From positions 1,495 to 65,494 of the forward strand of contig JAFDWU010000004.1 of assembly GCA_018268315.1 (NCBI GenBank): a stretch of 64,000 bases of DNA, in the 5' to 3' direction. A model generated the notes under the pieces. It saw nothing but the letters and a program-made list of their open reading frames with translations. It ran no database searches and had not been told where the DNA came from. A program made the position numbers and the translations under genes. Source of the DNA: Armatimonadota bacterium (GTDB taxonomy: Bacteria; Armatimonadota; Fimbriimonadia; Fimbriimonadales; Fimbriimonadaceae). How positions within the stretch are numbered: the first letter of the stretch is position 1; each line of letters opens with the position of its first letter. Shown one piece after another: positions 1 to 64,000 of the stretch.

Positions 1-425
1 TACGGGGCTATCACCCTCTATGGCGGAACTTTCCAATTCCTTCCGTTAACTCAATTTCGATCTTCTTTTCTAAACCTCTCAAATTCAAGCACTGGGCCTG
101 AATTTGGGAGGCTTAGTAGTGGCCCCACAACCCCAATTGGCAAGCCAATTGGTTTAGGCTGGTCCGCTTTCGCTCGCCGCTACTTACGGAATCTCTTCGA
201 TTTCTTTTCCTCCGGTTACTTAGATGTTTCAGTTCACCGGGTGCCCTCTACAACCCTATGTATTCAGATTGCAGTCTCAAGACATTACTCTTGAGGGGTT
301 TCCCCATTCGGAAATCCCAGGATCAACACTTTTGTGCAGCTCCCCTGGGCGTATCGTCGCTTACACGTCCTTCGTCGGCAACTTGTCCCTAGGCATTCAT
401 CACACACCCATATTAGCTTTCTACA
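1..425 (-). rRNA. 23S ribosomal RNA, 5' end (partial)
   Basis: Large-subunit rRNA, running off the left edge so that only about the first 400-430 nt are present. On the plus strand the reverse complement of the universally conserved 5' region is visible: CTTAGATGTTTCAGTTCACC at 219-238 and GGTTTCCCCATTCGGAAATC at 297-316, followed by the first conserved GGATGCC-like element at 392-398. Placing the mature 5' end 26 nt before that element, as in E. coli, gives about 425. No 16S 3' end (anti-Shine-Dalgarno) or tRNA lies upstream; trpE does instead, so the gene appears unlinked from 16S. Confidence 0.92.
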
Positions 426-482
426 CTCGTAGCTTTATCGAGTATTTGGTTTGCCTGTATTTAACTAGAATGTTTTACTTCT

Positions 483-516
483 AGACTATGCGCACACTAT
501 GCAACTGTCAAAGAGC
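483..516 (-). promoter_or_regulatory. 23S rRNA promoter / boxA-like leader
   Basis: On the minus strand TTGACA (506-511) is followed after exactly 17 nt by TAGTCT (483-488), an acceptable sigma-70-type promoter that would start transcription about 50 nt before the 23S 5' end. The same bases lie in GCTCTTTGACA (506-516), which resembles the boxA antitermination element of rRNA leaders. Both readings are possible and not exclusive. A short inverted repeat CTAGAA/TTCTAG (465-484) between it and the gene could be part of the processing region. Confidence 0.5.
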
Positions 517-521
517 TTTTC

Positions 522-721
522 GCTGGCCGCCGCAGATCCTGTTGGGACCATGAGCGGCAAGGGGAGATGATACCAGCCCGGTCCGACAATGTCAACGGTA
601 AAGTCGGAAAAATCTCGAAAACCTGCCGCGGAAATGCACCACACCTCGTCTGTATCTCTTGCGTCTCCGACTTTATAGCAGGGTTGCACCGCCAACCTTG
701 TACAAACCCTCGCGAGTCGAT
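522..721. other. Intergenic region between 23S leader and trpE
   Basis: About 200 nt between the end of trpE and the presumed 23S promoter. I see no tRNA cloverleaf, 16S end, convincing coding frame or strong hairpin. A frame that is open on the minus strand here runs into the end of trpE out of phase and looks accidental. Confidence 0.4.
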
Positions 722-2176
722 TTACATTCCGCGAAGAGCAACTTCGATCGCCTGCAAGGGACCGCGGGCCTTGCGGCAACACTCCTCGTACTCTGACGCC
801 GGATCGCTATCGAAAACGATCCCCGCTCCCGCCTGTACATAGGCCTTTCCGCCCTTGATCATAACCGTCCGGATGGCGATCGCCAATTCTGTGTCGCCGC
901 TAAAACCTATGACCCCTACCGCGCCGGCATAACTTCCCCGCCGGGTCGGTTCCAGCTCATCGATAATCTGCATTGCACGCACCTTCGGCGCGCCGCTCAC
1001 TGTGCCAGCAGGAAATGTCGCGCGAATCAGATCGTAACCATCCAAACCCGGCCGGAGGCGGCAGGTCACGTCGCTCACGATGTGCATCACGTGGCTGTAC
1101 CGCTCGATCAGCATCATCTCATTCAGCTTCACACTGCCGTACTCAGCCACACGGCCAAGGTCGTTACGGCCAAGGTCGACCAGCATGATGTGCTCCGCGC
1201 GCTCTTTCACATCCGCGAGAAGCTCTTCGGCAAGTCGGGCATCTTCAGCCTCGTCCTTGCCTCTTGGCCTCGTGCCGGCGATCGGGCGGACCCGTGCCAC
1301 ACCCTTGTCAAGGCTAACATGAAGCTCTGGCGACGCCCCCACCAAGTCGAAATCGCCAAACCGCAGCAGGAACATATATGGCGAAGGGTTGATGCTGCGC
1401 AAAGCGCGGTAAAGCGTTATCGGATGGGCGGGAAATGCCGTTTCGAAGCGCAGAGAAGGCACCATCTGAATCCCATCCCCGGCCTCAATGTACTTTTTTA
1501 TCCGGCGGACCGAAGTCTCGAAATCAGCGCGGCTTGTGTTGGCGCTCACGTCGCCTGGCTCAAATCTCTCAGTAGGCAGGGCAGGCAGCGGGCCCGCCAG
1601 TTTGGTCACTGTTGCTTCCAACTTTTTCGCCGCTGCTCGATAACCTTCTTCCGAGCCGTCGGCAACGGTCATCACGCGAATCGAGTTCTTGGCGTGATCG
1701 AACACCACCACCACCCCCGTAAGCAACATCGCGGCATCAGGAAGTTCAAGATCATCCTTCGTGCTGTCCGGCAATCGCTCGACGAACCGCACGAAATCGT
1801 AAGCAAGCATTCCGACCACGCCGCCGACAAAGTCCGGCAGCCCTTCGCTGCGATAAGGCTTTTCGCCGATCTCCGCCTTGATAACATCTAAGGCGTCTCG
1901 AAATTCCTTGCGCAGGTCGTAGCAGTGGGTTTTGCTGCCGCGAGTCACCATCGCCTCATCGCCCTTGCTCCAAATTAGGCCGTCGGCGACGCCAAGGATG
2001 CTGTAACGGGCGAGGTTCTCGCCTCCCGTCACACTTTCCAGAAGATAGCTGGGCGAGCCATCGGCGGCCAGTTTCCAATAGGCGCTAAGCGGGGTTTCAA
2101 GGTCTGCCAGGAGGTCGCGCCAAACAACCTGCGGCTTTCCGCGGGCGGCATATTCCTCGTAGCTTGGGTTCAGCAT
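722..2176 (-). CDS. trpE: Anthranilate synthase component I
   Basis: Converts chorismate plus glutamine-derived ammonia to anthranilate, the first committed step of tryptophan synthesis; works with TrpG, which is not in this window. The 484-residue length is normal. The N-terminal domain has the LLES element (residues 45-48) of the tryptophan feedback site. The C-terminal chorismate-binding domain (about 220-478) shows PIAGTRPRG, DLGRNDLGRVA, FPAGTVSGAPKVRA and the closing QAGAGIVFDSDPASEYEE stretch, all diagnostic of TrpE rather than PabB or MenF. It stands alone, divergent from leuD, and its leader holds a promoter and a terminator-like hairpin, which suggests control by attenuation. The start is the ATG giving the usual N-terminus. 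Confidence 0.95.
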   Translation of the reverse strand: MLNPSYEEYAARGKPQVVWRDLLADLETPLSAYWKLAADGSPSYLLESVTGGENLARYSILGVADGLIWSKGDEAMVTRGSKTHCYDLRKEFRDALDVIKAEIGEKPYRSEGLPDFVGGVVGMLAYDFVRFVERLPDSTKDDLELPDAAMLLTGVVVVFDHAKNSIRVMTVADGSEEGYRAAAKKLEATVTKLAGPLPALPTERFEPGDVSANTSRADFETSVRRIKKYIEAGDGIQMVPSLRFETAFPAHPITLYRALRSINPSPYMFLLRFGDFDLVGASPELHVSLDKGVARVRPIAGTRPRGKDEAEDARLAEELLADVKERAEHIMLVDLGRNDLGRVAEYGSVKLNEMMLIERYSHVMHIVSDVTCRLRPGLDGYDLIRATFPAGTVSGAPKVRAMQIIDELEPTRRGSYAGAVGVIGFSGDTELAIAIRTVMIKGGKAYVQAGAGIVFDSDPASEYEECCRKARGPLQAIEVALRGM

Positions 2177-2205
2177 AACGGTGCGACCTGTTGTACCTTG
2201 CCTCT

Positions 2206-2245
2206 AAAAGAAAAACGCCCCGGGAGGTTTGAGGATCACGGGGCG
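2206..2245 (-). terminator. Terminator-like hairpin in trpE leader (possible attenuator)
   Basis: Reading the minus strand, CGCCCCG (2239-2245) pairs with CGGGGCG (2216-2222) and is followed at once by TTTTTCTTTT (2206-2215). This is the form of an intrinsic terminator, but it lies 30-70 nt before the trpE start codon and downstream of a plausible promoter, so it would stop transcription before the gene. No tryptophan-rich leader peptide is visible. The plus strand has no T tract after the hairpin, so it is not a terminator for that direction. Confidence 0.6.
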
Positions 2246-2262
2246 AGCGAGACAACGATTGC

Positions 2263-2292
2263 AGTATATGTGACGTTTTCCTACGTTCGCAA
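2263..2292 (-). promoter_or_regulatory. Putative trpE promoter
   Basis: Minus-strand TTGCGA (2287-2292), an 18-nt spacer, then TATACT (2263-2268). Transcription would begin near 2256, only about 10 nt before the terminator-like hairpin. That leaves little room for a competing antiterminator, so an additional start further upstream in leuD is possible. Confidence 0.4.
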
Positions 2293-2312
2293 AAGCCGTG
2301 CCAAAATGAAGT

Positions 2313-2906
2313 GTGGAGTCATTTCATCAACATTCCGGCAAAATTGCCTTGCTCCTTGAAGACAATATCGACACGGATCGCATCATTCCGGCTCGGTTCC
2401 TTTCGAGGGTGAGCCGCTCCGGCTACGGCGAGCTCCTGTTCAGCGATGTGCGAAAGGATGACTTCCCGCTTGATCGACCCGAGGCAAAAGGCGCTTCTAT
2501 TCTCGTAGTTGGCACGAACTTCGGTTGCGGCTCCAGCCGCGAGCATGCTGTCTGGGCGATTCAACAAGCCGGTTACCGCGCGGTGATCGCGCTGATCAAA
2601 GGCTATAGCCCCGGCTACAGCGATATCTTCCGCCAGAACGCCGCGAACTGCGGCCTTCTGTTGATCGAGCTGCCCGAAGCTGATCACGCCAAGCTGGTTA
2701 AGGCGGGGGTTGGGGCAACTATCACCATCGACTTGCCGAACCAAACGATTGCGGTGGGCCCAGAATCGATTCACTTCGAGATGAACCCCACTAACAAAGA
2801 GGCAATCGTAAACGGGCTTGATCTAATCGGCACCACGCTGGTTTATGACGATGCAATTTCGAACTACGAGGGCCATGCAAAAGCGTTCGTCACTCCTGGC
2901 GCTTAG
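2313..2906 (+). CDS. leuD: 3-isopropylmalate dehydratase small subunit
   Basis: Small (swivelling-domain) subunit of isopropylmalate isomerase, leucine biosynthesis; needs LeuC, which is not adjacent. NIDTDRIIP (residues 18-26) and GCGSSREHA (71-79) are the substrate-binding signatures of the aconitase swivel domain. Its 197 residues match the bacterial LeuD size. The start used is a GTG; an ATG eight bases earlier is out of frame. The 3' end overlaps the DUF192 lipoprotein gene, so the two are probably translated from one message. The C-terminal ~40 residues extend past the core domain. Confidence 0.92.
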   Translation: MESFHQHSGKIALLLEDNIDTDRIIPARFLSRVSRSGYGELLFSDVRKDDFPLDRPEAKGASILVVGTNFGCGSSREHAVWAIQQAGYRAVIALIKGYSPGYSDIFRQNAANCGLLLIELPEADHAKLVKAGVGATITIDLPNQTIAVGPESIHFEMNPTNKEAIVNGLDLIGTTLVYDDAISNYEGHAKAFVTPGA

Positions 2907-3432
2907 CCTCCTTGCCTTCGGCTGCAAAGTCGATGTTACGCCTCCCTCTGCTCAGCCTGCGCCAAAGGTGGAAGCGGCGCCGCCCGATAAGGCGTTGGCC
3001 CAACCGGCAAAGGCGCTTCCCAGCGCCAACCGCACTTACAAACTCAGCGACCTAAAGACCCTGAAGGCAACCGCCAACGGTCACGAGCTAACGCTCTGGG
3101 TGATGGATGACGAAAACAAGCGACGGGAAGGAATGATGTGGCTCTCGCCGGAGGAGGTCAATGACGCGGAAGGCATGATCTTCGTGTTCGATAAACCCCA
3201 GAAGCTCAGCTTCTGGATGAGGAATACGATTCAGGGTCTGGACATCATCTACCTATCGCCTACTGGCAAAGTGCTAAACGTCCAGCAAGGTCAACCGCTG
3301 GACGAGTCTCCGTTGCCTGCGAAGGGACTAAGCGATAAGGTGATCGAGTTGAAGGCGGGCTGGGCCGCCAGGTTCGGGATCAAGGAAGGTACGCAAGTGC
3401 AACTCCCCTCCGGCCTAAAGGGCAAGCCGTAG
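2875..3432 (+). CDS. DUF192 family lipoprotein
   Basis: Small exported protein of unknown function. The first 17 residues (MQKRSSLLALSLLAFGC) form a short lipoprotein-type signal with Cys17; the lipobox is loose (AFGC), so a simple cleaved signal is possible. A Pro/Ala-rich linker (to about residue 45) precedes the DUF192 fold: REGMMW, EGMIFVFDKPQKLSFWMRNT and LDIIYLSPTGKV are its usual conserved blocks. I chose the internal ATG at 2875 because the upstream in-frame ATGs would add ten residues before the signal. It overlaps leuD by 32 nt; no link to leucine synthesis is implied. Confidence 0.8.
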   Translation: MQKRSSLLALSLLAFGCKVDVTPPSAQPAPKVEAAPPDKALAQPAKALPSANRTYKLSDLKTLKATANGHELTLWVMDDENKRREGMMWLSPEEVNDAEGMIFVFDKPQKLSFWMRNTIQGLDIIYLSPTGKVLNVQQGQPLDESPLPAKGLSDKVIELKAGWAARFGIKEGTQVQLPSGLKGKP

Positions 3433-3495
3433 CAAAACGGAAGGCCCCCGCCGCGAACGCAACGAGAGCCTAATACGGAAGAAGGCGCGATCTAA

Positions 3496-4773
3496 TTACC
3501 GCTTCAGATTGATCAAGTCCTGAAGCATTTCGTCGACCGTCTGAACGATCTTCGTGTTCGCCTGGAAGCCACGCTGAGTGACGATCAGGTCGGTAAACGC
3601 AGTGGAAATATCCACGTTCGACTGCTCCAAGAATCCCGACTGGATTGAGCCACGACCGTTAAGCTGCGGTGCACCCACGTTCGGCGTACCGGAGTTCACG
3701 GTGGTGGTCCAGAGGTTGCTTCCAACACGCTGCAAACCTGCCGGGTTCGGGAAGGTCGCCAAAGCCACCTGGCCAAGCGGGCGAGTAAGACCGTTGGTAA
3801 ACACGCCGGTAATCAAGCCGTCGTTGCCAATCTGGAAGGACTCCAGCGAACCAGGGCCGAAACCGTTCTGATTCTGGACGCTCACCTGAGTAGCCGTGGC
3901 CAACTGGTGGATGGCAGAAAAGTCGAGGTTCTCTGCCTGATTCACGGCGCCGTTTTGTCCGGGAACACTGATTGCTCCCAGTGCCGTGCCATTAACAATA
4001 TTGCCTGCCGCGTCGAAATAGATCGGCTGGTTCCCTGTCGATGAGCTCGAACCAACGGAACTGCCACCAACCGTGGCATCCCAATCCCAACTGGAGACTG
4101 CGCCCGCGGGAGCGCCAGGGCCCATGGTCGTGCTGTGATTCTTGAAGGTAACCGTCAAGTCGGAAGGGTTACCGAGCGAGTCGTAAACGCGCGTAGTGGT
4201 CGACCAAGAATCCGTTGCCAAGGCCGCCGAACTCAAGTTACCGGTCAGAGTTACGTTGGTAGTGCCCTGAACCGCGTTCAGCGTACCGATCGGAATATTC
4301 ACCGTCTTGCTCGGGTCGATCGACTGGGTCGTATCAACCTTGCCAAGGGAGTCGGCTCTCCATCCAACAAGCTTACGGCCGGTTGAAGTCTGAACCATAT
4401 CGCCGTTCGCGTCAAGGGTGAAGCTTCCGTCTCGAGAATAGTCGATGCCGCTGCCATCGCTAACCATAAATAGACCGTTGCCCTGGACCGCGAGATCCGT
4501 TGGATTGTTGGTCGCGTTCAGTGATCCCTGAGCCTCATTCGTGTTCGTAGCCGACACGATGACGCCAAGGCCGATCTGGACCGGGTTGCGGCCGCCAATG
4601 CTGCCGTTCGGCGCGGAAGCGCCGGTTACCGTCTGCGCGATCATTTCCGCGAAGCTGACCGACGAGCTCTTGTAAGCCGTCGTGTCAACGTTTGCAAGGT
4701 CGTTGCCAATTGCGTCCATGCGCGTCTGGTGTGCTTTGATGCTGGCAACGCCAGCGAGTAGTGCCTGTAACAT
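3496..4773 (-). CDS. flgE: Flagellar hook protein FlgE
   Basis: Main subunit of the flagellar hook, exported by the flagellar type III system. The N-terminus (ALLAGVASIKAHQTRMDAIG, then NDLANVDTTAYK) and the C-terminus (FLEQSNVDISTAFTDLIVTQ, RGFQANTKIVQTVDEML) are the paired coiled segments of rod/hook proteins. Between them are the hook D1/D2 domains (about 80-350). At 425 residues it is a typical hook length and longer than FlgF/FlgG (about 260), which supports FlgE. It is the last gene of fliK-flgD-TIGR02530-flgE. The 123-nt gap before it holds a strong GC hairpin, unlike the tight spacing of the other genes. Confidence 0.93.
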   Translation of the reverse strand: MLQALLAGVASIKAHQTRMDAIGNDLANVDTTAYKSSSVSFAEMIAQTVTGASAPNGSIGGRNPVQIGLGVIVSATNTNEAQGSLNATNNPTDLAVQGNGLFMVSDGSGIDYSRDGSFTLDANGDMVQTSTGRKLVGWRADSLGKVDTTQSIDPSKTVNIPIGTLNAVQGTTNVTLTGNLSSAALATDSWSTTTRVYDSLGNPSDLTVTFKNHSTTMGPGAPAGAVSSWDWDATVGGSSVGSSSSTGNQPIYFDAAGNIVNGTALGAISVPGQNGAVNQAENLDFSAIHQLATATQVSVQNQNGFGPGSLESFQIGNDGLITGVFTNGLTRPLGQVALATFPNPAGLQRVGSNLWTTTVNSGTPNVGAPQLNGRGSIQSGFLEQSNVDISTAFTDLIVTQRGFQANTKIVQTVDEMLQDLINLKR

Positions 4774-4841
4774 ATTTCCTCCGTATCGTTTCCTTTCTTT
4801 TCCCTGGAGGTCCCAAGTTCATCTAACTCGGGGTTAAGGCT

Positions 4842-4863
4842 CCCGGGCGCTTTCACGCCCGGG
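4842..4863. other. Perfect GC-rich hairpin between hook genes
   Basis: CCCGGGCG (4842-4849), 6-nt loop, CGCCCGGG (4856-4863). It lies in the 123-nt gap upstream of flgE within the hook operon. There is no T tract on either strand, so it is not a normal intrinsic terminator. A transcript-stabilising or processing stem that sets hook protein levels is an inference. Confidence 0.55.
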
Positions 4864-4896
4864 TCCGCCTAGTTGCCTCCTCCAAGAGGTTCGCGG

Positions 4897-5265
4897 TTAA
4901 ACAATTACCGCGCTGTCTATATTCGTGAAGACGTTGTCCTTCAAGTTCTCCTTATCGACTGCGGTTATCACCGTGCGATTCTTGACGCTCACCACAAGGG
5001 CGACCTGATCAAGCATGACAAGCGATTCCTTTGCTCCTTTCGCCGCAGCCTTATCGACGCCGCCTACGACCCGATCCCATTCATCCTTACTCAGCTCGAT
5101 GTTTCGGCTTTGCAGTCTTGTTTGGGCGTGGCCGCTGAGCTTCAGACGGTCCTGAAGAATTGCATTGAATTCTCCCGGCCTCCCGGTCGTAGTCGGCGCC
5201 ACTGGTGGCGCAATCTGCGACTGGATTAGCTCTGCAACTTTTGCGTTGTCGATTCGATTTGCCAT
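4897..5265 (-). CDS. TIGR02530-type flagellar operon protein
   Basis: Small cytoplasmic protein of the kind encoded beside flgD and flgE in Firmicutes and other phyla. Recognisable features are GRPGEFNAIL near residue 30, the SGHAQTRLQSRNIELSKDEW segment (about 44-63) and the closing VVSVKNRTVITAVD block. Its role is unknown; its position suggests a hook-assembly accessory. It is 4 nt downstream of flgD and clearly co-transcribed. The start ATG gives a standard N-terminus. Confidence 0.8.
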   Translation of the reverse strand: MANRIDNAKVAELIQSQIAPPVAPTTTGRPGEFNAILQDRLKLSGHAQTRLQSRNIELSKDEWDRVVGGVDKAAAKGAKESLVMLDQVALVVSVKNRTVITAVDKENLKDNVFTNIDSAVIV

Positions 5266-5269
5266 GGTC

Positions 5270-5668
5270 TTAATTGCTTACGCTTTGTACGTTGCTGAGT
5301 TGGACGGTCTGGCTATTGCCATTCGCGTCATTGAACACAACGTTTACGTTCCCACCGCTGATCGTGACCTTCTTGACCACCCCACTCATAACACCCTGCT
5401 GGGTGCTGGCGGTAACGGTCTTGCCAAGCAACGAAGCGGCTTGCGCTTCCTGCGAGGTCTGCGAAAGCTGATCAACGCCCTGCACAGTTCCAATCTGAGC
5501 GATCTGCGCATAGTAGTCCTTGCTCGTAATTGGATCGGTCGGAAGCTGGTTGCTCAGCTCAGTGGTCAGAAGAACAAGGAAGTCCTTCATGTTGAGCTGA
5601 TCCTTTCCCGCCGTCGTGCTGGCGGCGGCTGCTGCCATTGGGTTTGCAATCTGATTAACTGACGACAT
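5270..5668 (-). CDS. flgD: Flagellar hook assembly (scaffold) protein FlgD
   Basis: Hook cap that guides FlgE polymerisation and is discarded when the hook is finished. The conserved N-terminal block is present: LNMKDFLVLLTTELSNQLPT around residue 25, followed by DYYAQIAQIGTVQGVDQL. At 132 residues it is short: the large FlgD Ig/tudor portion of enterobacteria (about 230 residues) is reduced to one small beta domain (LLGKTVTAS to the end), as in several Firmicutes. It lies 12 nt after fliK. Confidence 0.88.
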   Translation of the reverse strand: MSSVNQIANPMAAAAASTTAGKDQLNMKDFLVLLTTELSNQLPTDPITSKDYYAQIAQIGTVQGVDQLSQTSQEAQAASLLGKTVTASTQQGVMSGVVKKVTISGGNVNVVFNDANGNSQTVQLSNVQSVSN

Positions 5669-5680
5669 AGTGGTTTTCTC

Positions 5681-7009
5681 CTAGATGAGCAGGTTCCATC
5701 CCGGCTGTTTTGAATCAACTTGAATGCCGGTTGAAACTTCGCTTTCGATCAGCGAGGTACCGCGGCCATTCGAATGGTTCGATCCGTTCTTGCTCGCCTG
5801 AGGCTGATTGCCTCCCGATCGATCTGAGTAAGTCGAAGAGCTCGTTTCCGCTCCAACGGAAACGGACTGCAACTGATACCCCTTCTGCTGAAGATTCTGG
5901 GCAAGCGCCTGCTTGCTCTGTTCCAGCGCGTTTCGAACGTGGTCATGAGATGCCGAGATCTTCGCGTCGACGAGATTGCCAACGCTCTTGATCTCCAGCG
6001 TCACTGTTCCCAGGTCTGCCGGAGCAAGGTGCACGGTCACCGCGCCACGAGGCTTGGCTGCCGCGAGCAGCTCGATGCGGTCTGATACCTGGCGAACAAC
6101 CTGCAGATTCTGAGCCTGCGAAAGGCCAGCGGGCTGGGTGCCAGTGGTCGAAGCGGTAGTTAGGTTAGATCCGAAACTAGCTGCGGACTTATCGGATGCC
6201 GAAGCAACCGCTACTGCCGCAAAGTCCTCGGGATTCTTCTTGTCGCCACCTTTTTCGCCCTGGGATCCGAAATCCGAGAGTTGGCTGCCCGCCTGCTCAG
6301 TGACCGCGGCTACTTCCGCAACCGCCGTTGCCACCGGTGGCTTAACTGCCACGTCGGCTTTCAGGCCTACCGTCGCCTTGACAGTTTGCACGTTTAGCTC
6401 CTGAAGTATATGGTCAGGAGCGACTTTATCGGCCACCTTATTACCTTTAGCGTCCGGTCCGACCGTAGTCCCTTGCTGTGGGGTGCCCGCAACCGGGGTA
6501 GCGACCGGCGAGGGGCCCTGGGTTGACACCGGAATCGGTGCGACGACATGAGGCGGCTCTGCAACCCCACCCTTGGGATCAACCGTTAGGTTTGCAGCAA
6601 TCGCCGCTACATCGCCTGGCTTTACGGCTGTTGCGCCGGTTGCCGACTTTGGCGTGCTATCAAGAACCGCAGTGCTGTTAGGGACGATCGTCGGAATTGC
6701 TCCGGCGAGCGTAAGCTGAACTGCTTGGGTAGCCGCATCGGGTGTCCCTGCAGTGGGTTTGTTGACGTCAACGCCGTCATCAGCAGGCTTAGATTCTTTC
6801 GAATCGCTTGCCTTCTGATCTTCCTGAGCGGAGTCCGGCTTTTGCGGTGGAGTCTTCTGCTCCGTTCTCACTGCCTCTCGCTCATTGTTCGGCTTTATGG
6901 CTTCGTCTGGTGGCTGAGTTTGCCTCAGGACGTCTTGAAAGCCGCTGTCTGGTTTTGGCGGCGGCGAAACGTCCGGCGGCGCACCCAGTTGTATTGCTAG
7001 GATGTCCAT
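5681..7009 (-). CDS. fliK: Flagellar hook-length control protein FliK
   Basis: Molecular ruler that measures hook length and switches export specificity. Residues 1-300 are low-complexity, Pro/Ala/Thr/Lys-rich and without obvious fold, as expected for the ruler part. The C-terminal Flg_hook domain (about 310-400) has GAVTVHLAPADLGTVTLEI followed by NALEQSKQALAQNLQQKGY, the typical L-x-P-x-x-LG-x-V core. It is the first gene of the hook operon and starts 43 nt downstream of the MarR gene on the same strand. Confidence 0.88.
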   Translation of the reverse strand: MDILAIQLGAPPDVSPPPKPDSGFQDVLRQTQPPDEAIKPNNEREAVRTEQKTPPQKPDSAQEDQKASDSKESKPADDGVDVNKPTAGTPDAATQAVQLTLAGAIPTIVPNSTAVLDSTPKSATGATAVKPGDVAAIAANLTVDPKGGVAEPPHVVAPIPVSTQGPSPVATPVAGTPQQGTTVGPDAKGNKVADKVAPDHILQELNVQTVKATVGLKADVAVKPPVATAVAEVAAVTEQAGSQLSDFGSQGEKGGDKKNPEDFAAVAVASASDKSAASFGSNLTTASTTGTQPAGLSQAQNLQVVRQVSDRIELLAAAKPRGAVTVHLAPADLGTVTLEIKSVGNLVDAKISASHDHVRNALEQSKQALAQNLQQKGYQLQSVSVGAETSSSTYSDRSGGNQPQASKNGSNHSNGRGTSLIESEVSTGIQVDSKQPGWNLLI

Positions 7010-7051
7010 TCCAGTAGTACATGTTTGGACAACCGTTGACGAATCTTTAGG

Positions 7052-7534
7052 CTAACCGCAATTTGGAGGCTTCGAACAATGCTGCCAATCGAGTTCTCCC
7101 GTAAGAAACCGACCAAACATGTCCTCTACTTTCTGCAGTTCTTCGTTCGTCAGCTTGTCGGTGAAGAGCTCGCGAATTGCTTCTTGATAGATTTCCCAAC
7201 TCCGAACGCGCTCGCTCATACCTGCCTTAGTAAGGGCCGCGAACGTTGAGCGGCGGTCGGCAGGATTGCACTCTCGGCGCACCCACCCCTTTGCTTCCAG
7301 GCGGTCTATTAACCTTGTGAGGCCGCTCTTGGTAAAAAGAGAGTGCTCTGCAAGCTCCTTCATGGTAAGCCGTCCAGACTTACTGAGCTCAAGCTGAAGC
7401 AGAATGTCGTACTCCTCAAGTGAGCAAACACCGGCCGTAGCCATCCGCTTTGAGATCAGCTTTGACAGCACCGCGTGGCTAACGTAGAACGTCGACCAGG
7501 CCCGTTTTTGCTCTTCCGATAATTGCTTCGACAT
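7052..7534 (-). CDS. MarR-family transcriptional regulator
   Basis: Winged-helix dimeric regulator. The recognition region LTMKELAEHSLFTKSGLTRL (about residues 56-75), the D-R-R wing (NPADRRSTFAALT) and long terminal helices are typical; 160 residues is normal. Two Cys residues near the C-terminus (HCSKPPNC) are unusual and could be redox-active, but this is only a guess. It diverges from the HAD phosphatase gene, and a near-perfect palindrome in the 75-nt gap is a good candidate operator. It is also close upstream of fliK on the same strand, so read-through into the hook operon is possible. Confidence 0.85.
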   Translation of the reverse strand: MSKQLSEEQKRAWSTFYVSHAVLSKLISKRMATAGVCSLEEYDILLQLELSKSGRLTMKELAEHSLFTKSGLTRLIDRLEAKGWVRRECNPADRRSTFAALTKAGMSERVRSWEIYQEAIRELFTDKLTNEELQKVEDMFGRFLTGELDWQHCSKPPNCG

Positions 7535-7576
7535 GCTTCCGCTATAAGTTACGCAGCTAGATCCAGTATGTTCCCA

Positions 7577-7596
7577 GATAGAAATCGGTTTCTGTC
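7577..7596. promoter_or_regulatory. Palindrome, candidate MarR operator
   Basis: GATAGAAA-TCGG-TTTCTGTC: two 8-nt half-sites with one mismatch, centred between the divergent MarR and HAD genes. Size and position fit a MarR dimer site controlling its own gene and the neighbour. No binding is shown. Confidence 0.4.
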
Positions 7597-7609
7597 ATAC
7601 TAATCACTA

Positions 7610-8317
7610 ATGCTCGAGTTGCACCTCCGTGCGTTCAAGGCGGTGCTATTCGATGTAGACGGAACTTTGGTGAACAGTCGCCAAAGAATCTTACTGGGTC
7701 TAGCGGAAGGCATCCAAAACATTTCTGGCTACGTCCCTTCCCAAGAAGAAGTCCGTCGCCTAATTGGAATGTCGCTAGTTGATCAGATGCGGATGTATGC
7801 CCCCCACGCCACCGAACAGGAACTTGAAGGCTACGTTCGCTTCACGCTCCAGCGGTACGACTTCCATGCTGCTCACGACGAATTCTTTACCGATGCGCTG
7901 CAAACCTTGCAGCTCTGCGCGGACCACAACTTGAAGACCGCGTTGGTTACTAGCAAGAACCAAGACGAGATGGTTGTGTTCTTGAACGATTTTCCATTAC
8001 GAAACCGCCTCAGCGCGGTTGTCTCGGCTTCTGACGTACCTCGCCCGAAGCCAGCCGCCGACCCGGTGCTGGAAGCTTGCTTAAGACTATCCGTCAAGCC
8101 AAGCGAAGCACTGATGATCGGCGATTCCGTTTTCGATGTCCTCTCGGCCAAGAGCGCCGGAGCTGCTTCCGTTGCAGTTACCTACGGATTCAGCGACCGC
8201 GACACTTTGGCGGGGGCCTCGCCCGACCTTATCCTGGAAACTCCAGAGGAACTCCTCTCCTGGGCCCAGGAATCCCTGAAACCTCATGCCACGCAAGAAA
8301 CAAGATTTAACACCTGA
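7610..8317 (+). CDS. HAD-family phosphatase (phosphoglycolate phosphatase-like)
   Basis: Mg-dependent phosphatase of HAD subfamily I. Motif I is DVDGT with nucleophile Asp15 and general acid Asp17; the alpha-helical cap follows (about 25-90); motif II is the TSKN turn near 120; motif III is the Lys of PRPKPAAD; motif IV is GDS with Asp172. At 235 residues it matches Gph/PpaX-like enzymes, but the substrate cannot be told from sequence. It overlaps the next gene by 32 nt, so the two are translationally coupled. It diverges from the MarR gene, which may control it. Confidence 0.85.
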   Translation: MLELHLRAFKAVLFDVDGTLVNSRQRILLGLAEGIQNISGYVPSQEEVRRLIGMSLVDQMRMYAPHATEQELEGYVRFTLQRYDFHAAHDEFFTDALQTLQLCADHNLKTALVTSKNQDEMVVFLNDFPLRNRLSAVVSASDVPRPKPAADPVLEACLRLSVKPSEALMIGDSVFDVLSAKSAGAASVAVTYGFSDRDTLAGASPDLILETPEELLSWAQESLKPHATQETRFNT

Positions 8318-11300
8318 CGTCCCCGCAGCTCCTATCGAAGATGCTGCTGAAGAACCAAAACCAGCAAAGCCCGTACGACGCCGAAAGAGCGTCCTTTCAA
8401 GCTTTGTTGAGAAGGTAGCGGAGGCGGTTGGTCTTTCCGAACCGGAACCCGCTCCCGCCGAACCGCCCAAGCGCCGGCGAAGCACAAAAGCAGAGGTTTC
8501 CGCGCCAACTCTTCCCATGGAAGATGCGCCCGCCGTCGCGGCGGCTTCAACAAAAGCAACCGCTGACTTCAGTGACTTTGCAGATCACGATTTTCCGATG
8601 CCTGTTTGGCGTGCGGTTACCCGTAGCGCGAAGCGATCCGAGCCGGAAGTTCAGCGGCGATCCAGACGTGGTGGTGGCGGCAGGCGCGGCGAAGAGCAGA
8701 GAAAACCGGTGACGGCTGCGGAAGCTTTGCAGCCTGAAGAGCCGAAACGAGGCCGTACTCGCGGCCGGGTTGCGCCCAAGGCCGAGCCAAAGCCGGTCGA
8801 GATTCCAAAGCCAGAGCCAGTTCCACCGTTTATTCCCACCAAACCGGCAATCCCAATCCCCGCCGATGCCCCGCAGGTCGTGCGCCGAGACGGAATCCCC
8901 ATCTTGGTCCGCGACGGCAATGTTCTGCCCCCGCTCTTCTTCTTTGGCGGCGCCTCTAGCGAGAAGCAGATCAAGACCGTGCTTGAAGAAGTGAAGATGG
9001 CGGCGATGAGCGGCATTCACCTTCACGCCCACTTGCTGGAATTTGAAGTCGATATCGCAGTCTCGCATGAGAACGCCCAAGCAGCGGCCTACCTGCTCAA
9101 GCGCACGGTAGAAATCGACCCCGAAGCGCAAGTCATCTTTCGCATCGTTTTCAAAGCGCCGCGCGGATGGCAGCATAACTATCCGAAGGCGAAGTACTAC
9201 ACCCACGATGGCGCGCCCGCCGAACCATCGCTCGCCGACGACCAGTTCTGGGGCGAAGCCAGTCGCTTGCTTCAGTCCTTCGTCAAGAAAATGCGCGCTC
9301 ATGAGCTAAACAAGCACATCCTGGGCTTGCACCTGGAGCGCGGCGAGTGGTTTATGGCCAAGGATTGGGGCTATGACAACTCCGAGGCCGCTAAGATCAA
9401 ATTCCGAGATTGGTGCCGCACCCGGTACGTCGGCGACATCGTCACTCTGAGGGCCGCCTGGTTCGATGGCGATGCCAACTTTGACACCATCCAAGTTGTC
9501 GAGTATCAGCCCGAGGGCGCAGAGGGCGATCGCTTCGTCCGCTCCAGCCGCCGCCAACGCCGATACGTCGACTACCATCTCTACCTTAGCGACATGACGA
9601 TGGCCCGCATTGAGGACCTCGCTCACGCAGTTAAGGAAGCGAGCGAGGGCTATTTCCTCGTCGGCGCAAGCTATGGATACACCTTCGAGTGGTCTCACCC
9701 ATCGAATGGGCACCTCGCCCTTGGCAAGCTCTTAAGAGCGCGGGATATCGACTTCATTGCGGGACCGCCGAGCTACGTCAGCCGAGAGCCGGGCGGATCA
9801 GCGCCCTTCCCAGGCCCGATCGACAGCTTCAGCCTGAACGGCAAGCTGTTCATCTCGGAAGAAGATTTCAAAACGGCTATCGCCACCCGCGAGGAACCGG
9901 ACGATTTCAACCCCACCATCAAGACGCCGCAGGCCCTGGAGAGCGTGCACTGGCGCGGCGCAGGCGCAGCCCTGGCTCATGGCGCGGGCGCATGTTGGAT
10001 GGACCTGTGGGGCAATGGATGGCTAAAGACTGCCAACATCTGGCAACGAGCCGCCATCATCAAGAAGGCTCTAATCACCCGCTTGGCAACCCCGTTGGCT
10101 GACCCGGACGTGGCCGTCCTAATTGACGAACGATCATTGGCTTACCTGGTTGACCCGCAAGCATTCCACCTGCTGGTTCAAAACGTGCGGGAATCCGTGC
10201 TGCGCGCGGGCGTAAGCGCAGGCTTCTATCTGATGAGTGATCTCGTTCACCGAGACCGCTTCCCCGAAGCCAAACTCTACGTGTTCCTGAACGCTTGGGA
10301 CATTCGATCGGACCTTCGCGCGGCGATCAAACAGAAGCTGCAGCGCGACGACAAGGTTCTGTTCTGGCTCTACGCAGGCGGACTCTTCGAAGCCGGCCGC
10401 GAGGCGCTTGAAAGAGCGCGAGAAGCAACTGGCATTGCGCTTAAGCTTCAGCCGTACCATTCTAAGTCTGGCTCGACGATCATCAACCGAAGGCACCCGC
10501 TTTGCGAGGCGATGGCCGATCGGCCGATGGTCAGCGAGACTCAGCTTGAGCCAAGTTACTTCGCCATCCCAGAGGGCGCGGTAGTGCTGGGCGAATACAG
10601 CCAGACCGGTTTGCCAAGCTTCGTGGTGAAGGAATTCGATGGGCCAAAGCCGGAGGACCGGTGGAAGTCAGTCTTCCTTGGCGAGCCAATTGTCACCCCC
10701 GCTCTGATTCGCTCCCTTGCTCAAATGGCTGGCGCGCATGTTTACAACTATCAGGAAGATGTCGTCCACGCCGGCGCGCCGTTCCTTACCGTTCACTGCA
10801 AGAAGGCAGGCGCGCGAGCGATTGCGTTGCCAAACAAGTTCAGCGCTTACAACTTGGTGTCAGGCCAATGGCAGCCGCTTGACGGCACCAGCCTCAAGTT
10901 CACCGCCATCGAGGGATCGACTCACAGCTTCCTTGTCGGCATTAAAGAGGAGATTGAGCAACTGCTAGAGCTTGATCCTGAAACCCTTCTGAAGATGGCC
11001 GTTCTGCCTCCGCGAGAGGAAGAGAGCCACCGCGAGGACATTGCCAACTTTGACGTGCCGATTATGCGGTTGGGCGAATACATGGAAGATTCATCCGACG
11101 AAGAGAGCCCGGACGACTGGTTCCTGAATCCAAAGATGATCGACTTACCGCCGCTCCCGCCTCAAGTTGAGCAGACCGAGACAAGCCGAAGAAGACGTCC
11201 GCGAAGGCGCGGAGATCGCGGCGGATCGGAAGAATCCACTTACGCGAGGAAGGATGCGGAAGCTCCCGTCTTCGAGGATGAAGACCTTTCGATGAGCGTT

Positions 11301-11321
11301 GTCTTTAGGAAGCGAGACTAG
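8286..11321 (+). CDS. Large GH42-like (beta-galactosidase-type barrel) protein with basic arms
   Basis: A 1011-residue protein without signal peptide. Residues 1-200 are low-complexity, Lys/Arg/Pro/Glu-rich with Arg clusters (RRRKS, RRRSTK, RRSRRGGGGRRG). Residues about 205-640 look like a glycoside hydrolase family 42-type TIM barrel: LEFEVDIAVSHENAQ, HLERGEWF with Glu354, a TWEWSHP-like strand and LFISEEDFKT with Glu525/526, which resembles the nucleophile strand of GH42-like proteins. A trimerisation-like alpha/beta domain (about 640-760) and beta-rich end follow. The tail is again basic (RRRRPRRRGDRGG). Substrate and function are unknown; the location between a phosphatase and era, and the arms, are odd for a sugar hydrolase. 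It ends 2 nt before era. Confidence 0.6.
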   Translation: MPRKKQDLTPDVPAAPIEDAAEEPKPAKPVRRRKSVLSSFVEKVAEAVGLSEPEPAPAEPPKRRRSTKAEVSAPTLPMEDAPAVAAASTKATADFSDFADHDFPMPVWRAVTRSAKRSEPEVQRRSRRGGGGRRGEEQRKPVTAAEALQPEEPKRGRTRGRVAPKAEPKPVEIPKPEPVPPFIPTKPAIPIPADAPQVVRRDGIPILVRDGNVLPPLFFFGGASSEKQIKTVLEEVKMAAMSGIHLHAHLLEFEVDIAVSHENAQAAAYLLKRTVEIDPEAQVIFRIVFKAPRGWQHNYPKAKYYTHDGAPAEPSLADDQFWGEASRLLQSFVKKMRAHELNKHILGLHLERGEWFMAKDWGYDNSEAAKIKFRDWCRTRYVGDIVTLRAAWFDGDANFDTIQVVEYQPEGAEGDRFVRSSRRQRRYVDYHLYLSDMTMARIEDLAHAVKEASEGYFLVGASYGYTFEWSHPSNGHLALGKLLRARDIDFIAGPPSYVSREPGGSAPFPGPIDSFSLNGKLFISEEDFKTAIATREEPDDFNPTIKTPQALESVHWRGAGAALAHGAGACWMDLWGNGWLKTANIWQRAAIIKKALITRLATPLADPDVAVLIDERSLAYLVDPQAFHLLVQNVRESVLRAGVSAGFYLMSDLVHRDRFPEAKLYVFLNAWDIRSDLRAAIKQKLQRDDKVLFWLYAGGLFEAGREALERAREATGIALKLQPYHSKSGSTIINRRHPLCEAMADRPMVSETQLEPSYFAIPEGAVVLGEYSQTGLPSFVVKEFDGPKPEDRWKSVFLGEPIVTPALIRSLAQMAGAHVYNYQEDVVHAGAPFLTVHCKKAGARAIALPNKFSAYNLVSGQWQPLDGTSLKFTAIEGSTHSFLVGIKEEIEQLLELDPETLLKMAVLPPREEESHREDIANFDVPIMRLGEYMEDSSDEESPDDWFLNPKMIDLPPLPPQVEQTETSRRRRPRRRGDRGGSEESTYARKDAEAPVFEDEDLSMSVVFRKRD

Positions 11322-11323
11322 AA

Positions 11324-12214
11324 GTGGCGCACAAGTTTGGAACGGTAGCCCTCATCGGCAAGCCGAACGTTGGAAAAAGCACCCTCCTCAACAGCATGGT
11401 GGGCGAGAAGGTAAGCATTGTTAGCAACAAGCCGCAAACCACTCGGCGCCGCGTGCTGGGCATTCTGAATCGCGAGGACTGCCAGATTGCGTTCGTCGAT
11501 ACGCCCGGTATCCACACGCCTCATACCAAACTGTCCCAATCCATGCTCGGCCAAGCGAGAGCGGCTTTGGATAATCCAGACCTCATTCTCGTGGTCGTGG
11601 ACGGCTCGAAGCACCCCGGCGAAGCGGACAAAGACATCGCGAAGATGGTGAAGGAGTCGCGCGGCAGCCACCCAGTTCTGGTCGCCATGAACAAAATGGA
11701 TCTGCTAAAGGCTGAGAACGTGAACGACTTCGTTGAGCTGTACACCGAGCTTTATCAGGCCGACGACTACATGCTCACCACGGCTATTCGAGGCGTGAAC
11801 ACCGACAAGCTATTGAACATGATCCTAGACCGATTGCCCGAAGGCGAAAAGATGCTTCCCGAGGACGAGTTTACGGATCAATCCACCCGCTTCATGAGCG
11901 CCGAACTGGTGCGCGAGAAGATCCTCATCGCCACCCGGGAAGAGATTCCCCACGCGACTGCGGTGATGATCGACGACTGGACCGAAGAAGAGGACCTTGT
12001 TCGAATCCACGCGACGATCTTCGTTGAGAAGGCTTCCCAACGGGGCATCTTGCTCGGCAAGGGCGGGGCGTTTATCAAAAAGATCGGAACGGAGGCGCGC
12101 AAAGAAATTGAAGCGCTTCTCGGCGCGCACATCTTCCTAGAACTGCATGTGAAGGTGCAGGAAGGCTGGCGTATGAACCCGCGCATCCTGCACGAACTTG
12201 AATACGACGCTTAG
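11324..12214 (+). CDS. era: GTPase Era
   Basis: Ribosome-assembly GTPase that binds the 3' end of 16S rRNA. G1 is GKPNVGKS, the switch region is TTRRRVLGI, G3 is DTPGIHTP and G4 is NKMD. The C-terminal KH domain has GKGGAFIKKIGTEARKEIE and ends HVKVQEGWRMNPRIL, as in E. coli Era. The length of 296 residues is normal. The start is GTG, two bases after the preceding stop, so it is coupled to the GH42-like gene. Its stop overlaps the convergent secreted-protein gene by four bases. Confidence 0.95.
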   Translation: MAHKFGTVALIGKPNVGKSTLLNSMVGEKVSIVSNKPQTTRRRVLGILNREDCQIAFVDTPGIHTPHTKLSQSMLGQARAALDNPDLILVVVDGSKHPGEADKDIAKMVKESRGSHPVLVAMNKMDLLKAENVNDFVELYTELYQADDYMLTTAIRGVNTDKLLNMILDRLPEGEKMLPEDEFTDQSTRFMSAELVREKILIATREEIPHATAVMIDDWTEEEDLVRIHATIFVEKASQRGILLGKGGAFIKKIGTEARKEIEALLGAHIFLELHVKVQEGWRMNPRILHELEYDA

Positions 12215-12771
12215 CCCTGCGCGCCGCCGACGTCAGCTTTGTCATCGCTCTTGGTCGGCTTCTTCTTCGGCTTGGTCGAGAGGATCTTCAGAAACTCGGC
12301 CTTGGTAACGCTGGATGGCGAGAACGCGGAAACACTGGACCACTTCACCAGGTTCATGCTTAGCGGCATGCTGGCGAAGTTAGGCTCTTTCGACGCCATC
12401 ATCGAAGTCATATCAAGCGTCATCCGGTAAGTGACGAGGAACTTGTCGCCACCGATGGTGATCATCTTGCCGTTCGTCCACGAGAGTCCCATTACGCTGA
12501 AGACGGCCATTTCGGAGTCCCCTTCGCCCTTGGCTCCCCCCATCATCGCGCCGAACATCGCCATCGGCCCAGTGAGCATATCCATCAGTCCGCCGCCTGC
12601 TGCGCCGGATTCGATCTTCATGGCTCGAAAACTAGGCGGCATGTCCTTCGGCATCATCTTTGCGGGCTGCTTCCAGCTGGCAAGAAAAGAGGCCAATGAA
12701 CCGTATTCTTGAGCCGAGCCGATAGCCGCCAAAGCGAGGCCTAAAGGCAACGAAAATGCGCGTGTATTCAT
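12211..12771 (-). CDS. Secreted protein of unknown function
   Basis: About 186 residues. The start at 12771 gives a clear Sec signal (MNTRAFSLPLGLALAAIGSA, cleavage after GSA); an upstream ATG would add 19 hydrophilic residues before it. The body is methionine-rich in the middle (LMDMLTGPMAMFGAMMGG) and has beta-strand-like segments (GDKFLVTYRMTLDMTSMMA). The tail is Lys/Asp-rich. I recognise no family. The Met-rich run could be metal-binding or just flexible. Confidence 0.6.
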   Translation of the reverse strand: MNTRAFSLPLGLALAAIGSAQEYGSLASFLASWKQPAKMMPKDMPPSFRAMKIESGAAGGGLMDMLTGPMAMFGAMMGGAKGEGDSEMAVFSVMGLSWTNGKMITIGGDKFLVTYRMTLDMTSMMASKEPNFASMPLSMNLVKWSSVSAFSPSSVTKAEFLKILSTKPKKKPTKSDDKADVGGAQG

Positions 12772-12831
12772 CACGCCCATTTTAGCCCCGCAATACAGCG
12801 GGTTTTCATCATAACAATCTATTTTCAATCC

Positions 12832-13026
12832 GTGAGCATGCCAACAAGGCTAGTAGCCATGAACCGTTTCGTACTGGCATTGACTCAGGAAGAACTGCAA
12901 GAGGTCTACTCGCGCTGCCTTCGCAGCGCCGAGAAGGATAACGACGCCAGTTCCTCCGCCGTACGGAAGATGGCAATTCTCCTCGATACCCTCGCGGATG
13001 AAGAGCGGCTGCGCAAAGCGGCCTAA
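12832..13026 (+). CDS. Small helical protein of unknown function
   Basis: 64 residues or fewer: GTG at 12832, or ATG at 12838 two codons later. The sequence is mostly amphipathic helix (LTQEELQEVYSRCLRSAEK, then RKMAILLDTLADEERLR). No signal or membrane segment. It is divergent from the secreted protein gene and its stop overlaps the end of metH by three bases. Real but unrecognised, or possibly a chance frame. Confidence 0.45.
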   Translation: MSMPTRLVAMNRFVLALTQEELQEVYSRCLRSAEKDNDASSSAVRKMAILLDTLADEERLRKAA

Positions 13027-14966
13027 ACTGCTGCGAATTCGCGGCGATCGTACACGAGATCGGAAGCGATCTTCCAGATTTCCGGATCGATCTTATTCTC
13101 AGGAATGATCTTGCTGAAGTGCACGATGGCGCTGGTTAGCCCCGCTTCCCTTGCGTAATGCAGGAACGCGGAATTCAGTATCTGCCTCGCCGACGGCTTG
13201 AGTCCGAAGCTGATGTTGCTGACCCCAAGGATGCTATTCACTTTCGGGTGCTTCTTCAACACAAGCTCAATCGCGTCAATCGTCTCAATGGCAGCTCGAC
13301 GGAATTCCTCATCGCCGGAGCCCAACGTGAAGGTAAGGCAATCCATAAACACGTCGTGATCCGGCAGTCCATAGGCTCGTGTTCGCTCCAAAATCCGCTC
13401 GGCAATTTCCGCCTTTCGCTGGGCTGACTTCGCCATACCCTCCTCATCGATCGTAAGCGCGACAACCGCCGCCCCGTACTTCTGGCAAAGCGCCAACACC
13501 TTCTCTAGCCGGTCGCCGCCATCCTCAAAGTTGATCGAGTTGATGATCGGCTTGCCCGCCACAGATTGCAGTGACGCCTCGATGACCGGGACCTCGGTCG
13601 AGTCGATCATGATCGGAATTTGAACTTGCCGGTTGTAGTGGAACAAAAGGTGCCGCATGTCCGACACCTCATCCCTGCCCACGTAGGCCGCGCAGACATC
13701 AATCAGATGGGAGCCCTCCGCCTCTTGCTCGCGAGCAAGCTCTGTTAGCCCGTCCCAGTTCTCCACCGCCAGCATGTCGCGGAATGATTTCGAGCCGTTG
13801 GCGTTTGTGCGCTCGCCAACAATGAGGAAGCTGGAATCCTGCTTATACGGCTGGAACTGATAGAGGGACGAACAGCCAACAAGGCTCAGCGCCTCGCCCT
13901 GCTCCGGAGTCTTCAGTTCGAAATTAAAGCCAGGGAAAAGCTTGCGCACTTTCATCCAATGTGCGCTTGAAGTGTGAGGCTTGCCGCCCACGGCTTCGGC
14001 AACCGCTCTAATGTGCTCCGGCGTGGTGCCGCAGCATCCACCAGCCATCGCGACCCCAAACTCGCTCGTGAACCGCTCATGATGCCGCGCAAGTTCAGCA
14101 GGGGCCAGCTTGTAAACGGCACGCCCGCCTTCCATCACCGGCAGGCCAGCGTTTGGCTGAACTGAAATCGGCCTCGTAGAATGGTTGCCAAGGAAACGGA
14201 CGTGCTCCGCCATCTCCACCGGACCGGTAGCGCAGTTCAGCCCGATCGCAACGACTGAAGGAAATGCCTCAAGCATGTTCAAGGCGGCGCCGATCTCGCT
14301 GCCCAGTAGCATCGTGCCGGTCTGCTCCATTGTCACTTGAACAATCAGCGGAATCTTGCGCTCGGTTTCCGCCATCGCTCGGTTTGCGGCGACGATTCCT
14401 GCCTTGACCATCAGCAGGTCTTGCAGCGTTTCCAGCATCAGCGCGTCCACGCCGGATTCGATTAGGCCGATAAACGCGCGCATGTACGTGCGCTCAAGCT
14501 CTTCCCAAGTCGCCTGTCCAAGGGAGATGAGCTTGGTTCCTGGCCCGATTGCCCCAACCACAAACCGCGGTCGAGATGCGGTCGATAGCTCATCGGCTAC
14601 CTTTCGCGCGATGCTTCCCGCCTGTTTGGCCACCGCGTAATCCAGTTCGGGCACATCGTATTCTCCAAGCACGATCGAGGTGCTGCCGAACGTGTTGGTC
14701 TCGACGATATCAGCGCCGGCAAGGAAGTAATTACGGTGAATCTGCTCGATGACGTCGGGGCGTGTGAAGTTGATGACCTCGCTACAGCCATCAAGCACCT
14801 TGCCATCCAGACGCTGGGATGCCGCATCCACTTCGGCAATACCAACCGATGGCAACACGTAGTCCTGCGCGCCAAGCTGGGCCGCATGAATCTGAGTGCC
14901 CATTGCGCCGTCCCAAACGAGAATGCGCTCGGCCAATGCTTGTAGTAGCGGACTATCTGCCATCAA
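13023..14966 (-). CDS. metH: Methionine synthase, homocysteine- and folate-binding half only
   Basis: Residues 1-320 are the homocysteine S-methyltransferase barrel (WDGAMGTQIH; zinc ligands Cys245 in NCATGP and Cys311/Cys312 in GGCCGT). Residues about 370-640 are the pterin-binding barrel (IVGERTNANGSKSFRD, DSTEVPVIEASL, NSINFEDG, SILGVSNISFGL). Full MetH continues with cobalamin-binding and SAM-activation domains to about 1200 residues; this protein stops at 647, in the linker after the second barrel, and no cobalamin domain follows. The cobalamin part is either encoded elsewhere or replaced by a separate corrinoid protein. The gene is convergent with the small gene before it and no B12 or SAM riboswitch is visible upstream. 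Confidence 0.88.
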   Translation of the reverse strand: MMADSPLLQALAERILVWDGAMGTQIHAAQLGAQDYVLPSVGIAEVDAASQRLDGKVLDGCSEVINFTRPDVIEQIHRNYFLAGADIVETNTFGSTSIVLGEYDVPELDYAVAKQAGSIARKVADELSTASRPRFVVGAIGPGTKLISLGQATWEELERTYMRAFIGLIESGVDALMLETLQDLLMVKAGIVAANRAMAETERKIPLIVQVTMEQTGTMLLGSEIGAALNMLEAFPSVVAIGLNCATGPVEMAEHVRFLGNHSTRPISVQPNAGLPVMEGGRAVYKLAPAELARHHERFTSEFGVAMAGGCCGTTPEHIRAVAEAVGGKPHTSSAHWMKVRKLFPGFNFELKTPEQGEALSLVGCSSLYQFQPYKQDSSFLIVGERTNANGSKSFRDMLAVENWDGLTELAREQEAEGSHLIDVCAAYVGRDEVSDMRHLLFHYNRQVQIPIMIDSTEVPVIEASLQSVAGKPIINSINFEDGGDRLEKVLALCQKYGAAVVALTIDEEGMAKSAQRKAEIAERILERTRAYGLPDHDVFMDCLTFTLGSGDEEFRRAAIETIDAIELVLKKHPKVNSILGVSNISFGLKPSARQILNSAFLHYAREAGLTSAIVHFSKIIPENKIDPEIWKIASDLVYDRREFAAV

Positions 14967-15028
14967 ATCTTAGACTCCTTAAGGCGGTGTAACATCGCCG
15001 ATGCGAAAATGCGTCAATCTTATAGAGC

Positions 15029-15604
15029 GTGTTCTTACAGGTAGCTGAATTGAAGGCTCCCCCAGCATGGGATGAAGACAGCCCGGCGATCACTCGTTTT
15101 CTCCGGGGCGATCAAGCTGCGTTTGACACTCTCTATAGAAAGTATTACGGAAGAGTGTTCTCTGTTGCCAGGGGCATTTTGCTAGATTCGGACGAAGCGG
15201 CAGATATCGTGCAGGAAGTTTTCTCACTAGCCTATAAGAACCTAATAAAATTCGACCACGCATCGAAGTTCTCTACGTGGCTTTACCGTATCGCCGTCAA
15301 TCGCAGCATCCAAGAAGCGCGAAAACGAAAGAGATCAACCGTCTCGCTCGACGCCGTTCAGGCTGAGCGGCTGATTAGCCCCGACCAAGAAACTACCATC
15401 GGCGATCCTGAAATCGATTCGGCTCTGGTCCAACTCCATCCGTCAGACCGAATGATGCTCATCCTCCACTACTGGGAGGAACTGAGCCTAGCGGAGATCG
15501 CAACCCTAATGAAGTGCAACCCAAATGCTGCGAAGACGAGACTGTATCGAGCGCGAGCACGGCTGAAGGATATTCTTGAGCAAGCGAGGGCAGATGAAAA
15601 GTAG
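15029..15604 (+). CDS. ECF-family RNA polymerase sigma factor
   Basis: Sigma-70 group 4 factor. Region 2 (about 25-95) has FDTLYRKYYGRVFSVARGIL, the DIVQEVF motif and KFSTWLYRIAVNRSIQEARK; region 4 (about 135-185) has HPSDRMMLILHYWEELSLAE and the helix-turn-helix NPNAAKTRLYRARARL. Length 191. Start is GTG at 15029. The stop overlaps the start of the next gene (ATGAAAAGTAG), the arrangement of a sigma factor with its membrane anti-sigma partner. Target promoters are unknown. Confidence 0.92.
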   Translation: MFLQVAELKAPPAWDEDSPAITRFLRGDQAAFDTLYRKYYGRVFSVARGILLDSDEAADIVQEVFSLAYKNLIKFDHASKFSTWLYRIAVNRSIQEARKRKRSTVSLDAVQAERLISPDQETTIGDPEIDSALVQLHPSDRMMLILHYWEELSLAEIATLMKCNPNAAKTRLYRARARLKDILEQARADEK

Positions 15605-16361
15605 GATTCCCCCTGAGATGGATGCCTTGCTGTGGGCAGCGGCCGAGAGCCGCGACCCTCAGGCCTTGGACCAGTTCCTAGAGCGCCACCCTCAATATAA
15701 GGCTGAACTTACCGAACGCATGGAGACGGTAAGGCGGATGCGGTCTGCGAAGCCGGGCGCGTCGGTGATTCCGTCCTTTGCCCTTCGACCGGTCCCAGCC
15801 ACGCCAGCGTGGACTTATGTGGCGCCAATGGCGGTTGTTGCTGCGGGAATTGCAATTTGGATTGGCACGAATCTAAATCAAATAGCTCGCCAGGAGCCTA
15901 CCGCTCCCGCAACTACTACGATGCCGGCACAGCGGGAAATGAGAGTTGTTCCTCCCCAGCACCAGGAGTATTCGGGCGAGGCCAAGTCTGGCAATGACGG
16001 CGGAGTCGATCAAGGATATCCAGGCGCACGAGGCGCCGGAAGCATTCCTGGTCCTATGCCGCCAAACGCCGAAGCCACAGCAGCTAAATCGCGGGCATTC
16101 GATGTCCGGATCGACGATCTTCCCTTAGCAACGGCTATCAAGACGATCGCTGCAACCGGCAAAGTCGATGTCACGATGGACCCTAAGATGCCTGATGTGC
16201 TGGTCAGCGTGGATTACCACGGGATGACCGCCCTACAGATGCTGCAGGATATGGGCGCCCGATTTGGATTCACTGCTTTTGATGAAGGGAATCACCAAAT
16301 AATCATTATTCCGGCCACGGAAGCGCGTGGCGGTAGCGGAGATACCGCAAAGAAGGGATAA
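15594..16361 (+). CDS. Membrane protein with STN-like domain, probable anti-sigma factor
   Basis: About 255 residues starting at the ATG that overlaps the sigma factor stop. The N-terminal 60 residues are charged and helical (MDALLWAAAESRDPQALDQF), the place where an anti-sigma domain would sit, though no ZAS zinc motif is present. One membrane helix lies at about 72-95. A Pro/Gly-rich linker follows, then a domain at about 168-240 (FDVRIDDLPLATAIKTIAA, then VSVDYHGMTALQMLQDMGAR) matching the secretin/TonB short N-terminal (STN) fold. That domain would lie outside the inner membrane. Role as anti-sigma is inferred from position and topology. Confidence 0.65.
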   Translation: MKSRIPPEMDALLWAAAESRDPQALDQFLERHPQYKAELTERMETVRRMRSAKPGASVIPSFALRPVPATPAWTYVAPMAVVAAGIAIWIGTNLNQIARQEPTAPATTTMPAQREMRVVPPQHQEYSGEAKSGNDGGVDQGYPGARGAGSIPGPMPPNAEATAAKSRAFDVRIDDLPLATAIKTIAATGKVDVTMDPKMPDVLVSVDYHGMTALQMLQDMGARFGFTAFDEGNHQIIIIPATEARGGSGDTAKKG

Positions 16362-16370
16362 TCTCCTTCA

Positions 16371-17096
16371 ATGCCGAGGGTAGAAAAACGTCGCGACGTT
16401 ATCGAAATCCACTGGGAGAACGCTCTCATCTATGGATTCGGTGGCATCTTCTTCTTCCTCATGTGCGGAATGCTCTTCCACTATCGAGGGGAAGGCACAT
16501 TTATTCCTCTTGCCTGGGTTCTCCTGATCATCGGTCTGGCTTGTTTTGGATATGGAGTAAAGCGAGCCATTATGGTTCGAGAAGTTACTTCCCAGGAATA
16601 CACGTGCCCCTACTGCGAGAAGGTTACGGAGTTGACCAAGGTCGCCGAGGCTGATTTCACGTGCGAGCACTGCAATCGCATCATTCCCATTGTCGACGGC
16701 GAAATCATCGACGTCTTTACCGTCAACTGCGGCTTCTGCGGGCATCCAAATTACTACAGCGACAAGACCGAATTTCTTATTTGCGAATTCTGTGACCGTC
16801 AGATTCCGATTACTCGCTCCGATGGCAGCGTTCCCACCGTGCAGCTTCCCAGTTACTACGCGGTGCAGGAAGACAACTCCCTATACGAGCTTGTGCTTGT
16901 GGACCACGGACCCAGGGTTGAAGAACTTACAGACTGCTTGCAGCACATGCTCAGCATTAATCGAAATCAAGTCAAGCAAATGCTGGGCGACCTTCCCGTA
17001 ACGCTTTTGACCGGCATCAGCCGCCGAAAAGCGGAAATGCTTCAGGCGCAGATACTGATGCACGATGGCGAAGCCCAAGCGCGATCATTGACGTAG
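16371..17096 (+). CDS. Membrane zinc-ribbon protein with C-terminal L7/L12-like domain
   Basis: 241 residues. Two membrane helices (about 16-36 and 44-64) are followed by two four-Cys zinc ribbons: Cys79/82 with Cys98/101 and Cys120/123 with Cys138/141 (CPYC-CEHC, CGFC-CEFC). The last 70 residues (171-241) resemble the C-terminal domain of ribosomal protein L7/L12: LYELVLVDHGPRVEELTDCL, then the NQVKQMLGDLPVTLLTGISR stretch and a final helix. This domain occurs as a protein-docking module in some non-ribosomal proteins. It starts 9 nt after the STN protein, so it is part of the sigma-factor operon. Function unknown. Confidence 0.6.
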   Translation: MPRVEKRRDVIEIHWENALIYGFGGIFFFLMCGMLFHYRGEGTFIPLAWVLLIIGLACFGYGVKRAIMVREVTSQEYTCPYCEKVTELTKVAEADFTCEHCNRIIPIVDGEIIDVFTVNCGFCGHPNYYSDKTEFLICEFCDRQIPITRSDGSVPTVQLPSYYAVQEDNSLYELVLVDHGPRVEELTDCLQHMLSINRNQVKQMLGDLPVTLLTGISRRKAEMLQAQILMHDGEAQARSLT

Positions 17097-17160
17097 CAAG
17101 CCCGTTGGGTCATTCTGGTATCCTCACTGCTTAACAACTGGGGGTTGGATAACTTAAACG

Positions 17161-20100
17161 ATGAAGTTTCTCAAGGATTTAGTGCCTTCGATTTCACGCG
17201 CTGCGCGGTCAAAGGCATCATTCGTGGCCATGATGGCCGTCATTGCCGCTCTTCTACCAAGCTTTGCGCTTGCAGGTGAAGGCGATGTCGCTCTGAAGTT
17301 CAGTTCTTCAGACCAGATTTATCTCTATGTCTCGCTAGCTTTCGGCTTCTTGTCATTGTTCATGGCATGGGTGCTCGGCAAGTGGGTCATGGCCCAGAGC
17401 CCAGGCTCTGAGAAGATGCAGGAAGTTGGCCTTGCCATCAAGACCGGCGCAATGGCTTACCTGCGAAAGCAGATAAGCACGATGGTCTACTTCATCGCGC
17501 TGCTGGCAATTGGCCTGTTTCTCCTCTACCAAAGCCCAGCAATCGCCCTCACTTTTGTGCTCGGCGTAGCGGCATCGTACATCGCAGGATATTGCGGCAT
17601 GTACCTCGCAGTCAGCGCGAACATGCGCACTGCCAATGCAGCCCTGACAAGTTATAAGAAGACCCTTGAAGTCGCGTTCCGCGCTGGCGCGGTCGCTGGA
17701 CTTGTAACGGTTGGTATGGGTCTGGTAGGCGCAACCATCATTCTTCTGGTTGCCAAGGCAGACGCGATGCGCCTGCTGGTCGGCTTCGGATTCGGTGGAT
17801 CGCTCGCTGCACTCTTCATGCGTGTTGGTGGCGGCATCTTCACCAAGGCTGCTGACGTAGGCGCTGACCTCGTTGGTAAGGTTGAAGCCGGAATTCCGGA
17901 AGACGATCCCCGCAACCCCGCGGTTATCGCTGACAACGTTGGCGACAACGTTGGCGACTGCGCCGGTATGGCCGCAGACATCTTTGAGTCTTACGAAGTA
18001 ACCCTTGTTGCGGCAATCGTGCTGGGCGCGGCCACCGCATCGATCTTCGACCAAGCAACGGTCATGAAGCTGATCCTCTTCGCCTTGATGGCACGAGGCG
18101 TTGGCATCATCGCCTCCATCATCGGCATCTACACTGTTAAGGGTAGCGATGACGTGGATGTAGACCCGCTGATGCAGATCCGCAAGGGCTTCTACGCTTC
18201 CGCGGTTATCGCCACCGTCGTCGTCGCAGGCCTTGCCTACATGATGATGGGCGGCGATGGCAAGGGCGCCATCCGCACCAGCCAGCTAACCGCGCTTCGC
18301 AACGTGAGCAAGAAGATTGCCGGCGAAGTCCAGGAAGCAATGGGCAGAGTTCAAAAGTCCACCAATAAGAAGGCAGAAGAACTCTCTCCTGAAGACGTAA
18401 TTGCTGACCCCGCCCTGGTGAAGTACGGTTTCACCAAGGACGATGCGGCAGAAGTTTCACGCTATATGAATGCGCGAAACGACGAAGTCCAAGACGTGGA
18501 TTACAACGGCTATCACTTGGCCGATTTCAACGACAAGACGGACGAGACCCTTGACTATGCGATGGTCAATACCGACCAGGCAACCCAGGCGACATCTCCG
18601 TTCATTTCGGTTCGCGATGTCTTCGCAGGTAAGTCCTATGTAGTGGCAAAGATCCACTTCGTCGGGGATTACCCGATGCCAACGACGCCCGATCCAACGC
18701 AGAAGACGCCACCGCCTCCTGTCATGCAGCACGTTGACCGATACCAGTGGATCGGTCCGATCCTGGATGCGGAGTTGCAGAAGGAACTTGACCAAGCCAA
18801 GCAAGGCTTCCAGTCTGGAAAGACCAAGGTTCAAGTCATCGAGGAAGGCTCCTCTGTAGTCAATGTCTACACGAACAAGGCAACTCACAAGCTTCTGTTA
18901 GCGATGTCTGGCGGTCCGGCAAGGCCCGAGCAGCTTCGCGGCAATGCTAAGGTTCCCAGCCAGTACCTGCGAATGAACGAGAAGACGGCTGAGGACCTTT
19001 ACAAGAAGGATCCGCAGAAGTTCCAGGTTCGCCAAGCCACCGACACCGTCGACCTCGCAATGGTTGACTCCAAGGTTGTCGAGTGGTGGAAGTTCTGGCT
19101 CGCTCTCACGTTCGGCATCGGCATGGCCTTCGCCATCGAAATGCTGACCGACTACTATGTATCGACCCACAAGCGGCCGGTGCGAGAAGTTGCGGGCGTA
19201 TCGAGCGCAGGCGCGGCGCCAATGATTATCAGCGGCTTTGCCTATGCGGCTGAGTCGAGCGTGTTCATGGTTTTCTCGATCGTCGTAGCGCTGCTTATGC
19301 CAATGATCCTCTTCCCGCCAGCCATATACGGCTCGTGGATTCTGAGCTTCTACGGCATCGCGCTCGTCGGTCTCGGCCTTCTAACCACCACCGGCTTCGT
19401 GCTGGCAATGGACACCTTCGGACCGATTTCGGACAACGCCCAGGGCGTATACGAAATGTCCGGCGAGGGCCACGACAACGAATACGGCTCCAAGGCTGTA
19501 CAGCGACTTGACGCTGCAGGCAACACCACCAAGGCTCTTACCAAGGGCTTTGCGATTGCCACTGCGGTTGTCGCCGCTGTCGCACTGTTCCACTCGTTCC
19601 TTGAGGACGCCAGATTGCAGAGTGTCGGTCTTCGACTCGACATTCCAGAAATCTTCCTCGGCCTCATGATTGGTGGCGCCGCTCCTTATCTGTTCTCTTC
19701 GAGCACGATCAAGGCAGTTGGCCGCGCAGCCTTCGACCTCATCAACGAAGTTCGACGCCAGTTCCGCGAAGATGCGGGAATCATGGCAGGAACCTCGAAG
19801 CCGGACTACGCAAGGTGCGTATCCATCGTTACCGCTGCAGCGCAGCGCGAGCTGATGGGTCCTGCAATCCTCGCGATTGCCCTCCCGATGGCGGTTGCCT
19901 TCGGCTTTGCCATCGGCAAGCCGACGACGCAGATCGGCGATCACACCTACAACCTGTACGGCGCACAGGCCCTTGGCGGCTTCCTGGCGGGAGCGATCCT
20001 GTCCGGCCAGCTCATGGCGGTTCTGCTCGCTAACTCGGGCGGTATGTGGGATAACGCGAAGAAGCTCATCGAAGACGGCTTGTACGGCGGCAAGGGCACC

Positions 20101-20469
20101 GACGCTCACAAGGCGGCGGTTGTCTGCGATACCGTTGGCGACCCGTTCAAGGATACGGCCGGCCCGGCGCTTAACCCGCTGATCAAGGTTATGAACCTTG
20201 TGGCCCTGCTCCTGGCTCCGGTGGTTATCCAGCCGTTCCCGGCGGCAACGCTGATCGGCATCACCCTGGCTTGTGTCGTCTCACTTGCCTTCTCCATCTG
20301 GTGGTCTGGCCGAACTTCGATGTCGGACAGCATGACCGGTGGCGCTGCCTCTGCGGCAGAGCATGCCAGCATGACTGCGGCAGCAGCTGAGAAGATCGCA
20401 AAGGCTGCAGAGCCGGCAGCGGAATCGAAGAAGAAGCTGCACATCGACGACGAACCGGAAGAAAAGTAA
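17161..20469 (+). CDS. hppA: Membrane-bound K+-independent H+-pyrophosphatase with large insertion
   Basis: Couples hydrolysis of pyrophosphate to proton export at the inner membrane. Signatures include DVGADLVGKVEAGIPEDDPR, DNVGDNVGDCAGMAADIFES, FGPISDNAQGVYEM, and CDTVGDPFKDTAGPALNPL. In GNTTKALTKG the residues Lys791 and Thr794 are those of K+-independent, proton-pumping enzymes (K+-dependent ones have Ala at the first). At 1102 residues it is 300-400 longer than usual. The excess is mainly residues 365-640, hydrophilic, between the eighth and ninth membrane helices by topology, hence probably outside the cytoplasmic membrane. An N-terminal signal-like segment (to about 38) is also present. 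The C-terminus is Ala/Glu/Lys-rich. Confidence 0.93.
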   Translation: MKFLKDLVPSISRAARSKASFVAMMAVIAALLPSFALAGEGDVALKFSSSDQIYLYVSLAFGFLSLFMAWVLGKWVMAQSPGSEKMQEVGLAIKTGAMAYLRKQISTMVYFIALLAIGLFLLYQSPAIALTFVLGVAASYIAGYCGMYLAVSANMRTANAALTSYKKTLEVAFRAGAVAGLVTVGMGLVGATIILLVAKADAMRLLVGFGFGGSLAALFMRVGGGIFTKAADVGADLVGKVEAGIPEDDPRNPAVIADNVGDNVGDCAGMAADIFESYEVTLVAAIVLGAATASIFDQATVMKLILFALMARGVGIIASIIGIYTVKGSDDVDVDPLMQIRKGFYASAVIATVVVAGLAYMMMGGDGKGAIRTSQLTALRNVSKKIAGEVQEAMGRVQKSTNKKAEELSPEDVIADPALVKYGFTKDDAAEVSRYMNARNDEVQDVDYNGYHLADFNDKTDETLDYAMVNTDQATQATSPFISVRDVFAGKSYVVAKIHFVGDYPMPTTPDPTQKTPPPPVMQHVDRYQWIGPILDAELQKELDQAKQGFQSGKTKVQVIEEGSSVVNVYTNKATHKLLLAMSGGPARPEQLRGNAKVPSQYLRMNEKTAEDLYKKDPQKFQVRQATDTVDLAMVDSKVVEWWKFWLALTFGIGMAFAIEMLTDYYVSTHKRPVREVAGVSSAGAAPMIISGFAYAAESSVFMVFSIVVALLMPMILFPPAIYGSWILSFYGIALVGLGLLTTTGFVLAMDTFGPISDNAQGVYEMSGEGHDNEYGSKAVQRLDAAGNTTKALTKGFAIATAVVAAVALFHSFLEDARLQSVGLRLDIPEIFLGLMIGGAAPYLFSSSTIKAVGRAAFDLINEVRRQFREDAGIMAGTSKPDYARCVSIVTAAAQRELMGPAILAIALPMAVAFGFAIGKPTTQIGDHTYNLYGAQALGGFLAGAILSGQLMAVLLANSGGMWDNAKKLIEDGLYGGKGTDAHKAAVVCDTVGDPFKDTAGPALNPLIKVMNLVALLLAPVVIQPFPAATLIGITLACVVSLAFSIWWSGRTSMSDSMTGGAASAAEHASMTAAAAEKIAKAAEPAAESKKKLHIDDEPEEK

Positions 20470-20485
20470 TCCGGTGACAATCCAG

Positions 20486-20525
20486 CGATCCCGCCTACGG
20501 TCATCCGCAGGCGGGATCGGCTATT
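20486..20525 (+). terminator. Terminator-like hairpin after hppA
   Basis: CGATCCCGCCT (20486-20496) pairs perfectly with AGGCGGGATCG (20509-20519) across a 12-nt loop. The following T tract is weak (GCTATTTTA), so termination may be partial before ispH. Confidence 0.6.
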
Positions 20526-20542
20526 TTAGAGGCGTATAAGAA

Positions 20543-21490
20543 ATGGTGAAACGAATCTTGCTTGCCGCACCAAGAGGCTTCTGCGCGGGCGTTGCCTACG
20601 CTATCGAGGTCGTTGAGCTTGCGCTCAAGATTCATGGCGCTCCGCTATACGTCCGGCATGCGATCGTGCACAACGAGTGGGTTGTGAGATCATTCGAGAA
20701 GCAAGGCGTCATCTTTGTTGAATCGATTGAGGAAATTCCACCGGGCTCGCCGGTAGTCTTCTCCGCTCACGGCGTTTCGCCGGAAGTCCGCCGCCAAGCT
20801 GCCGAACGCAACCTCACGATTATCGATGCCACCTGCCCGCTTGTAACCAAGGTGCACAACGAGGCCCGCCACTACGCCGGCAAGGGCTATTTCATGATCT
20901 ACATAGGCCATAAGGGGCACGTAGAGGCCGAAGGAACGATGGGAGAGGCGCCCGACCGCTTTGTGCTGGTCGAGAATCCGGAGCAGGCCGAAGCTCTTCA
21001 GCTGCCCGAATACGAGAAGCTTGCCGTGCTAACCCAAACGACGCTCAGCGTGGATGAGGTGAAGGCGACGATGGACGTTCTGCGCCGCCGCTTCCCTCAA
21101 CTGGTGCGCCCAAAGAAGGAAGATATTTGCTACGCAACCACGAACCGGCAGGCCGCGATTAGGGAGCTTGCCAACCAAAGCTCGGTCGTCCTAGTTATTG
21201 GCTCAACCACCTCCTCCAACAGCAACCGGCTGCGAGAAGTGGCTGAATCGCTCGGCTCAGAGGCGCATCTTATCAGCAGCAAGGACGAATTGAAGGCTGA
21301 GTGGCTTCTCAGAGGCGAAACAGTGGGCATTTCCAGCGGCGCCTCAACGCCAGAGGAAATGGTGCAAGACGTTGTAGGCGAGATTCTACGCCTGTACCCC
21401 GAGGCACAAGTCGAAACCCTCGTCTCCGTTGATGAAAACGTGAACTTCCGCCCCTCGCGAGAGCTTATCGAGCTTGCGCTCGTTAAATAG
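20543..21490 (+). CDS. ispH: 4-hydroxy-3-methylbut-2-enyl diphosphate reductase
   Basis: Last step of the MEP isoprenoid pathway, giving IPP and DMAPP; uses a [4Fe-4S] cluster. The three cluster Cys are in APRGFCAGV (Cys14), DATCPLVTKVH and DICYATTNRQ. VHNEWVV, SAHGVSP, GHKGHVEAEGTMGE and GSTTSSNSNRL are substrate-binding segments. Length 315 is normal. It stands between hppA and the convergent phhA, whose end overlaps it by eight bases. Confidence 0.95.
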   Translation: MVKRILLAAPRGFCAGVAYAIEVVELALKIHGAPLYVRHAIVHNEWVVRSFEKQGVIFVESIEEIPPGSPVVFSAHGVSPEVRRQAAERNLTIIDATCPLVTKVHNEARHYAGKGYFMIYIGHKGHVEAEGTMGEAPDRFVLVENPEQAEALQLPEYEKLAVLTQTTLSVDEVKATMDVLRRRFPQLVRPKKEDICYATTNRQAAIRELANQSSVVLVIGSTTSSNSNRLREVAESLGSEAHLISSKDELKAEWLLRGETVGISSGASTPEEMVQDVVGEILRLYPEAQVETLVSVDENVNFRPSRELIELALVK

Positions 21491-22415
21491 AGGCGTTCAG
21501 GAAGCTCTTAAGGTCGTGGCGATTGATTGCCGGCTCGCCAGGCTGCACATTGCTCAGCTTGCCTTCCTTCAGCCACTTTTCGAGAAGATCGACCTGCTCG
21601 AACACGTGCTCAAAATCCTCCGCCACAAAGTAGAGCGGCTGGTAGTGGTAAATCTCGAAGTACTGGTTGATCACCCACTCCATCTGAAGCGGATATCGCT
21701 GGGCCTTCGGGGACGTGCACGAGTACTGCAACTCGCCAAAGCTGCTAAGGAGACCGCTGCCGTATGCACGAACGCCTCCATCCTTGCCCTTCATCAGGCC
21801 GAATTCGATGGTGAACCAGAAGAACCTCGCCATTGCCTTCATGATTGAAGTCAGGGTTTCCGTCTGCTCGCGCTTGCCTTTAATTTCCTGCACAATCTCG
21901 GCCGCCGTGCGCGCAACTTCGCCAAAGCGGACAAGGGTATCGGCAAAGCGCTTATCCGTGTGCATTGGCACGTGTCCGGCGATATCGTGGAAGATATCCG
22001 GCTCAGGCAGGTAATCCAGCTTGTCGTAGCGGCGAATCGTGATCGTCGTCGGGAATTCGCGCTGGCGGATGCAGTCAAAGAATAGGAACGCAGGCACGTA
22101 GCCCGAAACTGCTTTCGCGCTGAAGCCGGTCAACGGGGCAAGAAACTTATTAACATCGCTCAGCCGGGGAACTTGGTTGGGGTCAAGGCAGAGGGCGGAA
22201 ATGCCCTGCTTAAATTGGTCGTTCGCATACTGATCCCAAAGCGGAACCATGCGGTGATAAAGATCGCGCCACGCCTGATGGTTTTGCTCGCTGTAAAGCT
22301 CATATGGCTGCTCGATGTAGAGCTGACCATTGCTCTTCGCTTCCTCAATGAAGGGAGCTTCAGTGGTAGTTAAGCCTTCGCCGGCAGGATGACGGTGTTC
22401 TTTGAGTTGAGCCAC
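21483..22415 (-). CDS. phhA: Phenylalanine 4-hydroxylase
   Basis: Non-haem iron, pterin-dependent enzyme making tyrosine from phenylalanine. The catalytic domain shows PDIFHDIAGHVPMHTDKRFA with the two iron-ligand His residues, and FWFTIEFGLMKG with the Glu ligand. RQREFPTTITIRR is the pterin-loop region. At 310 residues it is monofunctional and lacks a regulatory ACT domain, as in bacteria. The pterin recycling dehydratase PhhB is not adjacent. Convergent with ispH. Confidence 0.93.
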   Translation of the reverse strand: MAQLKEHRHPAGEGLTTTEAPFIEEAKSNGQLYIEQPYELYSEQNHQAWRDLYHRMVPLWDQYANDQFKQGISALCLDPNQVPRLSDVNKFLAPLTGFSAKAVSGYVPAFLFFDCIRQREFPTTITIRRYDKLDYLPEPDIFHDIAGHVPMHTDKRFADTLVRFGEVARTAAEIVQEIKGKREQTETLTSIMKAMARFFWFTIEFGLMKGKDGGVRAYGSGLLSSFGELQYSCTSPKAQRYPLQMEWVINQYFEIYHYQPLYFVAEDFEHVFEQVDLLEKWLKEGKLSNVQPGEPAINRHDLKSFLNASI

Positions 22416-22469
22416 GGGTAAACCTTTGATGCATATTAAGTCTACACCGTCACGCGCGCGGACGCAGGC

Positions 22470-22841
22470 TCAATAGTCCATTTCTTGCAGGCGAATCTTG
22501 TGGGTTCGGTTCATCAAAGCGATGACACCTGTTCCCGCAACCGGGATTGCCCAAGCAACGAAGTGAGAGAAGTACAGCTTCTTGGCGTTGTAAACCAACA
22601 TGCTGCGGTAAATCGGGTCGGTGAGGTTGTACAGCCAGTTCACGCCTAAGTAGAACGCGAGGACCATTGGCAGGATCCAAAGCCAATGCCAAGCCGGTTT
22701 GCGGCCAATGGCCAGCTCAACTACGCGGGCCTTGTTGTACAAGTAAAGACCAACAAGTGAGATCAGCGTATTGATGATGAGCGGAGCGAGCCAGCTACCC
22801 GGAGGATCAGCGGTTAAGAACATCGAAGAAAATTGAAGCAA
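22470..22841 (-). CDS. Small integral membrane protein of unknown function
   Basis: 123 residues with three likely membrane helices (WLAPLIINTLISLVGLYLY; WHWLWILPMVLAFYLGVNWL; FSHFVAWAIPVAGTGVIAL) and a short basic end. I recognise no family. It is 14 nt downstream of the response regulator gene on the same strand and may be co-transcribed with it. Confidence 0.6.
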   Translation of the reverse strand: MLQFSSMFLTADPPGSWLAPLIINTLISLVGLYLYNKARVVELAIGRKPAWHWLWILPMVLAFYLGVNWLYNLTDPIYRSMLVYNAKKLYFSHFVAWAIPVAGTGVIALMNRTHKIRLQEMDY

Positions 22842-22855
22842 GTTCCGTGCCAGGA

Positions 22856-23272
22856 TCAGACGTCGTAGCGCGGTTTGCCATTGTCATCCTTTCCATTTCC
22901 GCCTTGGCTGGCGGCGATACGCTTCACAAAGGTAACAAGCTCCATCGGGTTGAACGGCTTGGTGAGATACATATCCGCGCCGTAGTGATAGCCTTCAAAA
23001 ACGTCCTTGTCCTGCGCCTTCGCGGTAAGCATGATGACCGGAAGCGACTCTGTCTCCGGCTCTCGGCGGAGGGTCTTCAGAACCTCAAAGCCGTCCATGT
23101 ACGGCATCATCACGTCGAGAACCACCAGATTCGGCTTCTCGCTCTTAATCTTCTCTAAACCTTCTTTGCCATCAAACGCGGTAACGACCTGATATCCGTT
23201 TCGCTCCAAGTTGACTTGAATCAAGCGGACAATATGCCTTTCATCATCGCATACTAGAATTTTTAACGCCAT
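22856..23272 (-). CDS. Single-domain response regulator (CheY-like)
   Basis: Stand-alone receiver protein of about 138 residues from the ATG at 23272 (an earlier in-frame ATG would add 12 residues). Acidic pocket Asp9/Asp10, phosphoacceptor Asp53 in VVLDVMMPYMDG, switch Thr83 and conserved Lys105 in YLTKPFNP. A short Gly/Asp-rich tail follows (GGNGKDDNGK), with no output domain. The nearest kinase gene lies 1.6 kb away on the other strand, so the pairing is unproven. Confidence 0.9.
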   Translation of the reverse strand: MALKILVCDDERHIVRLIQVNLERNGYQVVTAFDGKEGLEKIKSEKPNLVVLDVMMPYMDGFEVLKTLRREPETESLPVIMLTAKAQDKDVFEGYHYGADMYLTKPFNPMELVTFVKRIAASQGGNGKDDNGKPRYDV

Positions 23273-23367
23273 AACTCTGCTTTTCTCCTGGTCTCCGCGC
23301 AAGGGCACTCATTTTGAGCCAGGTTGTCATCCTACCTAATCTGGCTTGCCATGTCAACGAACGGACG

Positions 23368-24219
23368 CTAACGACCGAGCAATCCGTTCAAGAATCGCGC
23401 GAGCCTTAATCCCGCAAGTTCTATTCGGTCCATTGCGGCTTGCTGTCCTTTTCGAACGTAATCTGCGGTTAGTGGCTGTCCTTCATCTAGGTCATAGGCA
23501 GTGCTTCGGGCAATGTTTACGCCTTCTTGCGCCCACATCGAGGGGTCTTCAACTCTCAAGTCGTTTCTAGATGGGCGCGCGGCATTGTGTTCTACGTACT
23601 TTGCCAGCAAAAGCGCCGCTCGTCGGCTTCCTTCGTGAGCATCTTTCTTTCGCGTATCGAAAGCAAGACCGACTGCGCTGTCCCACAGCGCATGCAGGTT
23701 CTTCGGCGCTCTGCGGCCGTTCGGAAGGGTTGTGTCGCCGATCTTGAACAGGTTGCCGCCGCGGTCGCCGGTCTTGCGCTCATCGGTATCCAGAGCGGCG
23801 CAGTGCAACGGCTGGTGAATATCGCCGATGAAGTGCAGCAGGTATCGCAACGCCTCCGCTCGCTCAGGATCGCTGTTGGCGCGGTCCGCCAGCACGGCCC
23901 GGTACTTGGCGATGGCGGTGACTACGTTTTCTTTGGCTGGCCGGTTTGCCGTGGGCCGTCCATCTTTGCGAAAGTGAAGGTTGATGTAGTGCCACGCCGC
24001 GTTGTACTGCTTGCGAGTGTCATCCGCCCAGGTGGCGGCAATCAGCATGTCGTCGTAAGGCGGCTGATTATCGCAATTCAGGAGGCGCTGAACTTCGGCG
24101 GATGCCTTCGGGTTCAGGTTTTCCAGCGCGATCTCGGCGATCGCCATATGGACTTCCCCGTTCCAGGCGCTCGCAAACGGCGCGCAAAGCGCCAAAAGTA
24201 ATAGCCAAACCGATTTCAC
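23368..24219 (-). CDS. Secreted S1/P1-type nuclease
   Basis: Zinc-dependent endonuclease/3'-nucleotidase family. The signal peptide ends ASA with Trp20 becoming residue 1, the Trp whose amino group binds zinc in this family (WNGEVHMAIAEIA). Further ligand motifs are DMLIAATWADD, AAWHYINLHF, LLHFIGDIHQPLHC and GGNLF...NLHALWDS. Length 283 is normal. Likely used for scavenging phosphate or nucleotides in the periplasm or outside; no phosphate-regulatory site seen. Confidence 0.88.
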   Translation of the reverse strand: MKSVWLLLLALCAPFASAWNGEVHMAIAEIALENLNPKASAEVQRLLNCDNQPPYDDMLIAATWADDTRKQYNAAWHYINLHFRKDGRPTANRPAKENVVTAIAKYRAVLADRANSDPERAEALRYLLHFIGDIHQPLHCAALDTDERKTGDRGGNLFKIGDTTLPNGRRAPKNLHALWDSAVGLAFDTRKKDAHEGSRRAALLLAKYVEHNAARPSRNDLRVEDPSMWAQEGVNIARSTAYDLDEGQPLTADYVRKGQQAAMDRIELAGLRLARFLNGLLGR

Positions 24220-24228
24220 CCAACCAGT

Positions 24229-24795
24229 TTAACCGAGTCGTTCAAGCAGCCGGGCTTTGACCTCCGGCCACTCGTCTTTCAGAATCGAATAGAACACGGT
24301 GTTGCGGCGGTGGCCATCGCGCATGATCGTGAAATGCCTAAGAACGCCGTCCTTCTTCGCCCCAAGCTTCTCTATCGCGTGCTGGCTCTGTAGGTTCCGC
24401 TCGTCAGTCTTCAGGCAGACCCTATCCATTCCCGCCGATTCGAACGCATATTGGAGCATCAGGAACTTGGCTTCGGGGTTCACGCGCGTTCCGCGCAAAT
24501 CGGAGCGAATCCAGGTGTAGCCAATTTCCAGCTTCTCGTACTTATCGTGGATATCGAAGAAGGTTGAGCAGCCCACGACTTCGCCGGTTTCCTTCAGCCG
24601 CATCACCATCGGATAGCCTTCTTTGAAGAGGTGATCGAGAAAGACCCTCATAGCTTCCGGCGTCTGATCCTCCGCGCCGACCGTAAACAGCACAAACGTG
24701 CTTGGATCGGTGGTCGCCGCGAGGTCTGCCGCGTGTTCGTACGTGGCAGGCTCCAGACGCACATACTTTCCTTCCAAAACCGGGACGGGTTTCAT
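24229..24795 (-). CDS. GNAT-family N-acetyltransferase (RimJ/RimL-type)
   Basis: 188 residues with the acetyl-CoA fold of the RimJ/RimL-like group: RLEPATYEHAADLAA, KLEIGYTWIRSDLRGTRVNP, LKTDERNLQSQHAIEKLGAK and GVLRHFTIMRDGHRRNTVFY. The substrate is unknown. It lies 9 nt upstream of the S1/P1 nuclease gene, so the two form an operon, without an obvious functional link. Confidence 0.85.
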   Translation of the reverse strand: MKPVPVLEGKYVRLEPATYEHAADLAATTDPSTFVLFTVGAEDQTPEAMRVFLDHLFKEGYPMVMRLKETGEVVGCSTFFDIHDKYEKLEIGYTWIRSDLRGTRVNPEAKFLMLQYAFESAGMDRVCLKTDERNLQSQHAIEKLGAKKDGVLRHFTIMRDGHRRNTVFYSILKDEWPEVKARLLERLG

Positions 24796-24880
24796 TCCGC
24801 AACAGTGTTCCTTAGCGACGCCTTAGGAGTACAGCTACAGTCGATAGGAATCAATGGCGCACAGCAATCCATAATGGGGC

Positions 24881-26572
24881 ATGGGCGTTAGCCTGCAAGA
24901 TGTCATCCACCAGATTGCGCGGGAGCAGAACGTCGACAGCGCGCTGTCCCTCATCTCCACCGCCGCCCGCGAGCTAACCCGCTCTCGCGTCTCCATGATC
25001 GGCGTGCTGGATGAGGAAAACGGCGTGGTGGCGTTTCCTTACGGCTCCGGGATGCAGTACGAGGAGCTTCGCCAGTGCGAATCGGATGTATCGCTGGCAA
25101 GCGATCACGGCATCGTTGCCCATGTGGCTATCAGCCGCCGCCCTTTCCGCTCGGCTGATGTTCGCAAAGAGCCGCTTTACCGCAAGCTGTTCGAGACAAC
25201 CATCAGTGAGCTTGCCGCTCCCGTCTTCGATCTCTTTGGCCGCCTTCGCGCCATCGTGAACTGCGAGTCGGACGCGCCCGACGCCTACACCATTGAGGAC
25301 GAGGAAACCATTTTGGTCCTTGCCAGCCTTGCATCAGTGGTGCTTGAAAGGCAAGAGACTCACCGCCGCGAACAGGCGCTCATTCAAATCGGCATCACCC
25401 TGAATAAGGTGCTGGAGGAAGATGAGCTGATCGACCGTGTGATGTCGATTGCCCGCGACGTGCTGAACTACTCCGCTTGTTCCCTGTTCCTTTACGACAA
25501 GCGTAAGGAAGCCTTCATCCTTCGGGGAAGTTCCTCAAGCGTGTTCAAAAGCCAGATCGGCGTAATGCAGTACGGCCCGAAAGAGGGTGTAACCGGCTGG
25601 GTCTGCTCCGAAGGTAGCCCGGTCCTGCTGAACGACCCTCAAAGCGACCCCCGATGGCGCGGCCGTTACCTTGAGTTCCCAAGCGAGCAGATTGCAAGCT
25701 ATCTGGCGGTACCGGTAGCCATGCGCGGCAAACCCATCGGAGCGATCCGGGTTATCCGCCGCAAGAGCGAGAACAAGTTCGTCGACACGCGCTTCACCCC
25801 CAGCGACGAGCTGGTTCTGGAAGCGATTTCAGAAGAGTTTTCTGCTGGCCTTGCGAACGTCCGCAATTTGGAGACCATCGTCCGCTCCGAGCGCATGATC
25901 GCCTGGGGCGAGCTAAGCGCAAAGAGCAGCCACATGATTGGCAACCGCGTATTCGCGCTGAAAGGCGATGTGAACGAGCTTGGCCACATCCTGGACGATA
26001 AATACACCCACGAGGAGCTGAAGGAAATTCAGCAGAGCCTGACCAACAACCTCACGCGTATTGAGGAAATCCTGCGCGAGTTCCGCGATTTCGTTGGGGC
26101 AACTCAACTGACCAAGTCTGAAGTCAACCTCGCCCAGGTGGTGAAGGAATCCGCCACCGAGTATTTCCCGAGGCACTCGGAGTCTGAACTGGTCCTCGAT
26201 ATCGCCGAGAATATTCCCACCGTCCTCGGCGACGAGAGCAAGTTGAGACGAGCAATTGGAGAACTGGTGGAGAACGCCTTGCACCACATCGGCAAAGGCA
26301 TCGTAACTGTGCGCGCATTCTATGAGCCTGGCGCCTCTGCCAAGGCGGGCAACGCCCGCATTGAGGTCATCGATACCGGCCCCGGCGTCGCCCCCGACCA
26401 GAAGCAGGGCATCTTCCAACCGTTCCACTCCACCCGCGTGAAGGGCCTGGGATTGGGCCTAAGTATCGTGCAGGGAATCGTGGATGCCCACGGCGGGCGA
26501 ATCTATGAAGACGGCGAAAAGGGCAAGGGCGCTAAGTTCGTGATCCTGCTACCCGTGCGTGATCGTCCATAA
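24881..26572 (+). CDS. Cytoplasmic GAF-GAF sensor histidine kinase
   Basis: 563 residues, no membrane helices. Two GAF domains (about 10-160 and 165-330) are followed by a phosphoacceptor segment around His351 (SAKSSHMIGNRVFALKGDVN) that is unlike the usual HE/D-x-R H-box, and a catalytic ATPase domain (about 440-560; ELVENALHHIG, VIDTGPGVAP, GLGLGLSIVQGIVDAHGG). It should sense a small cytoplasmic ligand. The partner regulator is not next to it; the CheY-like protein at 22.9-23.3 kb is a possible partner. It starts the rightward run kinase, unknown gene, tsaB, murB. Confidence 0.88.
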   Translation: MGVSLQDVIHQIAREQNVDSALSLISTAARELTRSRVSMIGVLDEENGVVAFPYGSGMQYEELRQCESDVSLASDHGIVAHVAISRRPFRSADVRKEPLYRKLFETTISELAAPVFDLFGRLRAIVNCESDAPDAYTIEDEETILVLASLASVVLERQETHRREQALIQIGITLNKVLEEDELIDRVMSIARDVLNYSACSLFLYDKRKEAFILRGSSSSVFKSQIGVMQYGPKEGVTGWVCSEGSPVLLNDPQSDPRWRGRYLEFPSEQIASYLAVPVAMRGKPIGAIRVIRRKSENKFVDTRFTPSDELVLEAISEEFSAGLANVRNLETIVRSERMIAWGELSAKSSHMIGNRVFALKGDVNELGHILDDKYTHEELKEIQQSLTNNLTRIEEILREFRDFVGATQLTKSEVNLAQVVKESATEYFPRHSESELVLDIAENIPTVLGDESKLRRAIGELVENALHHIGKGIVTVRAFYEPGASAKAGNARIEVIDTGPGVAPDQKQGIFQPFHSTRVKGLGLGLSIVQGIVDAHGGRIYEDGEKGKGAKFVILLPVRDRP

Positions 26573-26584
26573 TCGAGTAGAGCA

Positions 26585-27673
26585 ATGAGTGTGCTTCCCC
26601 TTTTACTTGTCCTGATGGGCCAAACGCAGACGCCCTCTGCCACGCCCGCGCCCCAGCAGCCGGTGGATCATAAGACGTTTTCTAACCCTCGGGTTGGTTT
26701 CGCGTTTGATTACCCCTCGACCTGGCAGCGAACGAAGATGCCGAAGAAGAAGAGGGATGAGGCCCACTTCCAGATTCCCACCAGCGACCCCAAAGCGATG
26801 GCCGTGCTTCAAGTCACCGGCGCGAACTATCGCGGTGAGGCAAAGACTTGGCAGCAGGTTCAGGTTGACATTAACCGCCAGCTTCGCCGGTCAATCACCC
26901 GCCAGTGGCAGGAAGAGGTCCTTGGCGTACCACTGCTTCTGACTAAGATTGAGTACACCCAGAAGGATGTGCCGGAGACCGCGATTGTGGCCCTGGTTTA
27001 CACCCGAACCAACAAGAAGCTGAACTACCGGCTGGAAGCGCCGACCGCTGTGTTCCCAGAGGCGGAAGCCCAGTTCCGACAGACTCTTCTTTCCCTGCGA
27101 ACCGTATCCGGCGACGCGCCGGAGGAAGAGGATCCGGGCAAGCCCGCGATGGCGCCTCCCAAGCCCGCAGAGAAAACGCCAACCGTGGTGGCGCTGGTTG
27201 CGCCGCCCACCAAGAAGCCCTCGCTGGACAGCAAGACCTACTCGCTTGCCTTCGAGCAGCGTCGCCTTGACGTGCTGGTTGAAAAGGGTTGGCAGATTAA
27301 GAACAATGACGGTGTTTTGCAGATCACTCGGCCCGACCTTGGCGCAACGGCGACGATCAAGCTACTCAGCACTATTCAGGCGGGCTCGATGCAGCAATCC
27401 TTGGCATCAATCGCCAACAAAGAAATCGACCTGTTCGACGTAGTTGACCTTCGGGATAACTCCAACCGCAACGTGCATGGGCATCAGATTCTCGACATTT
27501 GGCGCTGCGGTAAGGCCAGCAGCGGACCGCTTACCACGTTCCACGGGGTTGGCGAAGCAGGCGGCGACCTGTTCTGGTCCTTGGAACTGAGTGTGCCCAA
27601 AGCGCTTGGCGCGAAGCAGAAGCTTCAGCTAAGGAAGTTCTGCGACGAGATGGTGCTGCAGCCCTCAAAATGA
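26585..27673 (+). CDS. Exported protein of unknown function, two PsbP/Mog1-like modules
   Basis: 362 residues starting with a signal-like segment (MSVLPLLLVLMGQTQTPSA). Two similar halves follow, about 30-170 (FDYPSTWQRTKMPKKKRDEA) and 215-360 (FEQRRLDVLVEKGWQIKNND), joined by a Pro/Lys linker. Each begins with a strand-Trp pattern seen in PsbP/Mog1-fold proteins; this assignment is by pattern only. It lies 12 nt after the kinase stop, and its stop overlaps tsaB (ATGA), so the genes are co-transcribed. Confidence 0.6.
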   Translation: MSVLPLLLVLMGQTQTPSATPAPQQPVDHKTFSNPRVGFAFDYPSTWQRTKMPKKKRDEAHFQIPTSDPKAMAVLQVTGANYRGEAKTWQQVQVDINRQLRRSITRQWQEEVLGVPLLLTKIEYTQKDVPETAIVALVYTRTNKKLNYRLEAPTAVFPEAEAQFRQTLLSLRTVSGDAPEEEDPGKPAMAPPKPAEKTPTVVALVAPPTKKPSLDSKTYSLAFEQRRLDVLVEKGWQIKNNDGVLQITRPDLGATATIKLLSTIQAGSMQQSLASIANKEIDLFDVVDLRDNSNRNVHGHQILDIWRCGKASSGPLTTFHGVGEAGGDLFWSLELSVPKALGAKQKLQLRKFCDEMVLQPSK

Positions 27674-28191
27674 TCTTAGTCGTCAGCACGTCGAGTCCGC
27701 TGGTAAGCGTGGCTCTTCTTAATGAGGAAGGCGTGCTGGCTCATCGAGAGAAGATCGCGCCGCGGCAGGCGAGCCCGGCCGTGTTTGAGATGCTGCGCGA
27801 GCTTAAGTTTGATCCGGCAACCGCTGATTTCTTCGTGGCCGACGTGGGGCCGGGCAGTTTCACCGGGGTTCGCGTGGGCGTCACCATCGCGAAAACGCTG
27901 GCGTTTGCCGTTGGTAAACAAGCATGCGGTATCAGCGCGTTCAAGTTGATTACCGGGGAGAGGATCGCGATTCCCGTTCGCAAGAACGAGTACCTGCTGA
28001 GCACCGGCGAGACGGTTTCTTCGTTGCCGCCGGGGATTAGCGGTTATGGCGAAGGCTTTGCCGACCAAAGCTATCCGCTGGCGCGAAACGCATCTTTAAA
28101 AGACTTGAAGCCCCTCGCCCCTGAACTTCTTGTGCCCGACTATCGCCTTGAGCCAAGCATCTCATTTCCGAAGCAGCCCTACCACTCATGA
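27670..28191 (+). CDS. tsaB: tRNA threonylcarbamoyladenosine biosynthesis protein TsaB (short)
   Basis: Partner of TsaD in making the universal t6A37 of tRNAs. The N-terminal ASKHA half is clear: MILVVSTSSPLVSVALLNEE, VADVGPGSFTGVRVGVTIAK and GISAFKLI. It is only 173 residues, against about 230 in E. coli, with the second half shortened. The remaining core contains the TsaD dimer interface. ATG overlaps the previous stop; its own stop overlaps the start of murB by four bases. Confidence 0.85.
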   Translation: MILVVSTSSPLVSVALLNEEGVLAHREKIAPRQASPAVFEMLRELKFDPATADFFVADVGPGSFTGVRVGVTIAKTLAFAVGKQACGISAFKLITGERIAIPVRKNEYLLSTGETVSSLPPGISGYGEGFADQSYPLARNASLKDLKPLAPELLVPDYRLEPSISFPKQPYHS

Positions 28192-29150
28192 GCTTTGCCT
28201 GGCCCGATCAGCTTATCGTCACCCGCAACGTCCCACTTAAGCCCTACGTGACGCTCGCGGCGGGTGGGCCCGCCGAGCGGTTTTGCCGATTGCGAACCAC
28301 CGATGAGCTTGCTGAGGCAGCGCGCATCGCTCAAAGCGAGGGGCTGATGGTCACGCTGCTGGGTAGCGGAAGCAACGTTCTTCCCGCCGATGAGGGTGTG
28401 GGTGGAATTGTTCTGCTGAACCAGGCGCGCAAGATCGAGCTGCAACCGGACGGCCAGGTGCTGGCGGATTGTGGCTGCTCGTTCCAAGAGTTGTTCTTGA
28501 AGGCGACTCAGGCGGGCCTTGGAGGGCTTGCGTTCGCGGTCGGCATTCCCGGCACGCTGGGCGGCGCGCTCGTCAGCAACGCAGGCGCCTACCGGCAGAA
28601 CATCGCGGATTTTGTGGAAGAGGTGGAGATTGTGGAGGGAGGCAAGCGACGCTGGGAACCGGCGGCCTGGATGAACTTTGCGTACCGCAACTCGCGCTTG
28701 CGCGAGAACCCGGGCGAGCAGGTTGTGCTTCTGCGCGCCCGCTTGCGCTTGCCACTAACCGATTCTCGGGAAACTTACCGGATCGCCAAGGAGAATCAGC
28801 GCCAGCGGATCTCCAAGCAGCCCGCCCCTGCCAGCGCCGGGAGCTTCTTCAAGAATGTGGTGGATAAGGAGCTAGCTTTGCGTATCGAGGGCTTGACGCC
28901 GGGTATGCGGGAGTCGGGCGTGATTCCCTCTGGGTTCTTGATCGAGGCAGTGGGAATGAAGGGTCATCGCCACGGCGGCGCAATGCTAAGCGCGCGCCAT
29001 GCGAATTTCATGCTGAATGTCGGCAACGCCACCGCGACGGAGATATTTGAGCTTGCGCAGCTTGCCAAGGCGACGGTTCAGCGGCGCTTCGGCGTGATGC
29101 TGGAAGAAGAGGTGCTCTACCTGGGCCGCTGGACTAGCTTGCCTGCTTAG
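28188..29150 (+). CDS. murB: UDP-N-acetylenolpyruvoylglucosamine reductase
   Basis: Flavoenzyme of peptidoglycan precursor synthesis, producing UDP-MurNAc. FAD-binding residues include LLGSGSNVLPADEGVGGIVL, AFAVGIPGTLGGALVSNAGA and the YRNSRLRE segment; SAGSFFKNV (conserved Ser acid), PSGFLIEAVGMKG and ARHANFMLN follow. At 320 residues it is a type II-like MurB. ATG overlaps tsaB by four bases. Its end overlaps the convergent gene by 17 nt. Confidence 0.94.
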   Translation: MSFAWPDQLIVTRNVPLKPYVTLAAGGPAERFCRLRTTDELAEAARIAQSEGLMVTLLGSGSNVLPADEGVGGIVLLNQARKIELQPDGQVLADCGCSFQELFLKATQAGLGGLAFAVGIPGTLGGALVSNAGAYRQNIADFVEEVEIVEGGKRRWEPAAWMNFAYRNSRLRENPGEQVVLLRARLRLPLTDSRETYRIAKENQRQRISKQPAPASAGSFFKNVVDKELALRIEGLTPGMRESGVIPSGFLIEAVGMKGHRHGGAMLSARHANFMLNVGNATATEIFELAQLAKATVQRRFGVMLEEEVLYLGRWTSLPA

Positions 29151-29685
29151 CAGGACGAACGATCACGTCTCTCAGTTTGATTTCGTCTCGGAACGGGTCG
29201 CCTTCGTCTTGCACCCGCTCGGCCCGAGACAGCACCAGCAATGCCTCCATCAACTCCGCCATTCCAGGTACCACCAGCAAGGGTATCAACCGTTCTGTTC
29301 GAATGAAGTAGAACGGTCGAAGTCGCCACGGGCCAATTTGCAGGTAAAGATAGCCAGCCTTTCTTATGCGCGACAGCTGAATACTGCGGGCAAAGTGGAG
29401 ACCTGTGATCATCAAGCAATCAGGATACAGGTCAAGAATGAAATCGTACGCTGCGAAGTAGCTTAGGCAGATATGAGGAATTACTGCCAAAGGGACGATT
29501 GCGAGCCAGGTTTCACTGTGTGTTCGATACTGCAAATAGAATGCTCCCGCGATTACAGAAAGGCAGCAAAGCCCAGCAAGTTGAAACGGAACCGTACGCC
29601 ATTTATGAGCAGCCGCAACCTGCCGGAGGGGTTCGTCAGCGGGCGGGTCGTGAAACATCGGACCCAGCAGCTTTCTTAGGATCAT
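29134..29685 (-). CDS. Membrane protein of unknown function, PH-like tail
   Basis: 183 residues from the ATG at 29685; upstream Met codons would add an unlikely Pro/Arg-rich leader lying in the opposite gene's start region. Two membrane helices (about 30-75) are followed by a soluble beta-rich part (ILDLYPDCLMITGLHFARSI, KAGYLYLQIGPWRLRPFYFI) that may form a PH-like domain. No clear family. Convergent with murB. Confidence 0.6.
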   Translation of the reverse strand: MILRKLLGPMFHDPPADEPLRQVAAAHKWRTVPFQLAGLCCLSVIAGAFYLQYRTHSETWLAIVPLAVIPHICLSYFAAYDFILDLYPDCLMITGLHFARSIQLSRIRKAGYLYLQIGPWRLRPFYFIRTERLIPLLVVPGMAELMEALLVLSRAERVQDEGDPFRDEIKLRDVIVRPAKQAS

Positions 29686-29732
29686 CGTACTGCCTATAAT
29701 ACACGCTGGCATGAGGCGAGTATGCTCATCGC

Positions 29733-30680
29733 ATGGACCCCACCCACCAATCCGATCCGGGCCGGAGAACGCAGGGAGAAAGTCTGCGTGCGCAGACTTT
29801 CGTGGGCGGGTGGGAAGCGGGCGACGGCCCGGCCCCAACATCCCGAGTCCTCATGATCCGCCCGGCATCCTTCGGCTTCAACCCGGAAACCGCCGCTTCC
29901 AACACTTTCCAACAGAACACCCATGACGTCAACGCCAGTGACACAGCAAGGCAAGAATTCGACCAAGCCGTTATAACGCTAACACAAGCGGGTGTCCAAG
30001 TAGAGGTCATTGAAGACACAAGCGAACCCCCCAAGCCCGACGCCGTCTTCCCGAATAACTGGGTGAGCTTCCACCCGGGCGGAAGAGCGATCCTCTACCC
30101 GATGGCGAACCCAAGCCGACAGGCCGAGGTGCGCCCCGAAATCCTCCAGCAGCTTGGCTACCAAGTCGCGCTAGACCTAAGACAAGTAGCCCACGGAAAG
30201 GCCCTGGAAGGCACCGGCAGCCTCGTCTTCGATCATCAGGACAAGCTCGCTTACGCCTGCATCTCCCCACGCACCGACCATGACCTCGCTCAACTCGTGT
30301 GCGAGCAGATCGGCTACCGGCTCGTCGCCTTCAAAGCAACCCACCAAGGCCAGCCGATCTATCACACCAACGTCCTCATGGCGGTCGGCGAAGACCTCAT
30401 CGTCATCTGCAAGGAAGTTTGCGAAAGCCTTCCCGAACTCCACAAACCCGTTCTCAAAATAAGCAGAGCGCAGATGTGCGCGTTCGCGGGCAACATGCTT
30501 CAGCTCCGCTCAACAAGCGGTGAAAACCTGTGGGTGATGTCGGAAACCGCGTGGACTTCTCTCACCCCGGATCAGCAACGCCAACTAGAGCAAAGCGGAA
30601 AACCGGTAGCAATAAGAATCCCGACCATCGAGACGCTCGGCGGGGGCTCCGCCCGCTGCATGATCGCGGAACTATTCTGA
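29733..30680 (+). CDS. ctlX: CtlX-type citrulline hydrolase/amidinotransferase-like protein
   Basis: Guanidino-group-modifying superfamily (arginine deiminase fold); CtlX of Francisella hydrolyses citrulline. Motifs: VLMIRPASFGFNPETAASN, DAVFPNNWVSFHPGG (catalytic Asp/Asn segment), GTGSLVFDH, YHTNVLMAVG (catalytic His), and GGGSARCMIAELF with the catalytic Cys near the C-terminus. The first 36 residues (from 29733) look non-native and encode a perfect palindrome at DNA level. A start at 29802 (GTG) or 29853 (ATG) is possible, but homologues usually have a few residues before MIRP, so I keep the longer form. Confidence 0.78.
   Translation: MDPTHQSDPGRRTQGESLRAQTFVGGWEAGDGPAPTSRVLMIRPASFGFNPETAASNTFQQNTHDVNASDTARQEFDQAVITLTQAGVQVEVIEDTSEPPKPDAVFPNNWVSFHPGGRAILYPMANPSRQAEVRPEILQQLGYQVALDLRQVAHGKALEGTGSLVFDHQDKLAYACISPRTDHDLAQLVCEQIGYRLVAFKATHQGQPIYHTNVLMAVGEDLIVICKEVCESLPELHKPVLKISRAQMCAFAGNMLQLRSTSGENLWVMSETAWTSLTPDQQRQLEQSGKPVAIRIPTIETLGGGSARCMIAELF
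29779..29800. repeat. Perfect palindrome at the start of the CtlX gene
   Basis: AAAGTCTGCG-TG-CGCAGACTTT, a 10-bp perfect stem with a two-base centre, followed by a G-rich run (GGGCGGGTGGGAAGCGGG). It looks like an extragenic palindromic (REP-type) element that has been captured in, or lies just before, the coding region. I found no second copy in this window. Confidence 0.55.
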
Positions 30681-31040
30681 CGGATTCAGCCGCCAGCCTT
30701 CCCATGCAAGCCGCGCCCAGCCGAGAATGAAGCACACACCGCCAATCGGCGTAATCGCTCCCATCCACTTGATGCCGGTAATCGCCAGCACGTACAGGCT
30801 GCCGGAGAAGATCACCATCCCCGCCACCCATAACCGGCCCACCAAACGGCGCGAACCTAGGGGAAGCGCCGCGAGGGCCAGCAATGCCATCGAGTGATAC
30901 ATCTGGTACCGAACCGCGGTCTCGAAAATGGCCAGCGAATCGGCGCTAATTATCGCCTTCAATCCATGAGCGCCGAACGCGCCCAGTACCACCGCCAGAC
31001 AGCCAGCAACCGCACCGCTGATTAAGCAGAACCGATTCAT
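30672..31040 (-). CDS. DUF423 family membrane protein
   Basis: 122 residues with four membrane helices. Diagnostic start of the family: AVAGCLAVVLGAFGAHGLK, then RYQMYHSMALLALAAL, GSLYVLAITG and AITPIGGVCFILGWARLAW. Function unknown across bacteria. It overlaps the amidase gene by four bases and ends inside the convergent CtlX gene end (9-nt overlap). Confidence 0.9.
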   Translation of the reverse strand: MNRFCLISGAVAGCLAVVLGAFGAHGLKAIISADSLAIFETAVRYQMYHSMALLALAALPLGSRRLVGRLWVAGMVIFSGSLYVLAITGIKWMGAITPIGGVCFILGWARLAWEGWRLNPSE

Positions 31041-31663
31041 TGCGAACCCCTCAGCGCCTTCAGCGCTGCTTCCGTCCCCGCCGCCAGGGCCCGCGCCATC
31101 AGCCGCTCTCCCGCGCGACTCCTCATGAATTTCTCATCGAACGGGTTCGTCAAAGTCGCCATCTCCACCAGGAGCACCGGCTCTTTGGCGTATATGGAGC
31201 CGACGAGCGCCCCATGCTGAGAGCCGACCATCGTCTTGGCGTCCGGTAGCAGTCCGTTGTCGGCAAGCGCGCCATTCAGCCGCGCCTTAAACGCCGGATA
31301 GAACGCCCGCGCTGCAACCTCGCTGCTCTGCAACACCGCCAACGTGGGCCCAAGCCGCGCGCCATCCTGCCCCTGTCGGTCTGGATAATAGATCGTAAAG
31401 CCGGTCGACGTGCTGCAATCGCAGTGCAGCCTAATCATGAGCGCGGCATGGCGTCGATTGGCGACTTCCGAACGCCGCTTGTTCGCCACGAATTGGTGTT
31501 CTGAGCCCTTTGTAAATACCACCCGGTAGCCGTCATGTCGAAGAATTTTGCGCAGCAAGACCGCCTCGCGCCAGGCTGCGTGAATCTCGGTGACAACCTT
31601 GCCGCGGGTGCCCGGCCCGACCTCACTCGGATGACCGGGATCAATGCATATAAGCGGCGTCAT
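31037..31663 (-). CDS. N-acetylmuramoyl-L-alanine amidase (Amidase_3)
   Basis: Zinc amidase that cleaves the stem peptide from glycan chains of peptidoglycan. CIDPGHPSE carries the first zinc His; TEIHAAWREAVLLRKIL carries the Glu; ALMIRLHCDCS is the second His; VLLVEMATLTNPFDEKFM has the catalytic Glu. At 208 residues it is the bare catalytic domain and has no signal peptide or cell-wall-binding repeats. Alternative upstream starts are limited because it overlaps asd by four bases. Confidence 0.85.
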   Translation of the reverse strand: MTPLICIDPGHPSEVGPGTRGKVVTEIHAAWREAVLLRKILRHDGYRVVFTKGSEHQFVANKRRSEVANRRHAALMIRLHCDCSTSTGFTIYYPDRQGQDGARLGPTLAVLQSSEVAARAFYPAFKARLNGALADNGLLPDAKTMVGSQHGALVGSIYAKEPVLLVEMATLTNPFDEKFMRSRAGERLMARALAAGTEAALKALRGSQ

Positions 31664-32694
31664 GAACGCGCAGTCGCCATCGCCGGAATCACCAACTGCT
31701 CAGCGATTTGAACTGCATTCAGCGCCGCGCCCTTAAGTAGTTGATCGCCCGAAATAAACATGCTGATCGCGGAAGGATGCGAAACATCGCGCCGGATCCG
31801 GCCCACGAGCACATCGTCCTGCCCGCTTGCCTCAATCGGCATCGGGAAGTGGTTCGCGGCGCGATCATCCACCAACCGCACGCCCGGCGCGGCTCGCATT
31901 GCCTCGCGCACCGCCTCTTCCGAAGGCGCAGCGCCCTCAAACTCCACCGTCACCGTCTCGCTGTGGGCCCGAAGCACCGGCACCCGAATGCAGGTCACGT
32001 TAATTGGCAGATCGGGCATCGAGAGAATCTTTCGGCTCTCCTCGATCACCTTCCACTCTTCTTCGTTGTAGCCGTGCTCGTTCACCTTGGTGTTGTGGCT
32101 GAACACGTTGAAAGCGTATTGATGCGGCAGCACCTTGGGGTCGGCGGGCAGCCCGTTCAAAACGGTTTGAGTTTGGGATTCCAGCTCCTCCATCATCGCC
32201 GCACCGCCGCCGCTTGCGCTTTGATAGGTGCTCACAATCAATCGGGAAATCTTGCCAAGCTTGCGAAGCGGATTCACCGCCACCAGCAGAATCATCGCGG
32301 AGCAGTTCGGGTTCGCAATCAACCGTTGGCCAGGTTTTACGGCATCCAGGTTCACTTCTGGAATAACCAGTGGCACATCGGCATCCATGCGGAATGCGCT
32401 TGAGTTATCAATCACCCAAGCGCCAGCCTTCAAAGCAGCCGGAACAAATTCGCGTGAACGAGATGCCCCCGCGCTGAAGAACGCCACATCAATTCCGTTA
32501 AAACTGCTCGCGGTCAGCTCTTCAACGACAACCTGCCGATCGCCAAACTTCTGCGTCTTCCCCGCCGAACGTGCCGAGGCAAGCAGGCGTAAGGTTCCCA
32601 CCGGGAACTTGCGCAGCTCAAACAGGCGAAGAAATTCGCGTCCCACAGCGCCGGTTGCGCCAACTACGGCTACGTTCAATTGAGGCCCCATCAC
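31660..32694 (-). CDS. asd: Aspartate-semialdehyde dehydrogenase
   Basis: Reduces aspartyl phosphate to aspartate semialdehyde for Lys/DAP, Met and Thr synthesis. The N-terminal Rossmann segment is VAVVGATGAVGREFLRLFE; the active-site Cys is in LIANPNCSAMILLVAV; STYQSASGGG and the conserved His near SMPDLPINVTCIRVPVLRAHSE (part) follow. 344 residues is normal. It begins the leftward operon asd, amidase, DUF423, so the DAP branch and cell-wall turnover sit together. Two successive ATG codons are possible starts. Confidence 0.94.
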   Translation of the reverse strand: MMGPQLNVAVVGATGAVGREFLRLFELRKFPVGTLRLLASARSAGKTQKFGDRQVVVEELTASSFNGIDVAFFSAGASRSREFVPAALKAGAWVIDNSSAFRMDADVPLVIPEVNLDAVKPGQRLIANPNCSAMILLVAVNPLRKLGKISRLIVSTYQSASGGGAAMMEELESQTQTVLNGLPADPKVLPHQYAFNVFSHNTKVNEHGYNEEEWKVIEESRKILSMPDLPINVTCIRVPVLRAHSETVTVEFEGAAPSEEAVREAMRAAPGVRLVDDRAANHFPMPIEASGQDDVLVGRIRRDVSHPSAISMFISGDQLLKGAALNAVQIAEQLVIPAMATARS

Positions 32695-32736
32695 CCTCGT
32701 TGTACCCCCAGCAGTTCGTGGTACGCTGATTTCCGC

Positions 32737-33063
32737 ATGAGTTGGCTTTCCATCACTGTTCTTATTTACGGACTCCTAATGCTGGGCGGAGGTATCGGTG
32801 GATATAAAGCCGCGGGCAGCCTGCCATCGCTTTACAGTGGCCTTATCTCAGGCTGCCTGCTTATTGCCGCCGCATTTGTAAGCAAGACGAACCCGCGCGT
32901 TGGCTTCGGTCTTGCCGCGGCCGTTGCCGCGGTGCTCTGCGTGGTTTTCGTTCGTCGGTATACGGAAACGCAAAAAGTCATGCCGAGTCTTGGACTCTTT
33001 GGACTTTCAGCCATTGTCCTTGCGCTCCTCGCTTTCGGCCACTTCTTTAAGTCAAACGGTTAG
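32737..33063 (+). CDS. TMEM14-family small membrane protein
   Basis: 108 residues, four short membrane helices. The family signature GGIGGYKAAGSLPSLYSGLI is complete, and the remainder repeats Ala/Val/Leu helices. Bacterial members have no known function; animal TMEM14C transports porphyrins. The start at 32737 removes an unlikely Pro/His-rich extension. It is 4 nt upstream of the next gene. Confidence 0.82.
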   Translation: MSWLSITVLIYGLLMLGGGIGGYKAAGSLPSLYSGLISGCLLIAAAFVSKTNPRVGFGLAAAVAAVLCVVFVRRYTETQKVMPSLGLFGLSAIVLALLAFGHFFKSNG

Positions 33064-33067
33064 CCAA

Positions 33068-34060
33068 ATGTCCGCCGCACCCGCCAAGGCTTCTCAGGAA
33101 ATCCTGCGAGAACTGAAGCATTTCATCGAAGCTTCTGTAGAAAGATTGGGTACGACCAAAGCTCTGCCACCGAAGTCGTTCCCGAAGTTCCATTGGCCTC
33201 CGCATCCGGAAAGCTACGACTATCACATCACGCCCGATCGATTTACGGAATCAACAAAGCTGGAGCTTGTTGGCGAGACGTTTGATGTGCGGGTTGCCAA
33301 CACCGAGTACGGCGTGTTTGGCCGTTGCGAAGAGCTTTGGCTTGAATCGCTCGGCTCAACAGAAGCCGACATGCTGAAGAAGATGGCAAAGGCGGCTGAC
33401 CCGCTGATTCAGCGCCAGCTAGGCATCGCCCGCACAATTGGCCGAGTGGGCCGCTATAAAGGACCACTGAAAGAGCTTCCGGCAGGCGATCTCATCAAGC
33501 TGCTGTATTACGAAGATCGCGGCCTTGCCGCTGAGGCCAAATCGGCGATCGAGACCTCGCCGGATTGGAAAGACTTCACGCAAGCACTCATCGCGATTTT
33601 GCGGGACGATAAGCATCCGCATCGGCGCTCGGCGCAATGGTGCGCGCTGGACATCTTCGAAGACCTTCCCCGCTACGTCAGCTCGCCAGAAGAGGAGATG
33701 GAGGCGGTGGAAGGAATGCTGGACCTTATCTGGACCGCTGAAGACGACTATTGCCGAACCATTTTCAAAGCAGGTGTGGTGCTGGGCGGTCACTTGCCAA
33801 GCAAGCACGGCGGGCCGGTGTTGATCGAGTGCCTTCAGGCGCCTTCGCCCTTCGGGCGTCGGGCGGCGATCCACGGCCTATTCCACGTGGTGGAATGGGA
33901 CAGCGGCATGAAGGGAGCGGTGGTTAAGGCGCTACGCAGCATGCTGGAAAGCGAGCGTGAGCCGCTTCTTAAGCACTTCGCGGAGCGAATGGCAAACGAC
34001 ATCGAATCGGACGCTACCGATCACATCCCGGAGCCGAGATTCGAAGGCGAAGAGTGGTAG
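33068..34060 (+). CDS. Helical repeat (HEAT-like) protein of unknown function
   Basis: 330 residues from the ATG just after the TMEM14 stop. The N-terminal 110 residues are mixed (FHWPPHPESYDYHITPDRFT). From about 130 on, paired helices suggest HEAT-like repeats (LAAEAKSAIETSPDWKDFTQ; RRSAQWCALDIFEDLPRYV; FGRRAAIHGLFHVVEW; EPLLKHFAERMANDIES). No enzyme motif. Cytoplasmic, and probably co-transcribed with the TMEM14 protein. Confidence 0.65.
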   Translation: MSAAPAKASQEILRELKHFIEASVERLGTTKALPPKSFPKFHWPPHPESYDYHITPDRFTESTKLELVGETFDVRVANTEYGVFGRCEELWLESLGSTEADMLKKMAKAADPLIQRQLGIARTIGRVGRYKGPLKELPAGDLIKLLYYEDRGLAAEAKSAIETSPDWKDFTQALIAILRDDKHPHRRSAQWCALDIFEDLPRYVSSPEEEMEAVEGMLDLIWTAEDDYCRTIFKAGVVLGGHLPSKHGGPVLIECLQAPSPFGRRAAIHGLFHVVEWDSGMKGAVVKALRSMLESEREPLLKHFAERMANDIESDATDHIPEPRFEGEEW

Positions 34061-34063
34061 CCC

Positions 34064-35002
34064 TCACGGCAGCGGATGCCGCTCGAAGAACTGCCAGATA
34101 AGCTCGTTAGCTTGTAAGCCAGACGTCTGGTCCATGTGGCTTGGCCAGTCGTGACCCATCGGCCGATAACCCATCAAGATCACCTCCTGCTTCTGAGGGC
34201 CGATGTAGTGGGTGTAATCCACTAGCCCGTTACCCATATCCTTGTGCTCATCCTGAGTTGCGCCGATTTGCCTTGCCCACCAGGCGGCGGCATCGGGCAG
34301 CGACACCGTAAAGGTCTCCATGTTGTAGCCGTGAATGTCGTCCTTCATGCCGTTCACCAGCATGCAGGAAATCGGCCGCTTGGGCTTCGGAACCTCATAG
34401 TAATTGAGGGAGAAGTCAAGTTCACCGGTCGACGCTCCCGCTCCCATAACTGCGGCAATTCTCTCTGAGTATCGCCCGCCAAGCATGTACGTCATCCCTC
34501 CGCCATTGGAGTGACCACACACGTAAACACGCTTAGGGTCGCCACCATAGCTTGGGATTGCATCGAAGAGCTTGCCGAAGAACTTCATGTCTCGTTCCTG
34601 CATCGGTCCTGGTTCGGCGTCGTGCCACCAACCTTCCTGAGCGCTTGGGCAAACGGTGATGAACTTGTGTTCGGCGGCCAGCGCATCGAAACCGGTCCAT
34701 TGCGCCATCCCGTGGCCCGATCCCCCGTGACCATGCAGGATGATGACCACCGGAGCGTTTGGTGGCAGCCCATCCGGCTTGCCGACGAGGACATCGTAGG
34801 TGACTCCATCGACGTCGATGGGATGGTTCTCTTCCTTAACCAGCGATGGAACCGGCAGGCGTGGCTTATTTGGCTCAGACACGCTGGAGGCCGTCTGCTG
34901 TTCTGAGCTACAGCCAGAAATGACAAGCAAGCCGAGTAACCAAGCTTGAAGCGCGTGCCGTCTAAGCAACGTGAGCCCGCTTGCGATCGTCTCTCTGGTC
35001 AT
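34064..35002 (-). CDS. Lipoprotein esterase of the alpha/beta-hydrolase (PHB depolymerase/feruloyl esterase-like) type
   Basis: 312 residues. Lipoprotein signal with lipobox LVISGC. Oxyanion segment VVIILHGHGGSGHGMAQWTG, nucleophile Ser in CGHSNGGGM, and a late His in PMGHDWPS. Trp/Tyr-rich loops resemble the LpqC/PHB depolymerase family. The substrate could be a polyester or an acetylated sugar. The ATG at 35002 makes its 5' end overlap the start of the divergent secreted gene by 32 bp; one of the two starts may be wrong. Confidence 0.8.
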   Translation of the reverse strand: MTRETIASGLTLLRRHALQAWLLGLLVISGCSSEQQTASSVSEPNKPRLPVPSLVKEENHPIDVDGVTYDVLVGKPDGLPPNAPVVIILHGHGGSGHGMAQWTGFDALAAEHKFITVCPSAQEGWWHDAEPGPMQERDMKFFGKLFDAIPSYGGDPKRVYVCGHSNGGGMTYMLGGRYSERIAAVMGAGASTGELDFSLNYYEVPKPKRPISCMLVNGMKDDIHGYNMETFTVSLPDAAAWWARQIGATQDEHKDMGNGLVDYTHYIGPQKQEVILMGYRPMGHDWPSHMDQTSGLQANELIWQFFERHPLP

Positions 35003-35381
35003 TGCGTTATCAGACGCGAGCGGCTCCTATCAAGGTCACTTTAAGACGGATCGCGCTCTGCTCGTGCCGCGGGCCAAGACGCCTGAGCATAAGAAGCTGC
35101 TCATCTACACGCTGGGGCGCATCGAACATTCGATTCTCAAGCTAACTCTGAAGCAGGACGGCACGTTCACTCGCAGCTTTGACGACGGGTTTAACGGCGA
35201 TAAGGTCACTCACGAAGGGCAATGGAAGGTTACAGGAAACAAGCTAGTCCTCACGATTGAGCGCGCCAACACGCGGCAGCTGGCCAAACCGATTTCGGAG
35301 GCAATTGCCTACCCGAAGATGACGGGCAGGTTCATGGGAATGCCAAACGGCATCACCGTGACTTATACGCGGCTTCCCTAG
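34971..35381 (+). CDS. Secreted protein of unknown function
   Basis: 136 residues beginning with a GTG and a short signal (SPLAIVSLVIALSDA). The rest is a single beta-rich domain (KLTLKQDGTFTRSFDDGF, EGQWKVTGNKLVLTIE) with the layout of lipocalin-like/DUF-type 'GTYTL...GTW' proteins. No catalytic motif. It ends four bases into the convergent DinB gene. Confidence 0.55.
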   Translation: MSPLAIVSLVIALSDASGSYQGHFKTDRALLVPRAKTPEHKKLLIYTLGRIEHSILKLTLKQDGTFTRSFDDGFNGDKVTHEGQWKVTGNKLVLTIERANTRQLAKPISEAIAYPKMTGRFMGMPNGITVTYTRLP

Positions 35382-35872
35382 CTCTTTGGGAAGTCTGGAT
35401 GCAGGCGAATCTGCCAAATCTGCCCGGCATGATAACCCGCATGCTGCGACATCCGAACGAGCCCATTGTATTGCGAGAGGTTATCGCCAAGCGGGCTGAT
35501 CATCATCGTCTGCATCTTCGCCTCATCCGCGCTCCCCATCACCTCATCCGCCAGCGCATAGACGTAATCCATCGCCTCGCGCAAACCCTCCATCGTGTTC
35601 TCCTTTGCGCCTTGCGAAGCGATGGAGATGCCATGATCGTATGCGGGCCCTACCGCGGCTTCAAGCTCTCGATCAAAAGCAGTCGCGGAAGGATCGCGAC
35701 CAGAAATGCGCCAGCACCAGTAGTGCTCCGCGCCTACGGTGTGATACACGTTCTCGGCGATGGTGTGGCCACCCGGATAGGGCCGCCAATTAAGCTGCTC
35801 GTTGGAAAGACCGGCAAGCGAGGCGTCTAGACGAACGCGGGTAAAGCGCCAAACATCTTGTAGCTGCGACAT
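35378..35872 (-). CDS. DinB-family protein
   Basis: Four-helix-bundle metal protein of 164 residues. The three metal His positions are in TIAENVYHTVGAEHYWCWR and RMSQHAGYHAGQIWQIR. The family includes thiol transferases (bacillithiol-type) and mycothiol-dependent isomerases, but most members are uncharacterised. No signal peptide. Confidence 0.85.
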   Translation of the reverse strand: MSQLQDVWRFTRVRLDASLAGLSNEQLNWRPYPGGHTIAENVYHTVGAEHYWCWRISGRDPSATAFDRELEAAVGPAYDHGISIASQGAKENTMEGLREAMDYVYALADEVMGSADEAKMQTMMISPLGDNLSQYNGLVRMSQHAGYHAGQIWQIRLHPDFPKS

Positions 35873-35901
35873 TGCCCTGAAGCATACGCGATTCGCAATA
35901 A

Positions 35902-36426
35902 CTAGTGGTCGCTCTCATCTCGCAGGCGACGCCCGCCATGGTGGCCAATGATGATCTCGCCGTGGATCGAGCCGTCAGTCACAACCCCTTTCTTCAAGTA
36001 CTTCTCAAACGCACGTCTGCGGGCGTGGGGATCAAGCTGCCGGAAGGTCTTCGTGATGATATTGAGGCCGGCGATCATGATGATCCAGATCGGCCAGAAA
36101 TGGCCGTGCCCATGACTGGTGAAATACCAAATGAACGTCATCACGGTGACGAAACTGAGGCTGCTCAGCACTTCACTCACATAGCTGTGACGATAGCGCT
36201 CCTTGAACTCCGCCCACTTTTGCTGCTCAAGCGCCTTTTGTTGGGCTTGCGCGCTCTGAGCCGCGAGTTCCGCTTCCGCCCGCTGGATGGCGTCAGGAGA
36301 TAGCCCGAGCTCACCCGCCATGCGCTGCAAATCGCTTAGGGTTACCCCGCCCTCGAATTGCTGCCTGGAAGCAAGACGAAGAATTTCCTCCGCGTCTTCT
36401 TGGCTGTAGAACCGCTGCTCGTCCAC
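35902..36426 (-). CDS. 2TM-domain membrane protein with N-terminal helical domain
   Basis: 174 residues. The N-terminal part is helical (YSQEDAEEILRLASRQQ; LSDLQRMAGELGLSPDAIQR), like the regulatory helical domains attached to 2TM proteins. A coiled segment (AQSAQAQQKALEQQKWAEFK) leads to two membrane helices (about 85-125) separated by a His-rich turn (HGHGHF). The basic tail (DPHARRRAFEKYLKKG) should be cytoplasmic. Function unknown. Confidence 0.65.
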   Translation of the reverse strand: MDEQRFYSQEDAEEILRLASRQQFEGGVTLSDLQRMAGELGLSPDAIQRAEAELAAQSAQAQQKALEQQKWAEFKERYRHSYVSEVLSSLSFVTVMTFIWYFTSHGHGHFWPIWIIMIAGLNIITKTFRQLDPHARRRAFEKYLKKGVVTDGSIHGEIIIGHHGGRRLRDESDH

Positions 36427-36465
36427 GTTCTTTATTGTAGCGGTTGTACGTACGTTGCCGTAGGC

Positions 36466-36786
36466 CTAATCCGTTGGACGGAAAGGTTCGGGGTCGCCCA
36501 GAAGCGCCACATAGTAGGGGGCTAGCTCGGATATGAAGACCTTGCCGACTGCGGGATCGCCATCCACAATCTTCTTCGCCACCTCTTCAGAAGATGCCTG
36601 AAAGATCGCGAGGCCTATCGGGTTCTCCGTCACCTGCGTCCGCCCAACAACCAGGGCGACCCCCTGAGCAGCGAGGTCACTCCAATAGGCAAAGTGCCTG
36701 CCCACCAATTCCTGCTCCTCGGGCGTCGGCCCGGTTTGCAGCATCTCTGGCCGCGCAAGGCGGATTTGCATTAACCACTGCTTCAC
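36466..36786 (-). CDS. YciI-family protein
   Basis: 106 residues with the dimeric alpha/beta (ferredoxin-like) YCII fold: MLQTGPTPEEQELVGRHFAY, VALVVGRTQ, GLAIFQASSEEVAKKIVDGD and the VFISELAPYYV end. The family contains few characterised enzymes. It overlaps the upstream gene by four bases. Confidence 0.85.
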   Translation of the reverse strand: MKQWLMQIRLARPEMLQTGPTPEEQELVGRHFAYWSDLAAQGVALVVGRTQVTENPIGLAIFQASSEEVAKKIVDGDPAVGKVFISELAPYYVALLGDPEPFRPTD

Positions 36787-37484
36787 GACTTGAAAATGGA
36801 ATCTTCTAGCCCGGAGTTCACTTTGATCGACTCGTAAGCGGTCACACCGCCGATGACATCGTCCGTATTCTTCACCGTCACCCGAGTTGGAATCCAGACG
36901 CCTCCGATTTGGGCGGGGCGCTCATAAAGGAAGGTGGCAAGCTGACGACCTTCCTGGTTGTACCATTCACGCTTCCAGATGATGTGCCGCTGAGGGTCAA
37001 TCCAAATTCGCGAGCGGCTGTTGTCGTCCGAGCGGTAGGTCACGTCGAACACCGGATAGCCCGTAGCGCGATCGTGCCGAACGTAAACCGCCTTATAAAG
37101 CGATTGGAAGACCGAGGGCGTTAGCAGACCGAAATCGAAGATCGTTTGGCGCTTCCCCGGCGAGTGCTGAAGGTTTTCTTGCAGCTTGATGTGAGCGCGT
37201 CGAACAAGAATCGTTCGGTGCGAACCGTTGAAGATGTACTCCGCCGCCGTGTTGTCCACGCTGGAGTCCAGCCGCAACATGAACGGCTCCTTCAACTTAA
37301 CCTTCGTCGATTCAAAGCGATAGGACGCCCCGAAGTCTTTGTTGACCTTCGCAAGCTCACTCTGGTCTGATTGGACGACCCGCACCGTGAAACTGAGATC
37401 CTCGATGTTGGTTTGCAGGTAGCTGCTTATGTCGCTGGAATCGGTGTGCGCCAGCAGCGCGATAGCGGTGAGCATGATGGTCAT
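36783..37484 (-). CDS. Secreted LolA-like protein of unknown function
   Basis: 233 residues with a short hydrophobic start (MTIMLTAIALLAHT) that may be a signal. The body alternates beta strands and resembles the LolA/LolB lipocalin-like half-barrel: SFTVRVVQSDQ, KLKEPFMLRLDSSVDNTAA, YIFNGSHRTILV, PVFDVTYRSDDNSRSRIWID, WIPTRVTVKNTDD. Likely periplasmic. Operon with the YciI protein. The exact start could be the first or second Met. Confidence 0.6.
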   Translation of the reverse strand: MTIMLTAIALLAHTDSSDISSYLQTNIEDLSFTVRVVQSDQSELAKVNKDFGASYRFESTKVKLKEPFMLRLDSSVDNTAAEYIFNGSHRTILVRRAHIKLQENLQHSPGKRQTIFDFGLLTPSVFQSLYKAVYVRHDRATGYPVFDVTYRSDDNSRSRIWIDPQRHIIWKREWYNQEGRQLATFLYERPAQIGGVWIPTRVTVKNTDDVIGGVTAYESIKVNSGLEDSIFKS

Positions 37485-37562
37485 ATGTTGAATTGTTCCT
37501 TAGCGGTCCCAAAGCCTGCACGGACGGTTCCAAATAGATGGCCTATCTCGTACACTAGGATA

Positions 37563-38588
37563 GTGACGTCCGATCCGATCTCCCGGTACCTCACACGTCG
37601 ACGGGATATCCTAAATCAGAAGGTGCGCCTGCGGTCAATGAACCCAGGCGAGATCAACGACATGGCGCTGTCGGTTTACCGCCATGTGGGTCCGCGGATC
37701 TTGCGGCACACTTTCGCCTCCGTATTCGTCAGCGCGGTCGCCATGAACTTTCTGTTCGCGGTGGTCCTCCCTCAACTTTCCATCACCAGCGATCCCAACA
37801 ACGCCACCACGCAGATCGTTGAATTCATCGCCGTGCTCCTGGGTGGGCTTATCTTCGCATTGCCGCTCTACTACATCGGAGCTGCCGCCACCTGGACGGT
37901 GGTGACTTCCTACGTGTCTGATTTCATGCTCGATGCCGCGCCAAGCGACGAAGCGGCTCGGCTGTTCTTCTCGCGCTACCTCGGCCTTGGTTTTCGCACG
38001 CTCGTGCGCAGCTACTACTCAACCTTCGGGCTGCTTCTGCTGAGCGTCCCATTCTTCATCGGGAGCGCCTATCTGTCCAACATCCATCAGGATGCTTATG
38101 GCGGGCTCCTTTTCATGCTTGCTGTGGTGCTCTGCATCGGCAGTTTCATCTTCTTCATGTTCTCACGCATTCAGTTCTTCCTGGCGGTGCCCGTCGCGAT
38201 CGTTGAAGGGCTTACTCCAAAGCAAGCGCTGAAGCGCAGCAAGGCGCTGATGGGCGAGCCGCTAGCCAATAGCGTGGTTGGCAACGCGCTTGGCATCTGC
38301 TTCCTCGGCCTGATTGTGATGTCGGCGGTTACCGCCACTGCCCTCGGAATCTTCGAATCGATTGGCGGCAGGTTCCCAGAAATTGCCGGCTTGAACGCCC
38401 AGCTTGCCGCAGAGAGTCTGCAGAATCTGCTCCCAACCTTCATTGGCTTGTGGATCGTGCTTCCCATCTGGTCGGTCTGTTCAGTGGTGTTCTACTATCG
38501 TCAGCGGGTGGTGAAAGAGGGCTTGGATATCGAGGTCTTGGCAAGGGAGGTGTGGAAGCATGGCGACATTGCGCGCTTTGAGCTTTAG
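37563..38588 (+). CDS. Polytopic membrane protein, glycerophosphoryl-diester-phosphodiesterase-TM-like
   Basis: 341 residues from GTG at 37563, with six membrane helices in two groups, and the conserved cytoplasmic loop VPVAIVEGLTPKQALKRSKA (then LMGEPLANSVVGN), typical of the membrane domain that precedes DUF4129 genes. The frame remains open upstream but crosses the start region of the divergent gene, so I did not extend it. TACACT at about 37552-37557 would make the message almost leaderless. The end overlaps the DUF4129 gene by 29 nt. Confidence 0.65.
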   Translation: MTSDPISRYLTRRRDILNQKVRLRSMNPGEINDMALSVYRHVGPRILRHTFASVFVSAVAMNFLFAVVLPQLSITSDPNNATTQIVEFIAVLLGGLIFALPLYYIGAAATWTVVTSYVSDFMLDAAPSDEAARLFFSRYLGLGFRTLVRSYYSTFGLLLLSVPFFIGSAYLSNIHQDAYGGLLFMLAVVLCIGSFIFFMFSRIQFFLAVPVAIVEGLTPKQALKRSKALMGEPLANSVVGNALGICFLGLIVMSAVTATALGIFESIGGRFPEIAGLNAQLAAESLQNLLPTFIGLWIVLPIWSVCSVVFYYRQRVVKEGLDIEVLAREVWKHGDIARFEL

Positions 38589-39444
38589 CCTTTTCTTGCT
38601 GCTTGCCACCATCGGATTTTCGGCAACCCCACTCGAGCAGATGCGGGAGACAAAGACCCTTGCGGATGCCCGAAAGGTTGCGGCGCAGTTATTTCCGGAC
38701 GACCGGATGGCGAAGATCCTGAAGAGCAAACATCTCACTCGTGAGGACCTGGTTCAGGAAGCGCGAATGCGTGAAATCGCGGGTCAGGGTTCCGACTACT
38801 TCGATGCTGCCACCGCGAAGAAGCAAGCCGCAGCGATGGTGGAGGAGAAGAATGCTAAGGATGCCAACTGGCTGGCAAAAGCCGGCACGGCCGCCGGAAG
38901 AATCATCGAAGCTCTTCTGCGAAGGCCGATGCAGAAGACGCCAAACTTCCCAAATGCGGCGCCCGCCCTTGGCGCCGCGATCCCCTTTCTCGAAATTGTA
39001 GTCTACGTAGCCCTCGGCCTTCTCCTATTGTTCTTCCTCGTTCTTGCGTTGCGCCATGTCAGCTTCAAAGGCCGACGAGGAAAGAAAAGGACGGCGATGG
39101 TGGATGACGACGAGCCAGAGCGAACCCTTGACGAGTGGCTGGACTTGGCGGCGAAGTATCAAGCAAGCGGCGAATATCGCATGGCGGTAAGGGCGCTTTA
39201 TGTCGGCTGTTTGCTGCGGCTCGATCAGCTCGAAGTCATCCGATTTATTCGCGGGCAAACGAACTGGGAGCATCTCTATCGCTTCGAGCGATCACCTAAG
39301 CGTCTTGACCTCGATCTGCGGGCGGCCACCAAGATGTTTGATCGCATCTGGTACGGCATGGAGACTGCCGAGATTGACGACGTTGCCTGGATGCGAGCCT
39401 TTTACGAGAGCATAAGGGACGCGAATATGCAGGAGGCGTCTTGA
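38560..39444 (+). CDS. DUF4129 domain membrane protein
   Basis: 294 residues: N-terminal signal or anchor (FSLFLLLATIGFSA), a helical external domain, one membrane helix (about 145-168; LEIVVYVALGLLLLFFLVLA) and a cytoplasmic C-terminal DUF4129 domain (YQASGEYRMAVRALYVGCLL; EVIRFIRGQTNWEHLY; FDRIWYGMETA). Such proteins usually lie next to transglutaminase, MoxR and DUF58 genes and are thought to act in cell-envelope processing. Neither MoxR nor DUF58 is here. The final four bases overlap the DUF4350 start. Confidence 0.82.
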   Translation: MATLRALSFSLFLLLATIGFSATPLEQMRETKTLADARKVAAQLFPDDRMAKILKSKHLTREDLVQEARMREIAGQGSDYFDAATAKKQAAAMVEEKNAKDANWLAKAGTAAGRIIEALLRRPMQKTPNFPNAAPALGAAIPFLEIVVYVALGLLLLFFLVLALRHVSFKGRRGKKRTAMVDDDEPERTLDEWLDLAAKYQASGEYRMAVRALYVGCLLRLDQLEVIRFIRGQTNWEHLYRFERSPKRLDLDLRAATKMFDRIWYGMETAEIDDVAWMRAFYESIRDANMQEAS

Positions 39445-40574
39445 GAAATCGCCCTTGGGTGAACGCGATGATGTGGCCGCTGGCCCTCCTCATCTTGATA
39501 GCCACCTGCTCCTACGGCATTATTCAGAAGCACACCACCGATGAGTTCTCGCCGCTCTCACTCGGACGTCAAGGCCTCACAAAGTTTGTGACCTTGCTGG
39601 AAATGCAGGGGTACAAGGTTCGGATCGACAACCCTTCGGATCGCGACGTGGCGGACGGGGTAATTCCGATCTTCTATGATCGTAGGTCCGCAATTGCGTC
39701 CCGCGGCCATTGGCGCAGAGGAATCCTTCTGGACGAGCCATCAGAAGGCGGGCAGCGCGATGCGGACCTTAAGTGGACCTACCAACCGAAAGCAACGCCC
39801 CTCAAGGCATGGGGAACCTTCCAGGAAGGAATGGACACTCTTTGGACGGAAGTTTCGGAATACACGAACGACACGAACGTGCCCGACCTATCGGTCGCCG
39901 ATGCCACAACCCCGGCAGGAGCACCCGTCAGCATTGCCGCGATCCACGAGAGCGGAAACACGCTTACCCTTGCTGTGAACGGCTCGATTCTCGCCAATGA
40001 GGCGCTTGCAGTATCCGACAACTCTTACATCGCGCTCAAAACCATCGGGATGATCGCGCCTCCCGGCAGCGAACTCGCGTTTTGCACAACTGTCGAAGAA
40101 TCCTCCCTCTTTGAGGCAATCGGCAAGTGGGCGGTCGCAGGCTGGCGGCAGTTCCTTCTGTTGTGTTTTGCGATCGTGTTTACTCTCGGCAAGCGTTTCG
40201 GTCTGGCAACTGATCCCCGCCAAGTCGAACGAGGCTCCCGTGATCTGGTGGATTCCTTCTCGAACTTATTGGATCGAGGGGGCCGCAACGTGTACGTTCT
40301 GAACGTTGAGCGCAAGCGCGCGGAGTACGAGATCAAGCGCAGGCTCCGGCTTGATCCCGGCCTCAGCCGCCAGCAGTTGATGCGGTTTCTCTCGCCGGAG
40401 TTGCAGCAAGCGCTCATTGATGTGGACGCGGCGGCGTCTTCGGAAATCATGCCTCCCGGCGCCTCAGCAGACTTGCTCGCCCGGCTTTGGAAGGAGATTG
40501 AGAGCCTCCCGGCCTATCGGCGGAGGGTAAACAAAACCGCTAGCTCCGGGAGTAGGATGAAATTAAATGGCTGA
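39441..40574 (+). CDS. DUF4350 domain membrane protein
   Basis: 377 residues starting at TTG overlapping the DUF4129 stop. First helix about 9-28, then the DUF4350 fold (SLGRQGLTKFVTLLEMQGYK, ILLDEPSE) outside, a second helix (about 230-250; WRQFLLLCFAIVFTLGKRFG), and a cytoplasmic part RDLVDSFSNLLDRGGRNVYV resembling the end of DUF4350 proteins. It completes a three-gene envelope unit. The stop overlaps the PLP enzyme start by eight bases. Confidence 0.78.
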   Translation: MRNRPWVNAMMWPLALLILIATCSYGIIQKHTTDEFSPLSLGRQGLTKFVTLLEMQGYKVRIDNPSDRDVADGVIPIFYDRRSAIASRGHWRRGILLDEPSEGGQRDADLKWTYQPKATPLKAWGTFQEGMDTLWTEVSEYTNDTNVPDLSVADATTPAGAPVSIAAIHESGNTLTLAVNGSILANEALAVSDNSYIALKTIGMIAPPGSELAFCTTVEESSLFEAIGKWAVAGWRQFLLLCFAIVFTLGKRFGLATDPRQVERGSRDLVDSFSNLLDRGGRNVYVLNVERKRAEYEIKRRLRLDPGLSRQQLMRFLSPELQQALIDVDAAASSEIMPPGASADLLARLWKEIESLPAYRRRVNKTASSGSRMKLNG

Positions 40575-41733
40575 CTACAAGTTCGAAACGAAGGTGATTC
40601 ACGCAGGCGTTGAACCTGATCCGCAGACTGGCGCGGTGATGACGCCCATCTACCAAACCAGCACTTATGCCCAGGAATCGCCAGGAAAGCACAAAGGCTA
40701 CGAGTACAGCCGCGGCGACAATCCGACGCGAAATGTGCTTCAAACCCAGCTTGCCGCCCTCGAGAACGGCGACCATGCGTTGGTCTACTCAAGCGGCCTT
40801 GCATCCATCGATAACGTTCTGAACTTGCTGAAGTCTGGCGATCACGTCGTGGCCGGAGACGACCTTTACGGCGGCACTCGGCGGCTGTTCACCCGGGTCG
40901 CTCAGAATCGCGGCCTCACCTTCTCTTTCACTTGCCTAACCGATGCCGAAGAGCTTGAGCGGCATATGAAGCCGAACACGAAGCTGGTGTGGATCGAGTC
41001 GCCAACGAACCCGCTTCTGAAGGTGATGGACATCCGTCGCGCGGCGGAGATTGCCCACAAGCACGGCGCGCTTCTTGGCGTGGACAACACCTTCATGTCG
41101 CCCTACTTCCAGCGCCCGCTGGAGCTTGGCGCGGACATCGTAATGCACTCGATGACCAAGTACATGAATGGCCACAGCGATGTGCTGATGGGCTGCTTGG
41201 TGGTTAAGGACCAGACTCCTTCCTGGCTTGGCGAAAGCTTATTCGCAAAGCTGAAGTTCTTGCAGAACTCCATCGGCGCGACCCCCGGACCATTCGACTG
41301 CTTCCTGGTTCTGCGTGGCCTTAAGACCCTGGCCATCCGCATGGATCGCCACAACGCGAATGCGATGAAGGTCGCCACGTTCCTAGAGAGCCATCCGAAG
41401 GTGGAATCGGTCTCCTACCCCGGCCTTCCGTCTCACCCGAATCAAGCTTTGCACGCCAGCCAGTCCAGCGGCGGCGGCGGCATGGTCACATTTGTTTTGA
41501 AAGGCGGACTGCCGGTTGCGAAGAAGCTGCTTGAGTCTTTGAAGCTGTTTGCGGTAGCGGAGTCGCTTGGCGGCGTTGAGAGCCTGATCGAGCATCCCGC
41601 GATCATGACCCACGCCAGCGTGCCGGTCGAGGTTCGCGAAGAACTGGGAATCAGCGATGGGCTGATCCGCATTTCGGTGGGCATTGAGGCGGCTGACGAC
41701 CTGATCGCGGATTTGGACCAGGCTCTGCGTTAG
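40567..41733 (+). CDS. PLP-dependent cystathionine gamma-synthase/lyase-type enzyme
   Basis: Cys/Met metabolism family, 388 residues. GYEYSRGDNPTRNVL (cofactor phosphate and Tyr of the neighbouring subunit), VYSSGLASIDNVL, VDNTFMSPYFQRPLELGAD and the Schiff-base Lys198 in SMTKYMNGHSDVLMG. SLGGVESLIEHPAIMTHAS is the C-terminal signature. Synthase (metB), beta-lyase and gamma-lyase are not separable by eye; GVESLIEHPA fits gamma-lyase and synthase. It is translationally coupled to the DUF4350 gene, which is unusual. Confidence 0.88.
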   Translation: MADYKFETKVIHAGVEPDPQTGAVMTPIYQTSTYAQESPGKHKGYEYSRGDNPTRNVLQTQLAALENGDHALVYSSGLASIDNVLNLLKSGDHVVAGDDLYGGTRRLFTRVAQNRGLTFSFTCLTDAEELERHMKPNTKLVWIESPTNPLLKVMDIRRAAEIAHKHGALLGVDNTFMSPYFQRPLELGADIVMHSMTKYMNGHSDVLMGCLVVKDQTPSWLGESLFAKLKFLQNSIGATPGPFDCFLVLRGLKTLAIRMDRHNANAMKVATFLESHPKVESVSYPGLPSHPNQALHASQSSGGGGMVTFVLKGGLPVAKKLLESLKLFAVAESLGGVESLIEHPAIMTHASVPVEVREELGISDGLIRISVGIEAADDLIADLDQALR

Positions 41734-41739
41734 CGGAGC

Positions 41740-43371
41740 CTACGGCAGCGACGGCAGTTGCTGCTCGGGAATCTTGATCGTCTTCGTGGTCCCCTGCTGT
41801 GCCGTCTCGCGGTACACGAACCGCAGGCGGAGCAGCTTGCTTCCCGGCGGGGGAGGGGTGACGACCATCCAGAACACGCCCGGCTTGTTCGTCTCGATGG
41901 CGCTGCCCTCGCCGCGATAGTATTTGCCGTCCGCCATCATGTCGGTCAGCATCAGCGTCTCAGCGGCCTCAGTCAAGCCCTTCGTGGTGGCATCAAATAA
42001 GCGAATGCGAAGCGCAAGCGCGTAAGGCGCGCTTGTCCCGACCTCCTGCCGAAAGCCGGAGCTTGAATTGGGAGTAATCCACTGCATCCGTTCCAGCCGA
42101 ACCCTTGACTTCCCTTCCGGCGCGAACTCGCACTTAATGTCTTGCCCCGTCCCGAACGGCGGCACTGGCAGCTTATCCATTGAGAATGGATTCAAAAGCA
42201 CGGTAAAGGGGGTGGCATCAAAGCTAATGGAAGCATTGGAAGGCGGACGCTGAGTGTGGTTTTCCTGCCACTTGCGGTCCCACGGCAGCACTACATCGAT
42301 CCCAAACTCATCGGGCCCGCCAGGCAGGCCGTTCATGTGGAACATGCCAGGCGCAGGAGCAGAAGGCGTTCGCGGCGCATCAAGTCGGATATCTAAGCGA
42401 TTGCCGCTGGAATCGAAGGCACGCTCATTCGATACCACCCAGGTCAGGGGGTGGCCGGTTTCGTCCGCGCCCGGCAGCCACGCCCTACCAACGAAGGAAC
42501 CCACGTTGCGCAGGGCGTCCATCAGCTCAAACTTCTCCCACTGCACGGGGATTCCGTTCTCACTCAAGCGCTCCATGTTCACGCGCGAGCCCATCACGAC
42601 CCCCGGATCGGGCACTAATTGCAGCCAGCTTCGCACCTTATCCGGGTTTCTTCGCCCCCAGGCAAATCCTTGCACTCTCAGCGTAACACTCACCACCCCA
42701 TCCGACGGTTGTCGATATTCGAAGTAGGCCACCCTTCGCGCTGAGGAACCGTCATCGGCCGCCTGCTGCAGACCGAGGTCGTTGCCACGGCTGTCCCTTG
42801 CCACCGCGGGCAGGAAGTCGAGGCTGGTGTCCCAGGCTGAAGCGGCAAGGCGATAATCCACCGCGAAGCGCACCATCTTTATCCCCTCTTCAGTGGTGCG
42901 GCTAGAAAAATCGAAAGCCCGCAAGGTTGCGCCGCTTACCGGCTGAGAGATCCAATTAGCCCGAAAACTTGGGCCGACCTTCAAATTCGCAAGCGATTGG
43001 ATGTAGCCCAGGTCGGCTTCTGAGGCATCCTGCGCGCTCCACTGGAATTCGATCTTCTTTTCGAGCCCCGAGCTCGGCGCGTTCAACCAAAACACGTTAT
43101 CCTGAGCCAGGTAACCCTCTTCTCGGCCGTACATTTCGCCGAGGATGGCTGCGCTGATGCGACCGCTCGCGGGCTGATCGAAATCAAGGGAAAAGAGCCG
43201 CTCACCGGGGCGTCGGTAACGGAATAGATGACCCTCCGGGCCCATTAGGCCGGCTCGCAGGTCTAGGTTCACTTCCCTTGCGGTCCGCCACTCAACCTTG
43301 CGAATTCGCGCCTGATCTGGCGCGCTTTGCATTGATAAGCACAGGGCCGCGCCAAGTACACATAGGATCAT
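41740..43371 (-). CDS. Secreted protein of unknown function
   Basis: 543 residues with a signal peptide (ILCVLGAALCLSMQSA). The sequence is beta-rich throughout and without Cys: ARIRKVEWRTAREVNLDLRA, AVDYRLAASAWDTSLDFLPA, YFEYRQPSDGVVSVTLRVQG, LALRIRLFDATTKGLTEAA, LLRLRFVYRETAQQGTTKTI. It may consist of four or five immunoglobulin-like domains. No catalytic pattern or family recognised. It is convergent with the PLP enzyme, seven bases apart. Confidence 0.6.
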   Translation of the reverse strand: MILCVLGAALCLSMQSAPDQARIRKVEWRTAREVNLDLRAGLMGPEGHLFRYRRPGERLFSLDFDQPASGRISAAILGEMYGREEGYLAQDNVFWLNAPSSGLEKKIEFQWSAQDASEADLGYIQSLANLKVGPSFRANWISQPVSGATLRAFDFSSRTTEEGIKMVRFAVDYRLAASAWDTSLDFLPAVARDSRGNDLGLQQAADDGSSARRVAYFEYRQPSDGVVSVTLRVQGFAWGRRNPDKVRSWLQLVPDPGVVMGSRVNMERLSENGIPVQWEKFELMDALRNVGSFVGRAWLPGADETGHPLTWVVSNERAFDSSGNRLDIRLDAPRTPSAPAPGMFHMNGLPGGPDEFGIDVVLPWDRKWQENHTQRPPSNASISFDATPFTVLLNPFSMDKLPVPPFGTGQDIKCEFAPEGKSRVRLERMQWITPNSSSGFRQEVGTSAPYALALRIRLFDATTKGLTEAAETLMLTDMMADGKYYRGEGSAIETNKPGVFWMVVTPPPPGSKLLRLRFVYRETAQQGTTKTIKIPEQQLPSLP

Positions 43372-43530
43372 CAGATTGCGCCGAACCTATTGAGTTTATC
43401 GCCGGTTAAACCTTCGCACCCCTGGCAGACTTGCCAGCTTTACCCAATGCCTTTAGATTTGGCAGGGTCCTGCTACCGCGCCTAGCTTATTACGTGAAGC
43501 ACAGTTCCAGGGTACCGCGTCTCAAGTTCA

Positions 43531-43665
43531 ATGAACGCGCGAATAATCGCAGGTCTAGCGCTGGTAATTGGGATTGCCCAGCTAGTTGGCCATAACTTGT
43601 TCGGCTTCGTATGGATCCTCGGCGCAGTCGCCGTCTATGTCATCGACCAGAGATGCGATTACTGA
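43531..43665 (+). CDS. Small membrane protein (44 residues)
   Basis: An ATG-to-TGA frame encoding MNARIIAGLALVIGIAQLV, then GHNLFGFVWILGAVAVYVID and a polar QRCDY end: one or two membrane-spanning stretches. It is the only sensible frame in the 429-nt gap between the secreted protein and the first PEP-CTERM gene; nothing else convincing is seen in 43372-43530 or 43666-43720. No strong ribosome site is visible. Confidence 0.4.
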   Translation: MNARIIAGLALVIGIAQLVGHNLFGFVWILGAVAVYVIDQRCDY

Positions 43666-43724
43666 TGGCTCGTATTCTTGCTTGGTTTTGCTATGTTATT
43701 GCGCCCAACACGAAGCGCATGTCG

Positions 43725-43730
43725 TATAAT
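43725..43730 (+). promoter_or_regulatory. -10 element of first PEP-CTERM gene
   Basis: A consensus TATAAT at 43725-43730, 71 nt before the start codon; no good -35 box at 17 nt. The AGGAGC ribosome site (43788-43793), 7 nt before a TTG, supports the unusual TTG start at 43801. Confidence 0.4.
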
Positions 43731-43800
43731 GCCCGGTGTATTTGCGGTTATGCCGCTTTTGATTTCGAGAGGCGCTTAGTTAAACCTAGGAGCACTTAAA

Positions 43801-44412
43801 TTGAAACTTGCATTTGCTGTAGCTTCGAGCGTGGCTTTGGCTGCCACCTCCCAAGCTCTTGTCACTACCATGACCTTCAACGGCGTGGATATGGGCGAGG
43901 TCGTCGGTCTTTCCGGACATCTTAATGGCCAAGTCTGGTCCGCCAGCCTCGATTTCTTCTCCAGCTCGATTTACGGGAACATCAACACCTTCTGCGTAGA
44001 TCTAGACCACTTCATCAGCGTGGGCCAATCTTGGGATGCCTACGTCGTTGATTCCAGCACGCTCAGCGGCGGCTACAAGTCGGCGGCGAACATTGTTGGA
44101 AATGCCTTCTTCCAGGCGAATACCTCTGACAAGGCATGCGGTCTTCAGCTTGCGGTTTGGGAAGCGGTTTATGATGACGGCGCAACACTTGACCTGAATA
44201 ATGGCAACCTGATCGCGGGAGGCGAAAGCGCTTCGGCGCTCGCTTGGGCACAGACTTACTATGCGGCTTACCGAACCCTGGACGCGCACGCGATTTATTT
44301 CAAGCCCGTCGCGGATGATGGACAGGGCCAGATGACGGCGGTGCCAGAGCCCGCCAGCATGCTTGGACTTGGCGCGCTTGCCCTCGGTATTGCGAAGCGA
44401 CGCCGAAAGTAA
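43801..44412 (+). CDS. PEP-CTERM protein
   Basis: 203 residues; TTG start supported by AGGAGC. Signal peptide MKLAFAVASSVALAATSQA; C-terminal sorting signal VPEPASMLGLGALALGIA then KRRRK. The family is an exosortase substrate: after cleavage at the PEP motif the protein is released or anchored outside the cell. The central part (NTFCVDLDHFISVGQSW) has two Cys and is like 'PEP-CTERM of the thioester/collagen-binding-like' type proteins with a conserved FCVDL. No exosortase gene occurs in this window. Confidence 0.82.
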   Translation: MKLAFAVASSVALAATSQALVTTMTFNGVDMGEVVGLSGHLNGQVWSASLDFFSSSIYGNINTFCVDLDHFISVGQSWDAYVVDSSTLSGGYKSAANIVGNAFFQANTSDKACGLQLAVWEAVYDDGATLDLNNGNLIAGGESASALAWAQTYYAAYRTLDAHAIYFKPVADDGQGQMTAVPEPASMLGLGALALGIAKRRRK

Positions 44413-44440
44413 TACTGCAACCTGAGACGCCAAACATAGT

Positions 44441-44535
44441 TTCCGTGTTTTCCGTGGTTCCGTTCACTTAACCACGGAGCCCACAGAGGACACAAAAGCG
44501 GAGCTCAGTGCTTTCCGTGTCTTCCCTGGTTGTAC
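44441..44535. repeat. Intergenic TTCCGTG repeat (direct and inverted copies)
   Basis: TTCCGTGTTTTCCGTGGTT (44441-44459) is repeated imperfectly as TTTCCGTGTCTTCCCTGGTT near 44513-44532, and an inverted copy (AACCACGGA, 44470-44478, with CACAGAGGACACAAAA after it) lies between. TCCGTGGTT and AACCACGGA can form a 9-bp stem. This wording (accacggag...cacagaggacac) looks like a dispersed non-coding repeat; other copies would be in other parts of the genome. Confidence 0.5.
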
Positions 44536-44559
44536 AGAGAAACATATCACAAAGCAGAT

Positions 44560-44595
44560 ACGCCTCTAGACCTCAAAGTCTAGGGGCGTTTTTTT
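44560..44595 (+). terminator. Intrinsic terminator between PEP-CTERM genes
   Basis: ACGCCTCTAGAC (44560-44571) pairs over 12 bp (one G-T) with GTCTAGGGGCGT (44578-44589), followed by a run of seven T. It is downstream of the 43801 gene and upstream of the next one. Confidence 0.88.
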
Positions 44596-44672
44596 ATTAT
44601 GCAACTTCCCTGTGTCACATTTTGACATTAAGCAGACGAGTAGAAGTGCATCTCGCTCTCTTGGTGAAATCA

Positions 44673-45377
44673 ATGAAAATCTCAAAGCTCCTTTTCGCAC
44701 TTACTCTCTCCGCCCTATCTGTTGCTGCGGCTCAAGCCCAGATAGCGGTGACCTACGAGCAGTCGTACGCCTGGGACGCGCGTTACGACGCTCAAGTCGG
44801 TTACCTACACAGTTCGTCGGTAGCCGGTCCCCCGATGGCCTTTTCTGACCCGACGGCGACGAGCACTTATAACAACGACTTAATGAGCATGGGCATGACC
44901 TTCAATAGTGGAATCACCACTCAAACGGCCAGCTTTGTCCAGCTAAGCGGGTTCTTCTCGGCCAGCACATTAGCCTATTCGGGTTCTGGTTACTATGCCG
45001 AGGCCTGGTCAGGCGGCTACGATCAGATTAACTTTACGACGTCTTCTGCAGCCGTTGTAACTCTGCAGGAGTACAACACCAACGCTAATTCCTCAGGCGA
45101 TAGTTACATACAAGGCTATCTGGACTTGGACGGCATTCTGTATCAAACCTCCGCGGTAGACGGAACGTTTACGATTAACATCGGAGCAGGAAGCCACACC
45201 GCATTCTATGAAGGGTTCTGTGAATCCAATGGCAGTTCGTACATTTCCTACAGCCAGGCAGGCTTGACGGCGAACTATCAAATCAGCGTTTCAACAAACC
45301 CAACTGTGCCAGAACCGGCCAGCATGCTAGGTCTCAGCGCCCTTGCCGTTGGCATTGCCAAGCGCCGCCGAAAGTAA
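44673..45377 (+). CDS. PEP-CTERM protein
   Basis: 234 residues from ATG at 44673; the frame remains open upstream but crosses the terminator. Signal MKISKLLFALTLSALSVAAA ending AQA. Central Ser/Tyr-rich beta domain (YSGSGYYAEAWSGGYDQINF). The sorting signal VPEPASMLGLSALAVGIAKR plus RRK is nearly identical to that of the previous gene. No exosortase seen. Confidence 0.85.
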   Translation: MKISKLLFALTLSALSVAAAQAQIAVTYEQSYAWDARYDAQVGYLHSSSVAGPPMAFSDPTATSTYNNDLMSMGMTFNSGITTQTASFVQLSGFFSASTLAYSGSGYYAEAWSGGYDQINFTTSSAAVVTLQEYNTNANSSGDSYIQGYLDLDGILYQTSAVDGTFTINIGAGSHTAFYEGFCESNGSSYISYSQAGLTANYQISVSTNPTVPEPASMLGLSALAVGIAKRRRK

Positions 45378-45401
45378 TCCAACTGTTACCTGGGAAGTCT
45401 G

Positions 45402-45440
45402 CCGCCGCTCTAACCTGACATGGAAGAGCGGCGGTTTCCT
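45402..45440 (+). terminator. Terminator-like hairpin overlapping the next gene start
   Basis: CCGCCGCTC (45402-45410) pairs with GAGCGGCGG (45426-45434), then TTTCCTCATTTAT. The loop contains the ATG at 45420 used by the following gene. Confidence 0.5.
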
Positions 45441-45905
45441 CATTTATCCTCCCTGCACATCGCAAATCCGTGCCACGAGAATTGGGATGCAATGTCCGGC
45501 GACGAGCGCGCGCGCCACTGCAAGAAGTGCAATCACGAGGTCATCAACCTCAGTGCGATGACGAAGGAGGAGGCGGAAGCGGTCTTGGAAGAACGACAGG
45601 GCGATCTTTGCGTTACTTATCGTTCGCGGGATGGCAGGATGCTTCATCAAACCAAGAGGAAGGGCCTGCTAGCTTTGCTGGCGACCGTTCTCCCGCTAGC
45701 TGCGATTGTCGGTTGCGGTAGCTCAGAGGATTCAGTGATTGTTACAACTGGGGACACGGTTGATCACAAGGTTCAAACCGAGGGGGTCACTATGGGCAAA
45801 CTTGCCCCGGTTGTGCGACAACCGGATGGCAAGAGCAAAGAGATCAAACGAAGAATGGGGGTGCTGAAAGATGGGCCCGAATCCAGCGGGCCGGTCCCGG
45901 ACTAG
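45420..45905 (+). CDS. Membrane-anchored protein with C-W-M / HCKKC N-terminal motif
   Basis: 161 residues. The N-terminal cytoplasmic part has PCHENWDAMSGDERARHCKK then CNHEVINLSAMTKEEAE: the pattern C-x3-W-x2-M-x8-C-x2-C-x(3)-V-x-(N/D)-x-(S/T)-x-M is known from bacteria as a small Cys-based motif placed before a membrane anchor. An alpha-helical hydrophobic segment (about 83-100, GLLALLATVLPLAAIVGCGS) resembles a lipoprotein or membrane anchor. The C-terminal tail is Lys-rich. The start sits in a hairpin loop. Function unknown. Confidence 0.6.
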   Translation: MEERRFPHLSSLHIANPCHENWDAMSGDERARHCKKCNHEVINLSAMTKEEAEAVLEERQGDLCVTYRSRDGRMLHQTKRKGLLALLATVLPLAAIVGCGSSEDSVIVTTGDTVDHKVQTEGVTMGKLAPVVRQPDGKSKEIKRRMGVLKDGPESSGPVPD

Positions 45906-45930
45906 GGACAAAACGGGGTAGATATCCCAA

Positions 45931-46836
45931 CTAGCTCTTTATCGTTATGCCGCCATGAACGCTGGGATGTGATTGCGTGATGATCTCTCGCAGAGCTTCA
46001 AGGAGTTGTACTCGATTGGACATGGAACTGAGCACTATAAACGTGCCTTTCGTCGTTACGATGTTATAGCTCGGCGGGCCCTTTGACGAAGCCGATACGT
46101 GAACCTCTATGAGTTCGTTGGGCTGCACGAAAGTCGTTTTGCCGAGCCAGCTTGTGTACTGCATGCCCTGCGTATCTAAGACAATCTTCGCGTTTCGCCC
46201 TAACAGCGCGGTACATACCACGCAAAGAGAAGTCGGCACAATCGCCACCCATGCCACTTTCATCGGCATCTGCATCGCAACAAGGACAACAATAACCATG
46301 ATGGCGAAAGGGCCGCACATCATGAATAGGGCTGACGGGGGATATATAGCAGTTATGGGTTGGAAGGGTGTTAACGGAATAGGTTCAGCGCCACCACTAG
46401 CAACTTCCACGGCGTCCGCGCGCACACGGAATTGTTGGATAAGGTCGCCGTAGTCGGCAAGATCGGAGCTGAACTTCACTTTGCCAGCTGAGGTCTTGAT
46501 CACTCGCTTATAGGATGAGGACGTTGTAGCGTAGTTACCTACCAGTTGCGCATCTTCAAAGGGTGCATCGACAGCGACCCTGCCCAGAAAGTCAAACCAC
46601 CGAATCCGGTCATCCCCGATCTCGATCCGGCAATTCACGGTGTGCAATATTAATAGCAACAAGAGGCCGGTGATAGCCAAGCCAATCACGGCAGGAATCA
46701 TTGCGCCGGATCGCTGAAGTGAAGGTTGCGAAGCCGGACTGAGTAGACCGTAGTCCCAGCCGCCACACCAGATAGTGAGAAAAGCAATCAGGAAGAATCG
46801 GGTGCGAGATCGATACCGGTACACGCGGCTTTCCAC
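45931..46836 (-). CDS. Membrane protein of unknown function
   Basis: 301 residues with two pairs of membrane helices: about 15-65 and 170-215. After each pair comes a beta-rich segment with PH-like strand pattern (CRIEIGDDRIRWFDFLGRVA; IVLDTQGMQYTSWLGKTTFV; SYNIVTTKGTFIVLSSMSNR), as if the protein were a duplicated membrane-PH unit. No motif indicating an enzyme. Confidence 0.6.
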   Translation of the reverse strand: MESRVYRYRSRTRFFLIAFLTIWCGGWDYGLLSPASQPSLQRSGAMIPAVIGLAITGLLLLLILHTVNCRIEIGDDRIRWFDFLGRVAVDAPFEDAQLVGNYATTSSSYKRVIKTSAGKVKFSSDLADYGDLIQQFRVRADAVEVASGGAEPIPLTPFQPITAIYPPSALFMMCGPFAIMVIVVLVAMQMPMKVAWVAIVPTSLCVVCTALLGRNAKIVLDTQGMQYTSWLGKTTFVQPNELIEVHVSASSKGPPSYNIVTTKGTFIVLSSMSNRVQLLEALREIITQSHPSVHGGITIKS

Positions 46837-46880
46837 GCATCCATTCTAGAACACGGGAACGAGAATTAGGAAGTGACCGA

Positions 46881-48029
46881 TTATTTCGCCGCGCTTACTT
46901 TTCGCTTACGAATCTTAAGCAGGATGTAGAGCGCGATGAAGGGAGACGAGAGGACTGCTGTTGGAATCGCTATCGGCCAAACTTGATTCCATGGGTTTGG
47001 TGGCTTGCCAAACGTCGGGAACGGCGGCTCAACGAATCCTTCATAGAACCTTGGATCGATATCAGGGTGGCTCCCGGATTGCAGATGGAGGGACTCATAA
47101 GACTTGTAGGCGCGCCGATATTCCTCTGCTCCAAACCTAATCTTCGCGTACGCAGCCTTTACCCTTTCAGGCGGTACGGGCCTACGATTGCTCAAAGGGC
47201 CGGGGCCCGCCACCGATTTTCGACCAGCTGATTCAAGTTCTTGTACCCGCAATAAGGCGAACTGGCCCGAAGTCATATAGAACATATCTCGGGTTAGAGC
47301 CTCGGCGATGGCTTCGTACACATCTACGCTCTCCCAGGCTCCACCCAGTTCAATTAATCCTGCTAGTGCCTTAAAGTCTTTTAGCCGCCAGCTCTCTACA
47401 TCCTCCAAGTACTCTCCCAGAGTTTTGTCTTTCTTCGTCATCCGAACCCATCGCAGAACCGCGGCCTGCGCGTACTCTCTACCGCCGTGAGCAAACTCGT
47501 TGATTGAGATAGCCCGGTCAATCTTTGCCTGGGCGAGATCAAGCCACGCCATCTTCTTGTCCGCGGGCATGCCCTCGTGAAACCAGCGATGAGCCCAAAA
47601 GGTGCCGCAGTTGGCATAGTAGCGATACCACGGGTCCTGCGATGCCGCGGTCTTTTGGTCCTCGGAGACTTCCCCTTCAATCTGATGGAATGCGATCTTC
47701 TTCGGCTTTAGCCCGGCGGCTTCCATTCGGCTGCGTTTCTGCTCTATCACTTCGATGGCGTTAACGTCCTTTCCCAGCCGATCGTAGGCGACCGCGATAT
47801 CGTCGTAAAGGCTCCACTTCTGCGGTGACTTCTGCAGCTCTTTTTTGGCGAGCTCGATTCGCCGAGTGTAATACAGGTCCGTGTGAACCGGAAACCACCC
47901 AACGATGATCTTTAGGAGTTCCGTGTGGCCGTGCGTCTCAGCATACAGACTGTCTCGGTCGTTCAGGCACGCCTCAGAAAGAGGAGCGGCGAGAACGAGT
48001 GAAGCAAGGATCCAGCTGATCTTTCGCAT
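46881..48029 (-). CDS. Secreted/membrane-anchored protein with TPR-like repeats
   Basis: 382 residues from ATG at 48029 (upstream Met would add 25 residues). Signal WILASLVLAAPLSEACLN; then tetratricopeptide-like helices (WSLYDDIAVAYDRLGKDVNA; LDLAQAKIDRAISINEFAHG; RVKAAYAKIRFGAEEYRRAY), a single helix near the end (about 350-372) and a basic KIRKRKVSAAK tail inside. It may hold a periplasmic assembly or scaffold role; not recognised. Confidence 0.6.
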   Translation of the reverse strand: MRKISWILASLVLAAPLSEACLNDRDSLYAETHGHTELLKIIVGWFPVHTDLYYTRRIELAKKELQKSPQKWSLYDDIAVAYDRLGKDVNAIEVIEQKRSRMEAAGLKPKKIAFHQIEGEVSEDQKTAASQDPWYRYYANCGTFWAHRWFHEGMPADKKMAWLDLAQAKIDRAISINEFAHGGREYAQAAVLRWVRMTKKDKTLGEYLEDVESWRLKDFKALAGLIELGGAWESVDVYEAIAEALTRDMFYMTSGQFALLRVQELESAGRKSVAGPGPLSNRRPVPPERVKAAYAKIRFGAEEYRRAYKSYESLHLQSGSHPDIDPRFYEGFVEPPFPTFGKPPNPWNQVWPIAIPTAVLSSPFIALYILLKIRKRKVSAAK

Positions 48030-48102
48030 AGTCGCGGGACGCAGGTACGACAAATGGACGTTCAGAGTCCTACCAAAGTCCCTGCACACTGGAGCAAACA
48101 GC

Positions 48103-48138
48103 AAAAGAGCAAGCAGTCCCGGGTGGAACTGCTCGCTC
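48103..48138 (-). terminator. Intrinsic terminator for 48160-48828 gene
   Basis: On the minus strand GAGCGAGCAGT (48128-48138) pairs with ACTGCTTGCTC (48107-48117) with one mismatch, then TTTT at 48103-48106 and more T downstream. Confidence 0.75.
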
Positions 48139-48159
48139 TCAAGTCTTAAGAAGGGCTGA

Positions 48160-48828
48160 CTAAGCTTTGCGCCGCTTGATCAGTGCGGCAATCCCCATGC
48201 CAAGAATCGCCATCGTTGCCGGCTCTGGTACCGCTGCGCTGTACGAAAGCGTGTCATAGGCTACGTTGTCATCTGGAGCGGAACCGTCGAACTCGTTGAA
48301 CTTCATCGAGTGAATGTTCGCAATGTTGCTTCCAAAGCCAACGAATTGGTAACCAGGCGCGCCGTTCGGGGCCGGGATAAACGCATCCGTGAATAACGTG
48401 TTGTTACCCGCATCGAGGAACGTAACCGATGTGAATGAGGCTCCGTCAGGAACATCGAAAACCACATCCATTCCCGCAAACTGCACGTCCGTCGCAAACG
48501 TCACGAGAAGGTTATCGGCCTCTGCGCTCGGATCGGAGCCACCTGGGCTAAGCACGTTGAGCCCGCTAGACGGGTTCATCGGGTTTCTTACACCAGCAGA
48601 GCCAAGGATCACCTGTAGCGGCGTGGAACCTCCTCCGTAGGTGCTGAAGGATGCGTTTCCAACGCTCGCGCCGTTTAGATCGACGCCTGGAGCAAAACCA
48701 TCAAAGCCTTCATGGACGAGCGAACCGGCGGCAATTTCGAACGCCGTTCGGTCCGTGTAGTAGGTTCCCGCAAAGGATTGAGCAACGGCAACGGCAAGAG
48801 CAGAAGCAAAAGCAATTCTAGAATTCAT
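48160..48828 (-). CDS. PEP-CTERM protein
   Basis: 222 residues from ATG at 48828. Signal MNSRIAFASALAVAVAQSFA; TDRTAFEIAAGSLVHEGFDG resembles the start of the 'YTDRAAFE' PEP-CTERM type. Sorting signal AVPEPATMAILGMGIAALIK then RRKA. Beta-rich, likely carbohydrate-binding-like jelly roll (FAGMDVVFDVPDGASFTSVT). Followed by a good terminator. Confidence 0.84.
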   Translation of the reverse strand: MNSRIAFASALAVAVAQSFAGTYYTDRTAFEIAAGSLVHEGFDGFAPGVDLNGASVGNASFSTYGGGSTPLQVILGSAGVRNPMNPSSGLNVLSPGGSDPSAEADNLLVTFATDVQFAGMDVVFDVPDGASFTSVTFLDAGNNTLFTDAFIPAPNGAPGYQFVGFGSNIANIHSMKFNEFDGSAPDDNVAYDTLSYSAAVPEPATMAILGMGIAALIKRRKA

Positions 48829-48995
48829 AGTGACAATCTCTCCAATAAAACTCCCGCTAGACGGGGATAACCCCATATTAATACGGAACTCTCCGATCAG
48901 CCTGTCAGTGATTTATACAATTTGTTGCCCCCACCAAGCCCTTCCTATGACCCCCAATCTGAAACGTACCGCCTGCTTATGCCGTTTGGAAGCGT

Positions 48996-49364
48996 ATGAG
49001 ACGCGCGCGATACATCAGCCCTTGGGGCCAATTGATCCTTGAAAGGATGGACGGATGGGCGCGGGGCAGTTCGTGGCTACCGGAGCAAGATACGAATCTC
49101 CCCAAATACGTCTTCTGGGGAATCTTCCTTTGGAATCTGCCGATTCTCTCAATCGCATTTGGCGCGGTCGGCCTTTTGCTTAACCAGATGGGTGCTAGCG
49201 ATGGCGATAGCCTTGTCGCTTGGACATCACCACGGGATGTTCTGCTCTTCTTGGCCGCTGTTATCACGGCGGCGTCGGTGCTGGATTTGTGGGCCTGCCT
49301 CCTCATTCGGCACTACTGGAACGGCCGCGCATATCGTGTCCGACAATCGATGGACACCGTATAG
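48996..49364 (+). CDS. Small membrane protein of unknown function
   Basis: 122 residues, two membrane helices (about 39-62 YVFWGIFLWNLPILSIAFGA and 82-105 VLLFLAAVITAASVLDLWAC). N-terminal region basic with Trp (ARYISPWGQLILERMDGWAR). No family. Single gene between PEP-CTERM genes. Confidence 0.5.
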   Translation: MRRARYISPWGQLILERMDGWARGSSWLPEQDTNLPKYVFWGIFLWNLPILSIAFGAVGLLLNQMGASDGDSLVAWTSPRDVLLFLAAVITAASVLDLWACLLIRHYWNGRAYRVRQSMDTV

Positions 49365-49458
49365 ATGTCAGGTTCCTGGTGAACCTAGCGGGTAATTCGC
49401 AAACCTGGTAGATTTGCGTGTCACAGCCGTCTATTCATGCGATATACTTTTCAGTTAA

Positions 49459-49472
49459 GAGGCATATGCCTC
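49459..49472. promoter_or_regulatory. 14-bp palindrome upstream of tandem PEP-CTERM gene
   Basis: GAGGCATATGCCTC is a perfect palindrome 27 nt before the start codon and just after a TATACT (49443-49448) that could be a -10 box. Its place near the transcription start fits a repressor site. Not seen before the neighbouring paralogue. Confidence 0.35.
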
Positions 49473-49498
49473 CCACTTGATTGTTTAGGAGAGGATAC

Positions 49499-50005
49499 AT
49501 GAAGAAACTGTCTTTAATTGGACTTGCGCTTGCTGCGGTTTGCTCCGCCCAAGCTTCTATCGTCATCACGTTGTCAAACGGCAACTACAGCATTGACGGC
49601 AGTGGCAACTACTTGACCACTGAAACGCTGACTTACAGCACCGTCGCTAACCTTAACGCTGGCGGAACTCTGCACTATATTTGCCAGAACTTCCTCGGCG
49701 GCGTTGGCACCGCTACTTTCTCGAACGGCACCGACAACCTCGTTTTCGACGTTCAGATTCAGAATGCTTCGAGCAACGGCCAGGTTTCGTCGGCTGATGG
49801 CCAATGGGTCTACGATTCTGGTCTCAGCACCGGCGTCTTCAGCGGTATGGCTGGCGCTGGCACTTACAGCCAGAGCTTCCATGGCGCTAACCAGTTTGCA
49901 GCCAGCGAATTTGTAGGCGAACTCACCACCGTTCCGGAGCCAGCATCGCTGATCGCTCTTGGTACCGGTGCAGTCGCTCTTATCCGCCGCCGCAACCGCA
50001 AATAA
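49499..50005 (+). CDS. PEP-CTERM protein, tandem copy 1
   Basis: 168 residues. The start is the ATG after AGGAGAGG. Signal MKKLSLIGLALAAVCSAQAS; the body opens with IVITLSNGNYSIDGSGNYL; one short Cys-containing strand (HYICQNFLGG); sorting signal VPEPASLIALGTGAVALIRR then RNRK. Very similar to the next gene (NYLT, GLNAG, TATFSNGTD blocks shared). Confidence 0.85.
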   Translation: MKKLSLIGLALAAVCSAQASIVITLSNGNYSIDGSGNYLTTETLTYSTVANLNAGGTLHYICQNFLGGVGTATFSNGTDNLVFDVQIQNASSNGQVSSADGQWVYDSGLSTGVFSGMAGAGTYSQSFHGANQFAASEFVGELTTVPEPASLIALGTGAVALIRRRNRK

Positions 50006-50039
50006 ACAAAATTTGAGAGTTGGTCCTCTCATTTGAATT

Positions 50040-50066
50040 AACCCGGGCTCAAAGCCCGGGTTTTTT
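50040..50066 (+). terminator. Intrinsic terminator after tandem copy 1
   Basis: AACCCGGGCT (50040-50049), three-base loop, AGCCCGGGTT (50053-50062) and T run to 50066: a textbook terminator. The two paralogues are therefore separately transcribed. Confidence 0.92.
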
Positions 50067-50182
50067 ACTTTTTGAACCCATTTTCCTTTCCTCGCAATAT
50101 TGCTGGGTTCTGGAACGTCCGATACATATATTGAAGGTCAAGGGTAGCGATTGGCACCGATCTTGATCCTTTGGAGAGGACT

Positions 50183-50686
50183 ATGAGGAAAATAGCGCTT
50201 ATCGGGTTCGCGCTTGCGGCTGTCACCTCAGCTCAAGCATCAATCGTCATCACTCTTTCACAGGGTAACTACAGCTTCGACGGCAGCGGCAACTATCTGA
50301 CCGACGAAGTCCTGACCCTCAGCACCGTCTCTGGCCTTAACGCCGGCGACACCCTGCACTACGTCTGCCAGAACATCGTAGGCGGGAGCGGCACTGCAAC
50401 CTTCTCCAACGGAACGGATCAGCTGATCTTTGACGTCACCGTGAACCACGCGGTCGTTAACGGCGTAACGTCGTCCGACGATGGCAACTGGACCTACGAC
50501 GCGGCGAGCACCGGCGTCTTCGCGGGTATGACCGGCTCGGGCACCTTCAACCAGAGCTTCCACGCAAACGCAAATCAGTTCGCGGCAAGCCAATTCGTTG
50601 GCGATCTCGAAGTTGTTCCTGAACCGGCCTCGATGATTGCTCTCGGAGCAGGCGCGGCTGCAGTTATTCGACGCCGACGCAAATAA
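50183..50686 (+). CDS. PEP-CTERM protein, tandem copy 2
   Basis: 167 residues from ATG after GGAGAGGA. MRKIALIGFALAAVTSAQAS, IVITLSQGNYSFDGSGNYL and VPEPASMIALGAGAAAVIRR then RRK. Most positions match copy 1, with more change in the middle (NHAVVNGVTSSDDGNWTYDA), so the pair arose by local duplication and then diverged. Confidence 0.85.
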   Translation: MRKIALIGFALAAVTSAQASIVITLSQGNYSFDGSGNYLTDEVLTLSTVSGLNAGDTLHYVCQNIVGGSGTATFSNGTDQLIFDVTVNHAVVNGVTSSDDGNWTYDAASTGVFAGMTGSGTFNQSFHANANQFAASQFVGDLEVVPEPASMIALGAGAAAVIRRRRK

Positions 50687-50710
50687 ATTTCGGTTACCGG
50701 CTGGCTTGAC

Positions 50711-50745
50711 GGGTGCAGGTGAAAACCTGCACCCTCTTACTTTTT
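50711..50745 (+). terminator. Intrinsic terminator after tandem copy 2
   Basis: GGGTGCAGGT-GAAA-ACCTGCACCC (50711-50734) with GNRA-type tetraloop, then TCTTACTTTTT. Confidence 0.85.
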
Positions 50746-51577
50746 ATGCCTGCCGACGCCGACGGCAGATCGCTCCCACACCAAGCGCGAGCGCCGCCAT
50801 GCTAGTTGGCTCCGGAACGGTTCCGTTATAGGTATTCACAATCACATCGTCCAGCACAATCTCCGTACGCAGGCCTGTCGGCGATGCCCAGTGCCCATAG
50901 TTCACCCAGTCAAACGTCACGCTGCTGGCAGAAGGCTTAAAGTACACCTGGTAGCGCTGAGAAGTGCCCAAACCCGAGCTCCCGCTCGGAGCGGCGAAGT
51001 ACATGCTCGATTCGCCCGTCATGTTGAACTCGAAAATGCCGTCCCCTGAGAACTGACTTGTAGTAAAGCTTGCATCTTCGCCCGAAACCCAGAAATCCAA
51101 CAGATAGGTCTGAGAGGTGTTCAAGCCGTTCAGCGTTTGGAACAGGCTCACGGGTCCGAAGGTCGGCTTCGGTTGAAAGACTGGCGTAGAACCGAAAGTG
51201 ATCGTGCCATCGGGGTGGAAGACCGGAACGCCCGAGGTGATTGCCATGATGCCGGCGCCAAAGTAGAGACCGTCATTACCATCGGCAAGCGGCGCGCTAC
51301 CTTCAAGGCCAGGCCCAGTGTCGTGACCCCAAAGCGCGTAATTTGAGGAGCCACCCGAGGACTGCCAGCCGGTCAGATTGAAGTAGGGAGTATTGGCAGT
51401 GCCGGTAGCCCAATAAGAGAGGTTTGCCTGGGCGGGATCATCGGCTTCAAAGCTGCCGTTTGTGATCAGGTTGGAGCCGTGGTTGCCGACAAGCGTGTCG
51501 CCACTCTGAATGCTGAGGATGGATGCGCTGGCACCAGTGGCAAGCGCTAGACATGCAAGGAATGAAATTGATTTCAT
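50744..51577 (-). CDS. PEP-CTERM protein
   Basis: 277 residues. Signal MKSISFLACLALATGASAS; the segment NLITNGSFEADDPAQANLSY fits the start of a 'NGSFE' beta-sandwich carbohydrate-binding-like domain; TSQRYQVYFKPSASSVTFDW is the usual closing strand. Sorting signal VPEPTSMAALALGVGAICRR then RRQA. Stop lies next to the terminator of the convergent copy 2. Confidence 0.85.
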   Translation of the reverse strand: MKSISFLACLALATGASASILSIQSGDTLVGNHGSNLITNGSFEADDPAQANLSYWATGTANTPYFNLTGWQSSGGSSNYALWGHDTGPGLEGSAPLADGNDGLYFGAGIMAITSGVPVFHPDGTITFGSTPVFQPKPTFGPVSLFQTLNGLNTSQTYLLDFWVSGEDASFTTSQFSGDGIFEFNMTGESSMYFAAPSGSSGLGTSQRYQVYFKPSASSVTFDWVNYGHWASPTGLRTEIVLDDVIVNTYNGTVPEPTSMAALALGVGAICRRRRQA

Positions 51578-51705
51578 GCTAAGAGTCAGTTAGCTGGGCC
51601 CCAAGTGTGACAGTGACCTCCGTACCTTTTCCGCATTTCTGGCAACCATACGGGTTCTTACGAAGACATGACCGTTTTGCCAGGAATTGTTATTAAACTA
51701 TCCCC

Positions 51706-52488
51706 ATGCTTTGCTTCAAACGTGCCCTTTACTTAGCGCCAATCCTTGTTGGCGGAACGGCGCAGATGGCGGCCTCTCCGTTCGCCTATGCCACCAACTA
51801 TGTTCAAGATCTCTACCGGATTGACCTCAATTCGTCGGCCAGCCAGTTCATCGGAAACATCGGCTTTGCCGCTCAGGGTCTTGCGCTCACCACGTCGGGA
51901 AGACTGTTTGCCACGAACAGCACTGGAAAACTGTTCGACGTCACCGGCGCGGTAGTGACGCCGATCATGAATCTCGGCGCGCTGCAGATTGGATCGATGG
52001 ATGCCCAAGGAAACAACCTTTGGGGCTTCGACAATACTAGCAACAAGCTCTTTGAGTTCGACACCGTGAGCATGACCTTTGTGCAGTGGTCATCGGCAAT
52101 CACCTTGCCAAGCCCGGTGAATGCGCTGACTATCGACTCATCGGGAAATTTCCTCGCGATGATAGGCTCCGGCACCTCGAACAAGATGATCAAGATCCAG
52201 AATGGAACCTGGGCGGCTTCTGTCATTAACCCAAACCCTGGCCTGACCGATCTTTGCGAAGCGATGAACTTCCTTTCGGACGGCAACCTGTATGCGGCGG
52301 TGTTGGGAGACTGGCGATACGAGCTAGATCCGACCACAGGCGCCGTCATTAACGGTTTCTACAGCGGAATTCACCGAGACTGGGCGGATATGACCACCGA
52401 CCGTCACAACGTGACGCCGGAGCCCTTAAGCCTTGCCGGGCTTTCGCTCTTCGGTCTGGCGCTACGACGAAGGAAGAATCAGTCCTGA
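51706..52488 (+). CDS. PEP-CTERM protein with beta-propeller-like domain
   Basis: 260 residues. Signal-like start MLCFKRALYLAPILVGGTA; repeats of about 40 residues (DLYRIDLNSSASQFIGNIGF, GNNLWGFDNTSNKLFEFDTV, SSGNFLAMIGSGTSNKMIKI) suggest propeller blades. The end motif is TPEPLSLAGLSLFGLALRRR, so a TPEP variant of the tail. Divergent from the previous gene. Confidence 0.8.
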   Translation: MLCFKRALYLAPILVGGTAQMAASPFAYATNYVQDLYRIDLNSSASQFIGNIGFAAQGLALTTSGRLFATNSTGKLFDVTGAVVTPIMNLGALQIGSMDAQGNNLWGFDNTSNKLFEFDTVSMTFVQWSSAITLPSPVNALTIDSSGNFLAMIGSGTSNKMIKIQNGTWAASVINPNPGLTDLCEAMNFLSDGNLYAAVLGDWRYELDPTTGAVINGFYSGIHRDWADMTTDRHNVTPEPLSLAGLSLFGLALRRRKNQS

Positions 52489-52496
52489 AAACCAAA

Positions 52497-52524
52497 CGGA
52501 GTCGGCCGCTTTCGGCCGACTCCG
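52497..52524. terminator. Bidirectional terminator hairpin
   Basis: CGGAGTCGGCCG-CTTT-CGGCCGACTCCG: a perfect 12-bp stem between two convergent genes. Minus-strand reading is followed by TTTGGTTTTC, plus strand by TAAAG, so it works best for the 52544-53590 gene. Confidence 0.75.
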
Positions 52525-52543
52525 TAAAGCTCAGGCGATCGAG

Positions 52544-53590
52544 TTAGCGGCGGACGATAACGTGCTTCACGTCCTTCGTGCGACCGTCCCAGCTCACCAC
52601 TTCTACGCGGTATGTGCCAGGGGATAGATTGAACTCGAAGCTGAAGTTGCCGTTGCGTACGGTCGTGTCAACCGAGCGGACCTTATTATTGCCGCCGTCA
52701 TACACATCAGCGCGCAGCTTAGGATATGTTGAGTAACCGGTTACCCGCAGCAAGCCATTGATTGCCGAGTTGTCACGCGGCTGCTCAACCTTGATCTCCG
52801 CGGTACCAGCAAGAGGCGGCCTCTGACCCTGGGTGAAGCCCTGCCGGATGAAGAAATTAACCTGCGAAGTCCGGCCACTCTGACGTGCGGTTACCAGCGC
52901 GCGGTAAATACCGGGCTCGAGCGTAAACACGCGGACTCGATACTGACCGCGAGTAACAGGCCCAGCACTCTGGAACACTTGCTCGTTCTTACGGTTGAAT
53001 ATCTGCACGAAAACCCTTGGTTCAGTGCAAGATCCCTCAATGTAGACCCGATCATTCGTTCCGAATGTTTGGCTATTGCGGGGATAGGAAATGCTTAGAC
53101 GCGTGTCGGATTCGGGACGGTTGCGGTTTCCGCCCCAGCCTTCGCTCTGCGTGTAAACGGTGCCGTTTTGAAGGCGAACTTCAATATCTCGCGTTTCGTA
53201 GTTACCACCCTTACGCACCTTAACCCTGTAGGTAAAGGACATGCGATCTTTTCGGTTGTTGCCACGCTCTCGGTCGTCGTTGTAATCGTTGTTATCGCCT
53301 TGGTCATTCTCAGAACGGCGTTGATTACGCCAGCCCATTTGACCATCACCGGTTATGACGCTTTCCGTCATCGAGAGAAAGCCCTCTTTGGCGCTGCTAA
53401 AGTTGACATAGTTGGAACTAGACGTGTTGCGGCGGATGACATTCCGCACTGCATCCTGACCTGCTCTGATCTCGTTCTGCCCAGCTAAAAGCATGGAGGA
53501 AACGAGGAGACAACCGCTGATCAGGAGTACCTTTAATGATAAGAAGCGACTGGCTGCAAAGCCACTAGGAGTATCTGTAAAGCAAACCAT
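52544..53590 (-). CDS. Secreted protein with C-terminal Ig-like domains
   Basis: About 348 residues from an ATG at 53590; earlier in-frame starts (to 53677) would give a Leu-rich extension. Signal FLSLKVLLISGCLLVSSMLL ending LAG. A polar Asn/Asp/Arg-rich segment (RRSENDQGDNNDYNDDRERG) follows, then two or three Ig-like beta repeats (ISYPRNSQTFGTNDRVYIEG; IKVEQPRDNSAINGLLRVTG; FNLSPGTYRVEVVSWDGRTK). It looks like a Gmad2-type surface protein. No RBS settles the start. Confidence 0.55.
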   Translation of the reverse strand: MVCFTDTPSGFAASRFLSLKVLLISGCLLVSSMLLAGQNEIRAGQDAVRNVIRRNTSSSNYVNFSSAKEGFLSMTESVITGDGQMGWRNQRRSENDQGDNNDYNDDRERGNNRKDRMSFTYRVKVRKGGNYETRDIEVRLQNGTVYTQSEGWGGNRNRPESDTRLSISYPRNSQTFGTNDRVYIEGSCTEPRVFVQIFNRKNEQVFQSAGPVTRGQYRVRVFTLEPGIYRALVTARQSGRTSQVNFFIRQGFTQGQRPPLAGTAEIKVEQPRDNSAINGLLRVTGYSTYPKLRADVYDGGNNKVRSVDTTVRNGNFSFEFNLSPGTYRVEVVSWDGRTKDVKHVIVRR

Positions 53591-53712
53591 ATATGTTAAG
53601 ACGACTAGGTTGGGTTCTAGTGTTGCGAAAGCGATCAGATTGATGACTACCTTAAGGCCGGGCATTTTCTGCTCCATTGACTTTTTGCGCTCAATAACCT
53701 AAGCTTGCAGGC

Positions 53713-54465
53713 GTGACACCATCAGGTTCCGGCGCCGAATTCCCTACCTCCGCCTTCGCGGGCGACACCTCGCGGCCCCATACAGACTTTCAAAAGGAGC
53801 TAATGTCGCTCCTGAAGGGCCCTAGCCCTGCTCCTCGACAATTCAACTACGAGACCCTTGCGTGGCTCTCCGCCTCGTGGGACTCGGCCCAGTACATGAT
53901 CAACCACATGGGCCTTGCCTCGAACCTAGAGCAGTGCGATCGCCTCATCGATTTTTCGCTTGGCCACTGCTCGGTAGAGGGGCTGATTCTAGAATTCGGC
54001 GTGTTCACCGGCCGATCGCTGGTGCAGATAGCAAAGTCCGTTGCACCGCGCACGGCGCACGGCTTCGATTCATTTGAAGGGCTGCCGGAGGACTGGACCT
54101 ACTTCCAAAAGCAGGGTCGATTCAGCCTGGAGGGCCAAATCCCTGATTTCGGTGAGCCGAACATAGAGTGCCACAAGGGGTGGTTTGACCAGACGCTGGC
54201 GCCATTTCTTGCCGAGAATAGCGGGCCGATTCGCTTCCTGCACATCGATAGCGACCTCTACTCTTCCGCCAAAACCGTTCTTGACGCGCTCAAGGACCGC
54301 ATCGTGCCGGGCACGGTGATTCTGTTCGACGAGTACTTGAACTACCCGGGCTGGCAGCAACACGAATACAAAGCCTGGCAAGAGCACGTGGCTTCTCAAA
54401 ACCTGAAATATGAATACATTGGCTTCGCGTCGATGGATTATTCCGTTGCAGTGGTAGTTCGCTAG
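53713..54465 (+). CDS. TylF/macrocin-type SAM-dependent O-methyltransferase
   Basis: 250 residues, GTG start. SAM-binding segment LILEFGVFTGRSLVQIAKSV, metal-binding-like strand LHIDSDLYSSAKTVLDALKD and FDEYLNYPGWQQHEYKAW match the TylF/MycF family, which methylates sugars or related hydroxyls. First 40 residues are variable. It overlaps the convergent methyltransferase by four bases; with the glycosyltransferase-like gene it suggests modification of surface glycans. Confidence 0.82.
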   Translation: MTPSGSGAEFPTSAFAGDTSRPHTDFQKELMSLLKGPSPAPRQFNYETLAWLSASWDSAQYMINHMGLASNLEQCDRLIDFSLGHCSVEGLILEFGVFTGRSLVQIAKSVAPRTAHGFDSFEGLPEDWTYFQKQGRFSLEGQIPDFGEPNIECHKGWFDQTLAPFLAENSGPIRFLHIDSDLYSSAKTVLDALKDRIVPGTVILFDEYLNYPGWQQHEYKAWQEHVASQNLKYEYIGFASMDYSVAVVVR

Positions 54466-55121
54466 AACAGTTTGCGCCGGGGTTTGCTAACCATAAATGC
54501 GCCGCTGCGATCTTCCTTGTTCTCATGCAGCAACTGCACGTTGCGCCAGTGCTTCTTTAGCCGCTCCATCCACCACTCTGGCGACTGGACGGTTAAATGC
54601 AAGCGCTTTCCAATGCGATCGCCAAAGCCATCAACTCGGAAGCTGATATCGAGATAGGTTTCCTTCGCGACCGACTTCGCGATCAGGGCAAGAACGTCAT
54701 CCACCCGCTCCGGTGGAATGTGCTCCATCACGTCGGTGCAGAAGCCGTAATCGGAGCGGAGTTCGACCGGCATTTCCCACATCGAGCAGCAAAGGAAGGG
54801 GATGGTGGGCGCCTTCAGCGCGTTGGAGGCGATATCGATCCCAAGCACCTTGTAGCCATGCTCGATAAGCCAAGAAGAAGCATAGCCGGGACCGCAGCCA
54901 AAGTCGATGAAACTGGAACCCTTCGGGGCTTTGGTGAGACCTACAAACTCCTCGGCTTGCTTAACACCATCGAAGTTCTGCCGGTATTCCGGCATGTCCC
55001 ACATCTGTTCATACTTCTGCCTTTCAGATTCGCTCGCGCTATCCACGCCGAGAAGTTTAGCCCGAAGCCAAGCTGTTCTTCCGGTGCCACCCTTGGAAGT
55101 TGACCCCGACGGACAATACAT
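54462..55121 (-). CDS. Class I SAM-dependent methyltransferase
   Basis: 219 residues. Motif I SSFIDFGCGPGYASSWLIEH, motif II VLGIDIASNAL, motif III/post I FCTDVMEHIPPERVDDVLAL, ending VSKPRRKLF. Substrate unknown; such proteins often act on small metabolites or glycans. The N-terminus up to residue 50 is helical. Confidence 0.8.
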   Translation of the reverse strand: MYCPSGSTSKGGTGRTAWLRAKLLGVDSASESERQKYEQMWDMPEYRQNFDGVKQAEEFVGLTKAPKGSSFIDFGCGPGYASSWLIEHGYKVLGIDIASNALKAPTIPFLCCSMWEMPVELRSDYGFCTDVMEHIPPERVDDVLALIAKSVAKETYLDISFRVDGFGDRIGKRLHLTVQSPEWWMERLKKHWRNVQLLHENKEDRSGAFMVSKPRRKLF

Positions 55122-55172
55122 GGGTACGATGCCTACTGTTTGAGGCGCGGCATCTCGCTGCTATGGGTTCAT

Positions 55173-56783
55173 ATGGAAGCTATTAGGCAGTCGACATGGA
55201 AAACGAAGGTGCTCGACGCCCGGCCTATCCTCCTCGCCCTTGTCGTCATCGGCCTCACCTGCACATTTGATACCGGCGTCTTCTCCCAAGGACTCAAATT
55301 CCAGAGCCACATTTTCCGCGCATTCCTCATTCGAGGGTTGGGCTTCCTCCTTGTGTGCGGGCTGGGATACGGCGCTAAGTGGATGGCGGGCGAGATCAAG
55401 AAGGGCAACACCCTGGTTCGCAGATGGGTTCAGTACGGAGGCGCTTACTTTGCCTTCAATCTGTTGCTGCTTCTGATCTGCTGGCCGGGGGCGTACCGCC
55501 AGGACGAGTTCTGGATTATCAACTTTGCGCGCACGCTGGATTACGTTTACTGGCAGCACTACCTCACCTCGATGTTCTACATGGTGTCGTGGACCGTCAT
55601 CCCGGTACTGTCCAGCCCGATCATCATCGAGTGCCTGATGGCTTCCATCGTAGTGGGCTATCTCGTAGCGTTTTACTCAACGCGGCTACCGAAGCCGCGG
55701 ATCGCCCTGCTTTTCTTCATTCCCTTTCTGTTGCCGCCGGTGCTGGATAACAACTTGTATCCCATGCGCACCACGCCCTGGACCTATCTGATCCTCGGCG
55801 TGATCGCCTGGCTGGTGACGCTTGGGCCGCAGAAGGCGGTCAACTCACCGCGGCGGCTTTGGAGCCTTATCGCCTTGCTAGCGCTAATTGGGGCGTGGCG
55901 AGCCGAAGGCATCATCCTGCTTGCCGTCTTCCTTCCCTTCATCCTTGCCTACACCTGGAAGAGCATTGGCGTTCAATCGCGCTTAGCGCTTGCCTTAATG
56001 CCCCTTCTTGGAATGAAGGTGCTTGGCTTGCCGATGGCAGACGATCCGGGCATTTCAAGCCACCGATATGAAGTCACCGCGTTCGTCGGCCCCCTTGCGC
56101 CCTTGATTGCCAAGTACGAGAACGACCCTGCCCATAAGCAAGATATTCACAGCCTCGCCAAGGTGTTCAACTTCGAGCCATTTAAGAAGAAGCCGGGCGG
56201 CATCGCCTTTTGGAGCGGTGGTGTGAAGGATACGTTCACGCCTGAGGAGTACCTGGCGGCCCGCTCCGCGTTTCTCCATCTTGCGATGGCTTCGCCGAGC
56301 TCGGTCTGGCAGGAGCGGCTTCAACTTTTTCTCGAGTCGAACGGCTTCGGGGGCTTCAACCAGGTTCGAGCCACCAACTTCGTCTTTGACCGAGACGACC
56401 ACGACCAACTTGACCCTCTCATTAAACGGAAGATGGCGCGCTGGCCGCTCTTCCACCCCATCAACGCAGAACTGCGCAAGCAGATCGTCTCTCTTCTGCA
56501 GATGCGCGAAGCCTCCGGTTTTAAGGAGCTCCCTGGAAGCTGGCTGCTTTACGATGGGCTGCTTGGTTTTGTCGCCGCGTTTGCGGCGTTGGGGGTTTCG
56601 CTTCGCAAGGGGAATCTGATGATTGTAGGGGCTTGCCTTGCGATGCTGCTGTGCGCGGCGGGCATCTTCCTCACCGCCCCCCAGAGCTTCTTCTTCTACT
56701 ACTTCTACCTCTACATCGGCGGCCCGGTGTTGCTGCTGCTGGCGATCTTCGAGCGGAAGCGCCGGCTACAAATGGGTAGGTGA
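55173..56783 (+). CDS. Polytopic membrane glycosyltransferase-like protein (DUF6020-type)
   Basis: About 536 residues from the ATG at 55173 (a TTG 33 nt earlier is also possible). Ten to twelve membrane helices; the extracytoplasmic loop WPGAYRQDEFWIINFARTLD resembles the acidic first loop of GT-C enzymes and DUF6020 proteins, with Asp as possible catalytic base. A long hydrophilic loop (about 310-430) lies between the last two helix groups. Probably adds or transfers sugars from polyprenyl donors; inference only. Confidence 0.6.
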   Translation: MEAIRQSTWKTKVLDARPILLALVVIGLTCTFDTGVFSQGLKFQSHIFRAFLIRGLGFLLVCGLGYGAKWMAGEIKKGNTLVRRWVQYGGAYFAFNLLLLLICWPGAYRQDEFWIINFARTLDYVYWQHYLTSMFYMVSWTVIPVLSSPIIIECLMASIVVGYLVAFYSTRLPKPRIALLFFIPFLLPPVLDNNLYPMRTTPWTYLILGVIAWLVTLGPQKAVNSPRRLWSLIALLALIGAWRAEGIILLAVFLPFILAYTWKSIGVQSRLALALMPLLGMKVLGLPMADDPGISSHRYEVTAFVGPLAPLIAKYENDPAHKQDIHSLAKVFNFEPFKKKPGGIAFWSGGVKDTFTPEEYLAARSAFLHLAMASPSSVWQERLQLFLESNGFGGFNQVRATNFVFDRDDHDQLDPLIKRKMARWPLFHPINAELRKQIVSLLQMREASGFKELPGSWLLYDGLLGFVAAFAALGVSLRKGNLMIVGACLAMLLCAAGIFLTAPQSFFFYYFYLYIGGPVLLLLAIFERKRRLQMGR

Positions 56784-56815
56784 ACCAGGCTCATCGCCCA
56801 GTTCACCCTGCCACA

Positions 56816-57319
56816 CTACTTCTTCCGAATCAAGTCGATTCCGTGAAGATCGACCGGCTTTCCGTCCTTGTCGTAGACCTGCAGCATCGCCTTGTAGTGG
56901 TTGTCATCCACTAGCCGCGCAAGCGACCGATAGCGCTCGTGATCACCAGTCATCTCGCGAAACTCGCAGACCAGTTCCCCGCCATTCAGCGTGTAGTAGC
57001 CGTAATAAACCGCGTCGTGACCATGCACATCCACGTAAAACACCTTCTTCTCCACCTTATCGATGGCGAAGTGGCTGTGGACCTCCATATCCATGATGTG
57101 GCCGTTGCCGTTAATGGTCTGGTGATCCGCGCTGAACGTGTAGGTCAACGCCAGTTTCAACGGAGACTTGGGGTCAGCGGGCACCCAGGTGCCGCCGATC
57201 ATGCGCGCCATTGCGTTGAACGTTGCCTCCGGCGATTCCGCCTGTTTAGACGGCTGACCGGACGAGATTCCGATTGCGGCGATTAGCGCCGCCGATGTGA
57301 TGAATTTCATTGATTTCAT
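56816..57319 (-). CDS. Secreted DUF-type protein
   Basis: 167 residues, signal peptide KFITSAALIAAIGISSG. Beta-barrel-like body (GGTWVPADPKSPLKLALTYT, HFAIDKVEKKVFYVDVHGHD, ELVCEFREMTGDHERY) similar to the DUF1579/'WD-like' single-domain proteins. It overlaps the ArsR-SRPBCC gene by four bases, so it is in that operon. Confidence 0.6.
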   Translation of the reverse strand: MKSMKFITSAALIAAIGISSGQPSKQAESPEATFNAMARMIGGTWVPADPKSPLKLALTYTFSADHQTINGNGHIMDMEVHSHFAIDKVEKKVFYVDVHGHDAVYYGYYTLNGGELVCEFREMTGDHERYRSLARLVDDNHYKAMLQVYDKDGKPVDLHGIDLIRKK

Positions 57320-58113
57320 TGAATTGCTCCTTCGTAACGCTTGCCCTCTTCCAGGTATCCCTTGAGAGCCTTTTCGATAATTGTCTTGATGCCGCTGGTG
57401 AACATCGGCTCCATCTCAGGTGGCACCACTCCCCACAAGACCAATTCCTTCTTGTAGATCGTCCCGTCGCCGTCCGGCTCCATGGTTTCGGTGTTGAACG
57501 AGCTCATGCCGTTGTTAAGCGCACTCGGCCCGCTGGTAACCACCTTGCGGCCGGGCTCCAACCACACGATGACGCCGTATAGCGCGCCATGGCCATTGCC
57601 CCAATCCTCGTACACCTTGCCCATCAGGCGGTTCTCGCACACCACCTTGCCGTCCGGCTTGAACCGGTGGGGCCACCAATTGTCGATTTCCTCCGTCACC
57701 GCCTTGTACACCTGCTCCGGCGTGGCGGCAAACCGCGCTTCCATGTGGAAGCGCACACTTGCATCTGCGTTATGTTCCATTCGTCGTTTATCTGCTCCAA
57801 GTTCAAGATGCCGCTCCAACGCCGTAGTGGCTTTGGCCGCGTGTGAGACCAGCGGGTTCACCCATCGCTCGTACACTCGCTGGATCGGCACTGCGTTCAA
57901 GTAGTTGAAGCGCTGCCTTCCCTCGCGGCGGACGAGCACAAGTTCCGCTGCCTCCAGTACGCCCAAGTGCTGCATCACCGCAAAGCGGCTAAGGTCTGGA
58001 AACGCGGTGGCAAGCGCGCCGGTGGTCTTTGGACCATCGCGAAGCATGTCCAACATGCTCCTTCGGATCGCGCTCGACAGGGCCTTCCAGACTGGATCCA
58101 GCTCTTCAAGCAT
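57316..58113 (-). CDS. ArsR-family repressor fused to an SRPBCC (AHSA1-like) domain
   Basis: 265 residues. N-terminal winged helix (about 5-90): VWKALSSAIRRSMLDMLRDG, RFAVMQHLGVLEAAELVLVR; no metal-binding Cys pair. C-terminal domain (about 115-265) of the START/AHSA1 type: VRFHMEARFAATPEQVYKAV, WWPHRFKPDGKV, GVIVWLEPGRKVVTSG. The ligand-pocket domain in place of a metal site suggests sensing of a hydrophobic compound. An 18-bp palindrome covers its promoter. Downstream gene is a secreted protein. Confidence 0.82.
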   Translation of the reverse strand: MLEELDPVWKALSSAIRRSMLDMLRDGPKTTGALATAFPDLSRFAVMQHLGVLEAAELVLVRREGRQRFNYLNAVPIQRVYERWVNPLVSHAAKATTALERHLELGADKRRMEHNADASVRFHMEARFAATPEQVYKAVTEEIDNWWPHRFKPDGKVVCENRLMGKVYEDWGNGHGALYGVIVWLEPGRKVVTSGPSALNNGMSSFNTETMEPDGDGTIYKKELVLWGVVPPEMEPMFTSGIKTIIEKALKGYLEEGKRYEGAIQ

Positions 58114-58117
58114 AACG

Positions 58118-58135
58118 TGTGATAATTATATCACA
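58118..58135. promoter_or_regulatory. Operator overlapping the ArsR-SRPBCC promoter
   Basis: TGTGATA-ATTA-TATCACA with perfect half-sites, 4 nt upstream of the start codon. On the minus strand TATAAT (58125-58130) lies inside it, so the regulator probably blocks its own promoter. Transcription would start within about 5 nt of the ATG, nearly leaderless. Confidence 0.65.
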
Positions 58136-58178
58136 TATTATTCTATGAAGCTGCCAGCGCCGAAAATGACCGGATTTT

Positions 58179-58955
58179 TTACTTAGAGCTTGGCTTTGGG
58201 CGTTGGTTGAATAGCTCGAACGCGAGCTTCCATGCGCCTTGTTCCCGAATCCACAGATGCACGTAGGCGGTGTGGGGCAGGTTCGAGTTGGCGAAGTCCA
58301 GCGTGCCGTAGGTGTAGGCAAGCGAGCCGTCGGAACTACAGCCTCCCCCCATCGAAGTGATCTTGGTCGCGTTGCCAAGGGTCACACTCGGGTGGTTGAT
58401 GAAAACCGCATTCTTGGCCGCGACAAGTTGACGGATGTCCTGCCATCCCTTGCCGAGGTCTGGCAACAAGGAATCAAGCTTTTCCAGTTCCTCTTGGGTC
58501 GCAGGTTTGGAGGTTTCCGCCGCCACCTTCTCGAGCGAGGCGGTAAAGGCCGTTCTGCCGCAGCCGCCGTCGAAGACAACCTTCCAAACGCCGTCTTTCT
58601 TCTGCCACACCGACGAAAAGACTCCCGTCACCGGCTCCTTCGCACCTGCGGGAAGGTACGAAAAGGGGCCGGAATTGAAGCCAAAATCGCCGCTGGCGGC
58701 GACGATCGATACCTTTGGCTCCCACGTCATCGTTGCCTCAGCCGGACTAGGAAGCTCGGCAAACGATTCTTTCGCTTTTCGCGGATCAGGGCCGAAACTT
58801 ACTGCGTCGTCGGCGAAGTTCGCCATGAAGCTCGCCTTCATTCCCTTTTCTTTGCTTAACGCGCTGAAAGCGCGCTCGGCGGCGATGAGTTCTTCGAGGG
58901 CGGTGGGTTGCTGCATGATGGCGAGGAGACAAAGTGGCAGTAGCGGCATCGCCAA
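58179..58955 (-). CDS. Secreted DUF4440/SnoaL-like protein
   Basis: 258 residues, signal-like start MPLLPLCLLAIMQQ. Two NTF2-like domains: LEELIAAERAFSALSKEKGM with DDAVSFGPDPRKA, WQKKDGVWKVVFDGGCG; then a second (IRQLVAAKNAVFINHPSVTL, YVHLWIREQGAWKLAFELFN). The acid and Trp positions fit the SnoaL/DUF4440 fold. Exact function unknown. Stop lies 43 nt before the operator of the next gene on the same strand. Confidence 0.7.
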   Translation of the reverse strand: MAMPLLPLCLLAIMQQPTALEELIAAERAFSALSKEKGMKASFMANFADDAVSFGPDPRKAKESFAELPSPAEATMTWEPKVSIVAASGDFGFNSGPFSYLPAGAKEPVTGVFSSVWQKKDGVWKVVFDGGCGRTAFTASLEKVAAETSKPATQEELEKLDSLLPDLGKGWQDIRQLVAAKNAVFINHPSVTLGNATKITSMGGGCSSDGSLAYTYGTLDFANSNLPHTAYVHLWIREQGAWKLAFELFNQRPKPSSK

Positions 58956-59088
58956 TTACGACGTTGCTGTACAAACAAAGGTTCGGGCCTTGGTGATCAC
59001 CGACTTCCCTTGCGATAGTTTCTAAGTCTATTCTTCAATTTGAAAATAAGACCCAGGGCGCAGCGAGACAGTGGGTTACACTCGAGTT

Positions 59089-60084
59089 ATGAATCTTTTA
59101 GTGATCGGGGGAACCCAGTTCGTCGGACGCGCAATGGTTGAAGAGGCGGTATCGCGCGGACATCAAGTCACCGTCTTTCATCGCGGCCAAACCAATCCCG
59201 GCCTGTTCGCCAACCAGCCGCTGGTCAAGGAAATCCTCGGCGATCGCAAAGTTAGCCTTGAGGCCCTTTCGACCGGCACGTGGGATGCGGTAATCGACTC
59301 CGTCGGTTACGAGCCTCCGACCGTCAAGAAGTCTTGCGAGGCGCTAAAGGGGCGGATTGGCAAATATGCCTTTATTTCCACCATAAGCGTTTATGGGATG
59401 GACAATCCGGACGAGGATTCACCGGTTCTTCAGCTTCCCGAGGGCGCAAGTGTTGAGCAATTCGAGCTGGAGACCTATGGCGCGCTGAAGGCGTTGTGCG
59501 AGCAAGAATTGGAAAAGGCTTTCCCGGGCGCGCTGAATATGCGCATCGGCCTGGAGATCGGGCCGAAAGACCACAGCGACCGCTTCAACGATTGGGTTGA
59601 TCGAATCCGCACCCGCGATAAGGTGATGGTCCCTGGCGGAACGCCCATGATGTGGCAGGCGATCGACGTTCGCGATACCGCGCGCTTCACCCTCGACATG
59701 ATTGAGAAAGGCGGATCAGGCACTTACAACGTCACTGGCGAAGCGCTGCCGATGCCGCAGGCGCTCGATCAGATCCGAAGCATCGCGAACCCATCCTGCG
59801 AATTCGTCACGGTGGACCCCGATTGGATGCTTGAGCAAGGAATCACTCCTTGGGAGGAGTACACGCTGTGGATTCCGGAATCGGAGTGGGGTCAGTTCCC
59901 GCTGGTGGCGAAAATCGACCGCGCGCTTGCGGCCGGCATGAAGCTTCGCCCGCGCGAGGAATCGATTCGCGATATCGTGGCGGTGCAGGTAACGCTTGAT
60001 CCGGCGCGAAAGCGCATTCGGGGATTGTCGAAGGAGAAGGAAGACGCCCTGCTGGCCAAGGCGATGGAAGCAACGACGGCGTAA
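59089..60084 (+). CDS. NAD-dependent epimerase/reductase (extended SDR)
   Basis: 331 residues from the ATG at 59089 (a GTG six codons earlier is possible). Rossmann GGTQFVGRAMVEEAV, strand AFISTISVYGMD, catalytic Tyr-x3-Lys in ETYGALKALCEQELE, and GGTPMMWQAIDVRDTARFTL closing. Similar to CSP41-like and sugar epimerase proteins; substrate unknown. Single gene in its strand run with the next one. Confidence 0.83.
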   Translation: MNLLVIGGTQFVGRAMVEEAVSRGHQVTVFHRGQTNPGLFANQPLVKEILGDRKVSLEALSTGTWDAVIDSVGYEPPTVKKSCEALKGRIGKYAFISTISVYGMDNPDEDSPVLQLPEGASVEQFELETYGALKALCEQELEKAFPGALNMRIGLEIGPKDHSDRFNDWVDRIRTRDKVMVPGGTPMMWQAIDVRDTARFTLDMIEKGGSGTYNVTGEALPMPQALDQIRSIANPSCEFVTVDPDWMLEQGITPWEEYTLWIPESEWGQFPLVAKIDRALAAGMKLRPREESIRDIVAVQVTLDPARKRIRGLSKEKEDALLAKAMEATTA

Positions 60085-60112
60085 CCAAGCGCCGGGTCGT
60101 CTCTAGCCTTTG

Positions 60113-62824
60113 ATGCCCCTCGGAATTCTTCTCGCCCTTGCCCTTGCGGGCAGCCACCATCACGCCGACTGGAGCGCAATCACTGATCGCTTCAAGTCGG
60201 TTGCTGAGACCTACAAGAAGTGGGGCATCACGTTCGAGGTGGAGGGCGGCCCCGGTTTCGATGCCGCCAACGGACCGCTACCCGGCAAGCTGGAGATTTC
60301 CGGCGCTTTCAAAAGCGACGACTCGGTGGAGATCAAGCTTGCAACCCAGGTCGGTGAGCGGCACGCTCTGGCCTTCCAGCTAGGCGGCACATATAAGATC
60401 GACGCCAACGGGAGCGCCAGGGAGGGCGAGGGCGGCTTCTTCCTCGAAGGAACCGGCATCAGCGGCAAATATTCAAACTCAGCCGAAGAGGGCCCCAAGC
60501 TGGAGGCGGCCTTTGAAGAAGCGCTGGCGAAGGTGGGCATCCAGTTCGGCAAGGCCGAGGAGGGGCCGCTTGCCTTCGGTCTGAAGCTTGGCAAGCTGAC
60601 GATCAAAATCGATCCGACGAAGTATGCGCAGCATCTGCGCGAAGTCGGCCCAACCCTCATCAAGAAGGGCGAAGAGAAGATCGGGGGCATCACGATGGAG
60701 GTCGATGCCGACGCCATGGCCTACGCCCTGGCTGGCGCATCCGCCCCACCCGCGGATTTCCTTCAAAGCCGCCTCGCAGTTTCTTTGGGCTCCCTTGCTT
60801 CCGGCGATCTGGGAGAGCTTAACGACTTGCAGGGCGTGCTGCTGGATGAAGCTTCGCACGACATCTTCTTGGTCGGCGTTCACAACCCCGAGTTCCCCGC
60901 CATCCCCGCCGAGCGAGTGGCGACGGTGGTGCGGGCGGTATACGAGGCTAAGATGCACCCCTTCATCAGCATCGACCCCCAGGGCGGAGACTTCTCCAAG
61001 CCCAACCTCGCGCGCATTGGAGGCATTCCAAACGAGTTGCGCAATTCATCGCTGATTCAGACCATGCTTGCCGCCGATTACGCGATGAAACAGATTTCGG
61101 TGGGAACGCATCCGATGGAGGGCGTCCCCGATGTCGGCTCGCTGATGTCCAAGTACAGCTCCGGCATCGTGCCGACTCGTTTCTGGATAAACCCCTCTCC
61201 TCTGCGCGTGGGCGATGTCTCCGTTAGCTCTACGCCGGGCCGCCGTTTCTACGCCATCCGCACCTCGCCGGTGGTGCTTACGCAGCCGCTGCACGAGGCA
61301 AATGAGAACGCAAGCGCAAACCCCTTCACCCAGGATGTCGCAAAATCCTTCGCGCAGACCTCTAAGCTGATTGACGAAGAGGAAGCATCCGCGCTTACCC
61401 AGAACTTCCAGGCGATCAATCGCAACTGGCCCGAGTCCAACTTTGGCGCGGCGGAGCAGGCGCTTCAACTAACGAACATCTTCTCGCTGCTGAGTCAGAA
61501 CGAAAAGGACGCCTGGGTTCGCGAGGCTTTGCACCGCTTTGCTCAGATTGAGATTCCCGCCGCCGCACTGCCATCCTCTTTCCCTGCCCTGCGCGGGCCG
61601 GATGTGCAGGTCGGCGAGAGAACCACCCATATTGAAGGCGGTGTCACCACTGAGATCGACCTTCCGCCGCTGGTTAGTGGTAGCGACGCCATCCTGTCGG
61701 GGTCCTTCTCGCCGGGAATGGTTGATCTTGGACCGCCGATCCCGCAAGCGGGCGAGCCAACCGCGCTAAGCGCCGAAGAAGGCGCGGTGCGCGCCTTTGC
61801 CGCCTCCACCACCGCCGTTCGCCATCGCGACTTTCAATCCGCTCGCGATGAGGCACGGTATGCCCTGACGCTACGACCGGGATGGGAAGATGCCACTTGC
61901 GCACTGCTTAGCGCGCTTGATCAGCTTCCGGGTGGCGCCGAAGAATTTGATAAGACCCTCGATCAGGCGCTTGCGGCGTCGCCAAACTCCTGGCGATTGC
62001 TGCTTTTCGACGCCCAGCGGGCTATTTGGCGAAGTGAGCACACCCTTTCCGATAATCTCCCTTTCAGAGCTCAGGCAATCGTAGACCTCAACACCATCAT
62101 TCAGATTAGGCCCGATTTCGCGTTTGCCTACGGCCTGCGGGCCAAGGTGCAGCACCGGCTCCAGAACGACGAGGAATCGATGAGCGACTGGAATGAGGCG
62201 ATTAAGCGCGAGCCTCTGAACCCAGGCTATTTGTATGGTCGGGCGGGACTGCTTGCCGGGCAGGGCAAGCTAAAGGAAGCTGAGAAGGACCTTAACGAGG
62301 CGCTCTCCATCAACCCCAAGGCGGCGCCGGCACTTATGGCAAGAGCAGGATTGAGGCGGCGGCTGAAGCGCCTGCCTGAAGCGATCGCTGATGCCCGCAC
62401 GTTGGTGGCGATTAGCCTCACCGACTGGGAGGCTTACAACCTTCTCGGCCACCTTCTCTTCGAATCCGGCGACGACAAGGGCACGGTGGAGGCGATGACG
62501 GCGGCCCTACTGGTTGCGCCGCAGGATGCCGGTCAGTCGCTGCGGGAATCTGTAACCGGCCGAAAGGCGTACCCAATGCAGATACTTCAGGTTGATCGTT
62601 GGGAGGACTTCACCAAGCGCTCCGGCGACCCCGTGGTCCCTGCGTACTTCGTGGCGGATAACGCCCGCTTCGATCCCGACATGCTGCTGCTTAGGGCCAA
62701 AAGCTACATCCATTTGAAGGAGTACGCGAAGGCAAAACTTGATCTTGAGGCGTTCCAAGACTCGGGCTACGGCAAGCCGGACGAAATCAAACGGCTGCTC
62801 GCACTTTGTGCGAAAGGCGGCTAG
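60113..62824 (+). CDS. DUF1598-like secreted protein with TPR repeats
   Basis: 903 residues. Short signal MPLGILLALALAGS. Residues about 250-420 (GVLLDEASHDIFLVGVHNPE, MHPFISIDPQGGDFSKPNLA, VPTRFWINPSPL) resemble DUF1598 of Planctomycetes. Residues about 560-890 form TPR-like helices (SARDEARYALTLRPGWEDAT; RAKVQHRLQNDEESMSDWNE; GKLKEAEKDLNEALSINPKA). Probably a large periplasmic or surface scaffold. The TTG just before would add one residue. It ends overlapping the convergent protease-like gene by four bases. Confidence 0.65.
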   Translation: MPLGILLALALAGSHHHADWSAITDRFKSVAETYKKWGITFEVEGGPGFDAANGPLPGKLEISGAFKSDDSVEIKLATQVGERHALAFQLGGTYKIDANGSAREGEGGFFLEGTGISGKYSNSAEEGPKLEAAFEEALAKVGIQFGKAEEGPLAFGLKLGKLTIKIDPTKYAQHLREVGPTLIKKGEEKIGGITMEVDADAMAYALAGASAPPADFLQSRLAVSLGSLASGDLGELNDLQGVLLDEASHDIFLVGVHNPEFPAIPAERVATVVRAVYEAKMHPFISIDPQGGDFSKPNLARIGGIPNELRNSSLIQTMLAADYAMKQISVGTHPMEGVPDVGSLMSKYSSGIVPTRFWINPSPLRVGDVSVSSTPGRRFYAIRTSPVVLTQPLHEANENASANPFTQDVAKSFAQTSKLIDEEEASALTQNFQAINRNWPESNFGAAEQALQLTNIFSLLSQNEKDAWVREALHRFAQIEIPAAALPSSFPALRGPDVQVGERTTHIEGGVTTEIDLPPLVSGSDAILSGSFSPGMVDLGPPIPQAGEPTALSAEEGAVRAFAASTTAVRHRDFQSARDEARYALTLRPGWEDATCALLSALDQLPGGAEEFDKTLDQALAASPNSWRLLLFDAQRAIWRSEHTLSDNLPFRAQAIVDLNTIIQIRPDFAFAYGLRAKVQHRLQNDEESMSDWNEAIKREPLNPGYLYGRAGLLAGQGKLKEAEKDLNEALSINPKAAPALMARAGLRRRLKRLPEAIADARTLVAISLTDWEAYNLLGHLLFESGDDKGTVEAMTAALLVAPQDAGQSLRESVTGRKAYPMQILQVDRWEDFTKRSGDPVVPAYFVADNARFDPDMLLLRAKSYIHLKEYAKAKLDLEAFQDSGYGKPDEIKRLLALCAKGG

Positions 62825-64000
62825 GCTTTCACCAAGTACAGCTTCATCTCTGCAAGATCGAACGTGACTCGGTACGGTTTGAAGAATTCGTGGGAAACGA
62901 GCCCACCGATACGGTAGCCCTGTCCGTTCTCAAGCGAAGGTGGAAACACCCCCGCAAGCGCGCCGATCTTTCCGCACCGAACATCGCCAAGCGAGGCGGA
63001 TTCGAGGTCGAACTGAGAGAAGCTCACCTTTCCGCCTCCTCCAACGCCTTCGGCAGTTCCCTTCGGCTTGTACCCAATCTCATCCAGAGTCGATTTAGCC
63101 AGCGCCAAACCGTAGCCTTGCAAAGCAAGGCCGGTATCCACCAGCATCAGCATCGGCGCAGACTTGTTCACGGTTCCCGTAGCAAGAATGAGATGATCCG
63201 CCCCCAACCAGATGGGCATAGAAACCGATCCAGCCAAAGGCTTGAACTTAGAGTTCCTGGGTTGGAGCACAAGCTCACCCTTCGGATAGTCCAGCGTGAA
63301 GCGGAACTGGCTAAGGAAAGTGGTCCCAATGATGCCGCTGATCTTGTTCCCTCCGCCAACCATGATGTAGGCGGCGGTGCTGGCCAGCGAGACCGGCACA
63401 TTGCTGACCTTCAACCCGCCGAGCTCGACGGTATCCACAATCCCTTGGCCGTGTGCAGCTTTCTTGCCGCCAGCGAATGCGCCCGTCTCCTCGCCGTAAT
63501 TCTTGACGCCAAGCGATTCGACGTACTGCTTATCTACTATCAGCTCCCCACCGCCGTTATCGATGATGAAGAAAACCGGCTCCTTGCCGTTGATGCTGAC
63601 CTTCACCACCGGTAGTGGGTCAGTGCGAACGAACGGCACATGCACTTCCTTGAAAGCTGCGGTTTGGTAGGGCGTCTTAGTGCCAAATGCGGCCAGCTTA
63701 GCCGCGAAGGCGGTCTTCCCTGCCTTCTCCCATAGCCTCGCGGCCATAAGGAAGTGAAGCCGCCTCGTCTCGATCTCGGCCAGCGACTTAGTAACGACGT
63801 CGCTTTCCGGAAGGCGCTTGAAGAAAGCCTCCGCCTCATCAAGCCGGTTGCTAAGGAGTGCCAGCTTTGCCTTTAGCAGCAAGGTTTCGTCGTTTGCCGG
63901 TGCCGACTTAAGGGCATCAGAAACCGCCGCGAAGTTTCCTTTCAGGAATTCGGTCTGAGCGTCGGCGCTGGCGGTAGAGACAAGTAGGGCAAGCAGTGCG
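62821..64000 (-). CDS. Exported aspartyl-protease-like protein (5' end beyond window)
   Basis: The frame stays open to the right edge; the last in-window part reads ALLALLVSTASADAQTEFLK, the end of a signal peptide, so only the first few codons are missing. N-terminal TPR-like helices (NFAAVSDALKSAPANDETLL) precede two retropepsin-like lobes. Lobe 1 has PVFFIIDNGGGELIVD, lobe 2 MLMLVDTGLALQGYG; the second has the normal DTG, the first DNG. Substrate unknown. Shares the cut-off with the DUF1598 gene stop. Confidence 0.72.
   Translation of the reverse strand, partial: ALLALLVSTASADAQTEFLKGNFAAVSDALKSAPANDETLLLKAKLALLSNRLDEAEAFFKRLPESDVVTKSLAEIETRRLHFLMAARLWEKAGKTAFAAKLAAFGTKTPYQTAAFKEVHVPFVRTDPLPVVKVSINGKEPVFFIIDNGGGELIVDKQYVESLGVKNYGEETGAFAGGKKAAHGQGIVDTVELGGLKVSNVPVSLASTAAYIMVGGGNKISGIIGTTFLSQFRFTLDYPKGELVLQPRNSKFKPLAGSVSMPIWLGADHLILATGTVNKSAPMLMLVDTGLALQGYGLALAKSTLDEIGYKPKGTAEGVGGGGKVSFSQFDLESASLGDVRCGKIGALAGVFPPSLENGQGYRIGGLVSHEFFKPYRVTFDLAEMKLYLVKA

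Follow-up and report, generated by a model that had tools for sequence, protein, structure and literature searches.

A conserved pair of an ECF sigma factor and a putative STN-bearing anti-sigma factor in the Armatimonadota, and a neighbouring membrane protein with zinc ribbons and an L7/L12-like domain

Three consecutive genes of a Fimbriimonadaceae genome (phylum Armatimonadota, genome size 2.8 Mb) probably encode an ECF sigma factor, its transmembrane anti-sigma factor and, in the third gene, an independently conserved and often co-located membrane adaptor. The first two genes are best read as a variant of cell-surface signalling in which the anti-sigma factor of the pair carries an STN sensor in the periplasm. 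The locus lies in a window of 64,000 nucleotides (the whole stretch of DNA that was analysed), with a divergent gene upstream that we identified as metH-like by reading and a membrane pyrophosphatase gene downstream. In the preliminary description of this DNA, it was suggested that the three genes could together relay a signal from the envelope or an outer-membrane channel to transcription or to ribosomes. The genes and folds it described are real, the open reading frames, the STN fold, the L7/L12 fold and the cysteine ribbons all being confirmed, and its account of the spacing is also correct: the ATG start of gene 2 gives an 11-nt overlap with the end of the sigma gene (a longer alternative TTG start lies at 15576), and gene 3 starts 9 nt 3' of gene 2. 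The features are listed here in window positions.

15029..15604, + strand: ECF sigma factor, 191 aa, GTG start (Pfam Sigma70_r2 1.3e-16, Sigma70_r4_2 3.3e-14; TIGR02937 2.2e-28)
15594..16361, + strand: protein 2, putative membrane anti-sigma factor with periplasmic STN domain, 255 aa, ATG start (overlap with the sigma gene, 40/40 pairing, AF2 model)
15594..15761, + strand: protein 2 N-terminal three-helix cytoplasmic domain, residues 1-56, putative anti-sigma domain without zinc ligands (pLDDT ~95; invariant residues)
15819..15887, + strand: protein 2 single transmembrane helix, residues 76-98 (AF2; family-average K/R 4.0 before and 2.1 after)
16089..16319, + strand: protein 2 STN/N0 domain, residues 166-242 (AF2, Foldseek, VIA-align, profile-profile comparison)
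16371..17096, + strand: protein 3, membrane protein with double zinc ribbon and L7/L12 C-terminal-domain-like domain, 241 aa (alignment, Pfam, profile, fold)
16389..16583, + strand: protein 3 two long helices, residues 7-37 and 45-71, predicted as two membrane passes, N-in/C-in (AF2; positive-inside rule)
16605..16673, + strand: protein 3 zinc ribbon 1, C79-x2-C82...C98-x2-C101 (invariant in 54 sequences)
16728..16793, + strand: protein 3 zinc ribbon 2, C120-x2-C123...C138-x2-C141 (invariant in 54 sequences)
16881..17084, + strand: protein 3 L7/L12 C-terminal-domain-like domain, residues 171-238 (Pfam, profile, fold)
17161..20469, + strand: membrane pyrophosphatase HppA, 1102 aa, with large internal insert (PF03030 1.2e-233)

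The sigma factor is an ordinary one, as first described: it contains sigma-70 regions 2 and 4 and no region 3, with PF04542 and PF08281 above cut-off (E 1e-16 and 3e-14), which makes it an ECF factor. In the genome collection, relatives of the locus belong nearly all to the Armatimonadota and mostly to the Fimbriimonadaceae, judging from a scan with a narrowed alignment and from the record titles. One record, L217, is titled 'Methanoregulaceae archaeon isolate SJ84' and bears a typical Fimbriimonadaceae locus; its title is apparently wrong. Protein 2 is encoded by the next gene after the sigma gene in all 40 related loci examined (38 by clustering, and the remaining two genomes by a whole-genome search that placed protein 2 there), mostly with an overlap of 4 nt, and because it is kept in 40 of 40 loci we do not regard this arrangement as due to chance. 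A search upstream of the operons for a shared ECF promoter gave none that was usable, the best spaced pair being present in 4 of 38 regions and in 3 in shuffles, and our literature search found no papers on Armatimonadetes ECF/anti-sigma systems.

The assignment of an STN domain to protein 2 depends on its family rather than on the single sequence, which has no significant match to Pfam or other families. Single-sequence Pfam searches of the window's proteins detected neither the STN nor the L12 domain, while family-level scans gave both. The AF2 model of protein 2, built from an alignment of 38 orthologues, has two confident parts, residues 1-51 (three helices, pLDDT ~95) and about 166-242 (pLDDT ~97), the latter with beta-alpha-beta-beta-alpha-beta-beta topology; a low-confidence, proline-rich linker (residues ~99-158) lies between the membrane helix and this second part. 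Foldseek and VIA-align matched residues 166-242 to secretin N0 domains, to the signalling domains of FecA, FoxA and FpvA and to the C-terminal STN parts of known or putative anti-sigma factors, including BDI_1681 (4m0n; Z 9.9, rmsd 1.7 A over 73 residues) and PupR (6ovk; Z 9.4). Several phage baseplate chains also reach Z 8-9, so the fold alone would not settle the identity of the domain. Profile-profile comparison, which had been proposed as a check when the domain was first described, gave 97.1% (E 6e-11) against 30 STN domains from relatives, with unrelated controls below 3%, and together with the fold matches this confirms the STN domain, which by the predicted topology lies outside the membrane; the model, the structural searches and the profile comparison agree. 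Pfam detects STN in single sequences of 2 of the 38 members (best E 0.0032), and one family member matches the NCBIfam 'anti-sigma factor' family (E 6e-4) while others match secretin families.

The N-terminal domain of protein 2 is strongly constrained, with W14, R31, P33 and R42 invariant. Its match to zf-HC2 is not significant (profile-profile 2.6%, E 0.018), it has no significant sequence match among solved structures, and the VIA-align rows for the protein covered the STN part only. Like the zf-HC2 anti-sigma factors of the RsrA/ChrR type, protein 2 is encoded directly behind an ECF sigma gene and has a small cytoplasmic domain made of helices, and in the register of the weak alignment the HxxxCxxC position falls on FxxRYPxxR. 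Unlike them it lacks zinc ligands: the cysteines of the HxxxCxxC site are missing from the family consensus, which sets the domain apart from zf-HC2. A family of the same order (f2) is informative here. In two of its loci (L194 and L195), an ECF sigma factor is followed by a protein in which Pfam detects both an N-terminal zf-HC2 domain and a C-terminal STN domain, and close relatives of this protein occur in about 15 f2 genomes. A protein that can be recognised as an anti-sigma factor thus shows the succession of anti-sigma domain, membrane and STN. Against the profile of the source sigma factor, whose own members reach 223-312 bits, the f2 sigma factors obtain only about 90-119 and do not stand out from other ECF factors; we therefore treat the f2 pair as an analogue with no demonstrated orthology.

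The layout of protein 2 is not without precedent, since anti-sigma factors of the PupR/FecR type have a periplasmic part ending in an STN subdomain (PMC7186176, PMC11637429). In PupR and FoxR this subdomain makes contact with an outer-membrane transducer through the latter's STN-like signalling domain, and the anti-sigma factor is thereby protected from proteolysis (PMC7186176, PMC11637429). The PupI/PupR/PupB and FecI/FecR/FecA systems share with genes 1 and 2 an ECF sigma factor and a single-pass anti-sigma factor with a periplasmic, C-terminal STN domain. The differences are considerable, however. Protein 2 lacks the FecR/CJM beta-subdomain between membrane and STN and has the proline-rich linker in its place (none of the 38 members has a FecR Pfam match), its N-terminal domain is unrelated by sequence, the source genome has no STN-bearing TonB transducer that we could find, and genes 1 and 2 are a conserved single-copy pair across the family. 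Read in this way, genes 1 and 2 add a new variant to the known STN-tipped anti-sigma systems.

The genes that flank the pair are envelope genes. Upstream, 25 of the 40 loci encode a PMT-type glycosyltransferase and, divergently, an exported protein that combines DUF2092 and thioredoxin domains, and in 12 of the 40 the pair is adjoined upstream by a gene for an exported protein of about 750 aa whose N-terminus is STN by profile (96.7%). This last family, exemplified by L069:4087-6414 (+) and L065:9389-11740 (-), belongs to no Pfam family and is highly paralogous in Fimbriimonadaceae relatives, with up to 23 matched stretches per genome. It was not detected in the source genome and therefore cannot be the general partner of the pair. 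The two Plug-domain proteins of the source genome do not coincide with an STN match, and with no STN-bearing TonB receptor found there the partner must be another kind of protein, such as a secretin, a pilus component or an exported STN protein. Candidates of this kind exist in the genome, namely a secretin that contains an STN domain and several STN-only exported proteins, and the partner of protein 2 may be among them.

Among the STN proteins of the source genome are three small, very similar exported ones (L121:512-1132 and 1324-1902; L123:1231-1821 (-)), one of which adjoins genes that on reading are PilO/PilP-like. L121 also carries two adjacent open reading frames, 2025-2375 (-) and 2363-2650 (-), that read like tandem ClpS genes. 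In the same genome (C8; L196:3877-5437), the gene of a zf-HC2 membrane protein precedes that of an exported protein matching STN and FecR_C (PF16344), so that the anti-sigma-like and STN modules are divided between two genes.

We suggest that the helical N-terminus of protein 2 (residues 1-56) would bind and hold the sigma factor in the cytoplasm, while the periplasmic STN domain would sense the state of a partner in the envelope; pairing with the STN domain of a secretin, or of some other exported STN protein, is the likeliest means. An altered contact could then set the sigma factor free to transcribe envelope genes, regulated proteolysis of protein 2 being the probable route. A path from the envelope to transcription was part of the preliminary description; with the STN domain placed outside the membrane on a sigma-linked membrane protein, such a path through genes 1 and 2 is the likeliest reading. 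Protein 2 might alternatively be an envelope assembly protein, its STN domain packing into a secretin or type IV pilus complex, that is merely co-transcribed with the sigma factor. Secretin-type machines commonly contain STN domains, a DUF1559 pseudopilin-like gene directly follows protein 2 in 12 loci, and the STN-only proteins of the source genome, with one beside PilO/PilP-like genes, also fit such a role. The strict pairing with an ECF sigma factor in all 40 loci is not what this would predict, nor is the order of cytoplasmic helical domain, membrane helix and periplasmic part, which is typical of anti-sigma factors, and the zf-HC2-STN protein of f2 counts against it as well. We consider an assembly role unlikely, and retain the sigma/anti-sigma pair.

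Protein 3 has the composition first claimed for it, namely membrane helices, CxxC zinc ribbons and a cytoplasmic L7/L12-like domain. Its AF2 model (pLDDT 92) consists of two long helices, two zinc-ribbon-like hairpins and a C-terminal domain. Eight cysteines (C79, 82, 98, 101, 120, 123, 138 and 141) are invariant in 54 sequences and form the four CxxC pairs of a double zinc ribbon, a predicted metal site, with two pairs in each ribbon. The means of K/R residues (2.6 at the N-terminus, 0.9 in the loop and 2.2 after the second helix) follow a positive-inside pattern that places the ribbons and the L12-like domain, by prediction, in the cytoplasm. PF00542 matches 47 of the 54 family members (best 1e-7), the family profile matches E. 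coli L7/L12 with E 4e-8, and residues 171-238 superimpose on 1ctf with Z 13.1 and rmsd 0.9 A over 68 residues, so that the profile and fold check that had been suggested for residues 171-241 returns the L7/L12 C-terminal domain over 171-238. We found no curated Pfam or NCBIfam model spanning the whole protein, and in the literature search no paper on a membrane L12/zinc-ribbon protein. It is, in our reading, an unnamed, phylum-conserved membrane adaptor.

With the ribosomal L7/L12 C-terminal domain (PF00542) protein 3 shares the fold, homology at the profile level and the residues P91 and K84; it differs in being fused to membrane helices and zinc ribbons, in lacking the L10-binding N-terminus and in having most of the basic factor-binding residues replaced. 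The structural alignment of residues 171-238 with L12 53-120 is gapless and gives a residue offset of 118. At the equivalents of K65, K70, R73 and K81, K or R is present in 8, 1, 0 and 1 of 52 sequences, while 18 ribosomal L12 proteins from the same genomes have K, K, R (K in one) and K; the conserved factor-binding residues of a ribosomal L7/L12 are thus mostly replaced in the protein 3 family. The K84 equivalent is K or R in 51 of 52. The L12 signature GLGLKEAK is changed to ALNRNQVK in most members, and this new motif is itself strongly conserved. K65, K70, K81 and K84 are reported to be highly conserved in bacterial L12, and mutations of K65 and K70 impair EF-Tu binding (PMC10602876). Docking of the classical elongation factors is therefore disfavoured. 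The domain is under constraint, to judge from the alignments, for a surface unlike the ribosomal one, and the exchange of the basic surface for the ALNRNQVK patch suggests that protein 3 probably binds something other than EF-Tu or EF-G. L12-type domains outside the ribosome include the L12/ClpS insertions in vWA-MoxR conflict systems (PMC7159879) and the Ribosomal_L12 domain of one cyanobacterial orthocaspase (PMC8283722); these have other architectures, and the portions of those papers available to us mention no fusion to a membrane anchor or zinc ribbons.

Several other roles for protein 3 may be weighed against that of an independent adaptor, which would hold its double zinc ribbon and L12-type protein-binding domain in the cytoplasm by two helices. 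As a tethered stalk protein it would recruit translation GTPases or ribosomes to the membrane, which would agree with the clear L12 homology, the conserved K84 and the place of gene 3 in family f5, where obg-, nadD- and rsfS-like genes come shortly before it; given the near absence of K or R at K65, K70 and R73 and the loss of the GLGLKEAK signature, we find this quite improbable. Still harder to credit is a membrane ClpS-like protease adaptor, for example for degradation of the anti-sigma factor. The L12 C-terminal domain and ClpS do share a fold, and ClpS chains reach Z 9-10.5 against protein 3, but L12 structures score higher (Z 13) and the sequence profile matches L12 only, on which ground membership in ClpS is rejected. 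There is also some reason to consider an accessory factor of the membrane pyrophosphatase, as hppA is the next gene after gene 3 in 26 of 54 loci, in two families, and the HppA insert of one genome (G080) has a weak L12-CTD match. Half of the gene 3 loci, including all those examined in f2, f8 and f12, nevertheless have no hppA neighbour, and the insert, which we take to be periplasmic from the canonical topology, would lie on the side opposite to the protein 3 domain; such a role seems to us rather improbable. A further idea, itself unlikely, is that the Armatimonadota have put the stalk factor-binding domain on a double-zinc-ribbon scaffold at the cytoplasmic membrane and re-specified its surface for a new client, which might be another GTPase, RNA polymerase or a complex in the membrane. 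The result would be a phylum-wide, hitherto unnamed system for docking at the membrane that in the Fimbriimonadia came to be linked to the STN-sensing sigma switch.

The HppA insert itself is large and splits the PF03030 match, the second stretch beginning at residue 637 (17161-20469; also L083:8051-11449). In G080 the L7/L12-CTD match covers residues 596-645 (E 1.4e-4 in the genome search and 0.0026 in Pfam, below the curated cut-off), although immediately upstream this genome has a gene 3 whose product contains an L12 domain as well.

Whether gene 3 belongs with the pair was judged from its distribution. Among the 38 loci of the source's family, 33 have gene 3 linked to the pair, and in the other 5 it lies elsewhere in the genome. 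In 17 of the linked loci it is adjacent, in 13 a single gene intervenes (in most cases a DUF1559 pseudopilin-like one), in 1 two genes intervene, and in 2 protein 2 was unclustered. Outside the family it is unlinked in 16 of 16 loci examined. Full-length relatives of gene 3 were found by profile search in about nine families of the phylum, whereas no close relative of protein 2 was detected outside two families by a single-sequence search, which is the less sensitive method. In two f5 genomes gene 3 is away from the sigma pair and follows the obg-, nadD- and rsfS-like genes. In the f5 loci L083 and L082, genes in an order resembling obg - nadD - rsfS precede one for a TPR/membrane protein, after which come gene 3 and hppA; these surroundings may be a ribosome-side neighbourhood. 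In one genus (g21) gene 3 is shortened to about 153 aa, keeping the ribbons and losing the L12 domain (L111:6892-7353 (+), L112:6157-6615 (-)), and this short form sits right beside the sigma pair.

The survey of gene neighbourhoods thus upholds one half of the original proposal, the order of sigma factor and protein 2, and fails to uphold the other, a relay that takes in gene 3. The 9-nt spacing at the source locus and the linkage in most family loci would suit a single unit carrying an envelope signal to transcription and, through protein 3, to ribosomes. Such a relay is unsupported because gene 3 is separable from the pair, in same-family and distant genomes alike, and far more widespread; the replaced factor-binding residues and the loss of the L12 domain from a copy right beside the pair speak against it too. 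A dedicated three-part relay is accordingly very unlikely. We conclude that gene 3 serves a function of its own and probably stands beside the pair as an independent gene, with co-regulation at the source locus possible.

Cell-surface signalling by STN-tipped anti-sigma factors is known from iron uptake in proteobacteria. What we describe would mean that a similar STN-sigma system is conserved in single copy in a phylum that has been little studied. In the protein 3 family a domain of the ribosomal stalk has clearly been put to another use at the membrane, and its surface there is new and strongly conserved; ALNRNQVK offers a defined motif for mutation.
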